A stretch of 64,000 nt of DNA from Salinispirillum sp. LH 10-3-1 (lineage in GTDB: Bacteria; Pseudomonadota; Gammaproteobacteria; Pseudomonadales; Natronospirillaceae). The number at the start of each line of letters is the position of its first letter. Positions within the stretch are counted from its first letter, which is position 1. Of the stretch, positions 1 through 64,000 are shown piece by piece. A program made the position numbers and the translations under genes. The stretch lies in assembly GCF_030643825.1 (NCBI RefSeq), contig NZ_CP101717.1, positions 3,183,673-3,247,672 on the forward strand, read 5' to 3'. A model generated the notes under the pieces. It was not told where the DNA came from. It saw nothing but the letters and a program-made list of their open reading frames with translations, and searched no databases.

Positions 1-895
1 TGATGCCAATATTGTTCGGCCGTGCCACCTCGACCAATGACAGAACGCGGTCAACCAGCTCAGTCAGTACCCGCTCACGCTGTATCTCTTCATAGCGCGG
101 GTGCAGCGCCGATAACTTAATCGAGATGGTCGGCAAGGGCAGTCCTTCAGGCCAGTTCTTGCTGAACGCAGCCAAGGCTTCGATCGCCTGCCGGTAGGAT
201 GCCAAGTAATACTCAGCGTCCGTATTGGTTAGCGCCGCTTCACCCAACATATCGTAGGAATAGGTGTACCCCTTAGCACGATATGACTTACCGTTTTTCA
301 GTGCCTCCTTGATACTTTGCCCGAGCACAAACTGCTTGCCCATTATCCGCATCGCTTGATGCATGGCTTGGCGAATCACCGGCTCACCGGCACGGTTGAT
401 CAGTTTTTCCAGCAAATTCGCCGGCGAACGTTCACGACTGTCGAGCTGCACCACCTTGCCGGTCAGCATCAGCCCCCAGGTCGAGGCGTTGACCAACAAC
501 GAATCTGACTTGCCAAGGTGCTCTCGCCAGTTGGCGGGTGATAGCTTATCGCGGATCAGGTCATCGGCGGTGTCGGCATCGGGAATGCGCATCAAGGCTT
601 CGGCCAAGCACATCAAGATGACGCCTTCTTCGTTATCCAGACTGTATTCTTGCAGTAGCTTGTCCACGGCATGTGCGACATCCGATTCTTTGCGCACTTG
701 CGACACGATGTATTCGGCTTGCCGATCAATACCTTCTGCTTGCTCTGCGGTCGGCTGTGCCAATGGCAGCAACGCGTTAACCCATTCGGTTTCGTCCACG
801 GCGTAAAGTTGTGTGATGGCCTCACGCCATGCGGTACTGTCCCAGTGCAGGTAATCACCAGACAATAATTGGGTAGGGGTAAACGTCAGGCTCAT
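1..895 (-). CDS. putA: Bifunctional proline dehydrogenase/P5C dehydrogenase PutA, N-terminal part (cut by window edge)
   Basis: PutA oxidises proline to glutamate in two steps: FAD-dependent proline dehydrogenase, then NAD-dependent pyrroline-5-carboxylate dehydrogenase. The 298 visible codons cover the N-terminal arm and the start of the proline dehydrogenase barrel, with the family-typical stretches GYTYSYDMLGEAALT and SIKLSALHPRYE. The rest lies beyond position 1. The ATG at 895 has a good GAGGTGA ribosome site 6-7 bases upstream. The protein lacks the ribbon-helix-helix DNA-binding domain of trifunctional enteric PutA, so it probably cannot repress its own gene. The AraC-type gene just upstream on the same strand is the natural candidate regulator. 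Confidence 0.93.
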   Translation of the reverse strand, partial: MSLTFTPTQLLSGDYLHWDSTAWREAITQLYAVDETEWVNALLPLAQPTAEQAEGIDRQAEYIVSQVRKESDVAHAVDKLLQEYSLDNEEGVILMCLAEALMRIPDADTADDLIRDKLSPANWREHLGKSDSLLVNASTWGLMLTGKVVQLDSRERSPANLLEKLINRAGEPVIRQAMHQAMRIMGKQFVLGQSIKEALKNGKSYRAKGYTYSYDMLGEAALTNTDAEYYLASYRQAIEALAAFSKNWPEGLPLPTISIKLSALHPRYEEIQRERVLTELVDRVLSLVEVARPNNIGI

Positions 896-1012
896 CGCAG
901 ATCACCTCAGCAATTGGAGTTATTCTGCGCTATACGTTAGTTGAGCAGCGATGGGCAATCTTGTCAGAAAAAAGGGAAGTTTGTTCCAATCCTACGATGC
1001 GGCGCTCTGGCT

Positions 1013-1789
1013 TCAATGCAGGCCGATACGCCGAAAATGCGTTGGTACCCGCCCGTGCACATTGCGCATGGCTTTGGTCAGCGCACTTTGGTTGGCGAAA
1101 CCGACCTGCAAGGCAATGTCAGCAATGGGTTGATGAGTATGCTGCAGCAGCCAAATCGCGGTATTCAAGCGCACATGTAAGACGTATTGGTAGGGTGTTT
1201 TGCCGGTTAACTGGCGGAAGCTTTGTTGGAACTGACTGACACTCAGGCAGCACAAAGCGGCCATATCAGCAACGCGTACCGGATCGGATAACCGCTGATG
1301 CAGCCAAGCGTCCAAACGCGCCAGCTGGATGCGGCGCGAAGGTTCATTACGCAATGAATTCGTTTCGGCCATGCGATGGAAGAGCCCATGCACCAATGTA
1401 CCGGTTACATGGCCTGCCAGCCAAGGGTCGCCCGGGTGCTGCGCAATTTCTTCGCCCATCGCACGCAACATGCGCACGAAGCCCAAATCGAGTTCAATGT
1501 ATCGTGGCCGATCAAACAATTGGTCAATCACTTGCGGATGAATAAAAGACATGGCGCTGGGCTGAGGGTCAATGTTGACGATCAACATGCGGTTAGCACC
1601 CACCCCTTGAAAGGCATGATTGTATTCCGACGGCACCAAACACCCCGTCCACGGAGTGACGTCTTTGCCGCCCTCGCCTTCGAGGTCAAATTCCGCTCGC
1701 CCCTGCAAGCCAAACACCAATTGGTGGTGGGCGTGGTGATGGGCGTGTCCGTCACTGGACAGCTGTTGCAGTTGGGTTTCCGTGGTCAT
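1013..1789 (-). CDS. AraC-family transcriptional regulator
   Basis: This 258-aa protein has an N-terminal His-rich cupin-like sensor part (several His within residues 15-25) and a C-terminal AraC double helix-turn-helix. The HTH is seen in VADMAALCCLSVSQFQQSFR and in IADIALQVGFANQSALTKAM near residues 210-235. Such proteins usually activate neighbouring catabolic genes when they bind a small effector. It lies 117 bp upstream of putA on the same strand. Because that PutA has no DNA-binding domain, control of proline use is a reasonable inference, not something shown by the sequence. The start at 1789 has only a weak ribosome site, but no better internal start is visible. Confidence 0.85.
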   Translation of the reverse strand: MTTETQLQQLSSDGHAHHHAHHQLVFGLQGRAEFDLEGEGGKDVTPWTGCLVPSEYNHAFQGVGANRMLIVNIDPQPSAMSFIHPQVIDQLFDRPRYIELDLGFVRMLRAMGEEIAQHPGDPWLAGHVTGTLVHGLFHRMAETNSLRNEPSRRIQLARLDAWLHQRLSDPVRVADMAALCCLSVSQFQQSFRQLTGKTPYQYVLHVRLNTAIWLLQHTHQPIADIALQVGFANQSALTKAMRNVHGRVPTHFRRIGLH

Positions 1790-1853
1790 AACCGACGTTT
1801 CACTACATTGAATTTGCTATAGTCCGATTTTAGAGCATAACACAGCAAGTGAA

Positions 1854-2135
1854 ATGAACAAAAAGCAACCAAAAGATAATAAAAATAAAGAATGCTGGGC
1901 GGTTTATGTCTTGCGTTGCGCCGACACCAGTCTCTACACCGGCGTGACCACCGACGTCACACGCCGGGTGCGTCAGCATAATGGCGAGTTGGTCGGCGGC
2001 GCCCGCTATACGCGAGCGCGCCGCCCAGTCTGTGTTGTGTATGAAGAGACTTGGGGCAGTCGCGCCGAGGCGTGCCGACGCGAAGCCGAAATCAAAGCAC
2101 TGACCCGCGCCGACAAATTAGCCTTATTTACTTAA
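1854..2135 (+). CDS. GIY-YIG nuclease-fold protein (UPF0213/YhbQ-like)
   Basis: This is a 93-aa single-domain protein. The GIY-YIG signature appears as VYVLRC followed by YTGVTTDVTRRVRQHN, with conserved Arg (RRVRQH) and Glu (CRREAEIKAL) typical of the YhbQ/UPF0213 group. Members have the nuclease fold of UvrC and homing enzymes. E. coli YhbQ is linked to DNA damage responses, but a physiological substrate is not firmly established. The N-terminus is Lys/Asn-rich. The gene is divergent from the AraC regulator and ends 6 bp before the stop of the convergent chemoreceptor gene. Confidence 0.85.
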   Translation: MNKKQPKDNKNKECWAVYVLRCADTSLYTGVTTDVTRRVRQHNGELVGGARYTRARRPVCVVYEETWGSRAEACRREAEIKALTRADKLALFT

Positions 2136-2141
2136 GCCAGC

Positions 2142-3710
2142 TCAACGGCCGAAGCGGTCAATCAGGGACACCTGCTCACGCGCCATCTTCTCGATACGAT
2201 CTACCTGAGCCGCCCCTTCGCCCATGTCGGCATGCGTCGATTCGGCGCCTTCGGTGATGCGCATGGTCGACGTGGAGATTTCATTCGCGGCAATTTCTTG
2301 TTGCGATGCTGCGACAGAAATATTTTCCGTACCTTTCTCGATATCGCCGATGGCCAACAGAATCTGATCCATCTGATCGCCGGCCTGGTTAATCACCTCA
2401 ACCCCTTCCGCAGCCTCTTTATGGCTGCGCTCAATGGCAGTGACGGCACGCTGTGTGGCTTCGGCTAAGTGATTCAACAAGCCGCTGATGGACACCGTAC
2501 TGTCCTGCGTGCGCTGCGCCAGATTACGTACTTCGTCAGCAACCACAGCAAAGCCACGGCCCTGCTCGCCTGCCCGTGCCGCTTCGATGGCGGCGTTCAA
2601 GGCCAGCAAGTTGGTCTGCTCAGCAATGGCACCAATGCTGTCTACCGCACTCTTGATGCTGCCGGAGTCAGTCGCCAACTGACTGATTACCGAGTTCGCT
2701 TGGTTCACCTCTTCGTTAAGCGCCTGTACCTTGTTCACTGCATTGCGCAAGGCGGCATTACTGTCACGCACCTGCTGACTCACTTCCACCGTGCGCGTCG
2801 CCGTTAAACGGGTATTTTCCGCCACCTCACGAATGGTGGCCGACATTTCATGCACCGCCGAGGCGACAGTATCGGTGTCATTGCGTTGTTGCCCTACACG
2901 ATCCGCTACTTGGTGAATACTGGCACTGGTCAAATGAGTCGCGTTGCTGAGATCGCCAGCCAAACTGCCCAACCGCCCCAAAACCGTACGCAAGTGATGC
3001 TGTTGCATCAGCACCGCCAAGCGGCTGCGTCCCAGCGGGCCGATGTCGCCGGTATAAACATACTGTGCCACCGCATCATCCACCACCTCGGTAGCATGGC
3101 CCATATGGCGCTGCAACAAGCGCGGGAAAAGTACGGTGCCCAGCAGCGGCGCAGCCAGCAATAGAATCGCCTGACCCCCCAAACCAACATTGCCAAAGCT
3201 GACCAGGTTAAGCAGCACAATTAATAGCACACCGAGCGCCAAACCAAACCCGGCAAAAGGCAAGTAAGCGCGCACATAATCGCTCATTGTGAAGGGCTTC
3301 TTGCCCGCGTTCAGCCGCCCATAAAGCAGCTCTGCACGCGCTTGCGCGTCGGCTTCGGTTTTGACTCGCACCGACTCATAACCAACGATTTTGTCCTGTT
3401 CCCACACGGGTACAACATAAGCGTCAACCCAATAGTGATCACCGTTCTTGCACCGGTTTTTCACCAAGCCCATCCAAGGCTTACCCGATTGAATGCGGTC
3501 CCACATCATTTTGAAGCCCGCACCTGGCATATCAGGATGGCGCAAAATATTGTGCGCTTCACCGATCAATTCTTCACGGCTGTAACCACTGATCGATACA
3601 AAGGTATCATTCACGTGCGTAATGCGGCTTTTGGGGTCGGTGGCGGAAATGATTTGCTCGCCGGGTTTCAGCTTCACTTCACGCTGGGTTACAGTACCGG
3701 TCTTGCGCAT
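2142..3710 (-). CDS. PAS-domain methyl-accepting chemotaxis protein (Aer-like)
   Basis: This 522-aa energy- or redox-type chemoreceptor has an N-terminal PAS domain (about residues 20-120, with [20 protein letters not shown] and [12 protein letters not shown]). Two hydrophobic segments follow near residues 150-205. The long helical cytoplasmic domain contains the signaling hairpin tip ([20 protein letters not shown], then [15 protein letters not shown]). There is no large periplasmic sensor, so the signal is probably sensed inside the cell through PAS, as in Aer. It should act through CheW and CheA; no che genes are in this window. A conserved palindrome lies 127 bp upstream at 3837-3848. Confidence 0.92.
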
Positions 3711-4025
3711 AGCTCATCTCCTTAGTTGACTAGGATTATCTATCGGCATCTGACTCCAAAACTGAACAGTCAAACGCATCTCTGCCAAATCACTGAGGCG
3801 GCAGTGAATCCTATCGGCTAATCTGCCAAAACGGTATGACCTAGGTCAAGTCGGCTTTCTATCCAGTCTTTCAGACAATTCGTCATACCATAATCCGCCC
3901 TACACATACGAAAGCACGGCCGAGCGATAAAAAATGTTGTTCCTACGACTACTCTCAGGTACATCTAAGGCAGCTATGACGCATTGCCACGCGCCGCACT
4001 CATTAAAACAACGACAGGAACGACC
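3711..4025. other. Intergenic region with FNR/DNR-like palindrome at 3837-3848
   Basis: This 315-bp gap separates the divergent chemoreceptor and TIGR02647 genes. The clearest element is the perfect 12-bp palindrome TGACCTAGGTCA at 3837-3848, flanked as TATGACCTAGGTCAAG. It is close to the FNR/ANR/DNR-type site TTGAN-4-TCAA in its TTGAC/GTCAA variant, with one half-site base missing. Control by oxygen or nitric oxide would suit an Aer-like receptor, but this is inference. No small gene was recognised. Confidence 0.3.
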
Positions 4026-4262
4026 ATGCCCTTTTCTCAGGAACACCTCGCCGAACTGAATCTACTGACGCTGTTTGAATCCCAATCGCAGCAAGCAGGC
4101 ATCAAGGTACACAGCCATGAAGCCGCCCCTGAAACGGTGGCCGCCGCTGAACGGCTGCATAAGAAGGGACTGATCACCCAAGCGGATGGTGGTTATCTGA
4201 CCAGCCTCGGCAGTGAAACCGTGGAATACACCCAAAAGCTGTTAGGTATTTTATCCAACTGA
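4026..4262 (+). CDS. TIGR02647 family small protein
   Basis: The 78-aa product begins MPFSQEHLAELNLL and contains GIKVHS, AAAERLHKKGLITQADGGYLT and LGSETVEYTQ, the pattern of the gammaproteobacterial TIGR02647 family, often annotated as a putative DNA-binding protein of unknown role. I chose the ATG at 4026 over the upstream one at 3984 because an AGGAA ribosome site lies about 7 bases before it and the family starts with this MPF motif. The next gene follows 73 bp downstream. Confidence 0.8.
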   Translation: MPFSQEHLAELNLLTLFESQSQQAGIKVHSHEAAPETVAAAERLHKKGLITQADGGYLTSLGSETVEYTQKLLGILSN

Positions 4263-4335
4263 TGCACTCTCAGCGGTTCGAGAACGTCAGAAATTGCGGT
4301 AGAATGCGCGCCTTGTTGACGGTAAAGAGACACCC

Positions 4336-4650
4336 ATGAGCGAAGCGCGCAAAGACCTATCGGATGACGAACTCACTGCAGTATTGAACACTGAAACCGC
4401 ACAAATCAACTGGCTGGAGCTGCAACCTTATTTCGCTCGCGGCCAAGTGATTGTGGTGCACAGAGACCTAGACCTGATAGTGGTTGGGCGTGAGTTGATT
4501 CGCGACAACACCGCACAGTTCCAACGTTGGACAGAAGCAGAGCAAGTGGCTGGGGTCAGCAACGTGCAGGCACAAAGCTGGTACGACCAGAAAAAAGACT
4601 TGTGGGCATTGGTCATTGCGCCTTGGGTGCTGGTGCAGGATCGAGCGTAG
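4336..4650 (+). CDS. DUF2288 family protein
   Basis: This 104-aa soluble protein carries the DUF2288 pattern: LNTETAQINWLELQPYFARGQVIVV, then DLDLIVVGRELIRDNTAQ and a C-terminal WYDQKKDLWALVIAPWVLVQD. The function of the family is unknown. There is no signal peptide or membrane segment. A small spaced ribosome site (GTAAAGAGACACCC) precedes the ATG. A REP-like hairpin begins 6 bases after the stop and may serve as transcription terminator or mRNA end. Confidence 0.8.
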   Translation: MSEARKDLSDDELTAVLNTETAQINWLELQPYFARGQVIVVHRDLDLIVVGRELIRDNTAQFQRWTEAEQVAGVSNVQAQSWYDQKKDLWALVIAPWVLVQDRA

Positions 4651-4656
4651 GTTGGG

Positions 4657-4708
4657 GTAGGAGCACGGCCCTCCGCGCAAAGATTCGGCCAGAAGGCGAG
4701 CCTCCTAC
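4657..4708. repeat. REP-like 52-bp palindromic repeat, copy 1
   Basis: This 52-nt imperfect hairpin begins GTAGGAGCACGGCCCTCCGC and ends with CTCCTAC. A second copy of identical length and about 80% identity lies at 57620-57671. The outer stem GTAGGAG/CTCCTAC is perfect in both. The middle stem (GCCCTCTG/CAGAGGGC) is perfect in copy 2 and partly degraded here. Such elements sit after genes as mRNA-stabilising or terminating hairpins and usually spread with REP-associated transposases; none is in this window. Confidence 0.75.
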
Positions 4709-4768
4709 GTTAAGCCGCGGTGGAACTTTGCACGGCGCACATTGTCTCACTGTTGAACCCAACAAGAG

Positions 4769-5251
4769 ATGATCATCGTGCCAGCCACTCTTTCCCTAAC
4801 AAAATTACTCTTCTTCATCAGCACCTTATTCCTGTTGCTTGCCCTCCCGGCCATCAGTGCAGCGGTTGAGCCCGTCTACACCGGTTTTCGCAGCCAATAC
4901 GCCATTCAAGGCTACGACACCGTGGCGTATTTTACGCAAAACCAAGCCGTGCGTGGCGACACCGAGTTCCAAAGTGAATGGCAAGACACCCTTTGGCTAT
5001 TCAGCAGTGCCAAACACAAGGCGTTGTTTGATGCCAACCCGGAAGCCTATGCGCCGCAATACGGTGGCTACTGCGCGTACGCCATGGCCGATGGCAAGGC
5101 CGTACGGGTAGACCCCACAGCGTTCAGTGTGATTGACGATAAGCTGTATCTGAATTTCAGTCGACGTATCCAGAGCCGCTGGGAGGCTGATTCGTCGTCC
5201 TTCATTGAGCGCGCAAACCCTCATTGGATGACACTTCTAAGTGGGCAATAA
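4769..5251 (+). CDS. Exported YHS-domain protein
   Basis: The 160-aa protein starts with a signal peptide (hydrophobic LLFFISTLFLLLALPAISA, likely cleavage after about residue 30). A YHS-type domain follows: IQGYDTVAYF, then LWLFSSAKHKALFDANPEAYAPQYGGYCAYAMADG. YHS domains are found in copper P-type ATPases and oxygenases and are thought to bind metal. Exported single-domain versions are common in marine proteobacteria and have no firm role. The gene stands alone between a REP element and the helicase gene. Confidence 0.85.
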   Translation: MIIVPATLSLTKLLFFISTLFLLLALPAISAAVEPVYTGFRSQYAIQGYDTVAYFTQNQAVRGDTEFQSEWQDTLWLFSSAKHKALFDANPEAYAPQYGGYCAYAMADGKAVRVDPTAFSVIDDKLYLNFSRRIQSRWEADSSSFIERANPHWMTLLSGQ

Positions 5252-5348
5252 GCAACACACGATGACCGCTGGCTAAACCCAGGGTCAGGTGCAATGGATA
5301 CAGTGATGCTTTATCCTTCGCCCTTCTCTCCATGGGTAACGTGCAGTA

Positions 5349-7550
5349 ATGTCAGGCTTCACCCCAGAACAGGCCCGCGTCATAGCGGCGCGGCAGCAAC
5401 ACAGCCGCGTGATTGCCGTGGCCGGTTCAGGCAAAACCTCGACCCTGATTGGGCAAACCGAAGCCTTGCTCGCCGACGGCGTAACGCCTCGGCGCTTACT
5501 GGTGCTGATGTACAACCGCAGTGCGCAACAGGATTTCTTGCAGCGCTTACGCGCCCGCAACCGCGGCCCTCTGCCCGATGTGCGCACCTTCCATTCGCTG
5601 GGTCTGAGCATTTATCGCACGTTGATTCAACGCGGCTTGTTGCCGGCGTTTCAGGGCGACATTCTCAGCGACGGCGAGTTAGAGCCGCGCATTTGGCGTT
5701 GGCTGCAAGAGCTGGCCACCACCGGCGAGCAAGCGCAAGATATTCTAAACAACAAGCGCAAATGGGTAGAGCCCACGCTGACCTTTATTGAGCGCGTCAA
5801 AGCCGGGCTGGAACCACCGGCCGTGGTGTTCAAACAATTGGGCATGCCTGGTAATGCACGCTTGTTGATAAAAACCTTTGAACGCCTAGAGCAGTGGCGC
5901 AAGGCACAACAACGCATTACCTTTGCCGACATGCTGTACGACCCCGTGGCGCTGTTCAGCCAACGCTCCGACGTCGCGGCGCAGTTTGCCAACCACCTCG
6001 ACCACATTGTGGTGGACGAGTTTCAAGACATTAACGCCATTCAACACCTGTTGTTGGAAACCCTGTCGGGCGAGCGTGCCACCGTGACCGTGGTCGGCGA
6101 CCCTGATCAGACCATTTACGAATTTCGCGGTTCAGACCCTAGCTTTATGCTGCACCAGTTTCCCGAACGTTACCCCGACAGTCAGGTGCATACGCTCAGC
6201 CATACCTTTCGTTACGGGCCCCAAGTCGCACTGGCAGCCAACCATCTAATTCATCACAATCAAGGCCGTCAACCGGTGCTGACCTGTGCGCACGACAGCA
6301 CACCAGACACGGCGCTGCATCTGCACCGCGTGAGCGATGAGACCAGTGTCCTCGTACAACAAATTACCCAGCTGCGTACTCAGCGCCCGCTGGCCGACAT
6401 CGCCGTGTTGCATCGCTTGTGGGCGCAAGCGGCACGATTGGAATTGCAGCTGCTCACGCTCAACATAGCCTTTCAATTGGAAACCGAACGCGGCGTGTTG
6501 CAACGGCACGAGCTACAACCCTTGCTGCTGTTACTCAGCATCGCCAGCGGCCGCTTCGTAAAGCTCAACAAGGCCGCCCGAACGCAAGCCTGGATGACAC
6601 TGCTGACCCAACCGTACCCGAAGATCCAGCGCGATATTCTGAAGCAAATGGCGACTCGATTGGGGTCTGCCACGTCGGGGCTGGGCAAGCATTTTATGGC
6701 CCAGTTGCCACCCAAATGCTCACACTGGCAGCAAGAGCAATTGGCCTTACGCGGCAGTGTCATTCAATTAGCGGAGCAGCCCACAACCACAGCCAAGCAA
6801 CTGGTCAGCGCGTGGTTAAACAATACGGATTACTTGAACGCACTTGCCAGCGGTGCTTTTTCCGCGCAACAAAGTGACGAGCAGAAAGAAACAGTCAAAG
6901 CCTTTTTAAGCTTTTTACAGCAGAACGATCGACCGGCCGCCGATGCCGATGGGTGGCTACAGGAGATCCAAAAACCTCAGTCATCGCAGGGCGCAAAAGG
7001 GTTAACGCTGACCAGCATCCATAAAGCCAAAGGCCGCGAATGGCCAGTGGTGTTGATTCCCGGACTGAATCAACACTTCTACCCCTATCGGCCCGATGGC
7101 GACCTGCGCTTACCGGTAGACGAAGAAAGCGAGCGCCGTTTGCTCTATGTAGCGCTGACCCGCGGCCAACAGGAGGTGCACCTGTTTACACCAGCACAAG
7201 GCGATGAGCGCAGTGCTTTTGTGGCGGAAATGGAAATACCCTTAAGCATTGCTTTAGGCAAAGCGTTGCGCGACCCTGCAACGCCGCCTACGGGTGAACT
7301 GGCATTGCCGACGGGTGTCACTCCGTTGGCCCAGCAATACGTGCAACGCATGGGCGCACCCCTTACCTTGACAGGTCGAGCACTGCCCAGTCGAGCAACG
7401 CCTAACCAGATACGCCGCGTAAGGCACAACTATTTTGGTGTTGGCAGCCTACTGCGGGAGGAAGGCTCACAAATTCATATTCGTTTCGACGATGGTAAAA
7501 CGCGTGTGTTTGAGCGGGATATTGTCATCGGCATGCTCGAAGAATTGTAA
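5349..7550 (+). CDS. UvrD/PcrA-type ATP-dependent DNA helicase (superfamily 1A)
   Basis: This 733-aa protein contains the full SF1A helicase set: Walker A AVAGSGKTSTL near residue 25, motif Ic RTFHSLG, Walker B VVDEFQDIN near 223, motif III VVGDPDQTIYEFRGSD, motif IV HTFRYGPQV, motif V LTSIHKAKGREWPVVLIPG near 560, and motif VI RRLLYVALTRGQQEVHLF. The N-terminal FTPEQARVIA is the adenine-binding Q-motif region. It is close to UvrD/Rep size but divergent in the C-terminal third, where a Tudor-like KOW/SH3 tail (RHNYFGVGSLLREEGSQIHI) resembles that of PcrA/UvrD. A role in DNA repair or replication restart is inferred from the family. Confidence 0.9.
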   Translation: MSGFTPEQARVIAARQQHSRVIAVAGSGKTSTLIGQTEALLADGVTPRRLLVLMYNRSAQQDFLQRLRARNRGPLPDVRTFHSLGLSIYRTLIQRGLLPAFQGDILSDGELEPRIWRWLQELATTGEQAQDILNNKRKWVEPTLTFIERVKAGLEPPAVVFKQLGMPGNARLLIKTFERLEQWRKAQQRITFADMLYDPVALFSQRSDVAAQFANHLDHIVVDEFQDINAIQHLLLETLSGERATVTVVGDPDQTIYEFRGSDPSFMLHQFPERYPDSQVHTLSHTFRYGPQVALAANHLIHHNQGRQPVLTCAHDSTPDTALHLHRVSDETSVLVQQITQLRTQRPLADIAVLHRLWAQAARLELQLLTLNIAFQLETERGVLQRHELQPLLLLLSIASGRFVKLNKAARTQAWMTLLTQPYPKIQRDILKQMATRLGSATSGLGKHFMAQLPPKCSHWQQEQLALRGSVIQLAEQPTTTAKQLVSAWLNNTDYLNALASGAFSAQQSDEQKETVKAFLSFLQQNDRPAADADGWLQEIQKPQSSQGAKGLTLTSIHKAKGREWPVVLIPGLNQHFYPYRPDGDLRLPVDEESERRLLYVALTRGQQEVHLFTPAQGDERSAFVAEMEIPLSIALGKALRDPATPPTGELALPTGVTPLAQQYVQRMGAPLTLTGRALPSRATPNQIRRVRHNYFGVGSLLREEGSQIHIRFDDGKTRVFERDIVIGMLEEL

Positions 7551-7568
7551 CGCCTGCCACCCGACAGC

Positions 7569-7862
7569 CTAGTCTTTCGAGGCCTGCTCTTTCGCTACCT
7601 GCTCGGCCGCTCGCGCTTCATCATCACGCTTTCGACCGTAGAACAAGCGCGCAGCGGTCATGGCAATCATCAACACAAACAAGCCCATTACGCGCATCCA
7701 GTCGATTTCACCAAAGCCCAAATAGACGATGCCCATACAGGCAATAAAAACCACAAAGGTCCAAGAATAGGCAGTGAAACGGTTATAGTGCCACCAGCGT
7801 GTCCATAGCGCCGGGGTGGCGATCAGGATAAGCAACAGGAAGCCGTAACTGAAGATGATCAT
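7569..7862 (-). CDS. Small three-helix membrane protein, unknown function
   Basis: This 97-aa protein has three predicted membrane helices (about residues 3-19, 32-50 and 58-74), followed by a charged, Ala/Glu/Lys-rich cytoplasmic tail after YGRKRDDEARA. I recognise no family. It is convergent with the helicase gene, whose stop lies 18 bp away. The divergent desaturase gene lies 243 bp upstream; that spacer holds an imperfect palindrome AGGTAACAAATTTACCT (7897-7913) which could be an operator for either gene. Confidence 0.65.
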   Translation of the reverse strand: MIIFSYGFLLLILIATPALWTRWWHYNRFTAYSWTFVVFIACMGIVYLGFGEIDWMRVMGLFVLMIAMTAARLFYGRKRDDEARAAEQVAKEQASKD

Positions 7863-8105
7863 GGTAATACTCGGTCGGTCTGTGACGGGAACGCAAAGGT
7901 AACAAATTTACCTGTGCCGGAGAAGCGCACGAAGGCCTGCTATCAAGTCGGTACAGCCCCCTAGCAGCAAAGGGCTGCAGGGCAGTGCGTAACTCTGATG
8001 TTACTATACCGTGGTCGGAATGGGGGTTGGGTCATAAGATTGTCATGGTTTTTCTGCTCCCGATCAGTAGAATCATAGCCCTGACACAGGATAGAAAAAC
8101 CTAAT

Positions 8106-9119
8106 ATGACCAACACTGATTATCGCCAGATCGCCAAGCAAGTACGCGCCTATGCGCAAGCTCGCACCGGCCGCGCCTGGCTAGAAGTGATATTCACTGT
8201 CGTACCCTTCGTGACAATCTTTGCCGCCGCCGCTGCCTTGTGGGGTCACTACCCCATCATCAGCATCCTGCTGACCGTACCCGCCGCCTTCTTTATGGTA
8301 CGCATCTTTCTGGTGCAGCATGACTTGGGCCATGGTTCATTTTTCCGTCATAAAGGGCTAAACAAGTGGGTAGGCAAGGCGCTGGGCGCCACCACCGGCA
8401 TTCCTTACAGCTATTGGAAGCGCACACACGCCATGCACCACGCCACCACAGGCAACCTCGACAAACGCGGTGCCGGTGATGTAACAACCTGGACGGTCGA
8501 AGAATACCGCAATGCCGGCTTCTGGAGTCGCCTCGGCTACCGTTTTTATCGCCATCCGCTGGTCATCATCGTATTAGGCCCAGCCTTCTTGCTGCTTAAA
8601 ATGCGTGTGCCCTTTGGCCACCCCACTCCCTTCAAAGAAAACTGGCGCAGCATACTCAGCAACAATGTAGTGCTGGCGGCGATTGTTATTTTATTAGGTA
8701 CCTTTCTTGGTTTCGGTTTCGTGGCCGCCGTTTACTGCTTAACCCTGTACCTCGCCATGATGATTGGCATTTGGTTGTTTTATGTACAGCACCAATTTGA
8801 AGATGCCTACTGGGCACCACAAGAGACTTGGAACTACCACCAAGCGGCCATTGAAGGCAGCAGCCAGTTAGCGATGCCGGGGTTCATGAACTGGTTAACC
8901 GCCAATATCGGCTTGCACCACATCCATCATCTTGACAGTAAAGTACCTTTTTACCGCCTGAAAGAAGTGGTGCGCAGCATTCCGGACCTCGAAGCGGTAA
9001 ACAAGATTTCTTGGCTGCGTACCCCTCGTTTGCTGACGTTGACTTTGTACGATGAGGCCTGTCAGCGCATGGTCAGCTTTCGCGAGGCACGCCGGAACAG
9101 CTCTACCGAGAATGCATGA
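8106..9119 (+). CDS. Membrane fatty acid desaturase
   Basis: The 337-aa integral membrane diiron desaturase shows the three His boxes: HDLGH (72-76), HAMHH (108-112) and HHIHH (271-275). An extra His (VQHQFED, 229) is typical of acyl-lipid desaturases. Four to six membrane helices surround them. It should introduce a double bond into membrane acyl chains using O2 and reduced ferredoxin or a similar donor; the regiospecificity cannot be read from the sequence. The gene is monocistronic and followed by a strong intrinsic terminator. Confidence 0.9.
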   Translation: MTNTDYRQIAKQVRAYAQARTGRAWLEVIFTVVPFVTIFAAAAALWGHYPIISILLTVPAAFFMVRIFLVQHDLGHGSFFRHKGLNKWVGKALGATTGIPYSYWKRTHAMHHATTGNLDKRGAGDVTTWTVEEYRNAGFWSRLGYRFYRHPLVIIVLGPAFLLLKMRVPFGHPTPFKENWRSILSNNVVLAAIVILLGTFLGFGFVAAVYCLTLYLAMMIGIWLFYVQHQFEDAYWAPQETWNYHQAAIEGSSQLAMPGFMNWLTANIGLHHIHHLDSKVPFYRLKEVVRSIPDLEAVNKISWLRTPRLLTLTLYDEACQRMVSFREARRNSSTENA

Positions 9120-9150
9120 GCAATTCTCGGTCTGCCCATACCTGGGCATA

Positions 9151-9173
9151 AAAGGGCCTTTGGGCCCTTTTTT
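9151..9173 (+). terminator. Rho-independent terminator of the desaturase gene
   Basis: AAAGGGCC-TTT-GGGCCCTTTTTT: a stem of AAGGGCC paired with GGGCCCTT and a following T-run, 32 bp after the desaturase stop codon. Confidence 0.9.
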
Positions 9174-9270
9174 AGTTCTTACTGACATTTTGTAACCCAA
9201 TCACAACAGTCTAATCCCCACCGGTGATCTATGCTCAACTAACGAGTTCATCGTGATGGGAGACATCTCC

Positions 9271-9684
9271 ATGCAAAGTCAGAATGTGCTTTTGATTTGT
9301 TCACAGCCGGTCGTACGGCGTCAAATAGAATCCGCCTTGCACATGGGCATGCCAAACACGGTGATTTATGAGGCCACTGATTGCGAAGGCGCAGAGCGCT
9401 TGGCGGAATCCCATGATATCGACATCATGATCATTGCTCTGGATATGGGCCCACCGCCCACTATGGAAGCTCTGGCGATCTTACGTAAATTACACCCGCA
9501 GGCAGAAATGATTGGATTAACGCTGGATCGTATTGATCGCTCGCAGCGTGCACTGCTCGCCGTGCTGAATGTCCGCCCTGTGCATCTGTCACGCCTAGCG
9601 GCGACCCTACTGCAGCCCACTTCCGAGCCAACCATTCCCGCGGTGGTTCTGGAGTCAGCCGAGCGACACCGCCCGGCCCTTTAG
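9271..9684 (+). CDS. Degenerate receiver-domain (REC-like) protein
   Basis: This 137-aa stand-alone protein has the length and secondary-structure rhythm of a response regulator receiver. It begins VLLICSQPVVRRQIESAL; the phospho-acceptor position appears kept in IMIIALDMGPPPTMEALAIL (D at the end of strand 3) and the switch Thr in MIGLTLDR. The acidic pair of strand 1 (normally DD) is replaced by SQ, and the conserved Lys is not evident. It may bind a partner without phosphorylation. The start at 9271 is chosen because GGGAG lies 8 bases upstream; a GTG at 9253 and an ATG at 9256 are in frame but poorly led. Confidence 0.6.
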   Translation: MQSQNVLLICSQPVVRRQIESALHMGMPNTVIYEATDCEGAERLAESHDIDIMIIALDMGPPPTMEALAILRKLHPQAEMIGLTLDRIDRSQRALLAVLNVRPVHLSRLAATLLQPTSEPTIPAVVLESAERHRPAL

Positions 9685-9691
9685 CAAGGCA

Positions 9692-10078
9692 CTATTCGGT
9701 GCTCAATAAGCGCTGACGCTCGGCTTCGGCTTGGCGCAGCGCTTCCGCTTGTTGCTCATGAGCCTGTTCTAATCGCTGATAGGCTTGCTGCAGCTCAGCC
9801 AATTCACGCCGTAACAGCGCAACGGCTTCCTGTGTCAATTCAGCACCGTCTACCTGTGCTTGAATCAGTGCAGTGAGTCGGCGCATGTCCTCCCGTAACC
9901 CTGCTTGGCGTTCATCCAGCTCAGGTGCTACGACTGCGCTCGCCGCGACGGGCGACTGAGCACGCTTGCCTACGGCATAGCCTAGGCTGTAACCCAGCAA
10001 CAGTAAGCCAGACACCACCAAAACGATGAGTAAGAATTGTTGTTGATGCGGCAACAGCCGCTGCTTGATCCATTTCAT
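9692..10078 (-). CDS. Single-pass membrane protein with coiled-coil tail
   Basis: The 128-aa product from the ATG at 10078 has a basic N-terminus (MKWIKQRLLPHQQ), one membrane helix (about residues 15-36, LLIVLVVSGLLLLGYSLGYAVG) and a long Gln/Glu/Ala-rich coiled coil to the C-terminus. I recognise no named family. The start at 10210 would add residues overlapping the divergent promoter and is rejected. The gene diverges from the exported protein at 10167. Confidence 0.65.
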   Translation of the reverse strand: MKWIKQRLLPHQQQFLLIVLVVSGLLLLGYSLGYAVGKRAQSPVAASAVVAPELDERQAGLREDMRRLTALIQAQVDGAELTQEAVALLRRELAELQQAYQRLEQAHEQQAEALRQAEAERQRLLSTE

Positions 10079-10166
10079 GGGCGGCAGTTTACCACGCACT
10101 GGTTTCAGCTGGGTAATCCTGAGCAATATGGTATGCTTCCAGCAAAAATGGGGTGAGGAACATACC

Positions 10167-10709
10167 ATGCGTTTATTCGCCATTCTGGCACTTCTACTGG
10201 CAGCGCCCATTCAGGCGGTAGAAATTCGCTTCGATCCCTACCGCCTGTGGCAAGGGCTAGAAGCCTATTTCGACGAAGGTCCCGTAATGCTGGATATCGC
10301 CGTCGACGTGCCACGCGGTGACGCCATGATAGGTCCGCAGTACGCCGTGTACGCCAGTACCGAGGCCACCATGCACCTGCTGGGCATTCATTGGAATCGG
10401 ATGCAGGAACGGGAAAGCGGCTTTTACTGGGGCACCAGTGCCAACTGGGTACAAATCGTTCCCAGCGGCGGTGCTGAGCTGGCTGATGCGTGCCGCCCGT
10501 TAATCCCGCTGAATCTGAGTGGCCGCTGGGGGTATCGTTGGCAGGTCAACCCGGTGTTCAACGCGCAACTGGGTCTGCAGGTAAATACCGGTCAGGTCAC
10601 CCAGCGGCAGGGCGAGCAATGCGCCGACGATGGATCTGAACTGGACCTTGGCACCGTACAAAACTACGTAGACCCACGGCTAGACTTTAAATTCTCTTTC
10701 CGACTCTAA
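10167..10709 (+). CDS. Exported protein of unknown function
   Basis: The 180-aa protein begins with a signal peptide ([17 protein letters not shown], cleavage likely after residue 17). The mature part is beta-rich with alternating aromatic residues and ends ...LDFKFSFRL with a terminal hydrophobic pattern, suggesting a small outer-membrane barrel or periplasmic beta protein. The ATG at 10167 follows the good ribosome site TGAGGAA at 10154-10160. It is 26 bp upstream of msrB and probably cotranscribed with it. Confidence 0.65.
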
Positions 10710-10735
10710 GCACATTGGAGCAAACGAGGCAGACC

Positions 10736-11137
10736 ATGGCCAAAATAGACAAGACCGATGCCGAGTGGCAGGCACAGCTGACGCCCGAGCAATACCGTGT
10801 GGCGCGTCAAGCGGGCACTGAGCGGCCGTTCACTGGCGCGTATTGGGATACCTTTACGCCCGGTCACTATCACTGTATTTGCTGCGATGCACCGCTGTTT
10901 GAACACAGCACCAAATTCGATGCAGGCTGCGGGTGGCCGTCATTCTCTGAGGTGATGGCGAGCAGCAACGTCACTCGCCATGAAGATCGTAGCCATGGCA
11001 TGGTGCGCGTTGAGGTGCGTTGCGGTGAGTGCGATGCTCATCTCGGGCATGTCTTTCCCGATGGCCCGACCGAGACCGGCCTACGTTACTGCATCAACTC
11101 GGTGTCCATGAAGTTCTATCCCACCGAAGGCAGCTGA
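10736..11137 (+). CDS. msrB: Peptide-methionine (R)-S-oxide reductase MsrB
   Basis: MsrB reduces the R-epimer of methionine sulfoxide in oxidised proteins. The 133-aa protein has the zinc-binding Cys pairs (CICC and CGEC), the substrate motif CGWPSF and the active-site Cys in [11 protein letters not shown]. Length and motif order are standard. The ATG at 10736 follows GAGGCAG; an in-frame TTG at 10715 is less likely. Its last 22 bases overlap the 3' end of the convergent histidine kinase gene. Confidence 0.95.
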
Positions 11138-12477
11138 ATACGCACGCGCAAACCCGGCTTGGCGTCGTGTAACGACAATTCCGCCCGATGAATGTGAGCC
11201 ACGGCGCGTACCAGGCTTAATCCCAAGCCAAAACCTTCGGTCTGCCGGTGTGCTTCGGCGCGGAAAAAGCGCTCGAAGACTTGTTCACGCTGTTCCGGCG
11301 CTATGCCCGGCCCACGGTCGATGACTTCGATGGTTTGCCCCGATGACGACTGCAAGCGGATGCTTACCTCACCACCCTCTGGCGTGTACTTCAACGCATT
11401 ATCCAGCAGGTTGCCGAGCGCTTGGAACCAAAGATCTGGGTCGCCTTGGGTGGGCAACCCTTGACCGACTACTTGAAACCGTATGCCTTTGTCCTCAAAC
11501 AAGGGTTCGTACAGTTCGGCCAAGTCATTAACCAACGCCAGCATATCAATGTGATCGCGTTTTAACTGCGCACTGCCTGCCTCCAGACGCCCGATACGCA
11601 GCAGAGCATTGAACATCACCATCATGCGATCGGCTTCCGCCATCACCTCATCCATGACCTCGCCATCTTGATCCTGTCGTATTAATTCGAGACGGGCGCG
11701 CAACCGCGCCAGCGGCGTTTTTAGGTCGTGAGCAATGTTGTCCGACACCTGCTGAATGCTGTGCATCAATTGCTGAATGCGATCCAACATCAGGTTAATA
11801 CTCAGCGCCAATCGGTCATAATCATCCCGTCCGGTTTCCACGGGCACCCGCTTGTCCATGTGACCCGCAACGATGTCGGCACAAAGACGATTAATGTCAT
11901 TCAAGCGCCGTACCGTACGCCGCCCTAACAAGATCGCACCGGCCAAGCTCAAGAGCAGCGTCAATAACAATCCACTGATGATGGCGCCGCGCAGCGCGGC
12001 GTCGAGCGCATAGAGGTAATCCACATTGCGACCGATGCGCGCGGTCAAATTAGGCGGTAACGAGATGCGGCGGGTAATGAACAAGTGGCCGCCTTCCTCC
12101 ATCAGCATGGCTTCGGAATCTCGCCCAAAGCCCGGCGGGCGGGCAATAGAAAAGGTACGAGGCTTAGCACCGGTATAGATCTTATGGTCGCCATTGCGGC
12201 GCTTAACTTCCAAAATCCAAAGGCGCTCTGACCCCTGCTCACTGTTGTAAACGGGCAGTGGTCGGTCGGGGTCTAACGGTTGGCGTTGATGAAAACGCTC
12301 AATGCGCACAACATCCTGGTCCAACTGCGCATGAATACCTTGCCACAACTGACTGCGCACGTGCTGGTACATAAACAGCATAACGATGGCGAGTGTCAGC
12401 CACGATAAGCCCAAATAAAGCACTGTGATGCGAAAACTGGAACTGCGCCACAGCTTTTCAGACGGTCTGGAAGACAT
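11116..12477 (-). CDS. Sensor histidine kinase (OmpR-type two-component system)
   Basis: The 453-aa inner-membrane kinase has a first membrane helix near residues 18-40, a periplasmic sensor region of about 110 residues, a second helix near 160-185 and a HAMP linker ([20 protein letters not shown]). The phospho-accepting H-box is [20 protein letters not shown], the N-box [13 protein letters not shown], and the G boxes [10 protein letters not shown] and [13 protein letters not shown]. The start at 12477 is preceded by GGAG six bases upstream and overlaps the regulator gene by 20 nt, indicating translational coupling. The signal is unknown. Confidence 0.92.
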
Positions 12478-13135
12478 AACCCGCTCCACGCACTGTTTGA
12501 ATCAGACTGGTGCCCTGACCTAAATCTATTTTCTGCCGTAAGCGACTGATGTGAACATCAATCACATTGGTTTGTGGGTCGAAATGATAATCCCACACAT
12601 TTTCCAGCAACATGGTGCGTGTCACCACTTGGCCGGCGTGGCGCATCAAGTATTCCAACAGGCGGAACTCGCGTTGTTGCAGATGAATTTTTTGCCCAGC
12701 ACGAAAGGCTTGCCGGGTGCGCAGGTCGAGCCGCAAGTCACCCAGCTCAATGGCGGTAATAGGCTCGGCGCTTTGTTGGCCGCGCCGCAACAGCGCTTCC
12801 ACGCGCGCTTGCAGTTCTTCAAAGGCAAAGGGCTTGGCCAAGTAGTCATCGCTCCCCGCCCGCAGACCCTCAACCCGCTGCTCTACCTCACCCAGTGCGC
12901 TGAGTATCAACACCGGCGTGGTCAAATTCGATGCTCGCAGGGTACGCACGATGGTCAGGCCATCCACCTCAGGCAGCATGCGATCCACAATGATCAGGTC
13001 ATGCGTTTCTGACACCGCCAGCATCAGACCTTCTTTGCCATTGCCACAGCTATCCACCACATAACCGGCTTGTTGAAGGCCGTGACAAACAAATTCGTTG
13101 AGTTGCTGATCGTCTTCGATCACCAAAATTTTCAT
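12458..13135 (-). CDS. OmpR/PhoB-family response regulator
   Basis: This 225-aa DNA-binding response regulator has a receiver domain with the acidic pair in VIEDDQQL, phospho-acceptor Asp in LIIVDRMLPEVDG and Lys in YLAKPFAFEEL. A winged-helix output domain follows (residues about 125-222, LQQREFRLLEYLMRHAGQVV and VDVHISRLRQKID). It is the first gene of a two-gene operon with the kinase at 11116-12477. The ORF extends upstream to 13174, but MKILVIEDD at 13135 is the family start. Confidence 0.93.
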   Translation of the reverse strand: MKILVIEDDQQLNEFVCHGLQQAGYVVDSCGNGKEGLMLAVSETHDLIIVDRMLPEVDGLTIVRTLRASNLTTPVLILSALGEVEQRVEGLRAGSDDYLAKPFAFEELQARVEALLRRGQQSAEPITAIELGDLRLDLRTRQAFRAGQKIHLQQREFRLLEYLMRHAGQVVTRTMLLENVWDYHFDPQTNVIDVHISRLRQKIDLGQGTSLIQTVRGAGYVFQTV

Positions 13136-13213
13136 GAGGACCTGCAAAAGGGTTGAGTGGGTATAGAGTAGCACCCATAGCCTGATTCGGTAGTTACGAT
13201 TCCGTAACGGCCA

Positions 13214-15544
13214 CTACAGCAACGGCATCTGCGGTCCGGCCAGCGTTTGAAAATCCTGCCCCATAATGTGCAGCACGGCATCGGCGATGGGCGCGAGCTG
13301 TTTATCGAAATAGTGCTGGTAGTTGATGGCTTGGTCACGGTCTGCGGGCACTAACACACCGTGCAGCCCTTGCCGATAGCGCACCCACCCCTGCGGGGGT
13401 TTGCCGGTGAGCAATTCATAGCGACGAGCGGCCTGCACATGCGGTGGGTTGCTTTTGGCGTAGCCAGATACCGGGCGACGTAAGCGCTTGCGATACCAGA
13501 GCTCATCGTCCAGCTCGCCCGCAAACAGTTGCCGCACAAAACGTTGTAACACAGGCTGCAACGATCGGTCGTGAAACAGTGCCTGGTAGAGTTCGTGTTG
13601 AAAGCGCTGCGCCAGCGGTGTCCAGTCTGACCGTACCGCTTCCATACCGCGAAACACCAGCTTTTCGTCACCATTTGGCGCCACCACCAAGCCTGCGTAA
13701 CGCTTTTTTGAGCCTTGCTCGGTACCGCGAATGGTGGGCATGTGAAAACGCTGATAACAGGTTTCGTATTCCAGTTCCAAACGGCTTTCTATGCCGAACT
13801 CATGCCGTATTTCGCCCCGCCAATAGGCGTTCAGCCCTGCAGCCAATTCAGCGCCCAATGCATCGGGGTCGCTCACACCATCGCGTACCCAGACGAATTG
13901 CGAGTCGGTGTCGCCATAAATGACCGTTAAGCCTTGCGCTTCAAACCACGCTTTTGAGCGGATCATGATGTCGTGGCCGCGGCGGGTGATCGACGACGCT
14001 AAGCGTGGGTCAAAAAAGCGACAAAGGTCGGAACCCAGCACGCCGTAAAAGGAGTTCATTAAAATCTTAATGGCTTGACTCAGCGGCGCGTTCTTTTGCG
14101 CTTTGGCTTGATCACGCGCCTCCCACAACTGGTCTAGCAAGGTCGGCAGTATGGCCCCCGTGCGCATAAATCGACCACCCAGATACCCTGGAATGGTATC
14201 TTCTTCCGGAGCTTGCATGCCTTCCCACAGTGCCCACGGGTCTACCTGAAAAGTACGCATGATGCTCGGGTACAGGCTTTTGAAGTCGAGCACCAGCACC
14301 TGTCGGTACAGGCCGGGCAGGGAGTCCATCACGTAGCCGCCGGGGCTAGCGGTATGCAGCGTTTGGCTGCCAACGTGCGGTGCCACATAACCCTTGCGAT
14401 GCAGCCGGGGCAAATAGAGGTAATTGAACGCCGCCGCCGAGCCACCCACACGGTCAAGGGTGTGGCCGGTCATACGACTGCGGGCCACAAGGAATTCCAG
14501 CAAGGCTTCCTGCTTTACGATGTCGGCCACCAAGTCGGCGTCGGTCAGGTTGTACCACAGTAAGTCGGTGTCCTGCGTCTTAAACCAACGGTCGATGGTA
14601 TCGGTTTTGCTCTCGCCGCCTTTGTGTTCCATGGCTTTACCAGTGCCCATCAGGCGATGCGCCACGGCGTCCAGGCTGAAGCTGTCAAACTGATAACCAG
14701 CCGCACGCAATGCCTCTATCCCATCCACCACCATGCGACCGGGCACAGTCAGGTATTCTTTGTCCTGGCGCTTGTGCCAAGTGGCCACTCGTCGCTGCCG
14801 ACCCAGCGTGAAAGGAATGTTCCATTGCTGCGCCAAACCCGCCAATACGTGCAAGTCAAAACCCACGACGTGCCAGCCGAGGATGACGTCGATCTCTAAG
14901 GCTTCCCAATCAGTCAAAAACCGCTGCAGCAGGGCTTTCCCGTCACCACAGAGAATGACTTCGACGTCTTTCAAGCGCGGATCATCCGGCACGTTTGACC
15001 ACGCCACATAAACACGTCGGATACCCACACCCGACAAGGCGATACTGTACAGTTCAGGCAGTTGATCGGGCACAAAGGGCGACGTTTCAATGTCGAGCGA
15101 GACCCAACGCAAGCTGATATCAACTTCCGCCGGGCGAAGCCGCTTACCCTGTTCGTGGTGCTCCACCTCCACACCCGCCGTGATGAAACGTTCCATCAGG
15201 TAACGCTCGGCCGGCTGAATGTCGTCTTCCTCTAGGCGAATGCCCTGTCGCTCTGCCTTACGTATCCAGCGCCGTTGCACCGTCCAGCCCGGAGAGCGCA
15301 CCGGATGCACCACTTCTCCCAGGGCCGTTTTGAAGGTTTCGTCGCCTACGCGACAACCCAGTGGCAACAGCGGGCGCAAAGTGGCTAGGTCGGTAGCCCG
15401 TGCGAAACAGACACTCTCGGCGCCACTCACTTCGACCGGTACCGCGGTCTGCCCGTTTGCCACCCAATAGCGCAGCAATACGCCATCCACACGGTCTTCA
15501 TGCTCACGCATTAATACCAAGCCTTTTAAGCCTGAGTTCGTCAT
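13214..15544 (-). CDS. polB: DNA polymerase II (family B)
   Basis: Pol II is a damage-tolerant, proofreading polymerase used in translesion synthesis and replication restart. The 776-aa protein (E. coli has 783) shows the exonuclease motif SLDIET near residue 155, polymerase motif A VLDFKSLYPSIMRTF, motif B region KILMNSFYGVLGS and motif C YGDTDS. The start at 15544 (MTNSGLKG) matches the family N-terminus; the ORF extends 18 codons further upstream without homology. No LexA site was recognised upstream. Confidence 0.95.
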   Translation of the reverse strand: MTNSGLKGLVLMREHEDRVDGVLLRYWVANGQTAVPVEVSGAESVCFARATDLATLRPLLPLGCRVGDETFKTALGEVVHPVRSPGWTVQRRWIRKAERQGIRLEEDDIQPAERYLMERFITAGVEVEHHEQGKRLRPAEVDISLRWVSLDIETSPFVPDQLPELYSIALSGVGIRRVYVAWSNVPDDPRLKDVEVILCGDGKALLQRFLTDWEALEIDVILGWHVVGFDLHVLAGLAQQWNIPFTLGRQRRVATWHKRQDKEYLTVPGRMVVDGIEALRAAGYQFDSFSLDAVAHRLMGTGKAMEHKGGESKTDTIDRWFKTQDTDLLWYNLTDADLVADIVKQEALLEFLVARSRMTGHTLDRVGGSAAAFNYLYLPRLHRKGYVAPHVGSQTLHTASPGGYVMDSLPGLYRQVLVLDFKSLYPSIMRTFQVDPWALWEGMQAPEEDTIPGYLGGRFMRTGAILPTLLDQLWEARDQAKAQKNAPLSQAIKILMNSFYGVLGSDLCRFFDPRLASSITRRGHDIMIRSKAWFEAQGLTVIYGDTDSQFVWVRDGVSDPDALGAELAAGLNAYWRGEIRHEFGIESRLELEYETCYQRFHMPTIRGTEQGSKKRYAGLVVAPNGDEKLVFRGMEAVRSDWTPLAQRFQHELYQALFHDRSLQPVLQRFVRQLFAGELDDELWYRKRLRRPVSGYAKSNPPHVQAARRYELLTGKPPQGWVRYRQGLHGVLVPADRDQAINYQHYFDKQLAPIADAVLHIMGQDFQTLAGPQMPLL

Positions 15545-15631
15545 AATCTGAACTGGATCATGCAAATGAAACGCGACTCCTGTTATGCTGATTCGCAACG
15601 AAGAATAAGATGAATTCGGTAAGGTGTAACC

Positions 15632-16426
15632 ATGTATCTACTGACTGGCAATAACGAAGTTGGCCCTGCTCTCACACGTCGACTGCAGCAACTCAGCCTC
15701 CTGCTGTTCGCCGAATTACCAGCGCCCTCAGCCAGTGTAACGCTGCAAGCTGGCGAAGCCGTTGACAGCGCAGTGCCTGCTGACCACTGGGCATTTTTGT
15801 CCGGTGGACAAGTGCGCGGCATTCAAGCTCAGCAAGGCGTGGTGGAGTACGAAGCAGGTGATTTACTTGGCCTGACGGGTGGCTACGCCTTGCCAGACTT
15901 CAGCTATGTGGCACAGCAACCCAGTACGCTGAACCTTTATCCAGTAGGCGATGTCCTGCGCCACCTGCACCTCAGCAAACAACGCGCGGCGCAATGGACA
16001 GCTTACCTCTTAACGCACATCAGTTTATTGCAACAAACCGTCACCGGTGACGCCAGCAACGCGCCCACCACTGGCAGCGGTTTCCTACAGTTCGCACCCG
16101 GAGAGGTCATGATTCGCGAAGGCGAACTGGCGGGTGAAGTTTACCATGTTGTGCAGGGGCATGCCGATGTCTATCGTGGTGACACCAAAGTGGGTGAAGT
16201 GTTGCCCGGCGAATTATTCGGTGCCATGGCTATGCTGTGCGGCACGCCACGCACCGCGACGGTAATTGCGCGCGACGATGTACTGGTTGCCGCCGTACCG
16301 CAGGATGATTTTCAGTCGTTGATCAGTCGCCACCCGGAAACCGCGGTGACACTGATGGAGAATATGGCACGCGCTATAAATGACTTGAATGATCGTCTGC
16401 GCCAACACGAGACCACAACGCTATAG
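15632..16426 (+). CDS. Cyclic-nucleotide-binding domain protein without HTH
   Basis: This 264-aa protein has a clear cNMP-binding beta-roll at about residues 145-245: FAPGEVMIREGELAGEVYHVVQGHADVY, GEVLPGELFGAMAMLCGTPRTATVIA with the phosphate-binding cassette (GELFGAMAMLCGTPRTA). A degenerate first copy lies in the N-terminal half. No DNA-binding helix-turn-helix follows, unlike CRP. It probably senses cAMP, c-di-GMP or another ligand and acts by protein contact. The gene lies directly upstream of the candidate CsrB-type RNA. Confidence 0.8.
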   Translation: MYLLTGNNEVGPALTRRLQQLSLLLFAELPAPSASVTLQAGEAVDSAVPADHWAFLSGGQVRGIQAQQGVVEYEAGDLLGLTGGYALPDFSYVAQQPSTLNLYPVGDVLRHLHLSKQRAAQWTAYLLTHISLLQQTVTGDASNAPTTGSGFLQFAPGEVMIREGELAGEVYHVVQGHADVYRGDTKVGEVLPGELFGAMAMLCGTPRTATVIARDDVLVAAVPQDDFQSLISRHPETAVTLMENMARAINDLNDRLRQHETTTL

Positions 16427-16628
16427 AGGAGCATCTAAAAACCTCAGAGGCGAAAATCTGGCTAGACAAAAAGTAGTCGAGAAAGCGCAGTTTACTGGTA
16501 GTGAATATTCGCTGCGCTCACCCTTCGGGCCGACCTGTGGTCGTTCTGGCCAGCCAGTGAGCATTTTGAGGCCATTTTTAACGACGCCAGTCGAGAAAAG
16601 GAGGTTTTCAACCACTACGCACAACGGC
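16427..16628. other. Hairpin-rich intergenic segment, possible remnant of a dispersed repeat
   Basis: No gene is evident in these 202 bp. It contains the decamer AGTCGAGAAA twice (near 16469 and 16586) and a hairpin GCGCAG-TTTACT...AGTGAA...CTGCGC around 16479-16520. The overall look resembles non-autonomous repeat remnants seen between genes in marine gammaproteobacteria, but no second copy lies in this window, so the assignment is tentative. Confidence 0.3.
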
Positions 16629-16646
16629 TATCGGCAATCTCTTACA
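16629..16646 (+). promoter_or_regulatory. GacA/UvrY-type upstream activating box
   Basis: The 18-mer TATCGGCAATCTCTTACA matches the GacA/UvrY palindrome TGTRAG-N6-CTTACA: the right half-site CTTACA is perfect and the left half is degenerate. It is centred about 64 bp before the inferred transcription start of the candidate CsrB-like RNA, the kind of position such boxes take upstream of rsmY/rsmZ and csrB. Confidence 0.6.
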
Positions 16647-16689
16647 CGCCCCCCCGACAATTGGCTCTGGTGACTCAACTGCCCTGGTT

Positions 16690-16695
16690 TATACT
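16690..16695 (+). promoter_or_regulatory. -10 element of the candidate CsrB-like RNA
   Basis: TATACT at 16690-16695, with a weak -35-like TGGTGA 16 bases upstream. Transcription would start near 16700-16702, at the foot of the first GGA hairpin. A poor -35 fits a promoter that needs an activator such as GacA. Confidence 0.5.
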
Positions 16696-16699
16696 GCAA

Positions 16700-16970
16700 G
16701 GGTGCTCAGGAAGAGCACTTGGAACCCGGCAGGACGCTGTACACAGGATGTGCTTGAATTCTTCATCGGAACCACTGGACGGACAATCGCGCCATAGGAT
16801 GGCAACATGCCAACAAACGACGAGAGCCTGGATTGGCTTTGTTGGGATGGCAGTTAGTCAACGGAAGACAGGCAGGAGCCACACGAGGACATAGGATGTC
16901 CTATTCCCGTCTTAGAAAAGCAGCAAGTTTGGGAAGTGCGCTGACAGCAATGTCCGCGCCTTCTTTTTTT
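16700..16970 (+). ncRNA. Candidate CsrB/RsmZ-family regulatory RNA
   Basis: About 270 nt carry roughly 15 GGA trinucleotides, several displayed in hairpin loops: GTGCTC-AGGAA-GAGCAC (from 16702), ACAC-AGGA-TGTG (about 16731-16743), GCC-ATAGGAT-GGC (about 16791), AGCC-TGGAT-TGGCT (about 16827) and AGGAC-ATAGGAT-GTCCT (16886-16902). CsrB, RsmY and RsmZ have this design: repeated ANGGA loops that titrate the translational regulator CsrA/RsmA. A GacA-like box and a -10 element lie upstream and an intrinsic terminator closes the unit at 16933-16970. No long ORF is present. The 3' quarter runs antisense to the end of the HAD gene. The class call is firm by structure; the exact ends are inferred. 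Confidence 0.82.
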
Positions 16971-17596
16971 GCGTGCTCGCTTTCATCACCGATCCAACAC
17001 GTCCGAAACCCCATCGCCTTGCCGCCCAGAATATCCGCTTTGTAGTTGTCGCCCACCACCAATACCTGCTCTGGACGCAATGGCTCGGTAATTTGCGCCA
17101 AGGTGTGTTGGAAGAACGCCGCCGCTGGTTTAGCCGCACCCACCTCTTCAGAAATACTGACCGCACTGAACAGACCAGCCATTTGCTTGAGCTGCTGGCG
17201 TTTAACGTTGCTTAGCCCGTTGGTGATCAACGCCAGCCCAAAACGCTGCCGCCATTCTTGCAGAATTTCCGGCACACCATCAAACCAATCGACGTAATTA
17301 CCCAAGCAGGTTTCATAATGCTGTGCAACGACAGATGGATCTGCATCCACGCGGTATTGTTCCAACCAATAACGTTGACGCGCGTAGCGCAGCTCCGCCG
17401 CATTGATTTCACCTGCCTCCAACCGTGGCCACAGTGGGCGATTGCCTTCGAGAAAGGTCGCAAAAGCACCGCCGACATCAGAAACATTCAAATAGGCGCA
17501 AAGATCCGCAAACGCATTGCGTTCGGTCAGATTGAAATCCACCAAGGTGTGGTCCATGTCGAGAAACAACCAGCGGATGTCAGTGAGCCAGTTCAT
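16901..17596 (-). CDS. HAD-superfamily hydrolase, YjjG-like (probable pyrimidine 5'-nucleotidase)
   Basis: The 231-aa protein shows HAD motif I FLDMDHTLVDF (nucleophile Asp near residue 12), motif II LALITNGLSNVKRQQL, a conserved Lys in EVGAAKPAAAFF and motif III VLVVGDNYKADILGG. The arrangement matches YjjG/nucleotidase-type HAD phosphatases, which dephosphorylate (often non-canonical) nucleoside monophosphates. The start at 17596 is preceded by AAAGGA. Its final codons overlap the terminator and 3' part of the candidate CsrB-like RNA on the other strand. radA lies 34 bp upstream. Confidence 0.85.
   Translation of the reverse strand: MNWLTDIRWLFLDMDHTLVDFNLTERNAFADLCAYLNVSDVGGAFATFLEGNRPLWPRLEAGEINAAELRYARQRYWLEQYRVDADPSVVAQHYETCLGNYVDWFDGVPEILQEWRQRFGLALITNGLSNVKRQQLKQMAGLFSAVSISEEVGAAKPAAAFFQHTLAQITEPLRPEQVLVVGDNYKADILGGKAMGFRTCWIGDESEHAKKEGADIAVSALPKLAAFLRRE
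16933..16970 (+). terminator. Intrinsic terminator of the candidate CsrB-like RNA
   Basis: The stem pairs GAAG (16933-16936) with CTTC (16960-16963), GCGC (16938-16941) with GCGC (16956-16959) and GACA (16943-16946) with TGTC (16951-16954) around a GCAA tetraloop, followed by seven T (16964-16970). It lies inside the 3' coding region of the convergent HAD gene, so its bases also encode protein (KKEGADIAVSAL on the other strand). Confidence 0.7.
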
Positions 17597-17630
17597 AATG
17601 TGTCCTTTGTTAATCGTTTGGTCAGAAGGC

Positions 17631-19001
17631 TTACCACAAGTCATCCAGTGCGGTCAGCGCTTCCTGCAAGCGCTGTACACCAATGACTTTAACGCCTTCA
17701 ATCGGTTTGCGCGGTTGATTTGATTTGGGCACCAAGATCGTACGAAACCCATGCTTGGCCGCCTCGGTCACGCGTTCTTGGCCGGAAGAGACTGGGCGCA
17801 CTTCACCCGACAGGCCGATTTCGCCGAACACACAAAAGTCTTTGGGTAGAGCGCGGTCTTTCAGGCTCGACAGAATGGCCACCACACTGGCCAGGTCGGC
17901 ACTGGTCTCGTTGACCTTCACGCCACCCACGACGTTCAAGTACACATCCTGGTCACCGGTAAAAATACCGCCATGGCGATGCACCACGGCCAACATCATC
18001 GCGAGTCGGTTCTGGTCCAAACCTAAGGTTACGCGCTTGGGATAACTGGCAATGGAGTCATCCACCAGCGCTTGCAGTTCCACCAAAAGTGGCCGCGTAC
18101 CTTCCCACAATACGGTCACCACGCTGCCCGGCGTGGCCTCGGCTTGGCGGTTCAAAAAGATGGAGCTGGGGTTGGTAACCTCTTTCAGTCCGGTTTCCAG
18201 CATGGCGAACACGCCCAGTTCGTTCACCGCGCCGAAGCGGTTTTTGATTGAACGCAGGGTACGAAAGCGGCTGTCGTGCGCGGCGTCCAGCATCACCGAG
18301 CAGTCGATCATGTGCTCCAACACTTTCGGGCCGGCTAACGAACCGTCTTTGGTGACATGGCCGATCAGAAACAACGCGGTGTTCGAGCGTTTGGCGTATT
18401 GCGTCAGCATGGCGGCGCTTTCGCGCACCTGCGATACCGAACCGGGGGCGGATTCAATATCCGGGTGGTGCACGACTTGAATGGAGTCGACGACTAAGAT
18501 GTCAGGCTTTCTGTCTTCTGCTTGCGCCAGAATCACCGCCACATCGGTTTCCGCCATGACATGCACATTATCGGTCGGCAATTGCAGGCGTTGTGCGCGC
18601 ATGGCGATCTGTTGCAGGCTTTCTTCACCAGTCACGTACAGCACGGAAAAGCGCTGTGCCAAGGCACACAGCGTTTGCAGCAACAGGGTCGATTTACCCG
18701 CGCCGGGGTTACCGCCGATCAGTACAGCCGAACCGGGTACGATGCCGCCACCCAGTACGCGATCAAACTCACCAATACCCGTCATTAAGCGCGGCACTTC
18801 TGCCACACCCACTTCGCTCAACGTTTTAACTTCGCTTAAGGCACCGGCATAACCTTGGCGGCGCGCGCCGGGCGTGCTTTTGGCCTCGCGGAATTCCACC
18901 ACGGTATTCCACGCCTTGCATTCACCGCACTGGCCTTGCCATTTGGTGTAGTTGGCACCGCATTCGGTGCAGACGAACTGAATGTCCTTTTTCTTTGCCA
19001 T
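17631..19001 (-). CDS. radA: DNA repair protein RadA (branch-migration ATPase)
   Basis: RadA is a RecA-like ATPase that helps process recombination intermediates. The 456-aa protein has the N-terminal zinc finger (CTECGANYTKWQGQCGEC), Walker A GGNPGAGKSTLL near residue 95, the diagnostic RadA motif KNRFGAVNELGVF and a C-terminal Lon-like domain (ASYPKRVTLGLDQNRLAMML, then SGEVRPVSSGQERVTEA). Length is standard. It is followed by the HAD gene and preceded 8 bp upstream by hisC in the same direction. Confidence 0.96.
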   Translation of the reverse strand: MAKKKDIQFVCTECGANYTKWQGQCGECKAWNTVVEFREAKSTPGARRQGYAGALSEVKTLSEVGVAEVPRLMTGIGEFDRVLGGGIVPGSAVLIGGNPGAGKSTLLLQTLCALAQRFSVLYVTGEESLQQIAMRAQRLQLPTDNVHVMAETDVAVILAQAEDRKPDILVVDSIQVVHHPDIESAPGSVSQVRESAAMLTQYAKRSNTALFLIGHVTKDGSLAGPKVLEHMIDCSVMLDAAHDSRFRTLRSIKNRFGAVNELGVFAMLETGLKEVTNPSSIFLNRQAEATPGSVVTVLWEGTRPLLVELQALVDDSIASYPKRVTLGLDQNRLAMMLAVVHRHGGIFTGDQDVYLNVVGGVKVNETSADLASVVAILSSLKDRALPKDFCVFGEIGLSGEVRPVSSGQERVTEAAKHGFRTILVPKSNQPRKPIEGVKVIGVQRLQEALTALDDLW

Positions 19002-19009
19002 AAATCCGT

Positions 19010-20074
19010 TCAGCCCAGCTTCTTTTGCAAGACCACCAGCAGCTGATTCATCTCCTCATCCGTACCAATAGTGATGCGCAAATAGTCGCTGATGCGTGGT
19101 TTATTGAAATAGCGCACAATGATTTTGTGTTCACGCAGGGTGTGCGCCAACGTCGCCGCGTCCGCGCCCGAAGGCGGCTTGGCGAACACAAAATTTGCGC
19201 TGGACGGCAGCACCGAAAAACCCAGTTTTTCCAGCTCGGCGGTGGTGTGCGCTCGGGTCGCCATGATCTTCTGGCAGCATTCGGCAAAATAAGTTTCGTC
19301 TTCAATCGCCGCCACGGCGGCAGCTTCGGCAATGCGATCCATCGGGTATGAATTGAACGAGTTCTTCACCCGATCCAGCCCTTCAATCAGTTCTGGACTG
19401 CCGATGGCAAAGCCAACACGCAAACCGGCCAAAGAGCGCGATTTTGACAAGGTCTGGCACACCAACAGGTTAGGATATTGGTTCACCAAAGCCACCGCCG
19501 ACTGCGCGCCAAAGTCCACATAGGCTTCATCCACCAGCACGACGGTGTTGGTGTTGGCTTGCAACAAGGCTTCGATATCCGCCAAAGGCACGGCGCGGCC
19601 GGTTGGGGCATTGGGGTTGGGGAAGATCACACCACCGTTGGGCTGCACGAAGTCTTGCAGGTTCAGGCTCAGGTCATCCTGCAACGCCACGCGCTCTGCG
19701 TGGATGCCGAACAACTGACAATATACCGGATAAAAGCTGTAGCTGATGTCAGGGAATAACAGTGGCTTGGGCTGCTGAAAAAAGGCCATAAAGGCCAACG
19801 CCAGCACTTCATCGGAACCGTTTCCGACAAACACCCGCGACGCTTCAACGCCGTGGTGTTTGGCAATGGCGGCTTTAAGGCGCTGCGAATTCGGGTCAGG
19901 GTAGAGCCGCAAGCGTTCAACCAACTGTTCGTCCTGCAACACTGCTTGTACGCGTGGCGATGGCGGGTAAGGGCTTTCATTGGTGTTCAGCTTAACCAGC
20001 CCATCTACCTGCGGCTGTTCACCGGGCACGTAGGGTTCAAGGTTACGGACGACTTCACTCCAAAACTGGGACAT
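19010..20074 (-). CDS. hisC: Histidinol-phosphate aminotransferase HisC
   Basis: This PLP enzyme converts imidazole-acetol phosphate to histidinol phosphate in histidine synthesis. The 354-aa protein shows the fold-type I features: [14 protein letters not shown] at the N-terminus, [44 protein letters not shown] and the PLP lysine in [20 protein letters not shown]. The start at 20074 (MSQFWSEVV) fits the family better than the upstream codons to 20092. It is the first gene of a probable hisC-radA-HAD operon, isolated from other his genes. Confidence 0.94.
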
Positions 20075-20247
20075 AGTGGTTCTCATTACCAAGCAATAAC
20101 TGATTGGTACAGAGTGTACCCATTAACGCGGTGCAGTAACACGGAGGTGGCGTTCAAAGTGCAGAATTCGTCATGGAATTTTCTGAACGATTGGGTATGC
20201 TGACGCATTGCCCAAGATGTCGAAAGCACGGCTGTGGAGCCCCACAA

Positions 20248-20817
20248 ATGGATACTGGTCAGCTGCTCATCAACGCCCTATTGTTTGTTTTTCTTCCCCT
20301 CTGGGGCATTGCTGGTTTCGTTGACTGGTGTTGCCACCGCGCCACGGGCATTGAAACCACCTCAGGCTTGAAAGAGTCCTTAATGCATTCTGTAATGGGC
20401 TTTCAGGTCGGCATTCCGATCTTGATGTGCTTGTCATTTCGCGTGAACGTCTTGGTGTTGTTGGTCTGCCTCACCGCGTGGGTATTACACGAAACCATAG
20501 CGCACTGGGATGTGCATTACGCTTCCACGCGCCGCAAAATCACCATTTGGGAGATGCACGCGCATAGCTACTTAGCGACCTTGCCGTTTTACATGCTGGC
20601 CATGATCTTCGTCATCAATTGGCCCATAGTGCTCGACTTGGTGCAGTTCAATTGGCAGGGCCAACTGCACTTGCAGCGCATGGAATACGCCCACGGCGGC
20701 GAACAGTACCTCACACACTATCTTCTGTTTATGACCATTGTCTGTGGGCTGCCGTACTTAGAAGAAAATTTGCGCTGTTTGCGCCAATCTTTACGCAAGG
20801 AAGCTCCAACAACATGA
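20248..20817 (+). CDS. His-rich four-helix membrane protein, possible metal enzyme
   Basis: This 189-aa protein has about four membrane helices (near residues 8-27, 50-78, 108-130 and 160-178). Clustered His/Glu groups sit at the membrane face: DWCCH, HETIAHWDVH (His spaced x4 and x3), EMHAHSY and EYAHGGEQYLTH. The pattern recalls membrane fatty-acid hydroxylases and desaturases, but I do not recognise the family. The start at 20248 has GGAG 8 bases upstream; an earlier ATG at 20173 is less convincing. It opens a five-gene operon and its stop overlaps the next start (ATGA). Confidence 0.7.
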   Translation: MDTGQLLINALLFVFLPLWGIAGFVDWCCHRATGIETTSGLKESLMHSVMGFQVGIPILMCLSFRVNVLVLLVCLTAWVLHETIAHWDVHYASTRRKITIWEMHAHSYLATLPFYMLAMIFVINWPIVLDLVQFNWQGQLHLQRMEYAHGGEQYLTHYLLFMTIVCGLPYLEENLRCLRQSLRKEAPTT

Positions 20818-21923
20818 CGGTTTACATCACCAGTACGGGGCATCACCTCCCCGGCCCCGCCATCAACAACGACGACATTGAAGACATTCTCGGGCGCGTG
20901 CACGGCAAGCCCAGTCGGCTGAAAAAGCGCATTTTACAGTCCAACGGCATTCAAACCCGACATTACGCCATGAACGCCGAGCACCAAACCACCATCAGCA
21001 ACAGCGCCATGGCCGCCCGCGCCGCGCAGGACTGCTTAGACCAAAGCCCGCTCAACCCAAAGCGCATCCAACAACTCAGCGCCGCCACCAGCCAAGGCGA
21101 CCTCGTATTACCCGGCTTTGGCAGCATGGTGCAGGGCGAACTGGGCCTGCGTGATATTGAACTGCACACCAGCCACGGCATTTGCGCCAGCGGCATGATG
21201 GCCTTAAAAGCCGCCTACACCGGCATTAAAGCCGGTGAACACCGGAATGGATTGGTGGTCGCCAGCGAATTGGCTTCGCGCCTGTTCAAGTCCACTCGCT
21301 ATGAAGCCGCCGGCGACGAAGTGGACTTTAACGCCGAGTTTCTGCGACGGATGCTGTCGGACGGCGCAGGTGCCATGCTGCTGGAAGACCAACCACGTGG
21401 CACCTGCTTTCGCATTGATTGGATACGCGGCTATTCACACGCCGACGCCTACCCGGTATGCATGAGCGTCGGCTCCCCGACTGATCCCAACGACCATCGC
21501 ACTTGGCAGGACTTCCCCACCTACGCCGAGGCGGAAGCCGCTGGAGCTTTATTGCTGCGTCAGGACGTTCGCTTGCTCGACAACATCGTAAAGCTGGGGG
21601 TAGATGGTTTTCTGCGCCTACTGGATGAAGGCCGCATTTCCGTAAATCAGGTCGACCATGTGCTCTGCCATTACTCGTCGGACTATTTTCGCAGCCGTAT
21701 CTTCGACAGTTTGGTGCAAGCGGGAGCGATGATTCCTGAAGAGAAGTGGTACACAAACCTTTATACGCGCGGCAATACGGGCTGTGCGTCCATCTTCATA
21801 ATGCTGGATGAATTCCGGCGCACGCAAGCTTACGAACCCGGCGCGGTTATCTTGTGCATGGTGCCTGAGAGTGGGCGTTTCAATACCATGTATATGCAGC
21901 TCACGGTGGTGGAAGCGCCATGA
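20814..21923 (+). CDS. Beta-ketoacyl-ACP synthase III-type enzyme
   Basis: The 369-aa thiolase-fold protein keeps the KAS III catalytic triad: Cys124 (SHGICASGMMA), His286 (LCHYSSDYF) and Asn321 (RGNTGCASI). It lies among non-FabH genes, so it is more likely a specialised condensing or acyl-transfer enzyme than the housekeeping FabH. FabH-type relatives make or join acyl chains in alkyl quinolone, olefin, beta-lactone and ester pathways. Start and previous stop overlap as ATGA. A palindromic GGA-loop repeat lies in the 169-bp gap to the next gene. Confidence 0.88.
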   Translation: MTVYITSTGHHLPGPAINNDDIEDILGRVHGKPSRLKKRILQSNGIQTRHYAMNAEHQTTISNSAMAARAAQDCLDQSPLNPKRIQQLSAATSQGDLVLPGFGSMVQGELGLRDIELHTSHGICASGMMALKAAYTGIKAGEHRNGLVVASELASRLFKSTRYEAAGDEVDFNAEFLRRMLSDGAGAMLLEDQPRGTCFRIDWIRGYSHADAYPVCMSVGSPTDPNDHRTWQDFPTYAEAEAAGALLLRQDVRLLDNIVKLGVDGFLRLLDEGRISVNQVDHVLCHYSSDYFRSRIFDSLVQAGAMIPEEKWYTNLYTRGNTGCASIFIMLDEFRRTQAYEPGAVILCMVPESGRFNTMYMQLTVVEAP

Positions 21924-21943
21924 AAGTCCGTGCCGAGGTGAAC

Positions 21944-22042
21944 GGTGGCTAGGCCTAATTTCGGGCACGCTGCAAGTACGTCCCTGTAAGCTCGGGTGCG
22001 CCCATCCGGGGCGCACACGGCCCTCAATTAGGCCTAGCCACC
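21944..22042 (-). repeat. Palindromic GGA-loop repeat element, short form
   Basis: A perfect 17-bp inverted repeat (GGTGGCTAGGCCTAATT at 21944-21960, complement at 22026-22042) brackets a hairpin. On the minus strand that hairpin is GTGCGCCC-CGGAT-GGGCGCAC (21996-22016). The core next to it, CCGAGCTTACAGGGAC then GTACTTGCAGCG, matches the core of the longer element at 40076-40275 (CCGAGCCTACAGGGAC, GTATTTACGGCG). The shared core identifies them as one dispersed family. This copy sits inside the KAS III operon and could affect downstream expression. Confidence 0.75.
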
Positions 22043-22092
22043 CTACACCCGACAGTGCACCATCACCCAATAGGAAAAGGGAATAAAGAGAA

Positions 22093-22776
22093 ATGAACCA
22101 AAAAGTTACCACCGAACTGGGCCAACACTGTTTGCAAGGGCTGCTGCGCATCTGGTTTGATTTTGAACGCCAGCTCGGCCGGGTGCCGGTGATTCAACGA
22201 TTGGAGCGCGACCAATTCACCATTGAAGATTACCGTAATTTGCTGCTGCACCTGCGCCAACAAGTGATTGAAGGCGCGCGTTGGATCACCCGTGGCGCGT
22301 CCAGTTTCGACCGCGACTTTGCCGATGTGCGTTCAGAAGTCATTGGCCATGCGCGTGACGAACACCGCGACTACGAAATACTGGAATGCGACTATGTCGC
22401 TGCAGGCGGCCAACTCGCCGATATTCAAAACGGCGAACGCAATCTGGGTACCGAAGCACTGCACGCCTTTTTGATGCACCGCGCCAGTCAACCCAACCCC
22501 ATCGACCTCATCGGCGCGATGTGGATCATCGAAGGGCTCGGCCAGAAAATGGCCGCCGACTGGGCTAAACGCATCAATGCCTGCACCAATGGCGATGGCA
22601 GCTACACCCAGTTTATGGGCTACCACGGCGCGAACGACGACGCCCATATGGACAAACTCTACGCGTTGTTGGATCGCGTCTGTGTGGACGCGCAGTCCGT
22701 CAAAAGCATTCACCGCACCGCGCGCGTCGTCGGGCGCTTGTACGCGCTGCAATTGGAGGAAATTGATCATGACTGA
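22093..22776 (+). CDS. Haem-oxygenase-like metal oxidase (TenA/PqqC/CADD fold)
   Basis: This 227-aa all-helical protein has the metal-ligand layout of haem-oxygenase-like diiron oxidases: Glu60 (VIEGARW), Glu82/His86/His91 (SEVIGHARDEH), Glu147 (WIIEGLGQ) and the triplet His178-x3-Asp182-x2-His185 (YHGANDDAHMD). The last motif has the same spacing as in Chlamydia CADD, and UndA and SznF belong to the same superfamily. Members oxidise fatty acids, amino acids or tethered substrates with O2. Beside a KAS III gene, an acyl substrate is a fair guess. It overlaps the next gene by 8 nt. Confidence 0.75.
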   Translation: MNQKVTTELGQHCLQGLLRIWFDFERQLGRVPVIQRLERDQFTIEDYRNLLLHLRQQVIEGARWITRGASSFDRDFADVRSEVIGHARDEHRDYEILECDYVAAGGQLADIQNGERNLGTEALHAFLMHRASQPNPIDLIGAMWIIEGLGQKMAADWAKRINACTNGDGSYTQFMGYHGANDDAHMDKLYALLDRVCVDAQSVKSIHRTARVVGRLYALQLEEIDHD

Positions 22777-23692
22777 ATCATCAGACCCAACGAACACAGC
22801 CCAGAGAGCCAAACGCAGTGCGTTCTTGCGCGCCATTGAGTTCGACAATTCACTGCCGATTCAAAACGACGCGGTGCAACTGTGGCTAAAGGACCTCGAC
22901 AACCCGTTTCGTTGGTCGTTGCGCCCACTGTTGCAGTTTTTCTTCGCCGCACTGCTGCACCTGATTTGGTTCTTTAAACGCTTACCGTTGCCGCAGTTTC
23001 GCGCACACGGCTTACTGCAAAGCATGATCTGCTGGTTTTGCCGCCATTTTGTCAGCCGCGAAGCGAACTTGCTGATTCTGCGCCATTTCGCCACCGAGTC
23101 CAACGTGCTGAATTTTCTCGCCGACAACTCGCCAGAAGCAACTGACATCGCACGCGTCGAGCTCTACCCCACCACCATCGACGGCATGCGAGAAGCCAGC
23201 TTTGTGGAGCACGACCAAGAACTGTTTCGCCTGTTCGCGGAACTGGGCCATTGGACACCCGCCAAAGCCAAGAAACAGCAAGACATCAGCTGGCAGCATT
23301 GGCAACCCATCGACATGGCCGCCTTTCAGATTGCACCCAAGCGCACACAGGTTTTGGACTTCGAAACCTCGCACGCCTTGTTTATGTGCCTGTTTTGTTT
23401 ATTGCTGACGCGTGAGGAATACCGCGACGCCATTAACGGCTTCAACCTCGACCAGTCCATTGCATTGCGCATCGGCCAATTGATTGGCGACCCGAGTCTC
23501 GCTGAAATGGCCTACAACAAACACCCACTCTATTTGGTTGGCCCGTGGAATCTGAGCCAGCGCTTTCTGATGCACGGTTTTTTTACCGAATACCTGTATG
23601 CGCGCTTGGAATCACTGCGCTCATCGAACGCACCAAAAACTCGTACTAAGAAAGCTTCAACCAAGAAACCAGCACCCGAGGAAACGATATGA
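22769..23692 (+). CDS. Unknown protein of the KAS III operon, possible metal-binding helical protein
   Basis: This 307-aa protein is mainly helical with one hydrophobic stretch near residues 52-70 (LRPLLQFFFAALLHLIWFF) and a Lys/Pro-rich C-terminal tail. Possible metal ligands are Glu98 and His106 (REANLLILRHFATE), Glu147-His148 and an ExxH at 199-202 (FETSH). I do not recognise the family. The ATG overlaps the preceding stop by 8 nt and the last bases overlap the next start (ATGA), so it is translated as part of the operon. It could be a partner or second oxidase of the pathway. Confidence 0.6.
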   Translation: MTESSDPTNTAQRAKRSAFLRAIEFDNSLPIQNDAVQLWLKDLDNPFRWSLRPLLQFFFAALLHLIWFFKRLPLPQFRAHGLLQSMICWFCRHFVSREANLLILRHFATESNVLNFLADNSPEATDIARVELYPTTIDGMREASFVEHDQELFRLFAELGHWTPAKAKKQQDISWQHWQPIDMAAFQIAPKRTQVLDFETSHALFMCLFCLLLTREEYRDAINGFNLDQSIALRIGQLIGDPSLAEMAYNKHPLYLVGPWNLSQRFLMHGFFTEYLYARLESLRSSNAPKTRTKKASTKKPAPEETI

Positions 23693-24171
23693 TTCACGCG
23701 CGCCGCGCCGATCCACACAACGACCAAGACGCCAACGCCATAGTCACACTGCTCAATGGCTATGCCATGGACCCCATGGGGGGCGGTGAGCCATTATCGG
23801 ACTTCGCACAGTCTAATTTAATCAACGAGCTGCGTAAGCGCCCGACCGCGCATATCGTGCTCGGCTTTGTGGACGACCAACCAGCGGGCTTAGTAAATTG
23901 TTTTGAGGGCTTTTCTACGTTCGCCTGCAAACCGATTCTTAATATCCATGATGTCACGGTTGACCCCGCCTACCGTGGCAAAGGGTTATCGACCGTGATG
24001 CTGGATAAAGTTGAAGATATCGCCCGCGAACTGGGCTGCTGCAAGCTGACGCTGGAAGTTCTGGAAGGTAATACGGTGGCGCAAGCCGCCTATGAGCGCA
24101 TGGGCTTTGCGGGTTATGAATTGGACCCGGCGATGGGTCGCGCAATGTTCTGGCAGAAGAAACTGGGGTGA
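23689..24171 (+). CDS. GNAT-family N-acetyltransferase
   Basis: The 160-aa protein has the GNAT acetyl-CoA loop in VDPAYRGKGLSTVMLDKVE (R-x-x-G-x-G type) and motif B in LEVLEGNTVAQAAYERMGFAGYEL. It transfers an acyl group from acyl-CoA to an amine or small molecule that cannot be named. Its ATG overlaps the stop of the previous gene, making it the last member of the 20.2-24.2 kb operon. It may tailor the product or protect the host from it. Confidence 0.85.
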   Translation: MIHARRADPHNDQDANAIVTLLNGYAMDPMGGGEPLSDFAQSNLINELRKRPTAHIVLGFVDDQPAGLVNCFEGFSTFACKPILNIHDVTVDPAYRGKGLSTVMLDKVEDIARELGCCKLTLEVLEGNTVAQAAYERMGFAGYELDPAMGRAMFWQKKLG

Positions 24172-24183
24172 CGCACCACCCCT

Positions 24184-25806
24184 CTAGTCTTTCTTATGCC
24201 GCTCCAACACGGGATAAGCCACCGCCGTCAAATGCGAACAGATGCGTTGCAGGTCGCGCAGCACATCGATGAATATCTGGGTTGATTTGAGGTTTTCACG
24301 GTGATGGCCGCGCAGACGATCCAGATGTTCACGCCGCGCATTCAGAATACGCGTCCGATAGCGTCGTTTGATGCGCAGCAGGTCTTTACCCAGCTCGGCA
24401 CTGTCGCTGGTAAACACCGCTTGCGATAAGCGAAAGGCATCCACCAGCTCTTCGTGCAAGGCCTCAATAACCCGCGTTTGTTCGGCATCGAACACCAGAT
24501 TGTCGCGCAGCTTGTTGCGCGCCAGCTGCATCAAACTGGTGTCGATGATGTCGCCAATGTGCTCCAAATTGGTCATAAAAGTAATGATTTCATGACGCTC
24601 GTGGCGCAATTCCTTGCGGTTCTCCGACTCTTCAATGGACACCACGTAATGCAAGGCTTCACGGTGCAGGCGGTCGATATCGTCGTCAAGGTCACTGATC
24701 TGCCTAACCAGCTCACGGTCTTTAAAAGCGTCCATGGAATAATTAAGCATGCGGTAAACCAGATCGGCAATACGCAGGGCTTCATTGCGCGCATTGGCGA
24801 TGGCGCGTGCCGGGTTGTTGATGTCGTCAAGCGCCAGATACATCGGCTGGTCGGTTTCATCGGAGATCTCCGTGCCACTTTGGCCTTGCTGGCTGTGCCA
24901 TTCGAACAACGGCGTGAGCAAGGGTAGGCAGGCTAGTAGCACCAAGCCATTAAGCAAGTTCAGCGCAATGTGAGCAGTTACTATCCCCATAGCCCCACTG
25001 GGCAGCAGCTCCAACAGCCTGTCACCACCGATCAGCAGTGCCAGCATACCGAGCAACACGGCGATTAAACGGAACAGCAGATTGCCCAGCACCACTTCGC
25101 GTCCGTCGCCCTTCAACGACCAGCCGGCCACCAGAGCAGGCATGGCGCCTCCAAGGTTAGCACCCAACAACAGGAAGATGCCGGTCTCCAATGAAACGGT
25201 GCCGTCCATTGCAAACTGCGCCAAGATCAAGACCGCAGCCAGCGTAGAATGGATAACCCAGGTCAAGATGGCCATTAAGGTGATGGCTAAGAAGGCATCG
25301 GATTCGACGTATTGTGTGATTTGCTGGAACAGTTCGCTGCCGCGCAATTCATTCGTGATTTGGCCCAGCAGGCTCAGCGACAGGAGCAGGATACCCAAGC
25401 CAATCAGAATACGTCCGGCGTGCTTTCGACTGCGGTTCTGTTGATTGCGAAACAGGATAAAACCCAATAACACCAGCGGCAGGGCCAGGGCTTGGACATT
25501 CAGGTTCAACAGGAAAGCCGCGAGGCTGGCCCCCACTTCAGCACCCAACACTGTACCCAAGGCCATGGGTAGCGTCATCATCCCGGCGGAGCTGAATCCA
25601 GCGATCATGAGGATAACGGCCGTGGAGGATTGCAAAGAAAAGGCCGCCACGGCTCCCGTGGCGAAGGCACGCGGTCGATTGCTGGTGCTGCGGCGCAACA
25701 AACGTTCCAAGCGACTGCCCATCAGGCGGCTGAATCCCGTCTGTACCATGCGAATGCCCCACAGCAGAAGCGCTACCGCCCCTGCCAGCTGAATCATAAC
25801 CGCCAT
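24184..25806 (-). CDS. Na/Pi cotransporter family protein with PhoU-like tail (YjbB type)
   Basis: This 540-aa protein has two NptA/Na-Pi symporter repeats in its first ~310 residues with the QSSTAV signature near residue 59 (FSLQSSTAVILMIAG) and a second, partly degenerate repeat (IHSTLAAVLILAQF). A PhoU-like helical domain follows (about 340-530). It is expected to move phosphate with sodium, often outward in YjbB. It lies 25 bp after the HAD gene and closes the glycerol-3-phosphate uptake operon, where it could release or balance surplus phosphate from G3P breakdown. Confidence 0.85.
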   Translation of the reverse strand: MAVMIQLAGAVALLLWGIRMVQTGFSRLMGSRLERLLRRSTSNRPRAFATGAVAAFSLQSSTAVILMIAGFSSAGMMTLPMALGTVLGAEVGASLAAFLLNLNVQALALPLVLLGFILFRNQQNRSRKHAGRILIGLGILLLSLSLLGQITNELRGSELFQQITQYVESDAFLAITLMAILTWVIHSTLAAVLILAQFAMDGTVSLETGIFLLLGANLGGAMPALVAGWSLKGDGREVVLGNLLFRLIAVLLGMLALLIGGDRLLELLPSGAMGIVTAHIALNLLNGLVLLACLPLLTPLFEWHSQQGQSGTEISDETDQPMYLALDDINNPARAIANARNEALRIADLVYRMLNYSMDAFKDRELVRQISDLDDDIDRLHREALHYVVSIEESENRKELRHERHEIITFMTNLEHIGDIIDTSLMQLARNKLRDNLVFDAEQTRVIEALHEELVDAFRLSQAVFTSDSAELGKDLLRIKRRYRTRILNARREHLDRLRGHHRENLKSTQIFIDVLRDLQRICSHLTAVAYPVLERHKKD

Positions 25807-25831
25807 TCTGTCTCCCTGTTAATTATAAGAT

Positions 25832-26623
25832 TTATGGCCGCTGCGCGAGCCAATGCTGCGCCAGCTCCACCACGCCCAGACCCGAAGGGGCTTGTGTAAT
25901 AACCGCAGGATGGTGCTGCATAGTGGTTAGGTGCGGCTTGATATTGGCAACCCCGACACTGATGGGGAAAAACTCAAACATCGACTCATCATTTGGCGCA
26001 TCACCAATGAAACACACTTGTGCTTGCATCTCTGCGCTGCTCAGTTTGAACACGTCACGCAACATACGCTGGGCCATTGCGCACTTGTTGAAGTCGCCAC
26101 GCCAGACGTTGATATGGATAGAACTGCGCTTTGCATTGAAGCCTTCTTGGCGCAATAAAGCGCAGACCTCATCAGCCTGCTCGATGGTCAACTGGCTATC
26201 CTGATTATAGTCGATGGCAACATCCACATGGCGGAACGACTGGTCTTTAGCCAGTACTAACGGATACGACACAGGTAATTGTTGGATAGACGCTAGAATA
26301 GCCTGCTGGTCGGCTTGATGCTCAGCGGCGGAACGCCAATACTGCCAGTGCAGATGGTGTGACGCATCGCGCCGGACATAAAAAGCGCCGCCTTCGCCAA
26401 TCACTCCGGCCACCGGCCAGGTGCGCGCGATCTGATCGCACCACCCGGCACAACCTCCGGTAATTGGCACTATTTGCACACCGCTACGCGCTAAAGCCCA
26501 GAGCGCCGCATAGGTTTCCGGCAACAGTTGCCCGGCGGTGGTCAGGGTATCATCGACGTCGGTAAACAGAAAGCGCACCGCCGCCAGATTCACATCCTGA
26601 ACGGACACTGGCCCCGCCTTCAC
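25832..26623 (-). CDS. HAD-IIB family sugar-phosphatase-like hydrolase
   Basis: This 263-aa Cof/MPGP-type HAD phosphatase has motif I LFTDVDDTLTT, motif II VPITGG and motif III FIGDAPNDESMFEFF (near residue 210), with a cap domain of the IIB kind between them. Mannosyl-3-phosphoglycerate phosphatase is a close relative by pattern, but the substrate is not defined. Its start overlaps the end of ugpQ by 4 nt. In this operon a phosphorylated glycerol or sugar-glycerol compound is a likely substrate. Confidence 0.82.
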   Translation of the reverse strand: MKAGPVSVQDVNLAAVRFLFTDVDDTLTTAGQLLPETYAALWALARSGVQIVPITGGCAGWCDQIARTWPVAGVIGEGGAFYVRRDASHHLHWQYWRSAAEHQADQQAILASIQQLPVSYPLVLAKDQSFRHVDVAIDYNQDSQLTIEQADEVCALLRQEGFNAKRSSIHINVWRGDFNKCAMAQRMLRDVFKLSSAEMQAQVCFIGDAPNDESMFEFFPISVGVANIKPHLTTMQHHPAVITQAPSGLGVVELAQHWLAQRP

Positions 26624-27342
26624 GGTAAAAATAACAGTGGGTTATCGGTGATCAGCCCGTCCACCCCCATCTGCCACAAAGCTTCTCCCGCTTTTCTGTC
26701 GTTGACGGTATAGCAATACAAGTCCAAACCCGCCGCTTTAATGGCGCTCGCTTGCGCAGACTGCAAAAGCGCGTAATGCGAATGAATGCTCACTAAAGAA
26801 AGCTCGTTTGCCAGCTTTGCCCAGTCGTCTTCAATGGCCTCATACAGCATACCCAACTGCCAGTCGGGCTTGGCGGCACGCACCAGACGCAAGGCATCGG
26901 CATCGAAACTGGAGATGATCAGGCGATCGAAATCCGTCCAATGTTGCTCCAGAGCCGCAATGACCTTGGGCACTATGTCCGCGGCGGTGAAGCTGGGGTA
27001 TACCTTTATTTCCAAGTTCAGGCCCAAGCGCAAACCCGCTATGTGCTGCAGTGCTTCACTCAATTGGGGCATGCGCTCGGCCTGATAGTCCGCACTGAAG
27101 TGACTGCCGACATCCAGATCTTTAACGTCGTCCCAGCGTTGCTCGGCCAGCTTACCCGTGCCCGGTGTAAGGCGGTCGAGGTAGTCGTCGTGGAACATCA
27201 CGAGCGTACCGTCACCGACCAAGTTAGCGTCAATCTCCACCCAGCGAATATCTATCTCGTGTGTCAGGGTCATTGCCGCCAGGGTGTTCTCCGGGCGTAA
27301 AAGAGAACAACCACGGTGGGCTATCAGTTTGTCGGCGATCAT
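26620..27342 (-). CDS. ugpQ: Glycerophosphodiester phosphodiesterase UgpQ
   Basis: UgpQ hydrolyses glycerophosphodiesters to sn-glycerol-3-phosphate plus alcohol in the cytoplasm. The 240-aa TIM-barrel protein has the GDPD signature IAHRGCSLLRPENTLAAM with His near residue 9, then WVEIDANLVGDGTLVMFHDDYLDR and a C-terminal YTVNDRKAGEALWQMGVDGLITDNP. There is no signal peptide, matching cytoplasmic UgpQ rather than periplasmic GlpQ. It lies 3 bp after ugpC. Confidence 0.95.
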   Translation of the reverse strand: MIADKLIAHRGCSLLRPENTLAAMTLTHEIDIRWVEIDANLVGDGTLVMFHDDYLDRLTPGTGKLAEQRWDDVKDLDVGSHFSADYQAERMPQLSEALQHIAGLRLGLNLEIKVYPSFTAADIVPKVIAALEQHWTDFDRLIISSFDADALRLVRAAKPDWQLGMLYEAIEDDWAKLANELSLVSIHSHYALLQSAQASAIKAAGLDLYCYTVNDRKAGEALWQMGVDGLITDNPLLFLP

Positions 27343-27345
27343 TAA

Positions 27346-28437
27346 TTATTGAATCCGTTGCTGAGTGTCTTTGTTGAACAGGTGAATATTGGCGCGATCA
27401 ACGCGCAAAGGCACCTGTGTTCCGCGTTCATAGCGTATCTTACCGGATTGTTCGGCAACCATCAGGTCGGGATTGCCCGGTAAGCGACCATAGAGCAAGG
27501 TGTCGGCACCTAGCGGCTCCACCATCTCCACTTCCAGCGTGAAATCGGCGTCCTCAGGGGCACAGGCCTCTAAGTGCTCCGGGCGCAGACCCAGCACCAA
27601 CTCTTGCCCTTGCAGATCGGACAGGTCCAACGCACTCTCGCCCGCGCTCCCCAAGTCCAGCACATGTCCGCCGACCAGATTCAAGCGGCGCCCTTCAACC
27701 TTTGCCGCCATAAAATTCATGCCGGGCGAACCCAGAAAGCTCGCCACAAACTGCGTTTCCGGGCGCTCGTACAATTCCAGCGGCGGGCCCATTTGCTCCA
27801 CACGGCCGTTGTTCATAACCACTAACCGGTCGGCCAGGGTCATGGCCTCAACTTGGTCGTGCGTCACATAGATGGACGTGGTGCCAAACTCTTGCTGCAA
27901 TCGCTTGATCTCGATGCGCATCTGCACGCGCAGCTTGGCGTCCAAGTTTGACAGCGGCTCATCAAACAAAAACACCTTGGGGTTACGCACGATGGCACGC
28001 CCCATGGCAACCCGCTGGCGCTGCCCACCCGACAGCTGCTTAGGCTTGTTGTCTAGCAAGTGGCTGATTTCCAGCGTCGCCGCCGCGCGCTCAACCTTTT
28101 GTTTGATCTCTTCCTTCGACACGCCCCGATTTTTCAGGCCGTACCCCATGTTTTGCGCCACCGTCATGTGCGGGTACAGCGCGTAGTTCTGAAAAACCAT
28201 GGCAATGTCGCGCTCGGCGGGCTCAAGGTCGTTGACCCGCACATCACCGATGTACAGATCACCACCACTGATGCTCTCCAATCCTGCCACCATGCGCAGC
28301 GACGTGGATTTACCGCACCCGGACGGCCCCACCAACACCACCAGCTCGCCGTCGGGGATTTCGATGTTTAAACCGTGAATGGCATCAAAACCATTGCTGT
28401 AAGTCTTCTTGATGTTACGTAATGAAACTGTGGCCAC
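27346..28437 (-). CDS. ugpC: sn-Glycerol-3-phosphate ABC transporter ATP-binding protein UgpC
   Basis: The 363-aa ATPase has Walker A GPSGCGKST (residues 37-45), Q-loop MVFQNYALYPHMTV, signature LSGGQRQRVAMGRAI, Walker B VFLFDEPLSNLD and a C-terminal TOBE regulatory domain typical of the MalK/UgpC group. It powers UgpA-UgpE to import G3P and glycerophosphodiesters. The order ugpB-A-E-C-Q is the same as in E. coli. Confidence 0.95.
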   Translation of the reverse strand: MATVSLRNIKKTYSNGFDAIHGLNIEIPDGELVVLVGPSGCGKSTSLRMVAGLESISGGDLYIGDVRVNDLEPAERDIAMVFQNYALYPHMTVAQNMGYGLKNRGVSKEEIKQKVERAAATLEISHLLDNKPKQLSGGQRQRVAMGRAIVRNPKVFLFDEPLSNLDAKLRVQMRIEIKRLQQEFGTTSIYVTHDQVEAMTLADRLVVMNNGRVEQMGPPLELYERPETQFVASFLGSPGMNFMAAKVEGRRLNLVGGHVLDLGSAGESALDLSDLQGQELVLGLRPEHLEACAPEDADFTLEVEMVEPLGADTLLYGRLPGNPDLMVAEQSGKIRYERGTQVPLRVDRANIHLFNKDTQQRIQ

Positions 28438-28453
28438 GTTAATGTCCCCTTAA

Positions 28454-29305
28454 TTATTTCTCTTGCTCGATGAGGCCTTTCACAAAGAATTTCTGCATCA
28501 CAATCACCACAACGACCGGTGGCAACATGGCCAATATCGTCGTGGTCATAATGATGTTCCAAGGCACATTGCCTTCGCCGGCCGTCATCAAGCGTTTGAT
28601 GACCATCACAATGGTGTAGTAGTTCTCGTCGGTGGTGATCAACAGCGGCCACAGGTACTGGTTCCAGCCGTAGATAAACAGAATGACGAACAACGCAGCG
28701 ATGTTATTCACCGACAGCGGTAACAGGATGTCTTTAAAAAATTTAAACGGTCCGGCGCCGTCTATCCGGGCGGCTTCCACCAGCGAACTGGGTATCGACA
28801 AGAAGAACTGGCGAAACAGAAAGGTCGCGGTGGCGCTGGCGATCAACGGAATGGTCAAGCCAGCGTAGGAATTCAGCATGCCCAAACTCGCTACGACTTC
28901 GTACGTCGGCAGAATCCGTACTTCAACCGGCAACATGAGCGTCAAAAAGATCAACCAGAAACAGGTACGACGGAACGGAAAGCGGAAATACACGATGGCG
29001 TACGCCGACATCAGTGAAATCACGATTTTACCGACAGCAATGACCATGGCCATGATGAAACTGTTCCACATCATCCACGAGGCCGACACAGTCACGCCTA
29101 ATACGCGCTGATCGTTTTGCCACACACGGCGGAAGTTTTCCAGGCCCTGCTCACCAAACCACAGAGGCATGACGCCGGAGACGAAGGAACTGGACGTATT
29201 AGTCGAGGCCACCAAGGCGATCCAAATCGGAAAGCCAATGATGCCGATACCCAGAATAAGAACTATGTGCCGCAACGCGGACAACCAAGGGCGATTCTCT
29301 ATCAT
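28454..29305 (-). CDS. ugpE: sn-Glycerol-3-phosphate ABC transporter permease UgpE
   Basis: This 283-aa inner-membrane permease has six predicted helices and the EAA loop that contacts the ATPase, VEAARIDGAGPFKFFKDILLPL near residue 190. It shows the N-terminal LRHIVLILGIGIIGFPIWIALVAST typical of MalG-like subunits. The start codon overlaps the ugpA stop by one base, giving tight coupling. Confidence 0.95.
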   Translation of the reverse strand: MIENRPWLSALRHIVLILGIGIIGFPIWIALVASTNTSSSFVSGVMPLWFGEQGLENFRRVWQNDQRVLGVTVSASWMMWNSFIMAMVIAVGKIVISLMSAYAIVYFRFPFRRTCFWLIFLTLMLPVEVRILPTYEVVASLGMLNSYAGLTIPLIASATATFLFRQFFLSIPSSLVEAARIDGAGPFKFFKDILLPLSVNNIAALFVILFIYGWNQYLWPLLITTDENYYTIVMVIKRLMTAGEGNVPWNIIMTTTILAMLPPVVVVIVMQKFFVKGLIEQEK

Positions 29306-30186
29306 CAGTATTGCACCTTCCGCTCAACGTACCGAAATTGGATGACCGTTAGGGTAATCACCAAGATCATCAAGATGACTGACTGGGCGGCGGAACTGCC
29401 CAAGTCGAGGCCGACGAAGCCGTCTTCATAGACCTTGTACACCAGAGTGCGGGTCGCATTGTCCGGCCCGCCCAAGGTGGTGGCGTGAATGACACCAAAG
29501 GTTTCGAAGAAGGCATAGACCACATTAACCACCAGCAGGAAGAAGGCGGTGGGTGACAGCAGAGGAAACACGATCTGCCAAAAGCGCTTGAACGGGCTGG
29601 CACCATCAATCGCGGCGGCTTCGATCAAGGACTTGGGAATGGCCTGCATACCGGCCAAGAAGAAAATGAAGTTGTAACTCACCTGTTTCCACGCCGAGGC
29701 AATCACCACCACGGCCATGGCTTCACCACCGTTCACATAGTGGTTCCAGTGGTAACCCACAAACTTCATCCAATACGGCAGAATACCCATGGAGGGGTTA
29801 AACATCAGCCACCAAAGTACGGCAGCGACAACCGGTGCCACGGCATACGGCCAGATCAACAGGGTTTTATACGTGCCTGCGCCCTTGATCACCCGGTCGG
29901 CCATGGCCGCCAGCAACAACGCCACTGCCATACCCGAGAAAGCCACCATGGCACTGAAAGCAAAGGTGACGCGCATGGAGTTCCAATACTCGTCATCTTG
30001 AAACAGATAGATAAAATTCTCGAACCAGACGAATTCGCGCGAAAAGCCAAAGGCATCTTCAATTAAAAACGACTGATAAAGTGCCTGACCGGCGGGCCAA
30101 AGAAAAAATACGATGGTCACAGCCAATTGCGGTGCCAGCAGAAAATAGGGCAGCACCTTATTATTGAACACAACGGTATCGTGCAT
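29305..30186 (-). CDS. ugpA: sn-Glycerol-3-phosphate ABC transporter permease UgpA
   Basis: This 293-aa permease (MalF-like) starts [21 protein letters not shown], very like E. coli UgpA, and contains the EAA motif [22 protein letters not shown] and [20 protein letters not shown] place the start at the ATG at 30186; a GTG at 30198 would add four residues. A terminator-like hairpin lies between it and ugpB, so expression may be lower than that of the binding protein. Confidence 0.92.
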
Positions 30187-30203
30187 AGAAACGCTCACAA
30201 AAC

Positions 30204-30243
30204 GAAAAAGGGCGTGACCTCAACTGCCTGTCAAGATCACGCC
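30204..30243 (-). terminator. Intercistronic attenuator between ugpB and ugpA
   Basis: Read on the minus strand, GGCGTGA pairs with TCACGCC across a 19-nt loop and is followed by CTTTTT, a partial terminator. This position is usual in ABC operons whose binding protein is needed in excess over the membrane parts. Confidence 0.7.
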
Positions 30244-30300
30244 TTGCGATCACATCGCGTCAGTGGCGACACGAGGTCGCCCAGATAGTTGGTTACTCAA

Positions 30301-31602
30301 TTAACGGTTGGCACGCTCGAAACGACGCAGCTGCTCGTTACCGCGCTGCACGGCACGATCCAGTGCTTGCTGAGCGGTTGCACTGCCGTTCCATACAGAC
30401 TCCAACGACTCATCAATGATGCCGCGAATCTGTGGGAAGTTACCCAAACGCACACCCATAGAGTTATCGGTCGGCTCAACAGAGGTCATCTGCTTGATTG
30501 ACGTGTCAGAACCGGGATTTTCTGCGTAGAAATTCTGGCGCTCAGACAGCTCGATAGCAGAATAGGTGATTGGCAGGTAGCCCGTCACTTGATGCCATGC
30601 CGCCTGCACTTCCGGTACGGCCAAATAGTCATAGAACGCCGCTACCGCACGGTAGGTGTCCTCATCATGGCCACGCAGAGTCCACAATGTAGCACCACCG
30701 ATGATGGTGTTCTGTGGCGTTTCAATCACGTTATCCCAGTACGGCAACTGGCTGACGCCGAACTCAAACTGCGCATTGGCGTTGATACCGGCCAAACCAG
30801 CAGAAGACTCGGTGTACATACCGCATTCCTGGCTGTAGAACTTCGCTGAACCTTCGTTGGTACGACCTGAATAGCTGAAGATACCATCGCGCTGCCACTG
30901 ACCCATGCGCTCAACGTGTGCAACCTGTACCGGGCCATTGAAAGTCAACTCGGTATCCAAACCACCGAAACCGTTCATGTTGGTAGCAAAGGGTACATCG
31001 TGACGGGCAGACAGGTTTTCGAGGTGAATCCACGACTGCCATGCCGTTGTGAAGCCGCAAGCATAGCCAGCGCTCAGCAGTGCCTGGCCGAATTCTTCCA
31101 TTTCATTCCACGTGCGCGGGCCACGATCCGGCAACCCAGCTTTGGCAAAGGCTTCCTTGTTGTAGTACAGCACAGGCGTCGAACTGTTGAACGGCATCGA
31201 CAGCATATTGCCGTTTTGGTCAGCGTAGTAACCCGTTACGCTGCTCAAGTAATTGTCCGGGTTAAAGTTGCGGCCGTGCTGTTCCATCAGCTGATACGCT
31301 GGATAGATGGCGCCTTCTGCGGCCATCATCGTGGCCGTACCCACTTCATACACCTGCACAATGGCGGGCTGTTGGCGTGAACGAAATGCTGCAATGGCAC
31401 CCGTCATGGTGTCGTTGTAGTTACCACGGTAACTCGCGTTCACACGGAATTCTGATTGCGAAGCATTAAAGCCCGCCACAACTTCTTCGGTCCGCTCACC
31501 CAGCGCACCACCCATGGCGTGCCAAAATTGAATTTCAGTGGTAGCCATTGCAGGCGCTGCACTCAGCGTTGCAACAACGGCGGCAATCAACGTCTTTTTC
31601 AT
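30301..31602 (-). CDS. ugpB: sn-Glycerol-3-phosphate-binding periplasmic protein UgpB
   Basis: This 433-aa solute-binding protein has a signal peptide (MKKTLIAAVVATLSAAPAMA) and the cluster-1 binding protein fold. Ugp-specific patterns include EIQFWHAMGGALGERTEEVV, SMPFNSSTPVLYYNKEAF, RGPRTWNEME and GYLPITYSAIELS. It binds G3P and glycerophosphodiesters in the periplasm and delivers them to UgpAE. A GAGGAT ribosome site precedes the ATG. Upstream lie 12-bp direct repeats at 31639-31674 and a Pho-box-like pair at 31707-31724. Confidence 0.95.
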   Translation of the reverse strand: MKKTLIAAVVATLSAAPAMATTEIQFWHAMGGALGERTEEVVAGFNASQSEFRVNASYRGNYNDTMTGAIAAFRSRQQPAIVQVYEVGTATMMAAEGAIYPAYQLMEQHGRNFNPDNYLSSVTGYYADQNGNMLSMPFNSSTPVLYYNKEAFAKAGLPDRGPRTWNEMEEFGQALLSAGYACGFTTAWQSWIHLENLSARHDVPFATNMNGFGGLDTELTFNGPVQVAHVERMGQWQRDGIFSYSGRTNEGSAKFYSQECGMYTESSAGLAGINANAQFEFGVSQLPYWDNVIETPQNTIIGGATLWTLRGHDEDTYRAVAAFYDYLAVPEVQAAWHQVTGYLPITYSAIELSERQNFYAENPGSDTSIKQMTSVEPTDNSMGVRLGNFPQIRGIIDESLESVWNGSATAQQALDRAVQRGNEQLRRFERANR

Positions 31603-31638
31603 ACTGTTATCCTCAGTGTTTTTATTGTTGTGACCGGC

Positions 31639-31674
31639 TCATATGAACACTCGTAAGAACACCATATGAACTTA
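31639..31674. promoter_or_regulatory. Tandem 12-bp direct repeats upstream of ugpB
   Basis: TCATATGAACAC and TCGTAAGAACAC abut each other (10 of 12 identical) and are followed by a third partial copy CATATGAAC. They lie 37-72 bp before the ugpB start, a position suited to an operator or activator site. The regulator is unknown. Confidence 0.5.
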
Positions 31675-31706
31675 AGGCCACCCAATCTACCGTATACATT
31701 TTCATT

Positions 31707-31724
31707 TTGTCACTACCTTGTGAC
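31707..31724 (+). promoter_or_regulatory. Pho-box-like 7-4-7 repeat
   Basis: TTGTCAC-TACC-TTGTGAC has the 11-bp period and the bases expected for a weak PhoB site (consensus CTGTCAT-N4-CTGTCAC). It is oriented toward the esterase gene rather than ugpB. The same bases form an inverted repeat GTCAC-N6-GTGAC, so another regulator is possible. Confidence 0.3.
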
Positions 31725-31876
31725 GTTTTTATTGCAAAAACGAAAAGAACACTGTCATTTCCGCTGAACACCGATATTCATTTGAACATTGGTCGCTTGT
31801 CGTGGTTATGCATTCAATATTCGATAAACCGCACCGCGATGCAGTAAACTGTACTGCCCGAAATTGGAGTCCAAAC

Positions 31877-32536
31877 ATGCCCCTTCTACCCTTTGAAGAA
31901 ATCAACCCGTCCGCCCCCGCTGACAGCGCGGTGATTTGGCTGCATGGATTAGGCGCCGACGGGCATGACTTCGCGCCCATCGTGCCGGAGCTGAAGTTAC
32001 CCAGCAGCCTGGCAACTCGGTTTATTTTTCCGCACGCGCCCAGCCTGCCGGTCACCGTCAATGGCGGCATGGTGATGCCCGCGTGGTACGACATTCTGGA
32101 TATTAATATTGATCGTAAGGTCGACGTAGCGCAGCTGACGGCATCCGCCGAGGCCGTGCAGGCCTTGATACAGCAGGAGGTGGATCGCGGCATCGACACG
32201 CGGCGCATCGTGTTGGCCGGATTCTCACAAGGTGGCGCAGTGGCCTACCACGCCGCACTGAGCTTCGACAAACCGTTGGCCGGGTTGCTGGCTATGTCCA
32301 CGTACTTTGCTACGGCCGACACCCTGACCCCACACCCGAGCAATGCTGAATTGCCCGTGCTCATTCAACACGGCGACCACGACCCCATCGTTCCCGAACA
32401 ACTGGGCCGCAACGCCCACAGCCGTTTAACAGCCATGGGCTACACGCCGGAATATCAGGTCTACCCCATGCCGCATTCCGTACACCCACAACAGGTTCAA
32501 GCCATCAGCCAATGGTTACAGGCGGTACTCAGTTGA
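31877..32536 (+). CDS. Carboxylesterase/phospholipase-type alpha/beta hydrolase
   Basis: The 219-aa hydrolase is of the YpfH/EstB carboxylesterase 2 family. The oxyanion region is VIWLHGLGADGHDF, the nucleophile elbow GFSQGG (Ser near residue 118), the acid Asp lies in QHGDHDPIV and the catalytic His in MPHSVHP. There is no signal peptide, so it acts in the cytoplasm on short acyl esters or lysophospholipids. The ATG at 31877 matches the family start; upstream in-frame codons to 31802 are ignored. Confidence 0.9.
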   Translation: MPLLPFEEINPSAPADSAVIWLHGLGADGHDFAPIVPELKLPSSLATRFIFPHAPSLPVTVNGGMVMPAWYDILDINIDRKVDVAQLTASAEAVQALIQQEVDRGIDTRRIVLAGFSQGGAVAYHAALSFDKPLAGLLAMSTYFATADTLTPHPSNAELPVLIQHGDHDPIVPEQLGRNAHSRLTAMGYTPEYQVYPMPHSVHPQQVQAISQWLQAVLS

Positions 32537-32585
32537 CCAACGGTGTTTTTCTGAACATCAGTACATCACGCCCGGACGTACCACT

Positions 32586-33290
32586 ATGCGCAGACTGATT
32601 AGACGATTGTTCCGCTGGTGCTTGATCGTTGGCCTACTGTTCGTCGGCCTAAGCTTGCTGATGGTCGCACCGCTGCGCTGGGTAAACCCCGTCACCTCGA
32701 TGGTGATCCTAGAGCGTTGGTGGACGGGTGGCGATGAGTTTGAACTGCGACAACACTGGCTCAGTTGGGACGAGATTCCGCGCCATGCCGCGTTGGCGGT
32801 CGTCACCTCGGAAGATCAGCTTTTTCCTCTGCATCGAGGCTTTGACGTGGAGTCGATTATAAAGGCCGTAGAAGAGCGCGAAAGGCGCGGCCAATTGCGC
32901 GGCGCCAGCACCATCAGCCAACAGGTAGCACGCAATCTGTATCTATGGACCGGCCGCAGTTGGGTGCGCAAAGGCTTGGAAGCGTGGTTTACCTTGCTGC
33001 TGGAATTGACCGTACCCAAGCACCGCATTCTGGAGATTTACCTGAACATAGCAGAGTGGGGGCCTAATGGCGTGTTCGGCTTGGAAGCCGCCGCGCAGTA
33101 CCATTTTAATCGCTCGGCGGATCGCTTGATTCCTTACCAAAGCGCTTTGCTGGCCGCGACCTTGCCAAGCCCGGCTCGTTATACACCGGGGCGAGCTACA
33201 CCTTATATGCGTGAAAGGGCCAATTGGATTATTAACCAGCAGAGGATGTTGGGTGGGACGGCTTGGTTGGCGCCGATAGAGCCGATGTAA
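32586..33290 (+). CDS. mtgA: Monofunctional peptidoglycan glycosyltransferase MtgA
   Basis: MtgA polymerises lipid II into glycan strands without a transpeptidase domain. The 234-aa protein has one N-terminal membrane helix (residues 12-32) and the GT51 domain, with catalytic Glu in VVTSEDQLFPLHRGFD, then GASTISQQVARNLYLWTGRSWVRK and LNIAEWGPNGVFGLEAAAQYHF. Length is typical. It is the last core gene before the accessory island. Confidence 0.95.
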   Translation: MRRLIRRLFRWCLIVGLLFVGLSLLMVAPLRWVNPVTSMVILERWWTGGDEFELRQHWLSWDEIPRHAALAVVTSEDQLFPLHRGFDVESIIKAVEERERRGQLRGASTISQQVARNLYLWTGRSWVRKGLEAWFTLLLELTVPKHRILEIYLNIAEWGPNGVFGLEAAAQYHFNRSADRLIPYQSALLAATLPSPARYTPGRATPYMRERANWIINQQRMLGGTAWLAPIEPM

Positions 33291-33335
33291 TCGGGGTATT
33301 CTTGAATGCCCTTGCGGTCTAAGGTAGGACCACAC

Positions 33336-33599
33336 TCAATAGTGATAGCGACAGGAAATGATCGTAACCGCGTGATCATCCACCGCGTAAACTAAGCGGT
33401 TTGTATCATCTACACGGCGCGACCAAAAACCCGCTAAGTTTTCCTTCAACGGCTCTGGCTTACCAATACCTTCAAAAGGTGAACGTTTAACGTCGTTGAT
33501 CAGCTTGTTGATGCGTTTGAGCGTTTTTTTGTCTTGGGTTTGCCAGTACAGATAATCGCCCCATGATTCGTCAGTCCATGACAGTAAACGACTACTCAT
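33336..33599 (-). CDS. yoeB: YoeB-family toxin (ribosome-dependent mRNA endonuclease)
   Basis: This 87-aa toxin has the YoeB pattern LLSWTDESWGDYLYWQTQDKK, LINDVKRSPFEGIGKPEPLK and the C-terminal RVDDTNRLVYAV...ISCRYHY, which include the catalytic Glu, Arg and terminal His. YoeB cleaves mRNA at the ribosomal A site. Its start overlaps the antitoxin gene by 8 nt, standard for this module. Confidence 0.95.
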   Translation of the reverse strand: MSSRLLSWTDESWGDYLYWQTQDKKTLKRINKLINDVKRSPFEGIGKPEPLKENLAGFWSRRVDDTNRLVYAVDDHAVTIISCRYHY

Positions 33600-33846
33600 C
33601 CATCAAGTCTCTTGGCGTGACTTTCCCAGCTTTAAATTGCTCAATGGAGCGATTCAAATGCTCGGCGTTGGCGGGTGAGCGCAGTAAGTGTACCGTCTCC
33701 ATCAGACTGTTGTAGTAGTCCAGCGACATCACTACCGCGTCTTCTGAATCACGGCGGGTAATCACTGCTGTATCCGCGTCATTGACCACGGAATCCAACA
33801 CCGCTTTTAAGCCATTTCTGGCTTCTGTAAACGACACAATTTTCAT
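33592..33846 (-). CDS. yefM: YefM-family antitoxin (Phd/YefM)
   Basis: The 84-aa protein begins MKIVSFTEARNGLKAVLDSVVNDAD, the DNA-binding Phd/YefM N-terminus, and has a toxin-wrapping C-terminal tail (LLRSPANAEHLNRSIEQF). It neutralises YoeB and represses the operon. The start at 33846 fits the family; upstream codons to 33915 do not. Confidence 0.95.
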   Translation of the reverse strand: MKIVSFTEARNGLKAVLDSVVNDADTAVITRRDSEDAVVMSLDYYNSLMETVHLLRSPANAEHLNRSIEQFKAGKVTPRDLMDE

Positions 33847-34062
33847 AGAGCCCCACCTGTACGCTTTATGGGACAAGTATAGACCCGCCGCCCTTGCATG
33901 TACAACAAGACGCACAGCTTTTCTGCGCGACTTTGATGCCGCCCGGCGCCGTTTCTGGGTCGTATACCGTAATCCGACCTTGATCTTTCCGAGCCGTCAA
34001 GGCGGGTCAACGCCGCTGACCACAATGTTGTGCGCCAAAATGCTTGATGTACTGGATCACTA

Positions 34063-34760
34063 GGGAACCTCTGAACTTATCACCTTACAATCCACTACCA
34101 TCAGCAACAATGGTTTTAGAAATTACAATGTCACCCAATAATGCCAAAAGCGGCACTTTTCTTGACCAGATTGGCCATTTCATAGCCTTTTAGGCGCAGC
34201 AACCCCTACGCCAACCAACTTTTCTTCATCATCATTAAACTCACCAAGCCTGCCATAGGCAGCAGGCGACTGGTATTCCTCGTTGCCGCGCAGCAACTCG
34301 TCTGAAGGCTCAAGGCCATGGGCGTTGGCGGCTGTTATTTCACGACTATGGATCACACCCGTGGTCACATCTACTCCGATGTGCATCTTCATGCCAAAGT
34401 GCCTCTCATTGCATTTCAGGGTCTAGTGCCACCTCTTTGTTCTTGGTCGAGCTGGAGCGCTGATGATAATGGCGTCCATGAAAGTACCTTCCTGCAGCAG
34501 CATGCCTCAATCTTCAAGGTGTTTGTTGACGGTGTCGAAAATCACTTTGCTTAAATTATGCTTCTCTAAGAACCGACGAAGATTAAGGAAGGTGGTTTCA
34601 TCAGGCAAACGACCCATCTCGGCGAGGAACTTTTCGCGGCGTGCGGGACGGCGTGTGCTTTGATACCCTGCGTCACTGAAACTAAGCTGATCCATTGCTC
34701 TTCTTGATGTAATGATGGCTGATAACTTAGCGGAAACCAGTGATTAATTCAGAGGTCCCC
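34063..34760 (-). mobile_element. Internally deleted IS5-family insertion sequence remnant
   Basis: Terminal inverted repeats GGGAACCTCTGAACTTATCA (34063 on) and GGGGACCTCTGAATTAATCA (inward from 34760, minus strand) agree at 19 of 22 positions. About 700 bp remain, against roughly 1.1-1.2 kb for an intact member of this group. The flanking tetranucleotides (ACTA and AATG) do not match, so no target duplication is visible and the locus has been rearranged. The right end supplies the last codons of the regulator gene at 34744. Confidence 0.8.
34170..34695 (-). pseudogene. IS5-family transposase pseudogene
   Basis: The N-terminal piece MDQLSFSDAGYQSTRRPARR...EKFLAEMG joins directly to RLPDETTFLNLRRFLEKHNL, skipping roughly 70 residues present in full transposases of this group. 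A frameshift follows, then GMKMHIGVDVTTGVIHSREITAANAH. The catalytic C-terminal part (YREK region) is missing. It cannot encode an active DDE transposase. Confidence 0.8.
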
Positions 34761-35598
34761 AATGCCCCATATATTTCTTATGCAACACAGACATCATCTG
34801 CTTTACCGTACTGTCAAAAGCTTCGGGTAGCTCATTGAACAACCCAAGCAAATACTCCATACGCCTGTGCTGAATTAGTCTTACTTTGAAGAAGTCAGTA
34901 CCATAAGTCAGCCAGAGGGGATTAATCTTGGTTGCCGCCCATAGGCGCAATGCCATCAAAACACTGAACTGGGGCCCATCATTCTCGTGCTCGTAGGCAC
35001 GCCAGGTCCTACTCTCCACGCCAAGCAGCTCAGCCATATCGTCCGTAGTGAGATCCAGAAGGTTGCGTAGTTCTCGCAGACGGCCTGCCACCATGGCGTA
35101 GTAGCCTTGTTGTGAGGGAGTCTCGAGCAACTCAATAGACGAACCGAAGCACAGTTCTTCTGGCTGTATGGATCTAGTTCTTTCAAGAGTGCCACTGATC
35201 AACAGTACCAAGCTGTGGAAGTCACTGTCCGAGCAAAGCCCTGCCAAGCTCTGCAGGACAACAGCTTCTTTCCGACGCGGAATATCCTTAAACAGATTCT
35301 GATAGCAACCGCCGACAAAAAGATACTGATAGGGCACACCTGTCGCCAGCATGAAGGTGGCCATTGTCTTCATACAGGGGTAGCTACCCTCTTCGTACCT
35401 TTGGTATTGCCGCAGACAGACAGACATTTTCTGTGCCATTGCCAACTGGCTTAGTTTCAACTGAATTCGACAACGCCTCAGATTCAACGCGAAGCACTCC
35501 CGCTCAGTCGCTTCCAGGCGTTCGAAGTCTAGAATTTGGGGGGTGAATGCAGAGACAATCTGCTCCCGAACAGGGGCAAGGACAATAGATTCCGTCAT
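34744..35598 (-). CDS. Transcriptional regulator with two XRE-type helix-turn-helix domains
   Basis: This 284-aa protein carries one HTH at about residues 39-95 (LNLRRCRIQLKLSQLAMAQKM, then YEEGSYPCMKTMATFMLATG) and a second at about 172-232 (RLRELRNLLDLTTDDMAELLG, TWRAYEHENDGPQFSVL). It is divergent from the small-peptide operon across 343 bp and is the probable controller. The last residues (GPLN and stop) come from the terminal repeat of the IS remnant, so the original C-terminus may have been replaced. AAGGA lies 9 bases before the ATG at 35598. Confidence 0.75.
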   Translation of the reverse strand: MTESIVLAPVREQIVSAFTPQILDFERLEATERECFALNLRRCRIQLKLSQLAMAQKMSVCLRQYQRYEEGSYPCMKTMATFMLATGVPYQYLFVGGCYQNLFKDIPRRKEAVVLQSLAGLCSDSDFHSLVLLISGTLERTRSIQPEELCFGSSIELLETPSQQGYYAMVAGRLRELRNLLDLTTDDMAELLGVESRTWRAYEHENDGPQFSVLMALRLWAATKINPLWLTYGTDFFKVRLIQHRRMEYLLGLFNELPEAFDSTVKQMMSVLHKKYMGHWGPLN

Positions 35599-35941
35599 AG
35601 AGCATATTCCTTTAAATTACAAGAAAGCTTATCCACTGGCCGTCCATAGTCCCCTGTTTAATAGGCAACCAAACAACAATTAGGCACAGTACTACCTAGA
35701 TCCTATACCTATACTAGAGCTCAAACGATCAAAAGCAACCAATTCCTAACTCACACCGCGACCAAAGTCACAAACAATATAATTCTGTTGATGTCAATAC
35801 GTGCATGTGCGCGATTGAACGTGAAAAACTGCGACCAGTTCTGCTTAGTCCAATGCCGTTTAATCATTAGAATGGTTCCGTTGACTGGATTATCCAGTCA
35901 ATTTTTGACAACTACAAACCGACAATTAATGAGGAATAATT
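35599..35941. other. AT-rich divergent promoter region of the regulator and peptide operon
   Basis: No gene was seen in these 343 bp, apart from the control elements listed separately. A TTGACA hexamer lies at 35905-35910, but a convincing -10 at the right spacing was not found, so the peptide operon's start site is undefined. The base composition is clearly more AT-rich than the core genes on either side of the island. Confidence 0.5.
35881..35906 (+). promoter_or_regulatory. Palindrome before the peptide gene (operator or attenuator)
   Basis: TTGACTGG-ATTAT-CCAGTCAA is a perfect 8-bp inverted repeat (35881-35901) followed by five T. It lies 36-61 bp upstream of the peptide start. It can be read as an operator for the adjacent double-HTH regulator or, on the RNA level, as an intrinsic terminator that would attenuate the operon. 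Confidence 0.6.
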
Positions 35942-36010
35942 ATGAGTAAAATTCAGAAAAAAGTTAAACGACTGACAAAACGATTAGACCATACGGTTGC
36001 TGATTGGTAA
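35942..36010 (+). CDS. 22-residue cationic peptide, candidate RiPP precursor
   Basis: This tiny gene encodes a 22-aa peptide beginning MSKIQKKVKRLTKRL and ending DHTVADW. Seven Lys/Arg lie within the first 14 residues, spaced so that Ile4, Val8, Leu11 and Leu15 form a hydrophobic helix face. The last seven residues hold His, two Asp and a terminal Trp. The ribosome site GAGGA is at an ideal 6-base spacing, which strongly supports translation. A stable hairpin follows before the next gene. With an HExxH enzyme and an exporter downstream it resembles a precursor peptide with a basic leader and a short C-terminal core. A leaderless antimicrobial or a signal peptide are alternatives. Confidence 0.65.
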   Translation: MSKIQKKVKRLTKRLDHTVADW

Positions 36011-36036
36011 ATAAGGATCAACTACCTTTTTTGGTA

Positions 36037-36058
36037 ACGGGCTGTTTGTACAGCCCGT
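36037..36058 (+). terminator. Stable hairpin between peptide gene and operon body
   Basis: ACGGGCTGT-TTGT-ACAGCCCGT is a perfect 9-bp stem with a 4-nt loop, 26 bp after the peptide stop. No long T-run follows, so it may act as a partial attenuator or mRNA-stabilising end, giving more peptide than enzyme transcript, a common arrangement in peptide natural-product operons. Confidence 0.55.
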
Positions 36059-36101
36059 AATACTTTAGATATAAATATTTTTTATAAAGGACTCCGAGTT
36101 A

Positions 36102-36596
36102 ATGATAAAAAATCGCATAATGATGATACCTCAAGAGGACGTAAACGCAGAATTGATAGCAACATCAGTAATTTTGAGGGATTTGCTCCCAGATCCTTCC
36201 CTTGGACCAATGGAAAGAATTGAAAGGTTAGCAAGGGTCATTGAAGATTCAGTTCAGATCGGTCAATACCACCGCACAGCACGAATTAAACTAAAGGAAA
36301 TAAATGACAGGCTAGACGATCTCGTACCACATGAATATATGACAGCTATTGAAAAAATTAAACATCTAGTTTCTTTGGCTGATCAGCTAGTTCCAGAGGA
36401 AACTGAAAGGCTTTGTCAAAAGTTACAGTATATTGGCGACAGACGACTTAGAGATAATGGCTCTGTCGCTTCTCCTGATTGGTCACCAGAGCTAATGAAT
36501 CATGAAGTTGCTTTGGGAATAATGAGGACCAGTGGCAAAACTCCGAATCAAATGACGTTTGTCAAAGAAGACATCCATACTAAGGGAGATGGCTAA
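36102..36596 (+). CDS. Unknown helical protein of the peptide operon
   Basis: This 164-aa, mostly helical soluble protein contains charged repeats such as LGPMERIERLARVIEDSV and LVPEETERLCQKLQYIGDRR. I recognise no family, and there is no signal peptide, Cys cluster or radical-SAM motif. AAGGA lies 11 bases before the ATG at 36102; a second Met pair lies at residues 7-8. The next gene starts one base after its stop. It could be a peptide-binding partner of the HExxH enzyme, but that is a guess from position. Confidence 0.6.
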   Translation: MIKNRIMMIPQEDVNAELIATSVILRDLLPDPSLGPMERIERLARVIEDSVQIGQYHRTARIKLKEINDRLDDLVPHEYMTAIEKIKHLVSLADQLVPEETERLCQKLQYIGDRRLRDNGSVASPDWSPELMNHEVALGIMRTSGKTPNQMTFVKEDIHTKGDG

Positions 36597-36597
36597 A

Positions 36598-37446
36598 ATG
36601 GAGCTTAGCAAAAGTGAGCTTGAAAAGGCTTGTGGATCTTTAACAGGGCTAAAAAAGAGCATATTGGCTTGGGAGTTGGTCAATAACAAAAGACTGACTG
36701 CACCAGAGAAAGACATGTTTTCAGCGCACACGATAAAGAATTCAAAAATAGAAATAATCAAAGGTAATCTTCCAGGAAAGTACGAGGGCGAAATCCCCAT
36801 ATCTGGGCATTCCATATTAAACAACAGGGATTCAGGAAGCATAGAATTCTATAAAAAAATAGAAGAAGCAATTAATTTCTTAGGTGATAGATTCGGAACA
36901 ACACACCACAACTTATAAAGCCATTTATCTGTTATAATTCCATTGGAAAGCACTGGCAATGCTAGAGCTATAACATCTTTAAGTGTACCAAACTTTCCTT
37001 TTTCATGCTTTGTATCCAAGAATGCATTGTTCCATCTAGCCCCAGACATAATAAATCATGATGGTGGTATCTACTATCTTGCGGAGAATCTGTTTCATGA
37101 AATGACTCACAACCAGGTAAACATTGACCTGCTAGAGTCAGACATACTTGCCGAAGATTACGATAGCGCCACCTATCCAGGGATCCAAATTGAATGGCGC
37201 CACACACCAAATGGCAATCAACAGACGTGGCAAATTGACAGGGCAATTCATGCCTTATGGGTGTATTCGTACTTGTCAGTCTTCAGGTCAGCCTGTAAAT
37301 TGATAAAGCCAGAATTATTTCCCAGATCAATGATTGAAGATGCTAAAAGCAAGGCATATTTTCTTCGCAGAGAGCTATTAAAAAAAAGAAACTTCTTAAC
37401 TACCGAAGGAATTGCCTACATTGAAAAAGCAATTGAATATACTTAA
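36598..37446 (+). pseudogene. HExxH-motif putative peptide hydroxylase, interrupted by one in-frame TAA
   Basis: The reading frame from ATG 36598 is open for 106 codons, meets TAA at 36916-36918 and continues in the same frame to 37446 (282 positions in all). The second part contains SVIIPLESTGNARAITSLSV, the metal motif HEMTH at 167-171 within LAENLFHEMTHNQVN, and the downstream block WQIDRAIHALWVYSYLSVF. Together these match the HExxH domain family (TIGR04267), now associated with 2-oxoglutarate-dependent hydroxylation of RiPP peptides. No start codon with a ribosome site precedes the second part, so this is one gene with a nonsense codon, not two genes. It may be inactive, or the stop may be a sequencing error or be read through. 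Confidence 0.75.
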
Positions 37447-38677
37447 CCTAAAGTATAGCGTCCAAATGCTATGGTTTCCTTGTATATTTGGCTTGATACT
37501 TTTACAAGGCATTGTCAGCTTTTTCATAGTCATGCACATAAGTTTAGAAACTGACGCTAGAAATTTTCTGCCTCTTGTATCGACCCTTGCCATAGCTCCA
37601 GGAATATACTTCAGCTTTTTCTCGGGAAAGCTGATAGATAAATTAGGAGAGCGGCATGTTGTGTTGTCATTTTTGTCAATTTACTTAATTGCGGCTTTTT
37701 ATGTTACCCATCTTGGTTCCCGTAGCGAAATAACACTTATTGCTTTACTTGCGTTTGTTTTTATTCAGTCAATAGTCAGCAGCACTCTTGTCATCGCCAT
37801 CACTTCGATGATCCCAAAACTATTCAGCAAGGGCAAGCTTCGTTTGACGTATGCTGCCTACTCCTTTATAAGCGGCAGCGCAATGACATTTTCGCCAGCC
37901 ATAGCTGGCATTTTTTATGGCAGCATTGAGCTTAAGGAAACGTTCACCACTCTATTTTTATTCACTTTATTATTCTTGTTATTTACTATCCTGTATATGC
38001 CTAAAGCCAATAACGAGAGAAAAAAATATTCTACAAAATTACTGTACTATTTTAACGAACTAATGACCAGTGGCCTGTACCGGCTGTCATTTTACTATCT
38101 GGTCTTAAACACGTTAAATGGCGTTACCATTATATTAATCCCCCTGTATATTATTAAGCTAATGAATAATGATCATATTGCTCTTGCACTAGTTAGTAGC
38201 GCCATAGCTTTTTCGAGCCTGATCGGCATAGCTTTCTCGGCTAAATCGTTTCCTGTTAGCAACCACAAAGTCATAGCCTTAACAACAATAGCGGGCGCCA
38301 TACTGGGAAGAATATTTTTGCCTTTGGCCAGTGAGGTAATAATTATATGTTTATTGGTTGCTTTTCGGAGCATCGCTCTGGAAGTGGGAAATATGGCCAA
38401 TCAAATGGAGTGGATCGAGCATACAAATACCGATAATCGGGCAGGAATGCTGGGTTTAAGGCGGCTTTTTGGGCAAGGATTATTCCCCATAGCGTCTCTC
38501 GCCTTATCATTAACACTTGTTGTTGGGGGTTATGACCTTGAGCTGGGTACTATTAGCAAGATATTCATAGTATCAGGCGTGTTAGAGCTATGCGTTTCTA
38601 TATACTTTTTAAAGGTGATCAAAGATTCAGGTACTTATGAAGCCAGCACAAGCGTTGATGAACGGGAGGCAGCCTGA
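37421..38677 (+). CDS. Major facilitator superfamily transporter, probable exporter of the peptide operon
   Basis: This 418-aa protein has about 12 membrane helices and the MFS loop 2-3 motif in GKLIDKLGERHVVLSF. The TTG at 37421 has GAAGGA 10 bases upstream and overlaps the HExxH gene by 26 nt; ATG 37466 and TTG 37412 are alternatives. Base composition and codon use are AT-rich, like the rest of the island and unlike the core genes. The gene remains intact although the upstream enzyme gene is broken. Export of, or immunity to, the mature peptide is the likely role. Confidence 0.8.
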   Translation: MKKQLNILNLKYSVQMLWFPCIFGLILLQGIVSFFIVMHISLETDARNFLPLVSTLAIAPGIYFSFFSGKLIDKLGERHVVLSFLSIYLIAAFYVTHLGSRSEITLIALLAFVFIQSIVSSTLVIAITSMIPKLFSKGKLRLTYAAYSFISGSAMTFSPAIAGIFYGSIELKETFTTLFLFTLLFLLFTILYMPKANNERKKYSTKLLYYFNELMTSGLYRLSFYYLVLNTLNGVTIILIPLYIIKLMNNDHIALALVSSAIAFSSLIGIAFSAKSFPVSNHKVIALTTIAGAILGRIFLPLASEVIIICLLVAFRSIALEVGNMANQMEWIEHTNTDNRAGMLGLRRLFGQGLFPIASLALSLTLVVGGYDLELGTISKIFIVSGVLELCVSIYFLKVIKDSGTYEASTSVDEREAA

Positions 38678-38690
38678 AGGAGCAATAGGA

Positions 38691-40043
38691 CTACTGCCGC
38701 TCGATGACCACGCGACCGGGCTTAACCACTTGACGGCGCACGCCGCGCAATGGGGCGATCATGAACAGGTCGCCATTGCTGCCGGTGAGCTGACGCGGTA
38801 CGCCACTTGCTTTGGCTACGGCGGCATTGGCTTTCATGTGTTGCGCTTCGCCATGTACTGGAATGGCGAGATGCGGCTTCACCCATTCGTACATCACACT
38901 GAGTTCGTCTTGTGCGGGATGCCCGGACGCATGAATGGGGTGCTCGGCGGTTTCTGAAGCGATGACCTCAACACCCAGTATTTCCAGGCGTTTCACCAAG
39001 CGTTGAATGTCTTGTTCATTACCGGGAATGACTTTGCTGCTGAAGATCACCCGATCACCGATGTCGAGCGTCATATCCGGATGGTTGTTTAAGGCCAAGC
39101 GCGACAAGGCTGCGCGTGGTTCACCTTGGCTTCCCGTGGCGATGACCAGCGTTTTATCACGCGGTAAATAACCCATGTCGCGGCTGCGCACCAACACCGA
39201 GTCGTCGTCCCACAGCCCTACGCTGCGCGCCGCGCCCAGCATGTTATGCAGCGACCGGCCCAGTAAAACCACGGAGCGTTCGGTGGCGCGAGCAACGTGC
39301 AGCAACGTTAACAGACGCGCCAAGTTGCTGGCAAAACAGGCGACAATCACCCGCCCCGGCGCACTGGCCACGTAGTGCTGTATCCCTGCGTGAAGGTCAC
39401 CTTCCGACGCCGACCAACCGGGCAGAGTGGCGTTGGTGGAGTCGCACACCATGGCGTCGATGCCTTCAGCGGCCAAGGCGCGGTAGGGCGCAGCATCGAA
39501 GGGTTCACCCAGCACTGGGTTGTGGTCAATTTTCCAATCGGCGGTGTGAAAGACGGTGCCGGCGGGGGTACGAATAAGGATGCCACTGGGCTCGGGAATG
39601 CTGTGCGTTAAGTTGAGCCATTCGATGTTGAACACGCCAACTTGATGACGCCCGCCTAGCTCAATAATGTGCACCGGCACGCGTCCGGCCAAGCCCACTT
39701 CGCTGAGTTTGCGACGCAGTATTTCGGCGGTAAAAGGAGTGGCGTACACCGGGCAACGCAGCCGATCCCACAAGTACGGCACGGCACCGATGTGGTCTTC
39801 GTGCGCGTGGGTGATGATCATGCCCGCGATCTGGTCATTGCGGTCGGCGATGAACTTAGGGTCGGCGGCTTCAATGCGGGTTTCTAGGCCAGACGCGGGG
39901 TCGAGGATCGACGGTCGCTCGAATGTGACGCCGCAGTCGACGATCAGCCATTGCCCATCATGGCCGTACAGATTGAAGTTCATGCCAATCTCGCCGCAGC
40001 CGCCGAGCGGTAGGAACCAAAGGTCTGAGCTGCGCGGTGTCAT
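38691..40043 (-). CDS. RNase J-like metallo-beta-lactamase-fold hydrolase
   Basis: The 450-aa protein has the RNase J N-terminus FLPLGGCGEIGMNFNLY, the zinc motif ITHAHEDHIGAVPYL, then HSIPEPSGILIRTPAG, a beta-CASP region (VACFASNLARLLTLL, ATGSQGEPRAALSRLA) and the C-terminal IHASGHPAQDEL and PVHGEAQH. It lacks the long C-terminal domain of Bacillus RNase J. Such shorter proteobacterial members are taken to be ribonucleases, but are rarely characterised. It marks the return to core genes and converges on the MFS gene. Confidence 0.88.
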   Translation of the reverse strand: MTPRSSDLWFLPLGGCGEIGMNFNLYGHDGQWLIVDCGVTFERPSILDPASGLETRIEAADPKFIADRNDQIAGMIITHAHEDHIGAVPYLWDRLRCPVYATPFTAEILRRKLSEVGLAGRVPVHIIELGGRHQVGVFNIEWLNLTHSIPEPSGILIRTPAGTVFHTADWKIDHNPVLGEPFDAAPYRALAAEGIDAMVCDSTNATLPGWSASEGDLHAGIQHYVASAPGRVIVACFASNLARLLTLLHVARATERSVVLLGRSLHNMLGAARSVGLWDDDSVLVRSRDMGYLPRDKTLVIATGSQGEPRAALSRLALNNHPDMTLDIGDRVIFSSKVIPGNEQDIQRLVKRLEILGVEVIASETAEHPIHASGHPAQDELSVMYEWVKPHLAIPVHGEAQHMKANAAVAKASGVPRQLTGSNGDLFMIAPLRGVRRQVVKPGRVVIERQ

Positions 40044-40075
40044 AATTCTCCAAATTTGCTAGCGCGTTGGTGGAG

Positions 40076-40275
40076 CATTTGGGCAGTTGGTTAGCCTAGA
40101 GGGTGGAGGGCGGCGTTTGCGCACAGGACGTGCGCAACCGAGCCTACAGGGACAAATTCGTATGGAACGAATTTGCACGACCACCGGGAGCCCGTAAGGT
40201 CAGACACACGGATGTGTCTGATACGTATTTACGGCGTCCGACCGAAACCCTCTAGGCTAACCAACTGCCCAAATG
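40076..40275 (+). repeat. Palindromic GGA-loop repeat element, long form
   Basis: A perfect 28-bp inverted repeat (40076-40103 and 40248-40275, starting CATTTGGGCAGTTGG) encloses three perfect hairpins: TTGCGCAC-AGGAC-GTGCGCAA (40117-40137), CAAATTCGT-ATGGA-ACGAATTTG (40153-40175) and CAGACACA-CGGA-TGTGTCTG (40201-40220). All loops carry ANGGA-type sequence, the CsrA/RsmA target. The core CCGAGCCTACAGGGAC and GTATTTACGGCG are shared with the short form at 21944-22042. The element fills the gap between the RNase J-like gene and hemE. The hairpin content differs between copies, as if hairpins were exchangeable units. Confidence 0.8.
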
Positions 40276-40291
40276 GACTACAGAATTACGC

Positions 40292-41356
40292 CTAGCGATG
40301 ATACTGCGGGCCTAATTCAACCACCGCTTCAATGAAGGCTTTGGCGTGTTCCGGGTCAACCCCCGGTGTAATGCCGTGACCTAGATTAAACACATGGCCC
40401 GTGCCATTGCCATAGCTGGCCAAAATGCGGGCGACTTCGGCGCGAATCTGTTCCGGTTTGGCGTACAGCACTGCGGGGTCCATATTGCCTTGCAGGGCCA
40501 CACGGTCGCCGACGCGCGCGCGTGCTTGCCCCAAGTCTGTCGTCCAATCGAGGCCTAACGCGTCAGCGCCGGTATCGGCCATGGCTTCAAGCCACTGGCC
40601 GCCGCCTTTGGTGAACAAAATGACCGGAACAGTGCGCCCGTCGTATTCACGGATAAGTCCGTTCACGATGCGCTGCATATAGGCCAAGCTGAACTCTAAA
40701 TAGGCGTTGTGTGCCAGTGCACCGCCCCACGAATCAAAGATTTGTACGGCTTGCGCGCCAGCGCGGATCTGCGCGTTCAGGTAGTCGGTCACGGCGTCGG
40801 CCAGTTTCGCCAACAGGGCGTGCAAAGTCTCTGGCTCGTTGTACAGCATGGCCTTGGCGTTTTGGTAATCTTTACTGGAGCCGCCTTCGATCATGTAGGT
40901 AGCCAGTGTCCACGGGCTGCCGGAGAAGCCGATCAAGGGCACTTTGCCATTCAACTCTTGGCGAATGGTGCTGACGGCACGCATCACGTAATCCAGGTCA
41001 ACGTCCGCTTTCAAGGTCGGCAGTGCATCCACCGTAGCGCGATCGCGCACCACGTGTTTGAACTTGGGGCCTTCGCCGGTTTCGAAATACAAACCTAAGC
41101 CCATCGCATCGGGGATGGTCAAAATATCACTGAACAGAATGGCTGCATCCAACGGGTAGCGACGCAACGGCTGCATGGTTACTTCGCACGCCAGTTCGTG
41201 GTTCTTGCACAGGCTCATAAAATCGCCCGCTTGCGCACGAGTAGCACGATACTCAGGCAGATAGCGCCCGGCTTGGCGCATCATCCAAATGGGTGTGCGG
41301 TCAACGGGTTGGCGCAAAAGGGCGCGCAGGAAACGGTCGTTTTGGAGTTCCGCCAT
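40292..41356 (-). CDS. hemE: Uroporphyrinogen decarboxylase HemE
   Basis: HemE converts uroporphyrinogen III to coproporphyrinogen III in haem synthesis. The 354-aa protein contains the signature [15 protein letters not shown], then [48 protein letters not shown] and the C-terminal [19 protein letters not shown]. The start at 41356 ([14 protein letters not shown]) fits; 28 further upstream codons are not family-like. Confidence 0.97.
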
Positions 41357-41438
41357 AGGTGCTGTTCCTAAATGAAGCCTGAATTTGAATGCCGCGCAGT
41401 GTACCATGAGTGCACGCGTTGGTCTGTATGAGCACGAC

Positions 41439-42029
41439 ATGAACTACCTTGCCCACCTGTATTTTTCTGATCTCACGCCCGACAGCTGTGTGGGGCAGTT
41501 GCTGCCCGATTGCATGCCGCCGCGCGCTCTGCCTGAGCATATAAACCCCGAGCTGGCGTTGCACATACGACTGCATCAGTTTATCGACCGTTTTACTGAC
41601 CAACACGACGAAGTGATCGCGCTGCGCCAGCGTTTCGAGCCACCCTACCGGCGCTTTGCCGGGGTGTTGATTGATGTATTTTTTGACCATGTGCTGGCGC
41701 GCGATTGGTCAGACTGGCATCACGAGCCCATCGAAGCATTTTCAACCCAAGTGTACACCGCGCTAGAGCAATACCAAGGCCCGGAAAATGAGCGTTTACA
41801 GGCGCTGCGCCTTGCCCTGATTACCCATCGCTGGCTGCCCGGCTACGCCTATCCGCTGGGCATGCAGCGCGCGCTCGAAGGACTAAACCGCCGCAGCCGA
41901 TTCGATACACCACTGGCGCAAGCCCACACCCTATTGCCCGAGCTGTATCCAGAACTGGCCGAACGCTTTAGCCGCTTCTTTCCTGCCTTATGTGAAGCGG
42001 TGCACACCGAGCGTAGCAAGCTAAGCTGA
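41439..42029 (+). CDS. acpH: Acyl-carrier-protein phosphodiesterase AcpH
   Basis: AcpH removes the 4'-phosphopantetheine arm from ACP, giving apo-ACP. The 196-aa all-alpha protein starts [24 protein letters not shown] and continues [18 protein letters not shown] and [20 protein letters not shown], the metal-binding His/Asp set of the family. The start at 41439 matches known homologues. It diverges from hemE across 82 bp. Confidence 0.93.
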
Positions 42030-42096
42030 CACTGGCGCGCCGCACTTACCTTTTCTATAGTGTGGGAATCCAGACTGCCGAGATGGAACCCTGCGC

Positions 42097-43581
42097 ATGA
42101 ATGACGAGCACCCACCCAACAACAGCGATGACGGCGTTGCCCCAGGCAGCGCCAACTTTGTGGCTCGCATCTCGCACGAACTGCGCTCACCAATGAACGC
42201 CATCTTAGGGTTTTCTGAACTGCTGGGTGATTCTTCGTTAGACAACGAACAGCGCCACTGGGTTAACCTGATCCAGGACTCAGTCGACCATATGCTGCTG
42301 ATCATCAATGACGTGCTCGATATCGCCAAGATCGAAGCTGGTCATATGTCATTGAATCCACAGCGCGTCATGATTGCACCCATATTGATTCGCTTGGTTG
42401 AACAATTTGTCCCGCAGGTACGTAACGACTCGGTGCAATTGGATGTGTACATTGACCCGCACACGCCCGCCGAGATTGAATTGGATTCCATACGGTTACG
42501 GCAAATCCTGACAAATTTCCTCAGCAACGCCGTTAAATTCACCGACAATGGCAAAATCAGCCTGAAAGTGCGAACCCAGAACGACCGACTACAGTTTGTC
42601 GTGCGTGATACCGGCATCGGCATTTCACCCGACAAACTGCCGCAGGTGTTCAGCGAATATGAGCAAGCGGGTAAAGACATCGCAACACACTATGGCGGTA
42701 CGGGGCTCGGCCTGTCGATCAGCCGTCGCCTAGCAACCTTGATGGGCGGCAAGGTGTGGGCAGAAAGCCAACCCGGCCGGGGCAGTGCGTTCTTTCTCGA
42801 GTTGCCATTAGTGACCGAGACGGATGCATTGGTTTTTGGCCCAGCAGGCCAGCTTTCAGGCCATGTTATTGCGGTCAACCTGACCAACGCGTTGGCGGCA
42901 TTACGGTGTCAGGAATTGCTGCACTGGGCCGGTGCAAAACTGATTCCACCTGAGCAAGATATTCATCCCGCCGAACTCGTGATTACCGACCATGACCCCG
43001 AACGCTGGCCGTCCAATGACACCCTGCCGGTGCCTGTGGTGTGGTTGGGTGGCCGTCCGCGTGATGGCTCAGCGGCGCATTTCCATCATCTAGCCTTGCC
43101 GGTTAATGGCCTCAACCTACTCAATATCTGCCAGAGTGCATTGAACCATACCGACGCGGACAATGAACTTAAGGCCACCACTTCCGCGACCACGGCTGCT
43201 GACCTCAAAGGCACGATACTGCTGGCCGACGACAACAACGTCAACCTGATAGTAACAGAGAAAATTCTGAGCACCTTTGGCGTGCAAGTCATTACCGCGA
43301 GCAATGGTGAGGCCGCGGTAGACGCCTATATACACTATCGCGATGAGATTGATTTGATATTGATGGATGTCGAAATGCCGGTGTTGGATGGGCTCAGCGC
43401 CACGGCCATCATTCGACGCTTAGCGGAAGGCCGTACTTTGCCGATCATTGCGCTAACGGGCAACGCGTTACAGAAAAATATCCAAGAATGCTATGACGGT
43501 GGCATGGATGACCATCTGACCAAGCCGGTCTCAAAAAGCACCTTGTATTACATGCTGAAACGCTGGCTATCCGGTGGGTGA
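42097..43581 (+). CDS. Soluble hybrid histidine kinase with C-terminal receiver
   Basis: This 494-aa protein has no membrane helix or evident sensor domain. The HisKA H-box is [17 protein letters not shown] (His near residue 27), the ATPase has [26 protein letters not shown] and [14 protein letters not shown], and the receiver has [14 protein letters not shown], phospho-Asp in [13 protein letters not shown] and [10 protein letters not shown] degenerate receiver-like linker lies between. Its 3' end overlaps that of the convergent hybrid kinase by 34 nt. Confidence 0.9.
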
Positions 43582-45341
43582 CTGAGCACCACATTGTTCA
43601 AAGCGTCTTTTAGATCTGCTTGCTTAAAGGGCTTGGTCAGGTACTGATCCATGCCAGCAGCAAGACAGCGTTGGCGATCACCAAAGAGGGCATTAGCGGT
43701 CACGGCAATGATGTGCTGATGTGGCCAACCCAGGTCACGCTCGTGTTGTCGGATGGTCTCAGTGGCCGAAAAGCCATCGAGGACTGGCATATGGCAGTCC
43801 ATCAAAATAACGTGGTACGGCCCATTTTCCATAACCCGCTCAATGGCCGTAGCACCGTTATCGGCGACGTCGACATCAATAGACATACGGCCCAACATCT
43901 TACGCAATACCATCTGGTTCACTTCATTATCTTCTGCGACCAGGACCCGCAAGCCATCGTAACGCATAAGATGACCAACACGATTATCTACGCTAGGCGC
44001 CTTACCGGCCCCCAAACTGACCGTTAATACGAAGCGCGCCCCCCCTGCCGAGGTTGGTTCAAAACGGAGATCGCCCGACATCATACGGGCCAAGCGCCGA
44101 CTCAATGCCAAGCCCAAACCAGTTCCGCCAAACTCACGCGTAGTGGATACGTCGGCCTGACTGAACTCGGCAAACAGCGAGGGGACAAAGTGTTCAGCCA
44201 CCCCAACGCCCGTATCTTCTACCTCAATGCGCAAATTTATCTGCTGAGCCAAAGAAACATCCGCTCGGACGCGCAGAGTAATGTGGCCACTGGCAGTAAA
44301 CTTCACGCTGTTACTGAGCAAATTCAGAATGACCTGCTGCAAGCGATGCCAATCACCGTGGGCATACGCCGGTATATTAGGCGCCAATTCCAGATGAAAC
44401 TCCGTACTGGTATTTCGACGCTGGCGCAACATCGCCTGCACCAGTCCTTCCATGTCCTGCAGCGAACGCGCCAACTCAAAATCCTCCGATTCCAGCTGAA
44501 ATTGTTCCGCTTCGATCTTCGACAAGTCGAGAATATCGCTGATGTGTTTCAGCAGATTATCGGCGGTTTGGCTCAGAGTATGGAGGTAACTGGTTTGTTT
44601 CTTGTCCAGCACGGTGTCTTGCAGCAGTTCAGTCAGGCCAATAATGCCATTCAGTGGGGTGCGCATCTCATGACTCATGTTGGCCAGAAAGCGACTTTTT
44701 GCATCATTGGCGCTCTCAGCCATTAAACGCAGACGATTGGAGCGCCGTACTTCGACGATGATGATCAGGGAGTACAGGACAATAATGATAAAGCCTGCCG
44801 CCAGCAAGCCAACGATCCATTGGTAGTTGTCTTGCAGCTTGGCCAAGGCCAAGCTGGAAGATTCCGACGCGCTGTACAGATAGTCTTGCGACAACTGAAA
44901 TAACCGACTTTCAAACTGGCGGAAGTAGCCAAGCAACTCAATGCCATGCGCTTGATCCAAATTAGCCACAATGGGCAGCAGATCCTCCAGTTCACGCTTC
45001 ATATCGGCAGTGGCATTTAACAGTTGCTCATGCGAGTCGGGCAAAATCGCCCGCGCCGAGACAGCACGCACCAGATCCAACCGATGCAGTAAAATGTCGA
45101 GCCGCAATTTAACTTGGCCTAGCTGATCGGTTTCAGGGGTGGCGATGAATGCGTTCAGGGCGAATAGAAAACGCTGATTTTCCAGCTCCAAGCGTGATAC
45201 GTTCCACGACAATTCGTCTTGTCCTACAGCGGCAACGGTGTCTATCTCCTGCTCGACGCGCCACAAGCCTACGATGATCAAACAGATCAACAGTAGGCTC
45301 AGGCTGCCTAGGATGGAGAAGCGCACCCACCGCCATGTCAT
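43548..45341 (-). CDS. Membrane-bound hybrid histidine kinase
   Basis: The 597-aa kinase has membrane helices at about residues 8-30 and 180-203 enclosing a ~150-residue helical periplasmic sensor. The cytoplasmic part has HisKA ([20 protein letters not shown]), ATPase motifs ([38 protein letters not shown]) and a receiver ([31 protein letters not shown]). The start at 45341 overlaps the stop of the exported protein gene upstream (ATGA), so that protein is probably its partner. Its output regulator is not in the window. Confidence 0.9.
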
Positions 45342-45805
45342 TGGCGAATATCCAAGGCTTTCAACTGCCACACAGCCCAGCCACGGTGGGCGCGATCGTT
45401 CAATTCAGGGCGTTCGGTAAACGGGAACAGCAGCCAAAATGGTCCATAATTGCGCACCGGCATCAGCTCGCCATTGCGAGCAAACCCCAAAAAGGCATCT
45501 GCCGCCACCAACTCCATCAGGGGAGCTTCAATGCGATAGTCGTTCAATGCCGTCAGCGCTAATACGCCCTGCTCGGGACTCACACCCATGTACTCCAGCA
45601 AGCTGGCCAAATATATTCCTTCAAACTCGTCCTCCGTATCCGTCCAGGGTGTCCCGGTATGCAGCGTTTCGGCTTTGATCGCACGTAGGTTTTCAACTGA
45701 CATCCTGTCCTCTACCCCATCCACTGTCACCACTATACTGGCAGCGGTTGCAGGAAGGCCAACCATCATGGTCAACCACAGTAAGTATGCACAGGTTTTC
45801 AGCAT
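45338..45805 (-). CDS. Exported molybdopterin-binding-fold protein, probable sensor partner
   Basis: The 155-aa protein has a signal peptide ([22 protein letters not shown]). The domain resembles the oxidoreductase molybdopterin-binding fold, with [57 protein letters not shown]. The cofactor-ligating Cys of sulfite oxidase/YedY enzymes is not seen, so it is likely a ligand-binding relative rather than an enzyme. The start at 45805 has GAGGAACTG upstream; stop and kinase start overlap by 4 nt. Confidence 0.75.
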
Positions 45806-45892
45806 CAGTTCCTCTTTTTTCTTGTTGATTGTATTCGATGCCGATCCTTGGCGCCGCATTCTTGCAATAAGCATGCAATCGCGTTGATTAGT

Positions 45893-46564
45893 TTAGTCCA
45901 AAGGCCACGCCAATGTCTCGGGATGCAACCAGTCTTTCGGCCATTGTTCAATCATTGTCCAATCTTGGGGGCCTATATCCGCGGTAATTTTGAACGGCGT
46001 GCCCTGCCATAGAAAACTGAGCTGATACGCATGCAGATAAAGGCGGGGCGCAGCTGCGCCACCGTAGCGAGTATCTCCCAGCAAGGGTGCACCCAGTGCC
46101 TTCATGGCAACACGAATTTGATGGGTCTTACCAGTAATTGGGCGCAACAAAATGGCGCGCTGGCCATTGCCGAGACCCGCCGACTTAAAATACGTGCGGG
46201 CGGGATTGGTGCGCCCCGCTGATAACTTCCAGCTACCTTGACGGGCCTTCACTTGGTCACCCATGACCAAGCCCTCTTTTTTACTCGGCTTGCGCGCCGT
46301 CACCGCCCAATAGTACTTCGCCACGGCACGGCTCGTGAACAACTGGCGAAATTGTTCAGCAGCAGCCGCAGAGCGCGCCAGCAGCAGCACGCCGGACGTC
46401 CCTTGGTCCAACCGATGCACCAAGTGCAACTGTTCACCGGCAGGCATTAGCCTGAGTACGCCCCGTTGCTCATCGGTGTCCTGTACCGGCACCCCAGATG
46501 GCTTGTAGACAGCCAGCCAATCGGGATGCTCGAACAGGGTGACAATGCTGGCAGTCACCGTCAA
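45893..46564 (-). CDS. RluA-family pseudouridine synthase (TIGR01621-like)
   Basis: The 223-aa single-domain enzyme has the catalytic Asp motif [16 protein letters not shown] near residue 50, followed by [11 protein letters not shown] and [19 protein letters not shown]. It has no S4 domain and matches the short RluA-like TIGR01621 group. It isomerises a uridine in rRNA or tRNA; the site is unknown. Its start overlaps the transaldolase stop by 4 nt. Confidence 0.88.
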
Positions 46565-47508
46565 ATCAAACCGGCCAGACGCTCGCGTAACAACACAAAG
46601 TCGGCGTGGAATTGGCGGATACCCTGTGCGAGTTTCTCCGTCGCCATGGCGTCTTCGTTCATCTGCCAGCGAAAGGCTGCTTCATCCAGCTTCACGCGCT
46701 CCAGCCTAGGCACTGCCACTGGGTTCAGTTTACGCGCCAGATGACCTTCATCTGCTGCCAGTTCGGCCAACAAGGCGGGGCTGATGGTCAAGCGATCACA
46801 GCCTGCCAACTGCTCGATCTCGCCCATGCTGCGGAAACTGGCTCCCATGACCACAGTGGGGTAGTTGAAGGTTTTGTAGTATTGGTAGATGCGGGTGACC
46901 GACAGCACACCGGGGTCTTCTCCCGGGGCAAAGTCACGCCCTTCCGCAGCCTTGTACCAATCCAGAATACGTCCCACGAACGGCGAAATCAGGAAGGCTC
47001 CGGCTTCTGCACAAGCGACGGCTTGGGCAAAGCTGAATAGCAAGGTGAGGTTACAACGAATCCCTTCTTTTTCCAGTTGCTCGGCGGCTTTAATGCCTTC
47101 CCACGTCGAAGCAATTTTAATCAAGATGCGATCACGCGACACACCCTGGTCTTCGTACAAGGCAATCAGGTGACGCGCTTTGGCGAGCGTGGCTTCGGTA
47201 TTGAACGACAGGTGCGCGTCCACTTCGGTCGATACATAACCGGGTACCACCTTGGTCAGTTCACGCCCGAAGTTCACCGCCAGCTTATCCATGGCCAGAG
47301 TCAACTTCTGTTCCGCTGATGCGCCTGCTCGGCGACCATAAGCCAGGGCATCGTCCACCAGATGTTGATATTCGGCCTGTGCCGCAGCCTTAAGAATGAG
47401 CGACGGATTGGTCGTCGCATCCTGCGGCTGATAGACCGAGATTGCGGCAAAATCACCGGTATCGGCTACTACGGTGGTGAAGCTTTTGAGCTGCTCCAGC
47501 TTATTCAT
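46561..47508 (-). CDS. tal: Transaldolase
   Basis: Transaldolase transfers a dihydroxyacetone unit in the non-oxidative pentose phosphate path. The 315-aa protein has the TalB layout: [34 protein letters not shown], the Schiff-base Lys in [13 protein letters not shown] (near residue 132), [19 protein letters not shown] and [25 protein letters not shown]. It is the first gene of a two-gene operon with the pseudouridine synthase. Confidence 0.96.
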
Positions 47509-47641
47509 AGGTACTCCTTGCGACGCTAATTAACGGTGGAAAATTGTAGTAATTATCGATCTGGTTTGCTTTGAGAATACCAGAGCATCCCGTGCGTCCC
47601 GAAGGATTTTATTGCAAATGTTTTCAACGCCCCTCTGCCGC

Positions 47642-47647
47642 TATAAT
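47642..47647 (+). promoter_or_regulatory. -10 hexamer upstream of the acyltransferase gene
   Basis: TATAAT at 47642-47647, 32 bp before the ATG at 47680. No strong -35 is visible at 16-18 bp. Confidence 0.4.
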
Positions 47648-47679
47648 AGGTCGACTTAGATTCTAGGGCTCACATCGGC

Positions 47680-48465
47680 ATGACACCGTTTTTATCGCAC
47701 TGGCCTCGGCCACTGAAAGCCGTCGTATTCCGCCTCGCGGGCATTCACCAGGGGAATCAACTGCTTGCCAAGGCTGCCGCTCGGGCGAAAAATGGCGAAC
47801 ACTTTATTGGCAGCCTGTTGGCTGGACAACGAATTGAGGTAACCGTATCCGGGCGAGAACATCTAGAGAGCGTGCAGCACAGCGGCTACTTGGTCGCTGG
47901 GAATCATCCACATGGGTTGCTCGATGCGCTTGCTCTAGCGACCCTCGCTGAACAGCAAAATAAACACTTCGACATGCTGGCACGACATTTTCTGACTATT
48001 TTTGAAGACCTCAGACCGCACCTGTTGCCGTTAAAAATCAATCGGGATCGCAGTGCTCAGAACGGTCGCTTGCAGCTTGATAACGCCATCAACAGCTTAC
48101 ACCAGGGCAACGTGGTGGTAATTACACCGGCTGCGCATTTAAGCTTACCCGCTGAACACGGCGCTCCAGCATTCGATGCACCGTGGCGCTCTGGCGTGGT
48201 GCGCATTGCACGCGCCGCAGCGGTACCGATTGTGCCCGTAACGGTACAGATGAAGATCCCCACTTGGACCTATCGAGCCCATCGCATACACCCTATTGTG
48301 CGTTCCATCGTGCAGGTGTGGTCGGTATTACTACGGCGACGCGAGCAGATTCACCTAATGGTACACCCGCCTGTGCGGCCTGAGGATTTGGCCGAATGGG
48401 ACGACCAACAGGCTACCGAGCGACTGCAGAATACGGTATCCGAGCCGCTACGGCGCTCAGGGTAA
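47680..48465 (+). CDS. PlsC-like 1-acylglycerol-3-phosphate acyltransferase family protein
   Basis: The 261-aa protein has the acyltransferase block I as VAGNHPHGLLDALALA (a variant of NHx4D), block II region FMLARHFLTIF, block III VVVITPAAHLSLPAEH in place of the usual FPEG, and block IV VPIVPVTVQM. It probably acylates lysophosphatidic acid or another glycerolipid. The altered motifs leave the substrate open. Its 3' end overlaps that of the convergent symporter gene by 9 nt. Confidence 0.8.
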   Translation: MTPFLSHWPRPLKAVVFRLAGIHQGNQLLAKAAARAKNGEHFIGSLLAGQRIEVTVSGREHLESVQHSGYLVAGNHPHGLLDALALATLAEQQNKHFDMLARHFLTIFEDLRPHLLPLKINRDRSAQNGRLQLDNAINSLHQGNVVVITPAAHLSLPAEHGAPAFDAPWRSGVVRIARAAAVPIVPVTVQMKIPTWTYRAHRIHPIVRSIVQVWSVLLRRREQIHLMVHPPVRPEDLAEWDDQQATERLQNTVSEPLRRSG

Positions 48466-49365
48466 GCGCAACGCCAGATGATCGCGGCGGGCCCAGAAGC
48501 CTGCCAGCGTAAGCCCGCTGACCAGATGCCACACGCCCCAGAAAGCGGTAATGATCATCATGCCGCCTTGATTAGGAAAGAAGTTGAACAGGATGATCAA
48601 GCCCAGGCCTGAATTCTGAATACCGACCTCCAGCATCACTGCGCGTCGGTCTGCCGTGGGCAGCTTCAACAGTTGCCCAGCACTCCAACCGATGCTCAAC
48701 GCCACAGCGTTGTGCAAAATGACAAAACCGGCAAACAGCGTGAAATATTGCAGGAAGAGTTCGCCGTTATTGCCCAAGGCAATACCGACAAACAACAGGA
48801 AGATCAACAGGCTGAGTTTTTTCAGCCAAGGTTCAATGCGCGCACTGATGGCCGGTAAGTAATTACCGACTAGCATGCCCAGCAAAAGGGGGATGCCAAG
48901 CACCATAACAATCAATTGCAGAATCTGCACACCATCGACTTGAATCGAGCTGAGCAATTCACGCGTACCGGGGTTAACGCTGCCCCAGAAGGTGAAGTTG
49001 AGCGGGGTAAAGATCAATGCCGCCACGCTGCTGGTCGCGGTCATGCTGACCGATACTGCAACATTGCCGCGAGACATCCACGTCATCACATTCGAGAAAG
49101 ACCCACCGGGGCAGGACGCCACCAGAATCATACCGAGCGCGATGCCCGGGTCCATTGGCACCAGCACCGTCAACAAGCACGTCAGCGCGGGCAGCAACAT
49201 GAACTGCGCCACCAGCCCCGACAACGGGGCCTTGGGCGCACGGAAGACACGCGTAAAGTCAGCGGGCTTCAAACCGAGCGACACACCAAACATCATGGTC
49301 GCCAGGATGACATTCAACAGCCGCTGACTGTTGGGATCAAATGCAATGCGCACTTCGTCGAGCAT
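48457..49365 (-). CDS. Bile acid:sodium symporter family (BASS) transporter
   Basis: The 302-aa protein has about nine or ten membrane helices and the BASS signatures MMFGVSLGLKPADF, GMILVASCPGGSFSNVMTWMSRGNVAVS and EVGIQNSGLGLIILF. Relatives co-transport organic anions with sodium, such as bile acids, pantoate or pyruvate; the substrate here is unknown. Confidence 0.9.
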   Translation of the reverse strand: MLDEVRIAFDPNSQRLLNVILATMMFGVSLGLKPADFTRVFRAPKAPLSGLVAQFMLLPALTCLLTVLVPMDPGIALGMILVASCPGGSFSNVMTWMSRGNVAVSVSMTATSSVAALIFTPLNFTFWGSVNPGTRELLSSIQVDGVQILQLIVMVLGIPLLLGMLVGNYLPAISARIEPWLKKLSLLIFLLFVGIALGNNGELFLQYFTLFAGFVILHNAVALSIGWSAGQLLKLPTADRRAVMLEVGIQNSGLGLIILFNFFPNQGGMMIITAFWGVWHLVSGLTLAGFWARRDHLALRLP

Positions 49366-49392
49366 GCACTACCTCACTGCAACGTGAACGCC

Positions 49393-51210
49393 TTACTGTG
49401 GACGAGGAGCGCTATTAGGCTTACCTTTACGCGGCGCACGCTTGGCTTTGAAATCACCTTTTGGGGCACCACCTTTGTAGTCACCTTTTGGTGGGCCTTT
49501 GCGATCCGGGCGCGGACCACGGCTGGCGCCGCCTTCAGACTTACCTACGAAGCTGAGCTTCATCGGCTGCTGACGCACGCGGACCTTACCCAGGTGCGTT
49601 TGCATTTCTTTTGGTAAGCCTTCCGGCAAGTCGATCAAAGAGAACGTGTCGTGCATCTGGATCTTACCGATGAACTGGTTCTGAATGTTGGCTTCGTTGG
49701 TGATGGCACCGACGATATCGCCCACGTTCGCCCCATGATCGCGACCCACTTCAATGCGGTAACGGTCGAAAGACTGTGGCTTACCGCCACTGAAACCGGC
49801 ACCGCCGCCTTCACGCTTGTCACGGAATGACTTCTCTTCACGCCCGGCGATAAAGCCGTTATCCAATGCTTGGAAAGTACTCGCAACATCCAGAGGACGC
49901 TCTTTTTGTGCCAAGAACAACAAGGCAGCACTCAGGGTACGCAGGTCGGTATCAATACCTTCTTGCATCTGCTCGGACAAGCCGATGAAATACGTCAGGT
50001 CTTCATTGGTGATGGCGCTGGCCAGAGACTCACGGAAAGACTCCACGCGCTGCGCGGCAATCTCTTCGCCGGTAGGCAATTCGCGCTTGTCCAGCGGACG
50101 ACCTGCGGTGCGCTCGATGGCTTGCAGCAAACGACGTTCACGCGGTGCAACCAGCATAACCGCACGGCCGGTGCGGCCCGCACGGCCGGTACGACCTACA
50201 CGGTGTACGTACGATTCGGTATCCAATGGGATGTCGTAGTTCAGTACCAGCTCAATACGCTGTACGTCCAAACCGCGCGCCGCAACGTCGGTCGCCACGA
50301 TGATGTCGATCTGGCCTTCTTTCAACTGACGGATGGTCGCTTCACGGTGTTGCTGGCTCAAGTCACCGTTCAGGGGTGCACACTCGTAGCCGCGTGACGA
50401 CAGCTTTTCTGATAATTCAATGGTCGCCGCCTTAGTACGGGCGAAGATGATCGCCGCATCAAAGTCTTCGACTTCCAGCAAACGGGTCAAGGCGTCCAGC
50501 TTCTGATGGGGCTTCACAATTACAAAAGACTGATTGATCTGCGCCAAGCTGGTTTCGGTGGCTTGAATCTTCACATGGACCGGATCAGTCATGTATTTCT
50601 TCGTGATACGGGCGATTTCTGGCGGCATGGTCGCCGAGAACATGGCCACCTGACGGCCTGCCGGGCAGGCTTCAATGATAGTGGTCACGTCGTCGATAAA
50701 GCCCATACGCAGCATTTCGTCGGCTTCGTCGAGCACCAGCGCTTGCAGGTTGCTTAGGTCAATACGGCCGCGTTCCATGTGGTCCATCAAACGACCAGGG
50801 GTAGCCACAACAACCTGCGGGCCACGCTCTAACTGGCGCAACTGGGTGGAATAGTTCTGGCCCCCGTAGATAGGCATGACGTGCAGGCCTTTCATCTGAC
50901 GAGCATAGGAACCAAAGGCTTCGGATACCTGAATCGCCAGTTCACGCGTCGGGGCCAATACCAGTACCTGCGGCTTGGCCATTTTCAGGTCAATACGGGC
51001 CAACAATGGCAAGGCGAACGCACCGGTTTTACCGGTACCGGTTTGTGCCTGACCCAGAATGTCACGGCCTTCCAAAATAGGGGGAATGGCTTCGGCTTGG
51101 ATCGGTGACGGAATCTCGTAGCCCAGATCGGCCACGGCGCGCACCAGCGACTCGGGCAAGCCCAATTCAGCAAAATTCAAAGGGGTTTTTACAGCGGATG
51201 TATCAGTCAT
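49393..51210 (-). CDS. deaD: DEAD-box RNA helicase DeaD/CsdA
   Basis: This cold-shock RNA helicase assists ribosome assembly and RNA decay. The 605-aa protein has the Q motif FAELGLPESLVRAVADLGY, motif I AQTGTGKTGAF, motif II VLDEADEML, motif III FSATMPPEI, motif V ATDVAARGLDV and motif VI HRVGRTGRAGRTG. A DbpA-type RNA-binding domain (about residues 480-560) and a basic Gly/Lys-rich tail follow. Start at 51210 (MTDTSAVKTPLNF); the open frame extends 25 codons upstream, more likely leader sequence. Confidence 0.94.
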   Translation of the reverse strand: MTDTSAVKTPLNFAELGLPESLVRAVADLGYEIPSPIQAEAIPPILEGRDILGQAQTGTGKTGAFALPLLARIDLKMAKPQVLVLAPTRELAIQVSEAFGSYARQMKGLHVMPIYGGQNYSTQLRQLERGPQVVVATPGRLMDHMERGRIDLSNLQALVLDEADEMLRMGFIDDVTTIIEACPAGRQVAMFSATMPPEIARITKKYMTDPVHVKIQATETSLAQINQSFVIVKPHQKLDALTRLLEVEDFDAAIIFARTKAATIELSEKLSSRGYECAPLNGDLSQQHREATIRQLKEGQIDIIVATDVAARGLDVQRIELVLNYDIPLDTESYVHRVGRTGRAGRTGRAVMLVAPRERRLLQAIERTAGRPLDKRELPTGEEIAAQRVESFRESLASAITNEDLTYFIGLSEQMQEGIDTDLRTLSAALLFLAQKERPLDVASTFQALDNGFIAGREEKSFRDKREGGGAGFSGGKPQSFDRYRIEVGRDHGANVGDIVGAITNEANIQNQFIGKIQMHDTFSLIDLPEGLPKEMQTHLGKVRVRQQPMKLSFVGKSEGGASRGPRPDRKGPPKGDYKGGAPKGDFKAKRAPRKGKPNSAPRPQ

Positions 51211-51525
51211 GCGAGGTCTCTCATTAAATAGCCCCATGCGGGCAAGGTCAGGTCGACCCATGCGCACAATGGTTAAAGAGAGCACTCAGTCGACAACGAT
51301 CCCGGGCTGGCAGTCATGCCAAAAGCGGGACGCGGATTCTACAGGAAAGGATAGCAGAAAGCGGCAATTATTTTGGATATGTTGACCGACGAACGAATTG
51401 CGAGGTGTTTTTAAACAAATACTGTTTTTAAAAAACAATGAATGAGCGGGGGTTTAGAGGCTAGAAAGGGCTTTCATGGAGAACCGAGGCTGATCACAGC
51501 CTCGGCTTGGGTGCTGTATCTGAGC
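51211..51525. other. deaD leader and intergenic region
   Basis: These 315 bp hold the upstream region of deaD and the end of the outer-membrane gene. It includes a repeat of TGTTTTTAAA (near 51406 and 51423, about 18 bp apart) that could be a promoter or operator element, and the terminator listed at 51484. Long leaders are usual for cold-shock RNA helicases. No gene was recognised. Confidence 0.35.
51484..51505 (-). terminator. Terminator hairpin after the outer-membrane protein gene
   Basis: CCGAGGCTG-ATCA-CAGCCTCGG, a perfect 9-bp stem 21 bp after the stop of the gene at 51526. The following bases on the minus strand are TTCTCC, a weak T-tract. Confidence 0.65.
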
Positions 51526-52491
51526 TTACAGACGCAGGAAGTTTTTCACTTGCAGGCTGATGGTGTTGGTCGCATTGCTGTTTTCGCCAGCTAATACTGT
51601 GGAATAACCCAATTGGAATTCCATCGGCAGCGCCCACTGGGTGAAGAACACACTGACGCTCGGTCCGACTGCGACGCTCCAGCTTTCTTCGTTAGCTGCT
51701 GACACATTGCCATTCACTTCGGTTTCGCCAGTCATAGTATAGGTGACGGGCAAACCAAAGCTGGTGCGAATACCATTGGCCATGTTCATGGTGTAGTTGG
51801 CTTCGGCTTCGAAAATCATTTCGGTGCCGTATTGTACTTTGGCATCTTCAACTGAAAAAACTCCAACACCCTCAACCACCTGCACTCCAAAATCTTGAGT
51901 TGTCTCCAAAAAAACAGATGTTTGATTGTATAAATTAATATAGAAGTTTTCAGTGATTATTAGGTCAAACGACGTGCGTGCGCCCAAGCCCCAAGCTCCG
52001 CGGTCTGTTCTTTGCGGTCGGAAATCGTCACTCGCTAGAGCATTAGATCGCTCCGCATCGGCATCATAACTCGACGTCGGAATCTTGATACCCGGCGTGA
52101 TGGCTAAACGCATGCTATCACTGCGCGACAGACCACTAGATCCCAGCAACTGAATTTTGGCACCGACAAACAAATCGTTCGCACCGCTTAAATCAATACT
52201 TTCTTCATCTGCGACACCACCGGACAATACGTAACCTGGCGCCCATTGCACACCGGCAGTCAACCAATCTGTAACACCATACTCCAGTGCCAACGACAAT
52301 GTGTTAACGGTAACCTTGCCAAATTGTGGGTCTGCAGTACTACCATCGCTTTCGAAAACAGAATCGATCGTAGTAATAGACGGCGCAATAGTAGTACGCA
52401 GTACACCTTGCGGTAATACATTGGCGTCATCAGCAAAGACAGGAATGGCCAAACCAGCCAGCAGCGGAAGTGCGATAGCCTTTCTTAACAT
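51526..52491 (-). CDS. Outer-membrane beta-barrel protein (phenol meta-degradation transporter-like)
   Basis: The 321-aa protein has a signal peptide (MLRKAIALPLLAGLAIPVFA). The mature part has alternating beta strands (for example LEYGVTDWLTAGVQWAPGYVL, RLAITPGIKIPTSSYD, FGLPVTYTMTG) ending in Leu after SLQVKNFLRL. This resembles the outer-membrane proteins annotated as MetA-pathway-of-phenol-degradation type. The cargo is unknown. The start at 52491 follows a good hydrophobic signal; the frame is open 40 codons further upstream without meaning. Confidence 0.75.
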   Translation of the reverse strand: MLRKAIALPLLAGLAIPVFADDANVLPQGVLRTTIAPSITTIDSVFESDGSTADPQFGKVTVNTLSLALEYGVTDWLTAGVQWAPGYVLSGGVADEESIDLSGANDLFVGAKIQLLGSSGLSRSDSMRLAITPGIKIPTSSYDADAERSNALASDDFRPQRTDRGAWGLGARTSFDLIITENFYINLYNQTSVFLETTQDFGVQVVEGVGVFSVEDAKVQYGTEMIFEAEANYTMNMANGIRTSFGLPVTYTMTGETEVNGNVSAANEESWSVAVGPSVSVFFTQWALPMEFQLGYSTVLAGENSNATNTISLQVKNFLRL

Positions 52492-52686
52492 GCGTTTTCT
52501 CCAGATTTTTATATTTGTTGTATGCGGGGTAGATCCCCTATCTGGTACCATAGCGCACAATCGGTGACGCCCTCCAAGCTCTAGACGCTTCGCGTATCGA
52601 TTGAGCAACAATTAGGCAGCAAAGCCACGCTGAGCCGCCTAATCATTGCCAATAACGCTTAAACAATGGCTTAGCCGTTTTAGGCT

Positions 52687-53448
52687 TTACGCTTTCACCT
52701 TGTACCCCGTTTTAAAAATCCATCCGATCACGGCGAGGCAGATCAGCATAAAGAGTGTGATCATGCCCAAGCTGACGCCCACCGCCACATCCGACACACC
52801 GTAGAAGCTCCAACGGAACCCGCTGATCAGGTACACCACGGGGTTAAACAGCGTAATGGTTTGCCACACCGGTGGCAGCATGCTGATGGAGTAAAAGCTA
52901 CCGCCCAGAAAGGCCAGCGGGGTGACGATCATCAAGGGCACGATTTGCAGCTTCTCGAAACCATCGGCCCACACGCCAATGATGAAACCCATCAAACTGA
53001 AGGTCAGGCTGGTCAGCACCAAGAAGCCGAGCATGATGAACGGATGCTCGATGCTGTAGTCCACGAACAAGCGTGCCGTGAGCATGATGATAAAGCCGAG
53101 CACAATCGACTTGGTCGCCGCCGCACCGACGTAACCAATCACGATCTCCAGTGGCGACACCGGAGCCGACAAAATCTCATAAATGGTGCCGGAGAACTTC
53201 GGCATATAGATGCCAAAGGAGGCATTGGAAATACTTTCCGCCATCAGTGTCATCATGATCAAGCCGGGAATGATGAAGGCGCCGTAACTGACACCGTCGA
53301 TCGCGGTCATCTGCGAGCCAATGGCGGCTCCGAATACGACAAAGTAGAGTGACGTCGAAATGACCGGCGAGGCAATGCTTTGAAACAGCGTGCGCAAGGT
53401 ACGGCCAAGCTCATAACGATAGATCGCGAGTACACCTTGGGCGTTCAT
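52687..53448 (-). CDS. ABC-2 type exporter permease (YadH-like)
   Basis: The 253-aa membrane protein has six helices and the ABC-2 permease signature region [31 protein letters not shown]. It pairs with the ATPase at 53445-54395, with overlapping stop and start (ATGA). Homologues of YadGH-type pairs export drugs, lipids or polysaccharide; the substrate is unknown. Confidence 0.9.
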
Positions 53449-54395
53449 GCGGTGGCTCCTTCTGCGGAATCAGAAACAAGGCTGACGAAGATGTCTTCCA
53501 GTGAACTTTGCGTGGTGTGCAGATCGGTGACGTCGATGCTTTGGTTCTGTAAGGCGCGCAGCAAGGTCGGAATGCTGTGCGCGTCATTTTGCGCGTCGTA
53601 GGTGTACACCAAAGTATGGCCTTCGGCTTCCAACGTCAGCGCAAAGGGTGCCAGGGCGTCGGGCAAGGCGTTCATGGGCTGCGCAAGCTGCAGGGTTAAC
53701 TGCTTCTTACCCAGCTTTTGCATCAAGGCGGCTTTGTCTTCCACCAGCATGATCTCACCTTTATTGATGACGCCAATGCGGTCGGCCATTTCCTCGGCTT
53801 CTTCGATGTAGTGCGTGGTCAAAATGATGGTGACGCCTTTTTCGCGCAGCTTGCGAATCATCAGCCACATGTCGCGCCGCAGCTCCACGTCCACACCCGC
53901 GGTTGGCTCGTCAAGAAAGAGGATTTCCGGTTCATGCGCTAAGGCCTTGGCGATCAACACGCGGCGCTTCATGCCGCCCGACAAAGCAATGATCTTGCTG
54001 TCTTTCTTGTCCCACAGCGACAGGTCACGCAGGATCTGCTCCAAATAGGCCCGGTCGGGCTTCTTGCCAAACAAGCCGCGACTGAATTGCACGGTGTCCC
54101 ACACTTTCTCAAAGATGTTCACCGCCAATTCCTGCGGTACCAAGCCAATTTTCTCTCGGGCCGCTCGATAGTCGCGCACCACATCCATGCCGTCGGCCAG
54201 AACCCGACCGTCACCGGGGTTCACGATACCGCAAATAATGCTGATAAGGGTGGTTTTGCCCGCACCGTTCGGGCCAAGCAAAGCAAAGATTTCACCCCGT
54301 TTGATGTCCAAATTAATGTCTTTCAGCGCCTGAAAGCCGGATGGGTAGGTTTTACTCAAACCCTGCACAGCTATTATTGGAGAGGCGTCCGCCAT
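53445..54395 (-). CDS. ABC exporter ATP-binding protein (YadG-like)
   Basis: The 316-aa ATPase has Walker [13 protein letters not shown], signature [16 protein letters not shown], Walker [14 protein letters not shown] and H-loop [12 protein letters not shown]. The C-terminal extension (residues 225-310) is usual for YadG/NodI-type exporters. It forms a two-gene operon with the permease. Confidence 0.93.
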
Positions 54396-54543
54396 GTTCT
54401 ATCCCTACGGTGAGTGGAAAGCGCAAGCAGTGTTGCAAGGATAGGGTGACCCGTCAACAGAGTGAATGTGTTCCGCAGAACAAGACGTGATCAACTAAAC
54501 TCAAGGATGGTCTACCCATTTCTAACACCATCGGAGGTTTTCT

Positions 54544-57267
54544 ATGCAACCCAAAGTAAGCACCACCGACACGCTGACCGTCGGGCCAGAAAGCTACCAA
54601 ATTTTTAGTTTGCCAAAGGCAGCGGCAGGCTGGGGCGATATTGATCGCCTACCCTATTCTCTCAAGGTGCTGTTAGAAAACCTGCTGCGCAATTTCGATG
54701 GCGAAACCGTCACCAATGACGACATTCAGGCCGTGGTGGATTGGCAAAAAACCGGCACATCCGAACGCGAGATTGCTTACCGCCCGGCGCGGGTGTTGAT
54801 GCAAGACTTCACCGGCGTACCGGCGGTGGTGGATCTGGCGTCAATGCGGGCCGCAGTAGCCGAATTAGGCGAAGACCCAAACAAGGTAAACCCCTTGTCG
54901 CCGGTCGACTTAGTCATTGATCACTCCGTCATGGTGGACCAATACGCCAGTACGGGCGCCTTTAAAGCCAATGTTGATATAGAAATGCAGCGCAACGGCG
55001 AGCGCTATACGTTCTTGCGGTGGGGGCAGCAGGCCTTCGCGAATTTTCGTGTGGTACCACCAGGCACCGGCATTTGCCACCAAGTGAATTTGGAGTACCT
55101 CGGGCAAACGGTGTGGGCCAGTGAACACAACGGCGTGTTGACCGCTTACCCCGATACCCTAGTCGGCACCGATTCACACACCACCATGATCAATGGCTTG
55201 GGGATTCTGGGCTGGGGGGTCGGCGGTATTGAAGCCGAAGCAGCCATGTTGGGCCAGCCCGTCTCTATGCTGATTCCTGAAGTGGTGGGTTTTGAGCTGA
55301 CCGGCAAATTAACCGAAGGCATTACGGCGACCGATCTGGTGCTGACCGTTACCCAGATGCTGCGTCAGCATGGCGTGGTGGGTAAATTCGTTGAGTTCTA
55401 CGGTGATGGCTTGGCGGATCTACCGCTCGCCGACCGCGCCACCATTGCCAATATGGCACCGGAGTACGGAGCAACCTGTGGTTTCTTCCCGGTGGATGAG
55501 GTCACCCTCGAATACCTGCGGCTGACTGGCCGCGACGACGCGGTGGTGGAGCGCGTGGAGGCCTATTGCAAGGAGCAAGGATTGTGGCGCACGCCCGGTC
55601 ACAAACCCATTTTCACCGCCACACTCAGCTTGGACATGAGCACGGTAGAACCCAGCCTTGCCGGACCCAAACGCCCGCAAGACCGCGTGGCGCTGCGTGA
55701 TATGAAACGGGCGTTCTTAGACTACATGGATTTACAAGGGACACCACTGGACCCCGCCAAGGCCGACTTAATGAACGAGGGCGGCGGGCAGGCGGCGGTC
55801 GGCAACCATTTGACGGCCGGCGAAATCCCTGTGGCATTGGAAGGCGACTCTTTCACGCTAAAACACGGCGCTGTTGTGATTGCCGCCATTACATCCTGCA
55901 CCAACACCTCTAACCCCAGCGTATTAATGGCCGCGGGCCTGCTGGCGAAGAAGGCCGTTGAGCGGGGTTTGGTGCGCCAACCCTGGGTGAAGAGTTCTTT
56001 GGCGCCCGGCTCAAAAGTGGTGACTGAGTATCTGGATGCGGCTGGCTTAACGCCCTATCTGGAAAAGCTCGGTTTTCATCTGGTGGGCTATGGCTGCACC
56101 ACCTGCATCGGGAATTCCGGACCATTAAAAGACCCAATAGAAACCGCCATTCATGACGGTGACTTGGCCGTTGCGTCGGTCTTATCCGGTAATCGCAATT
56201 TTGAAGGGCGCGTGCACCCCTTGGTGAAAACCAACTGGTTGGCGTCACCGCCTTTGGTGGTGGCCTTTGCTTTGGCCGGAACGGTTCGGACGGACCTCAG
56301 TACCGACCCATTAGGTCAGGATGCGCAGGGCAACCCGGTATACCTGAAGGACATCTGGCCGTCACAACAGGAAATCGCCACGGCGGTGGAACAGGTGCGC
56401 ACCACCATGTTTCGCCGGGAGTACGGCGCCGTGTTTGACGGTGACGCCGCATGGCAATCCATCGCGGTGCCAAAAGACAAAACCTACGGCTGGCCGGAGT
56501 CGAGTTACATTCAACAGTCGCCGTTCTTTCAGGGTATGGGGCGCACCCCGGAGCCGGTGCAAGACATCGTCGATGCGCGCATGTTGGCCTTACTCGGCGA
56601 TTCCGTCACCACCGACCACATTTCACCGGCGGGGGCGATCAAGAAAGACAGCCCTGCCGGGCATTTCTTGCAGTCGCTCGGTGTCGTACCGCAAGATTTT
56701 AATTCCTACGGCTCACGGCGCGGCAGTCACGATGTCATGATGCGCGGCACCTTCGCCAATGTGCGCATTCGCAATGAAATGGTGCCCGGCGAGGAAGGAG
56801 GCGTCACGCGCCATATTCCCAGCGGGGATAAGCTGCCCATTTACGATGCCGCCATGCGTTATCAGGAAGCGGGTACGCCTTTGGTGGTGGTAGCGGGGCA
56901 GGAATACGGTACGGGTTCGTCACGCGACTGGGCCGCCAAGGGGACACGCTTGCTCGGCGTACGCGCCGTGCTGACTGAATCGTTTGAACGTATTCACCGT
57001 TCTAATCTGGTCGGCATGGGCATTTTGCCGCTGCAATTCCCGGATGGGGTGACACGCAAAACGCTTGGACTGACCGGGGCAGAAACCTTTACCATACGTG
57101 GCCTAAATGCACTGAAACCGCAACAGGATATCGCCGTCGTCATCACCTTCGAGGACGGTCGGGAAGAGACGCTGTCGGCGCGCTGCCGGATTGATACCGG
57201 CAATGAACTGGCGTACTTCCAGCACGGAGGTATCTTGCATTATGTGTTGCGTAACATGATTAAATAG
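54544..57267 (+). CDS. acnA: Aconitate hydratase AcnA
   Basis: Aconitase A isomerises citrate to isocitrate. The 907-aa protein (E. coli AcnA 891) has [22 protein letters not shown], the [4Fe-4S] ligands in [12 protein letters not shown] and [12 protein letters not shown], and the C-terminal swivel domain with [14 protein letters not shown] and [20 protein letters not shown]. The ATG follows GGAGG. Its stop is 8 bp before the SUI1 gene. Confidence 0.97.
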
Positions 57268-57275
57268 AGAGTCCA

Positions 57276-57599
57276 ATGAAGAACAGCCGACTGGTGTACT
57301 CCACCGAAACGGGACGCATCAAGCCTGACGATGACCTAACCACTCCAGCCCCCGCTGGGGATGGTGTGGTGCGCTTGATGCGCGAAACCAAAGGCCGCAA
57401 AGGCAAAGGGGTGACGTTGATCACCGGTGTGCCGTTAGCGGGTGAAGAATTGAAGCAGTTTGCCAAGACACTGAAGCAAAAAGCGAGCGTGGGCGGCAGC
57501 GTGAAAGACGGGGTGATCGAGATTCAAGGCGATCAACGCGACCTGCTGCTGCCGCTGCTACAAGCACAAGGTTGGACGGTGAAGAAGGCGGGTGGTTAG
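57276..57599 (+). CDS. yciH: SUI1/YciH-family translation factor
   Basis: The 107-aa protein starts MKNSRLVYSTETGRIKPDD, followed by the SUI1 fold core VVRLMRETKGRKGKGVTLITGV and LKQKASVGGSVKDGVIEIQGDQR. YciH resembles eukaryotic eIF1 and affects translation start selection in E. coli. It is likely cotranscribed with acnA and ends 20 bp before the REP-like hairpin. Confidence 0.93.
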   Translation: MKNSRLVYSTETGRIKPDDDLTTPAPAGDGVVRLMRETKGRKGKGVTLITGVPLAGEELKQFAKTLKQKASVGGSVKDGVIEIQGDQRDLLLPLLQAQGWTVKKAGG

Positions 57600-57619
57600 T
57601 CGTAGAGAAAACCGTTACC

Positions 57620-57671
57620 GTAGGAGCGCAGCCCTCTGCGCGAAAGTTCGGCCAGAGGGCTGGCCTCCTAC
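57620..57671. repeat. REP-like 52-bp palindromic repeat, copy 2
   Basis: Same length and design as the copy at 4657-4708: outer stem GTAGGAG/CTCCTAC and middle stem GCCCTCTG/CAGAGGGC, both perfect here. It lies between two convergent genes and overlaps the pdxJ stop codon (57668-57670), which is supplied by the repeat. It probably ends both transcripts. Confidence 0.8.
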
Positions 57672-58405
57672 CGGCCGCGCTGCAATATGTTCACATACCG
57701 CTTAATGGTTTCCGCAAAGCCCAACTGCAGCGCTTCCACCGTCAACGCATGACCGATCGACACCTCGGCGACATTACCGCGCGCGACAAAATTACCCAAA
57801 TTGTCGAGGTCCAGATCGTGCCCGGCGTTCACCGTCATCCCTAACGACAACGCCAGGTCCGCGCACTGCATGTATTGTTCGAGCAGCGGTTCATAGTTGT
57901 TCAACGCAAAGGCCTCGGCATAGGCTTCGGTGTACAACTCGATGCGATCCGTTCCGGTATCGGCGGCGCGGCGCACCTGCTCTAAGTCCGGGTCCACAAA
58001 CAAGCTGGTGCGAATACCAGCACTCTGACACTGGGCGATTAAGGGCTTTAGGCGCTCGCCGTGTTGGTGCAAATCCCAACCGTGGTCAGACGTAATCTGA
58101 TTCGGGTCATCAGGCACCAGCGTAAATTGGTCGGGTTTCTCGGCCAGTACGTGTGCCACCAATGTATCGTCTGGGTAACCTTCCACATTCAACTCTTTGC
58201 CGTCAAAGCGGCGCACCACCGCTTTTAGATCAGCGATGTCTTGGTAGGTAGCGTGGCGCTGATCCGGACGTGGATGGATGGTGAGGCCAATGGCACCGCC
58301 ACTGAGTGCCATCTCACCAAACTCGGTAATGGCGGGAAAATTACGTCCGCGGGCATTGCGAACCAAGGCAATTTTATTCAGGTTCACACTCAACTGGGTG
58401 GTCAT
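57668..58405 (-). CDS. pdxJ: Pyridoxine 5'-phosphate synthase PdxJ
   Basis: PdxJ joins 1-deoxyxylulose 5-phosphate and 3-amino-2-oxopropyl phosphate to make the vitamin B6 ring. The 245-aa TIM barrel shows VNLNKIALVRNARG, IGLTIHPRPDQRHATYQD, IRTSLFVDPD, DRIELYTEAYAEAF and VNAGHDLDLDNLG, the PdxJ pattern in a divergent version. The ATG at 58405 fits the family. Its last codons and stop lie in a REP-like repeat, so the natural C-terminus may have been altered slightly. Confidence 0.92.
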   Translation of the reverse strand: MTTQLSVNLNKIALVRNARGRNFPAITEFGEMALSGGAIGLTIHPRPDQRHATYQDIADLKAVVRRFDGKELNVEGYPDDTLVAHVLAEKPDQFTLVPDDPNQITSDHGWDLHQHGERLKPLIAQCQSAGIRTSLFVDPDLEQVRRAADTGTDRIELYTEAYAEAFALNNYEPLLEQYMQCADLALSLGMTVNAGHDLDLDNLGNFVARGNVAEVSIGHALTVEALQLGFAETIKRYVNILQRGR

Positions 58406-58558
58406 TTCAATGGGCACTCTGCAATCGTAAATAATGCTGGCAGTATAAAGCAGCGCAGCCGGAAACCCCAGTGACTGCCGACATCGGGTAAATATTTCAC
58501 CTAGGGTCTGGCGTCACTGACAATAAAGGATACACTCTGCGCTTCGCTCTTTTCGCGC

Positions 58559-59260
58559 ATGACACAAGGCAAGACAAACCACTTTATGGCACTGGCTTCA
58601 ATATTCGACCGACGACCACCTGATGACTCTTTGGAGACCATCGCGTACGACGTTGAGCGTCAGGGTTACGCGGTTATGCCAGATTTCATCACGGCCGTCG
58701 AAGTGGACGCCTTATTGCAGGTTTTCCACGGACTGCGCCAGCATGAAGATGCCTTACAGCCGGCAGGTATTGGTCGTGGTGATGACTACCAAACCAATAA
58801 TTTTGTGCGCCAAGACTGGATCCATTGGATTGATGGCACGACGGCGCCCACGCAATTGTTCTTGGATCGCATGCGCGATTTGCAAGTCACCCTGAATCGA
58901 CGACTCTTCATGGGGTTGTTTGATTATGAAGCGCATTTTGCCCTCTATCCGGAGGGTGCCTTTTACAAAAAACACATCGATGCCTTTCAAGGTCATAGCA
59001 ACCGTCGACTGTCGACCGTGCTCTATTTAAACTATGACTGGCAGCCGACCGATGGAGGCGAGCTACGCTGCTACGACCCCGATGAGCCTAACCAGGTATT
59101 GTTCGACCTCCCGCCCGCTGCCGGTACATTGGTAGTATTTGAGAGTGAGCGATTCTGGCACGAAGTCCTTCCTGCCAAGCGACGACGCTTTTCTGTCGCC
59201 GGTTGGTTCCGTATTAACACCAGTACCAGTAGCCGCGTTGATCCGCCGCACTGGTATTAA
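58559..59260 (+). CDS. Fe(II)/2-oxoglutarate dioxygenase, prolyl-4-hydroxylase-like
   Basis: The 233-aa protein has the double-stranded beta-helix oxygenase fold with iron ligands His139 and Asp141 (YKKHIDAF) and His201 (RFWHEVLP), and the 2-oxoglutarate-binding basic residue near Arg210. LYLNYDWQPTDGGELRCYDP is the P4Hc signature region. Substrate unknown; soluble. It is followed 8 bp later by a second 2-oxoglutarate enzyme of another family. Confidence 0.87.
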   Translation: MTQGKTNHFMALASIFDRRPPDDSLETIAYDVERQGYAVMPDFITAVEVDALLQVFHGLRQHEDALQPAGIGRGDDYQTNNFVRQDWIHWIDGTTAPTQLFLDRMRDLQVTLNRRLFMGLFDYEAHFALYPEGAFYKKHIDAFQGHSNRRLSTVLYLNYDWQPTDGGELRCYDPDEPNQVLFDLPPAAGTLVVFESERFWHEVLPAKRRRFSVAGWFRINTSTSSRVDPPHWY

Positions 59261-59268
59261 GAGTGGCA

Positions 59269-60060
59269 ATGACAATGGCAATAAAAGCACAACCGCTTCC
59301 GGTATTAACGGAAGAGCAACTGCACCAGTTCCACGCAAAAGGCTATTTAGTCTTAGAGAGCTTCGCCCCGGCTGCACTGTGTGAGGAACTGCAGCACATT
59401 ACGCAGGAACACCTAGCGGCCGCCATTGAGCCGCTGGAATACGAAGCCGATGTCGGCTATCCCGGCGCACCGGATTCACTGGAGGCCCCTGGCGGCCGAA
59501 CAGTGCGGCGCTTGCGTGGTGCATACCAGCGTCACCCAAGCTTACGCGGCTGGGCAAAGTATCGTCCTTTGGTGGCCGTGCTGCGGCAATTGCTGCAAGA
59601 GCCGCCTTGCCTCACACAAGCGCATCATAATTGTGTGATGACCAAGCATCCTGATTATGGTACCGCTACAGACTGGCATCGCGACATACGCTACTGGTCT
59701 TTTTTAAAGCCTGATTTGATTTCCGTTTGGTTGTCTTTAGGTGCAGAGAATGCGCAGAACGGCGGGCTAAAATTCATTCCCGGATCACACCGCATGGCCA
59801 TATCGCCAGATCAACTGGACGATCTAGATTTTCTGCGCCCGGATGTGGAAGAAAACCAAGAGCTGTTCGCACAAGGTGTCGAACTGACGTTAGCTGCAGG
59901 TGATGTCGTACTGTTTCACAGCGGCCTGTTTCATGCTGCTGGCGCAAACCAGAGCGACCAAGTGAAAACTTCGGTGGTCTTTGCTTACCACGGCCATTCG
60001 AATCGGCCCATTCCCGGAACACGGTCGGCGCACAGCAGTACGGTTTTTCTCGCCAACTGA
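59269..60060 (+). CDS. Phytanoyl-CoA dioxygenase (PhyH) family oxygenase
   Basis: The 263-aa PhyH-type enzyme has His-x-Asp in TDWHRDIRYW, the distal His in HSGLFHAAGAN, and LKFIPGSHRMAI with FAYHGHSNRPIPG near the C-terminus. Family members hydroxylate acyl-CoAs, ectoine or small metabolites with 2-oxoglutarate and O2. I chose the ATG at 59269 after AAGAGTGG. The pair of unrelated oxygenases in one operon suggests successive hydroxylations, or a shared signal. Confidence 0.87.
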   Translation: MTMAIKAQPLPVLTEEQLHQFHAKGYLVLESFAPAALCEELQHITQEHLAAAIEPLEYEADVGYPGAPDSLEAPGGRTVRRLRGAYQRHPSLRGWAKYRPLVAVLRQLLQEPPCLTQAHHNCVMTKHPDYGTATDWHRDIRYWSFLKPDLISVWLSLGAENAQNGGLKFIPGSHRMAISPDQLDDLDFLRPDVEENQELFAQGVELTLAAGDVVLFHSGLFHAAGANQSDQVKTSVVFAYHGHSNRPIPGTRSAHSSTVFLAN

Positions 60061-60137
60061 CCGCAAGCAGCGTTCGGATTTTGAACATATTTAGGTTATA
60101 GTTGAGCAGAATGTGATCAACGGATGACGCCTAAACC

Positions 60138-61115
60138 GTGACCTCAATTCATTCCGAGCTATTTCCACGCAGGGTTTCTATCCTGTTTCATATCGTGGCT
60201 ATTCTACCCTTGGGCGGCTTTATGCTGTACCACTGGTTCTGGGGTAGCCAACCGCTCAGCCTTTTCCTCTTGGTTGCTTTAAGCACAGTGGTGATGTCGC
60301 TGGTGCAAGAGGTCCGTTATCGCGACAGCTTGCCGTATCGGCAAATGTTTGTCCTGACCTGCTCGGCCGCCATCGTCTATGCCTGCTATCAAGTCGGTTT
60401 GCGCGGCCTGATTTACGCCTTCCCCATGGCTTCCGTGTTCTTTTTTACCTTTCGCCTGTCACACGGCATGATCACCGGCACACTGTTTTCCACCGCCTGC
60501 TTAGTGGCGGCAATGAATATCGAAGAGCCTGTCTTGGTGTTTCGCTTTGCCATTGGCATCACCATTTGCATGATCTTCGCTGCCATTTTTGCCTTCATTG
60601 TACAACGGCAGAAAGACGACCTAGCACGACAGGCGTCAACCGACGCTCTAACCGGCGCGCTAAACCGCAAGTTATTACCTGAAAAGCTGGAAAGCAACGT
60701 TCAATTGAGTCGACGCAACGGAACGCCCGTTAGCCTGCTCTTGATCGATCTTGATCACTTTAAGATGGTAAATGACCAATATGGCCACTTAGTGGGTGAC
60801 CAAGTTCTGATTGACTTTGCAGCCTTGGTGACAGGTCGCATTCGCACTTACGACAATTTTTTCCGTTTCGGTGGGGAAGAGTTTCTGGTGTTACTGCCCC
60901 AAACCTCAACGAAGGACGCCGCCGTGCTAGCGGAGTCCATACGCTGCTTGATTCAGGACGCCTCCTTCAATAATCAAATTCGTCTAACCTGCAGTATTGG
61001 CGTGAGCCAATGGCAACCCGACGACTCCATAGAGAGTTGGCTTAAAGCCTGCGACAACGCCCTCTACGAAGCCAAAACACAAGGCCGCAACCGCGTTGCC
61101 TTACGCCCGATCTAG
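60138..61115 (+). CDS. Membrane diguanylate cyclase (GGDEF)
   Basis: The 325-aa protein has about five to six N-terminal membrane helices (residues 12-155) and a GGDEF domain with the active GGEEF in FRFGGEEFLVLLPQ. LLLIDLDHFKMVNDQYGHLVGDQVL and SIGVSQWQP are also present. It makes c-di-GMP and promotes sessile growth. The start is GTG at 60138. It is 77 bp after the PhyH gene, so cotranscription is possible. Confidence 0.93.
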   Translation: MTSIHSELFPRRVSILFHIVAILPLGGFMLYHWFWGSQPLSLFLLVALSTVVMSLVQEVRYRDSLPYRQMFVLTCSAAIVYACYQVGLRGLIYAFPMASVFFFTFRLSHGMITGTLFSTACLVAAMNIEEPVLVFRFAIGITICMIFAAIFAFIVQRQKDDLARQASTDALTGALNRKLLPEKLESNVQLSRRNGTPVSLLLIDLDHFKMVNDQYGHLVGDQVLIDFAALVTGRIRTYDNFFRFGGEEFLVLLPQTSTKDAAVLAESIRCLIQDASFNNQIRLTCSIGVSQWQPDDSIESWLKACDNALYEAKTQGRNRVALRPI

Positions 61116-61121
61116 ATCTGC

Positions 61122-61733
61122 TTAAATGAAGATCAAGGCCACTGACGCCACCGTTAAGCTGGCCAGTGTACCGTTGAACCACAGTCGAGCACGGTCGCTG
61201 CGCAAAAGCTTGACCACCTCTTGACCCAGGAGCGCCCAGAACGAGCACGCAGGGAAAGACACCACGAAATAAGCCACGATGACCGCCGCCGACGACCAGA
61301 TATGCAGCGGTGGCGGGAGACTAAATGCCGCTAATGCAGTGAGCACCATGGTCCATGCTTTGGGGTTCACCCATTGAAACGCCGCCGCCTGCCAAAAGCT
61401 GAGTGGCTTGGCATCCTTGGCCAAGTCCTCATTACGCTGTAATTGTACCCGACCGGCCCGATATATCTTCCACGCCAGAAACAGCAGATAGGCTGAACCG
61501 ACTATTTTTAGTAGGGTGTAGAGCATTGGCCACATCTCAAACACCACCCCCAACCCAAGCGCCACCACAATGGCCATAAAGGAGAACCCAAAGGCGATAC
61601 CCAACAAATGAGGCACTGTCCGGCGAAAGCCGAAGTTCGCACCACTGGCTGTTAGCATAATGTTGTTAGGCCCCGGCGTGATGGTAGCGACAAAGGTAAA
61701 GAGCAATAACGACAATACGTAGGTGGCGTCCAT
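61122..61733 (-). CDS. LysE-family amino acid exporter
   Basis: The 203-aa protein has six membrane helices with the LysE/RhtB N-terminal motif FTFVATITPGPNNIMLTASGANFG and ALGLGVVFEMWPMLYTLLKIVGSAYLLFLAWKIY. It should export an amino acid or related compound. It is divergent from the MocR regulator gene, which probably controls it; 28-bp-spaced repeats lie between. Confidence 0.92.
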   Translation of the reverse strand: MDATYVLSLLLFTFVATITPGPNNIMLTASGANFGFRRTVPHLLGIAFGFSFMAIVVALGLGVVFEMWPMLYTLLKIVGSAYLLFLAWKIYRAGRVQLQRNEDLAKDAKPLSFWQAAAFQWVNPKAWTMVLTALAAFSLPPPLHIWSSAAVIVAYFVVSFPACSFWALLGQEVVKLLRSDRARLWFNGTLASLTVASVALIFI

Positions 61734-61791
61734 TCAATCTCTCACTGTGCATTGGGGGCATATCGTATGGGTACAATATGATGTAATTAGT

Positions 61792-61829
61792 CGTCTTTAA
61801 CGAATACAATTGATAATATCGTCCTTAAC
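61792..61829. promoter_or_regulatory. Direct-repeat operator between LysE and MocR genes
   Basis: CGTCTTTAAC (61792-61801) and CGTCCTTAAC (61820-61829) differ at one base and are 28 bp apart, on one DNA face over about 2.7 turns. MocR regulators bind paired direct repeats, so this is a likely site for the adjacent regulator. Confidence 0.6.
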
Positions 61830-61856
61830 TAATAGTGCAATGAGATTTTTGTCCCT

Positions 61857-63254
61857 ATGACAATCTGGAACCCGAGCGCGCTGAACCTCGCCAAACCCAA
61901 GTATCAAGCCCTCGCCGATGCCATCGCCGACGCGATAGCGGAAGGCGAACTCGGCCCCGGCAGCCGCTTGCCAGCCCAACGCTTGCTGGCTGATCGGCTC
62001 GGGGTAACTGTGGGTACCATTACACGCGCTTACGCCGAAGCTGAACGGCGCGGCTTGCTGGTAGCCACCGTTGGCTCCGGCACCTATGTGCGTGAAAAAG
62101 CGCAAAGCGAAGGCTTCCAGATTCAGGAGCGGTCATCGTCGATGCTCGACCTCGGCTTTACTTTGGCCGTAGAGAAGGGGCAAACGAGCCTATTAGGTGA
62201 CCACTTACGCAACATTGCCGACACCCCAGAACTGCTCAATGCCTTGCTCGATTACGTGCCCGAGACGGGCTTGGCCCCGCATCGTGCAGCGGCCCAGACA
62301 TGGCTCGCTGAAGAAGGCATTCATCGCCATACCGACGACATACTTTGGTGTCATGGTGGTCAGAACGCCTTGTTTACTTGCCTGCATGCGCTCTGTGAGA
62401 GCGGCGATACGGTACTCAGCGACGGCATCACCTACAGCGGCTTCATCCTCGCAGCACGCTATCTGCATTGTCGCCATGTCGGGTTGCCGATGGACAACGA
62501 AGGTTTGATACCCCATGAGCTGCGCATTGCCTGTGAGCGCTATCGACCACGCGTACTGTACTTGATGCCGCAATTGCATAACCCGACGGGCGTTCAGATG
62601 TCGGACACACGCAAGCGTGAGCTGTTGGCCATTTGCGCCCAATACGACGTGATGGTCATTGAGGATAATGTGCAAACCGCTTTGCTGTCGGACAAGCCCA
62701 CGCCCATGGTCGCCATAGCACCAGACCAAGTGGTGGTCTTGAGCAGTTGCTCTAAGGCCATGGTGGGCGGCTTACGTACCGGCTTCTTAGTGCCGCCACC
62801 GGCGTGGCGTGACCGCTTTCGTATGGCCTTACGCGTCAGCAGCTGGATGGTAGCGCCCTTGTTGGCCGAATTGACCAGTCGCTGGATCAGAGATCCGCAA
62901 CGCCCGGAGATCATGCGTGCCCAGCGCGCCGACGTGGTCGCACGCCAAGCGCTTGCCCAGCAAATTTTAGGGCACCATGGCTATCGCGCCCACCCTGAAG
63001 CACTGCACGGCTGGCTGCCGATGACCGGACAATGGCGAGCCGTCGAGTTTGCCCAGCTCATGGCCAGCGAAGGCGTCGCGGTTAAACCGGCCGAGGTATT
63101 TGCGGTCGGTCAATTTGCGGCACCCCAAGCGCTGCGCCTGTGCATTGGTGCGCCCCTAACGCACGCGCAACTCACCACTGCCCTACAAACCATTGCCACA
63201 GCCCTGCAAGCACCCTCGGCGGACGCGCACTGGCTCAATCAAGGGACTATTTAA
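61857..63254 (+). CDS. MocR-type regulator (GntR winged helix plus aminotransferase domain)
   Basis: The 465-aa protein has a GntR winged helix (residues 12-80: YQALADAIADAIAEGELGPG, LPAQRLLADRLGVTVGTITR) followed by a fold-type I aminotransferase domain with the PLP lysine in VVLSSCSKAMVGGLRTGFLVP. MocR proteins sense PLP-bound amino compounds and regulate divergent transport or metabolic genes. The LysE exporter next to it is the expected target. An intrinsic terminator follows. Confidence 0.93.
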   Translation: MTIWNPSALNLAKPKYQALADAIADAIAEGELGPGSRLPAQRLLADRLGVTVGTITRAYAEAERRGLLVATVGSGTYVREKAQSEGFQIQERSSSMLDLGFTLAVEKGQTSLLGDHLRNIADTPELLNALLDYVPETGLAPHRAAAQTWLAEEGIHRHTDDILWCHGGQNALFTCLHALCESGDTVLSDGITYSGFILAARYLHCRHVGLPMDNEGLIPHELRIACERYRPRVLYLMPQLHNPTGVQMSDTRKRELLAICAQYDVMVIEDNVQTALLSDKPTPMVAIAPDQVVVLSSCSKAMVGGLRTGFLVPPPAWRDRFRMALRVSSWMVAPLLAELTSRWIRDPQRPEIMRAQRADVVARQALAQQILGHHGYRAHPEALHGWLPMTGQWRAVEFAQLMASEGVAVKPAEVFAVGQFAAPQALRLCIGAPLTHAQLTTALQTIATALQAPSADAHWLNQGTI

Positions 63255-63280
63255 CATACCCATTTAACAGAACTGTGTAA

Positions 63281-63307
63281 CGGCGCTATTTAAAGTGCCG
63301 CCTTTTT
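63281..63307 (+). terminator. Rho-independent terminator after the MocR gene
   Basis: CGGCGCT-ATTTAA-AGTGCCG, a 7-bp stem with one G-U pair, followed by CCTTTTT. It is 27 bp after the stop. Confidence 0.8.
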
Positions 63308-63386
63308 ACTATGCTGACGCCTGTAGGCCGTTCCAAGATGCGCCACAGAACACTTTAAGCCCAAAAGACCAAGATGGATCTGAATC

Positions 63387-64000
63387 ATGTCGAAAAAGCT
63401 TCTTTCTGTCGTCGTTGCCGCGCTCCTCAGTGCAGCGTTGACGGCGACCGCCGCCACAAACCCCCATTTGTCGATGGTGCCGACCGACGGCATCTTCCAT
63501 TATCAAGCCCGCATCAGCGAATTGACCAGTACCGAGCTGTCGTCCTCCGGGCTGCGCTCCTACAGTGATTTGCTACCCGAGGACGACGGCAGCATGGATT
63601 ACGCCGTCGCCGTTCGCCTCTTGCAGGATATCCTGCAAACCATGGCCGAAGGCCCCAGTGGCGGCACACAGTTGGGCTTGGATCAAGACGGCTGGGCAAC
63701 GCTGTACCATGTTGGCTCAACCTTTATGTTGCGCTTGGACATCACCGACCCCGATCCCTTGAAGGCTTGGATGGACCAGCACGCAGCGCAGCAAAACATC
63801 GCACCGCAGCGACAGCCCAGCAGCATCGGCGAGCTGTATCGCGTCGCACAGGGTGACTCCTTCGACCAAAGCAGCACCTATTTGTGGCTGGGCGAGCGCC
63901 AAGCTACCTTAGCGGTGTCCAGTGATCGTGTGGCCGCAGACACGCTGCAACAACGCCTGCGCGGCGCGGCTGTTACGCCGTCACTGGCGTCGCAAGGCAC
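63387..64000 (+). CDS. Exported protein of unknown function, N-terminal part (cut by window edge)
   Basis: At least 204 codons remain open to the end of the window. The protein has a signal peptide (MSKKLLSVVVAALLSAALTA). The visible mature part is soluble-looking, with no motif I recognise; GLDQDGWATLYHVGSTFMLRLDI, followed by LYRVAQGDSFDQSSTYLWLG, suggests a beta-rich fold. The start at 63387 follows GGATC. Downstream sequence would be needed to place it. Confidence 0.7.
   Translation, partial: MSKKLLSVVVAALLSAALTATAATNPHLSMVPTDGIFHYQARISELTSTELSSSGLRSYSDLLPEDDGSMDYAVAVRLLQDILQTMAEGPSGGTQLGLDQDGWATLYHVGSTFMLRLDITDPDPLKAWMDQHAAQQNIAPQRQPSSIGELYRVAQGDSFDQSSTYLWLGERQATLAVSSDRVAADTLQQRLRGAAVTPSLASQG

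Follow-up and report, generated by a model that had tools for sequence, protein, structure and literature searches.

The initial annotation of a 64,000-nucleotide stretch of the Salinispirillum sp. LH 10-3-1 genome (contig NZ_CP101717.1; this whole stretch is hereafter the window) raised the question of whether a double-HTH regulator and a divergent AT-rich operon form a RiPP-like small-peptide system. The operon was described as encoding a 22-aa peptide, a 164-aa protein, an HExxH-type putative hydroxylase and an MFS exporter. We recovered this arrangement: both HTH domains were found in the regulator, the operon genes contain 33-40% G+C compared with about 55% on both flanks, and an MFS gene with a second possible start at TTG 37430 lies beside the enzyme gene (Table 1). 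We consider it probable that the locus was acquired laterally and represents a RiPP-like family, as yet without a name, that works by the mechanism proposed below. We rate the novelty as lying in this putative family, the predicted enzyme fold being already known.

Table 1. Features of the window locus (positions in the window)
Feature	Coordinates	Strand	Remarks
Divergent transcriptional regulator, 284 aa	34744-35598	-	HTH_3 at 40-92, HTH_19 at 173-227
Candidate operator, 21-bp perfect palindrome TTGACTGGATTATCCAGTCAA	35881-35901		Between regulator and peptide; putative role
Precursor-like peptide, 22 aa, core LTKRLDHTVADW	35942-36010	+	Conservation across loci
9-bp perfect RNA hairpin	36037-36058	+	Between peptide and 164-aa gene
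Putative precursor-like repeat protein, 164 aa	36102-36596	+	Homologues in L031, L032, L033 and L082; fused in L049
Gene for predicted alpha-ketoglutarate-HExxH-type enzyme	36589-37446	+	In-frame TAA at 36916-36918; HEMTH at 37096-37110
MFS exporter, up to 421 aa	37412-38677	+	Pfam MFS_1, E 5.6e-18

The peptide, MSKIQKKVKRLTKRLDHTVADW, ends in DHTVADW and is preceded by the good ribosome site claimed for it (GAGGA at 35931-35935). Its core reads LT[RKQ]RLDH, usually with SVPD next, so that the D and H that had been singled out near the C terminus belong to the conserved core. We scanned genome contigs with the enzyme alone, using an alignment that included its streptomycete relatives, and in 16 of 18 loci the core lay 5' of the HExxH enzyme on the same strand. 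The core-bearing loci come from Streptomycetaceae, Nocardiopsis, Paenibacillus, Brevibacillus and a Rhodobacteraceae MAG, and many streptomycete copies contain two cores in tandem duplication, as in the intact cluster of Kitasatospora (L034); the likewise intact Nocardiopsis cluster (L033) has one core. L038 has an intact enzyme and no core motif nearby, and L047 has no core upstream and an enzyme truncated to a fragment. The pattern L[TSNQ][RKQ][RK][LIMV][DNE]H matched once in the six frames of the window and 26 times in 207 kb from 15 related loci, which are those members of the 18 where the motif was already known; by contrast, 4.15 Mb of dinucleotide-shuffled sequence from the same 15 loci gave no match at all, and a chance ORF was therefore rejected. 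Moreover, in a survey of Streptomycetaceae that has genomes in common with the 18-locus scan, the enzyme profile matched 22 of 200 genomes at 1e-5; the pattern was present in 14 of the 20 loci compared (24 matches in all), L074 has a variant of it, and the motif was absent from L061, which is in the genome of L038, and from L077-L080, which are partial or distant matches. It was also absent from all three of the more distant HExxH loci in lanthipeptide or YcaO clusters (L026, L027 and L028).

Among 31 distinct streptomycete cores, 1504 single-base codon differences were synonymous and 155 non-synonymous; the resulting pN/pS of 0.043, from a crude pairwise count that is not tree-based, is consistent with strong purifying selection. 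In total, we conclude that this 22-aa ORF is genuine and conserved as a gene; conservation and selection speak strongly for its translation. Six core strings did not occur in the literature searched.

The ORF ends 91 nt before the 164-aa gene, and the gap holds a strong hairpin (the region folds at z -3.43), as would suit a leader-peptide attenuator, whose role would be to control the genes behind it and not to serve the enzyme as a substrate. However, the hairpin lacks a U-tract 3' and gave no Rfam match at the gathering score, and no terminator-like site was found. Moreover, the amino-acid core is kept across phyla, is present in tandem in many streptomycetes, appears to be under strong purifying selection there and is fused in frame to the 164-aa protein in prophage L049. 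Because the core is conserved, duplicated and fused and the hairpin is not terminator-like, we rejected an attenuator as extremely improbable.

The HExxH hydroxylase gene was borne out in its HEMTH motif and, through a homologue, in its predicted fold; it did not prove to be intact. The frame from the ATG is split by the TAA, with HEMTH in the downstream half. A profile of 12 relatives, with the window left out of its building, aligned unbroken across this stop (read-through residues 22-280, E 2e-50 in a search space of one sequence), and thus we read the frame as one gene with one nonsense codon. None of the 12 homologues checked has an internal stop. With its in-frame TAA the window copy is therefore probably inactive, and probably a recently disabled one. 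Likewise, the enzyme genes of L023 and L024, on streptomycete plasmids, carry a deletion of about 70 residues that also shifts the frame, and these copies are probably inactive. As the genes of the window, L023 and L024 are broken and that of L047 is a fragment, decay is common.

H185, E186 and H189 are invariant in 13 of 13 alignment rows, the window row included. Besides HExxH, W218-R219, W230 and D233-R234-H237 are invariant in the enzyme alignment. An AF2 model of the L031 enzyme (pLDDT 80.4, pTM 0.80) had as its best PDB match 8s5f_F, the HExxH domain of ChlB (Foldseek E 5.7e-8, Z 18.6; 3.2 A over 242 residues with 14% identity in the structural alignment), followed by SjiH (22ob, Z 17.1); the next match had Z 7.7. 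This model, which is of the L031 homologue and not of the window protein, predicts the fold of an alpha-ketoglutarate-HExxH peptide hydroxylase. The fold search alone found ChlB, and the enzyme profile gave nothing below E 0.26 against PDB sequences. Scores for NCBIfam TIGR04267 lay under the 40-bit cut-off (window C-terminal half, 18.4, E 0.0016; L022, 23.9; L025, 24.3), and we therefore treat the enzyme as a divergent relative, which the curated rule does not admit to the family. As a single-sequence query, the window half had no match in the genome contigs. In a tree of 16 enzymes only 2 of 13 inner branches were well supported and the window sat on a long branch; for these reasons, no history was drawn from it.

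Alternatively, the HExxH protein might act as an ordinary zinc metalloprotease with the peptide as its cleavage target. The motif itself would fit, zincins such as leukotriene A4 hydrolase come further down the list of fold matches with Z about 6, and the relative PflC is reported in the abstract of PMC12636437 to be proteolytic without a leader. However, these zincins fall far below ChlB and SjiH, to which the fold is nearest, and the invariant residues besides HExxH also argue against a protease. A plain metalloprotease was therefore rejected as very unlikely.

The 164-aa protein had been described as unknown, and we agree: nothing in Pfam or NCBIfam matched it at E<=0.1, and it constitutes an unnamed family. 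An AF2 model was too poor for a fold search (pLDDT 48.9), and the family profile gave nothing below E 0.08 against PDB sequences. Homologues adjoin the peptide and the enzyme in L031, L032, L033 and L082, and in prophage L049 the peptide core and the 164-aa repeats are fused in a single ORF beside the enzyme. Moreover, the 164-aa profile, built without peptides, detects the precursor peptides: for each of three two-core peptides none of 2000 shuffled sequences scored as high as the real one, and for each of three other peptides 1 of 2000 did. In the reverse direction, the peptide-core profile was not significant against the 164-aa proteins, the fused L049 form excepted, and support for a shared ancestry of core and repeats is therefore only moderate. 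We read the 164-aa protein as a repeat-type, precursor-like protein. Among 390 genomes of the order, the window protein matched 40 at E<=0.1, namely its own and 39 weakly (best 4e-4). The 19 of these weak matches that were compared with the family profile gave E 1.2 at best, and we therefore treated them as chance. In tblastn searches of plasmids, neither the window protein nor its L033 homologue had a match at E<=1.

The initial annotation had named a lack of co-occurrence of the peptide, the 164-aa protein and the HExxH gene in other genomes as grounds for its refutation, and the three were found together elsewhere: with an MFS protein in L031 (the Rhodobacteraceae MAG), L032 (a Paenibacillus MAG) and L033 (Nocardiopsis), and also in L082. 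The MFS homologues directly adjoin the cassette in L031 and L033. The recurrence of peptide and gene set in distantly related bacteria and a prophage points to an unnamed family of enzyme-modified peptides. The conserved peptide beside the enzyme in the 18-locus scan supports the overall RiPP-like reading, in which the enzyme would act on the peptide. A precursor motif, an unnamed protein family and a divergent oxidative enzyme occur together in streptomycetes, Paenibacillus, a Rhodobacteraceae MAG and a prophage.

We infer the modification, product and function of the cassette as follows. The amphipathic LTxRL part of the core would be recognised by the alpha-ketoglutarate/Fe(II) HExxH enzyme, which, judging from its relatives, would hydroxylate residues in or beside DHxxPD, most likely Asp, His or Pro. 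The 164-aa protein may be a larger repeat-type relative of the precursor, serving as a second substrate or as a scaffold on which the core is offered to the enzyme. The MFS protein, where present, would export the product, and a second oxygenase-like protein and, in L082, an M13 peptidase may add maturation. If confirmed, the cassette would define a RiPP family in which precursors can be only 22 aa long, cores can stand in tandem and a repeat protein resembles the precursor; it would also widen the alpha-KG-HExxH enzymes, whose transformations, in the words of PMC13060819, "at present cannot be predicted". Because peptide, 164-aa family and enzyme recur together, the chemistry can be tested directly by co-expression.

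The partner genes vary between loci, among them those for an MFS exporter, a 2OG-oxygenase-like protein and an M13 peptidase. In the streptomycete cassettes a TPR-2OG protein accompanies peptide and enzyme; it weakly resembles a CRISPR-associated 2OG model (E 2e-4), and both its assignment and the stand-alone 2OG assignments are tentative. The L022 protein reached E 0.015 against 2OG-FeII_Oxy_3, which falls short of the cut-off, and the oxygenase-like protein of L033 was named from 34% identity to L022; neither it nor the two such proteins of L082, which were named by reading, has a Pfam match at E<=0.01.

Export is not uniform. When the neighbours of L034 and L041 were compared across 14 loci, the streptomycete cassettes showed no conserved exporter or peptidase, and no MFS, 164-aa protein, exporter or peptidase was recognised alongside the Brevibacillus peptide-enzyme pair. 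On account of these loci, a secreted natural product does not fit the cassette in every case. The 9.9 kb of L082 contain no MFS-like reading frame, four streptomycete copies are on plasmids, and the fused form of L049 is a low-G+C insert (49.7% versus 68-69%) between the head and tail genes of the prophage. These observations, together with the CRISPR-associated match, would accord with an intracellular hydroxylation module, in which the enzyme modifies the helical-repeat protein and its peptide relatives in a regulatory, stress or defence role on mobile elements. By contrast, an MFS gene is adjacent in four of the five non-phage 164-aa clusters (window, L031, L032 and L033, not L082), and neither the enzyme nor the 164-aa protein matched the defence library at E<=0.1. 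We regard such a module as unlikely. Also held with little confidence is the reading that the 164-aa family is the main substrate, its helical repeats (...RLDELVPDE...) and the short free relatives LTRRLDHSVPDG being hydroxylated by a dedicated alpha-KG-HExxH enzyme. If true, this would be a mobile post-translational hydroxylation module whose peptides and repeat protein have one common core, and a RiPP class, possibly intracellular in action, with precursors that span everything between a 22-aa peptide with one core and a structured repeat protein.

Outside streptomycetes the cassette is rare. The window's own genome was the sole match among 145 relatives and among 369 genomes of its class, and the starting genome was the sole match both among 295 genomes of the family of the L031 genome and among 246 of the order of the L032 genome. 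The MFS protein had no tblastn match in plasmids at 1e-5, and searches of phages with the L049 prophage proteins gave no match.

Among known systems, ChlB (TIGR04267, IPR026337) shares the HExxH motif and a RiPP-type context, and the Asp and His that it is reported to beta-hydroxylate, as summarised in the introduction of PMC12636437, are the residues of the conserved DH pair. However, ChlB is a fused radical SAM/alpha-ketoglutarate-HExxH protein, while the enzyme studied here has no fused radical SAM domain. The Pseudomonas pfl/pos clusters (PflC/PosC) likewise combine a small precursor, an alpha-KG-HExxH enzyme and transporters; they differ in the NHLP-type leader, consecutive Gln, C-terminal ARMD, MNIO-nitroreductase and GNAT reported for them (PMC12636437), none of which is seen in the window peptide, with its DHTVADW end, or among the Pfam matches of the window cluster. 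Similarly, the nitrilobacillin pes cluster has a precursor, an alpha-KG-HExxH hydroxylase (acting on Pro), a transporter and also peptidases; the R(V/T)DN C terminus, MNIO, asparagine-synthetase-like enzyme and M16 peptidases reported for it (PMC13060819) are absent from the window peptide and the cluster Pfam matches. Plasmid pMchErm55 of Mycobacteroides chelonae (L028) has an HExxH enzyme of the same superfamily beside an MFS gene, and is unlike the cassette in having a YcaO enzyme and no LTRRLDH peptide.

Finally, none of the 22 loci compared held a blastp match to the regulator at E<=0.05. The palindrome between it and the peptide has 10-bp arms that are 100% complementary and a spacer of 1 nt; it is the single match in the window at <=3 mismatches, with 0 expected, and is a likely operator.

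The five genes that the initial annotation grouped as a candidate RiPP-like system, i.e. a divergently transcribed regulator followed by peptide, 164-aa, HExxH and MFS genes, were recovered at the proposed positions together with the ribosome site of the peptide, and the operon is AT-rich as claimed. The low G+C content of the operon compared with the flanks (55%) is compatible with its import. The HExxH gene is present, but an in-frame TAA within it had been overlooked.

Coordinates of features in the window and at the compared loci
Sequence	Feature	Position	Strand	Remarks
Window	YoeB/YefM-type toxin-antitoxin pair	33336-33915		beside cassette; PF06769 E 6e-42, PF02604 E 1e-22
Window	decayed insertion sequence	34062-34762		imperfect inverted repeats GGGAACCTCTGAACTTATCAC / GGGGACCTCTGAATTAATCAC; right repeat overlaps final codons of regulator gene
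Window	DDE transposase fragment	34180-34392		inside insertion sequence; PF01609 E 0.006, below cut-off
Window	second insertion sequence fragment	34507-34695		no Pfam match
Window	regulator	34744-35598	-	no match in compared loci
Window	21-bp palindrome	35881-35901		search covered the window
Window	peptide MSKIQKKVKRLTKRLDHTVADW	35942-36010	+	ribosome site GAGGA; G+C 33%
Window	164-aa ORF	36102-36596	+	G+C 40%
Window	HExxH gene	36589-37446	+	G+C 38%
Window	in-frame TAA	36916-36918	+	in HExxH gene
Window	MFS gene	37412-38677	+	G+C 40%
L023, L024 (Streptomyces plasmids)	damaged HExxH gene	5823-6537		same position in both
L026 (Nonomuraea)	HExxH-domain protein	5125-6939		
L026	LanC-like frame	7584-8912		LanC by reading
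L028 (plasmid pMchErm55)	small ORF, YcaO protein, HExxH protein, MFS transporter	4002-7810		in series
L030 (Brevibacillus)	lysine-2,3-aminomutase-type radical SAM gene	4826-6184		upstream of peptide; PF12544 E 1e-48
L031 (Rhodobacteraceae MAG)	LuxR-type receptor, autoinducer synthase	4317-5842		divergent from cluster; PF03472, PF00765
L049 (prophage)	fused ORF and HExxH gene	5896-7213		G+C 49.7%; contig 68-69%
L082 (Streptomycetaceae)	cassette	1419-7395	-	

When the C-terminal half of the enzyme was compared with plasmids by tblastn, four Streptomyces plasmids matched well (36-38% identity, E 4e-14 to 8e-18), with eight weaker records below these. In 4/4 of the well-matching plasmids, a small ORF bearing the core (in general LT[RKQ]RLDH, usually followed by SVPD) is located upstream of the enzyme gene; the core is LTRRLDHSVPDG in L022, the variant LTRRLNHSVPDG in L023 and L024, and present in two tandem copies in L025. 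An alignment of the plasmid enzymes used as query against genome contigs yielded 18 loci, 16 of which have the core upstream on the same strand; L038 has an intact enzyme with no motif nearby, and L047 has a truncated enzyme fragment and no upstream core. The core reads KLTQRLDHVPP in Brevibacillus, ALTQRLDHVMPD in Paenibacillus, VLTKRLDHSVPD in Rhodobacteraceae and RLTRRLDHSVPE in Nocardiopsis, and Streptomyces and Kitasatospora mostly have two LTRRLDHSVPDG units spaced by 20-22 residues. In a survey of Streptomycetaceae, which shares some genomes with the 18-locus scan, the enzyme profile matched 22 of 200 genomes, and the motif was detected in 14 of the 20 loci examined (from 24 matching loci) and a variant in one (L074). 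None of three more distant HExxH loci of other contexts contained the core.

The core motif had 26 matches in 207 kb of real sequence vs 0 in 4.15 Mb of dinucleotide shuffles. Moreover, single-base codon differences among 31 distinct streptomycete cores were synonymous in 1504 cases and non-synonymous in 155 (pN/pS 0.043), which indicates that the streptomycete ORF is under selection for its amino acids.

The window enzyme half scored 18.4 bits against TIGR04267 (E 0.0016; cut-off 40). The intact L031 homologue, modelled by AF2 (pLDDT 80.4, pTM 0.80), best matched the ChlB HExxH domain (crystal structure 8s5f, Z 18.6) and SjiH (22ob, Z 17.1), the next match having a Z of 7.7. In total, we conclude from these comparisons that a conserved core peptide is encoded beside an enzyme of predicted, divergent alpha-KG-HExxH fold in three phyla and a prophage.

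A profile from twelve relatives, with the window left out, aligned unbroken across the TAA, and all 30 invariant columns of a 13-row alignment, which includes the window half, are common to the downstream half of the window enzyme, arguing that this gene is otherwise well preserved and has one nonsense codon. The TAA may be a sequencing error; as read, the window copy is probably inactive. Enzyme decay occurs beyond the window as well: the HExxH genes of L023 and L024 lack residues 27-95, have a changed frame and adjoin the variant core LTRRLNHSVPDG, and L047 retains a fragment.

The gene order is peptide, 164-aa, HExxH and MFS in the window and L031; peptide, HExxH, MFS and 164-aa in Paenibacillus (L032); and peptide, 2OG-like, HExxH, 164-aa and MFS in Nocardiopsis (L033). 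L082 has peptide, 2OG-like, 164-aa, HExxH, another oxygenase-like protein, M13 peptidase and TPR protein genes, and no MFS-like frame was found in this locus. Streptomycetes have peptide, HExxH and a TPR-2OG fusion, with no other conserved partner as judged from L034 and L041 across 14 compared loci, and Brevibacillus has peptide and HExxH. At 34% identity (E 2e-46), the 2OG-like protein of L033 aligns with the fusion's C-terminal half. The divergent LuxR-type receptor and autoinducer synthase genes suggest that the Rhodobacteraceae cluster is under quorum control.

The window 164-aa protein had no Pfam/NCBIfam match at E<=0.1, and its homologues had weak matches far under curated cut-offs (best E 0.02). 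Homologues are present inside the same clusters in L031 (55% identity), L032 (43%) and L033 (47%), and a further one in L082. Genome-wide, there was one strong match each in the genomes of the window, L031, L032 and L033, and none in seven streptomycete genomes searched whole. A profile of four 164-aa proteins, run over 5393 translated cluster segments, picked up six additional segments that passed its inclusion threshold (E 5e-4 to 6e-3); each is a two-core peptide whose two cores align in register to two successive repeats. Similarly, in the genome-wide search the best weak matches in three of the seven streptomycete genomes (G761, G762 and G764; E 0.08-0.7) coincide by coordinates with precursor peptides. 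Of 2000 shuffles per peptide, none attained the real score on this profile for three of the two-core peptides, and one did so for each of the peptides from the window, Paenibacillus and Rhodobacteraceae. In the reverse test, the core profile was not significant against 164-aa proteins, L049 excepted. In L049, a single ORF (140 aa from the second ATG) has NLTQRLDHMVPDPE near its N-terminus followed by 164-aa-type repeats, and the HExxH gene lies directly 3'. The L049 contig is viral and encodes a portal, a head protease, a major head protein, a tail terminator and a tape measure, and the pair is an insert between head and tail genes. On sequence evidence, the fused ORF is the strongest single fact on the 164-aa protein, and we conclude that 164-aa proteins are a second conserved, precursor-like family.

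Two reports describe alpha-KG-HExxH enzymes as hydroxylases of the side chains of Asp, His, Phe, Gln or Pro (PMC12636437; PMC13060819) and PflC/PosC as also cleaving the backbone (PMC12636437). Such hydroxylation is compatible with the D, H and P residues conserved in the core, and we infer that the modified residue would lie within or near DHxxPD. The enzyme may recognise the core via LTxRL, the 164-aa protein may be a second substrate or a scaffold, and the MFS protein would export the product. By analogy with siderophores, a hydroxylated Asp-His pair would make a natural metal ligand.

RiPP systems with an alpha-KG-HExxH enzyme are already known. What is new, as far as these searches reach, is the precursor family, its fused/repeat relative and the gene set: peptides and 164-aa proteins fall below the cut-off of every Pfam/NCBIfam model, and the core strings searched for did not occur in 5.39 million full-text papers, a set that lacks most subscription papers, so that an unseen report may exist. 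Among other HExxH loci, L026 has its HExxH-domain gene followed by a LanC-like frame, with no annotation in the plasmid table, and the row in L028, from Mycobacteroides chelonae, is a separate RiPP-like cluster.
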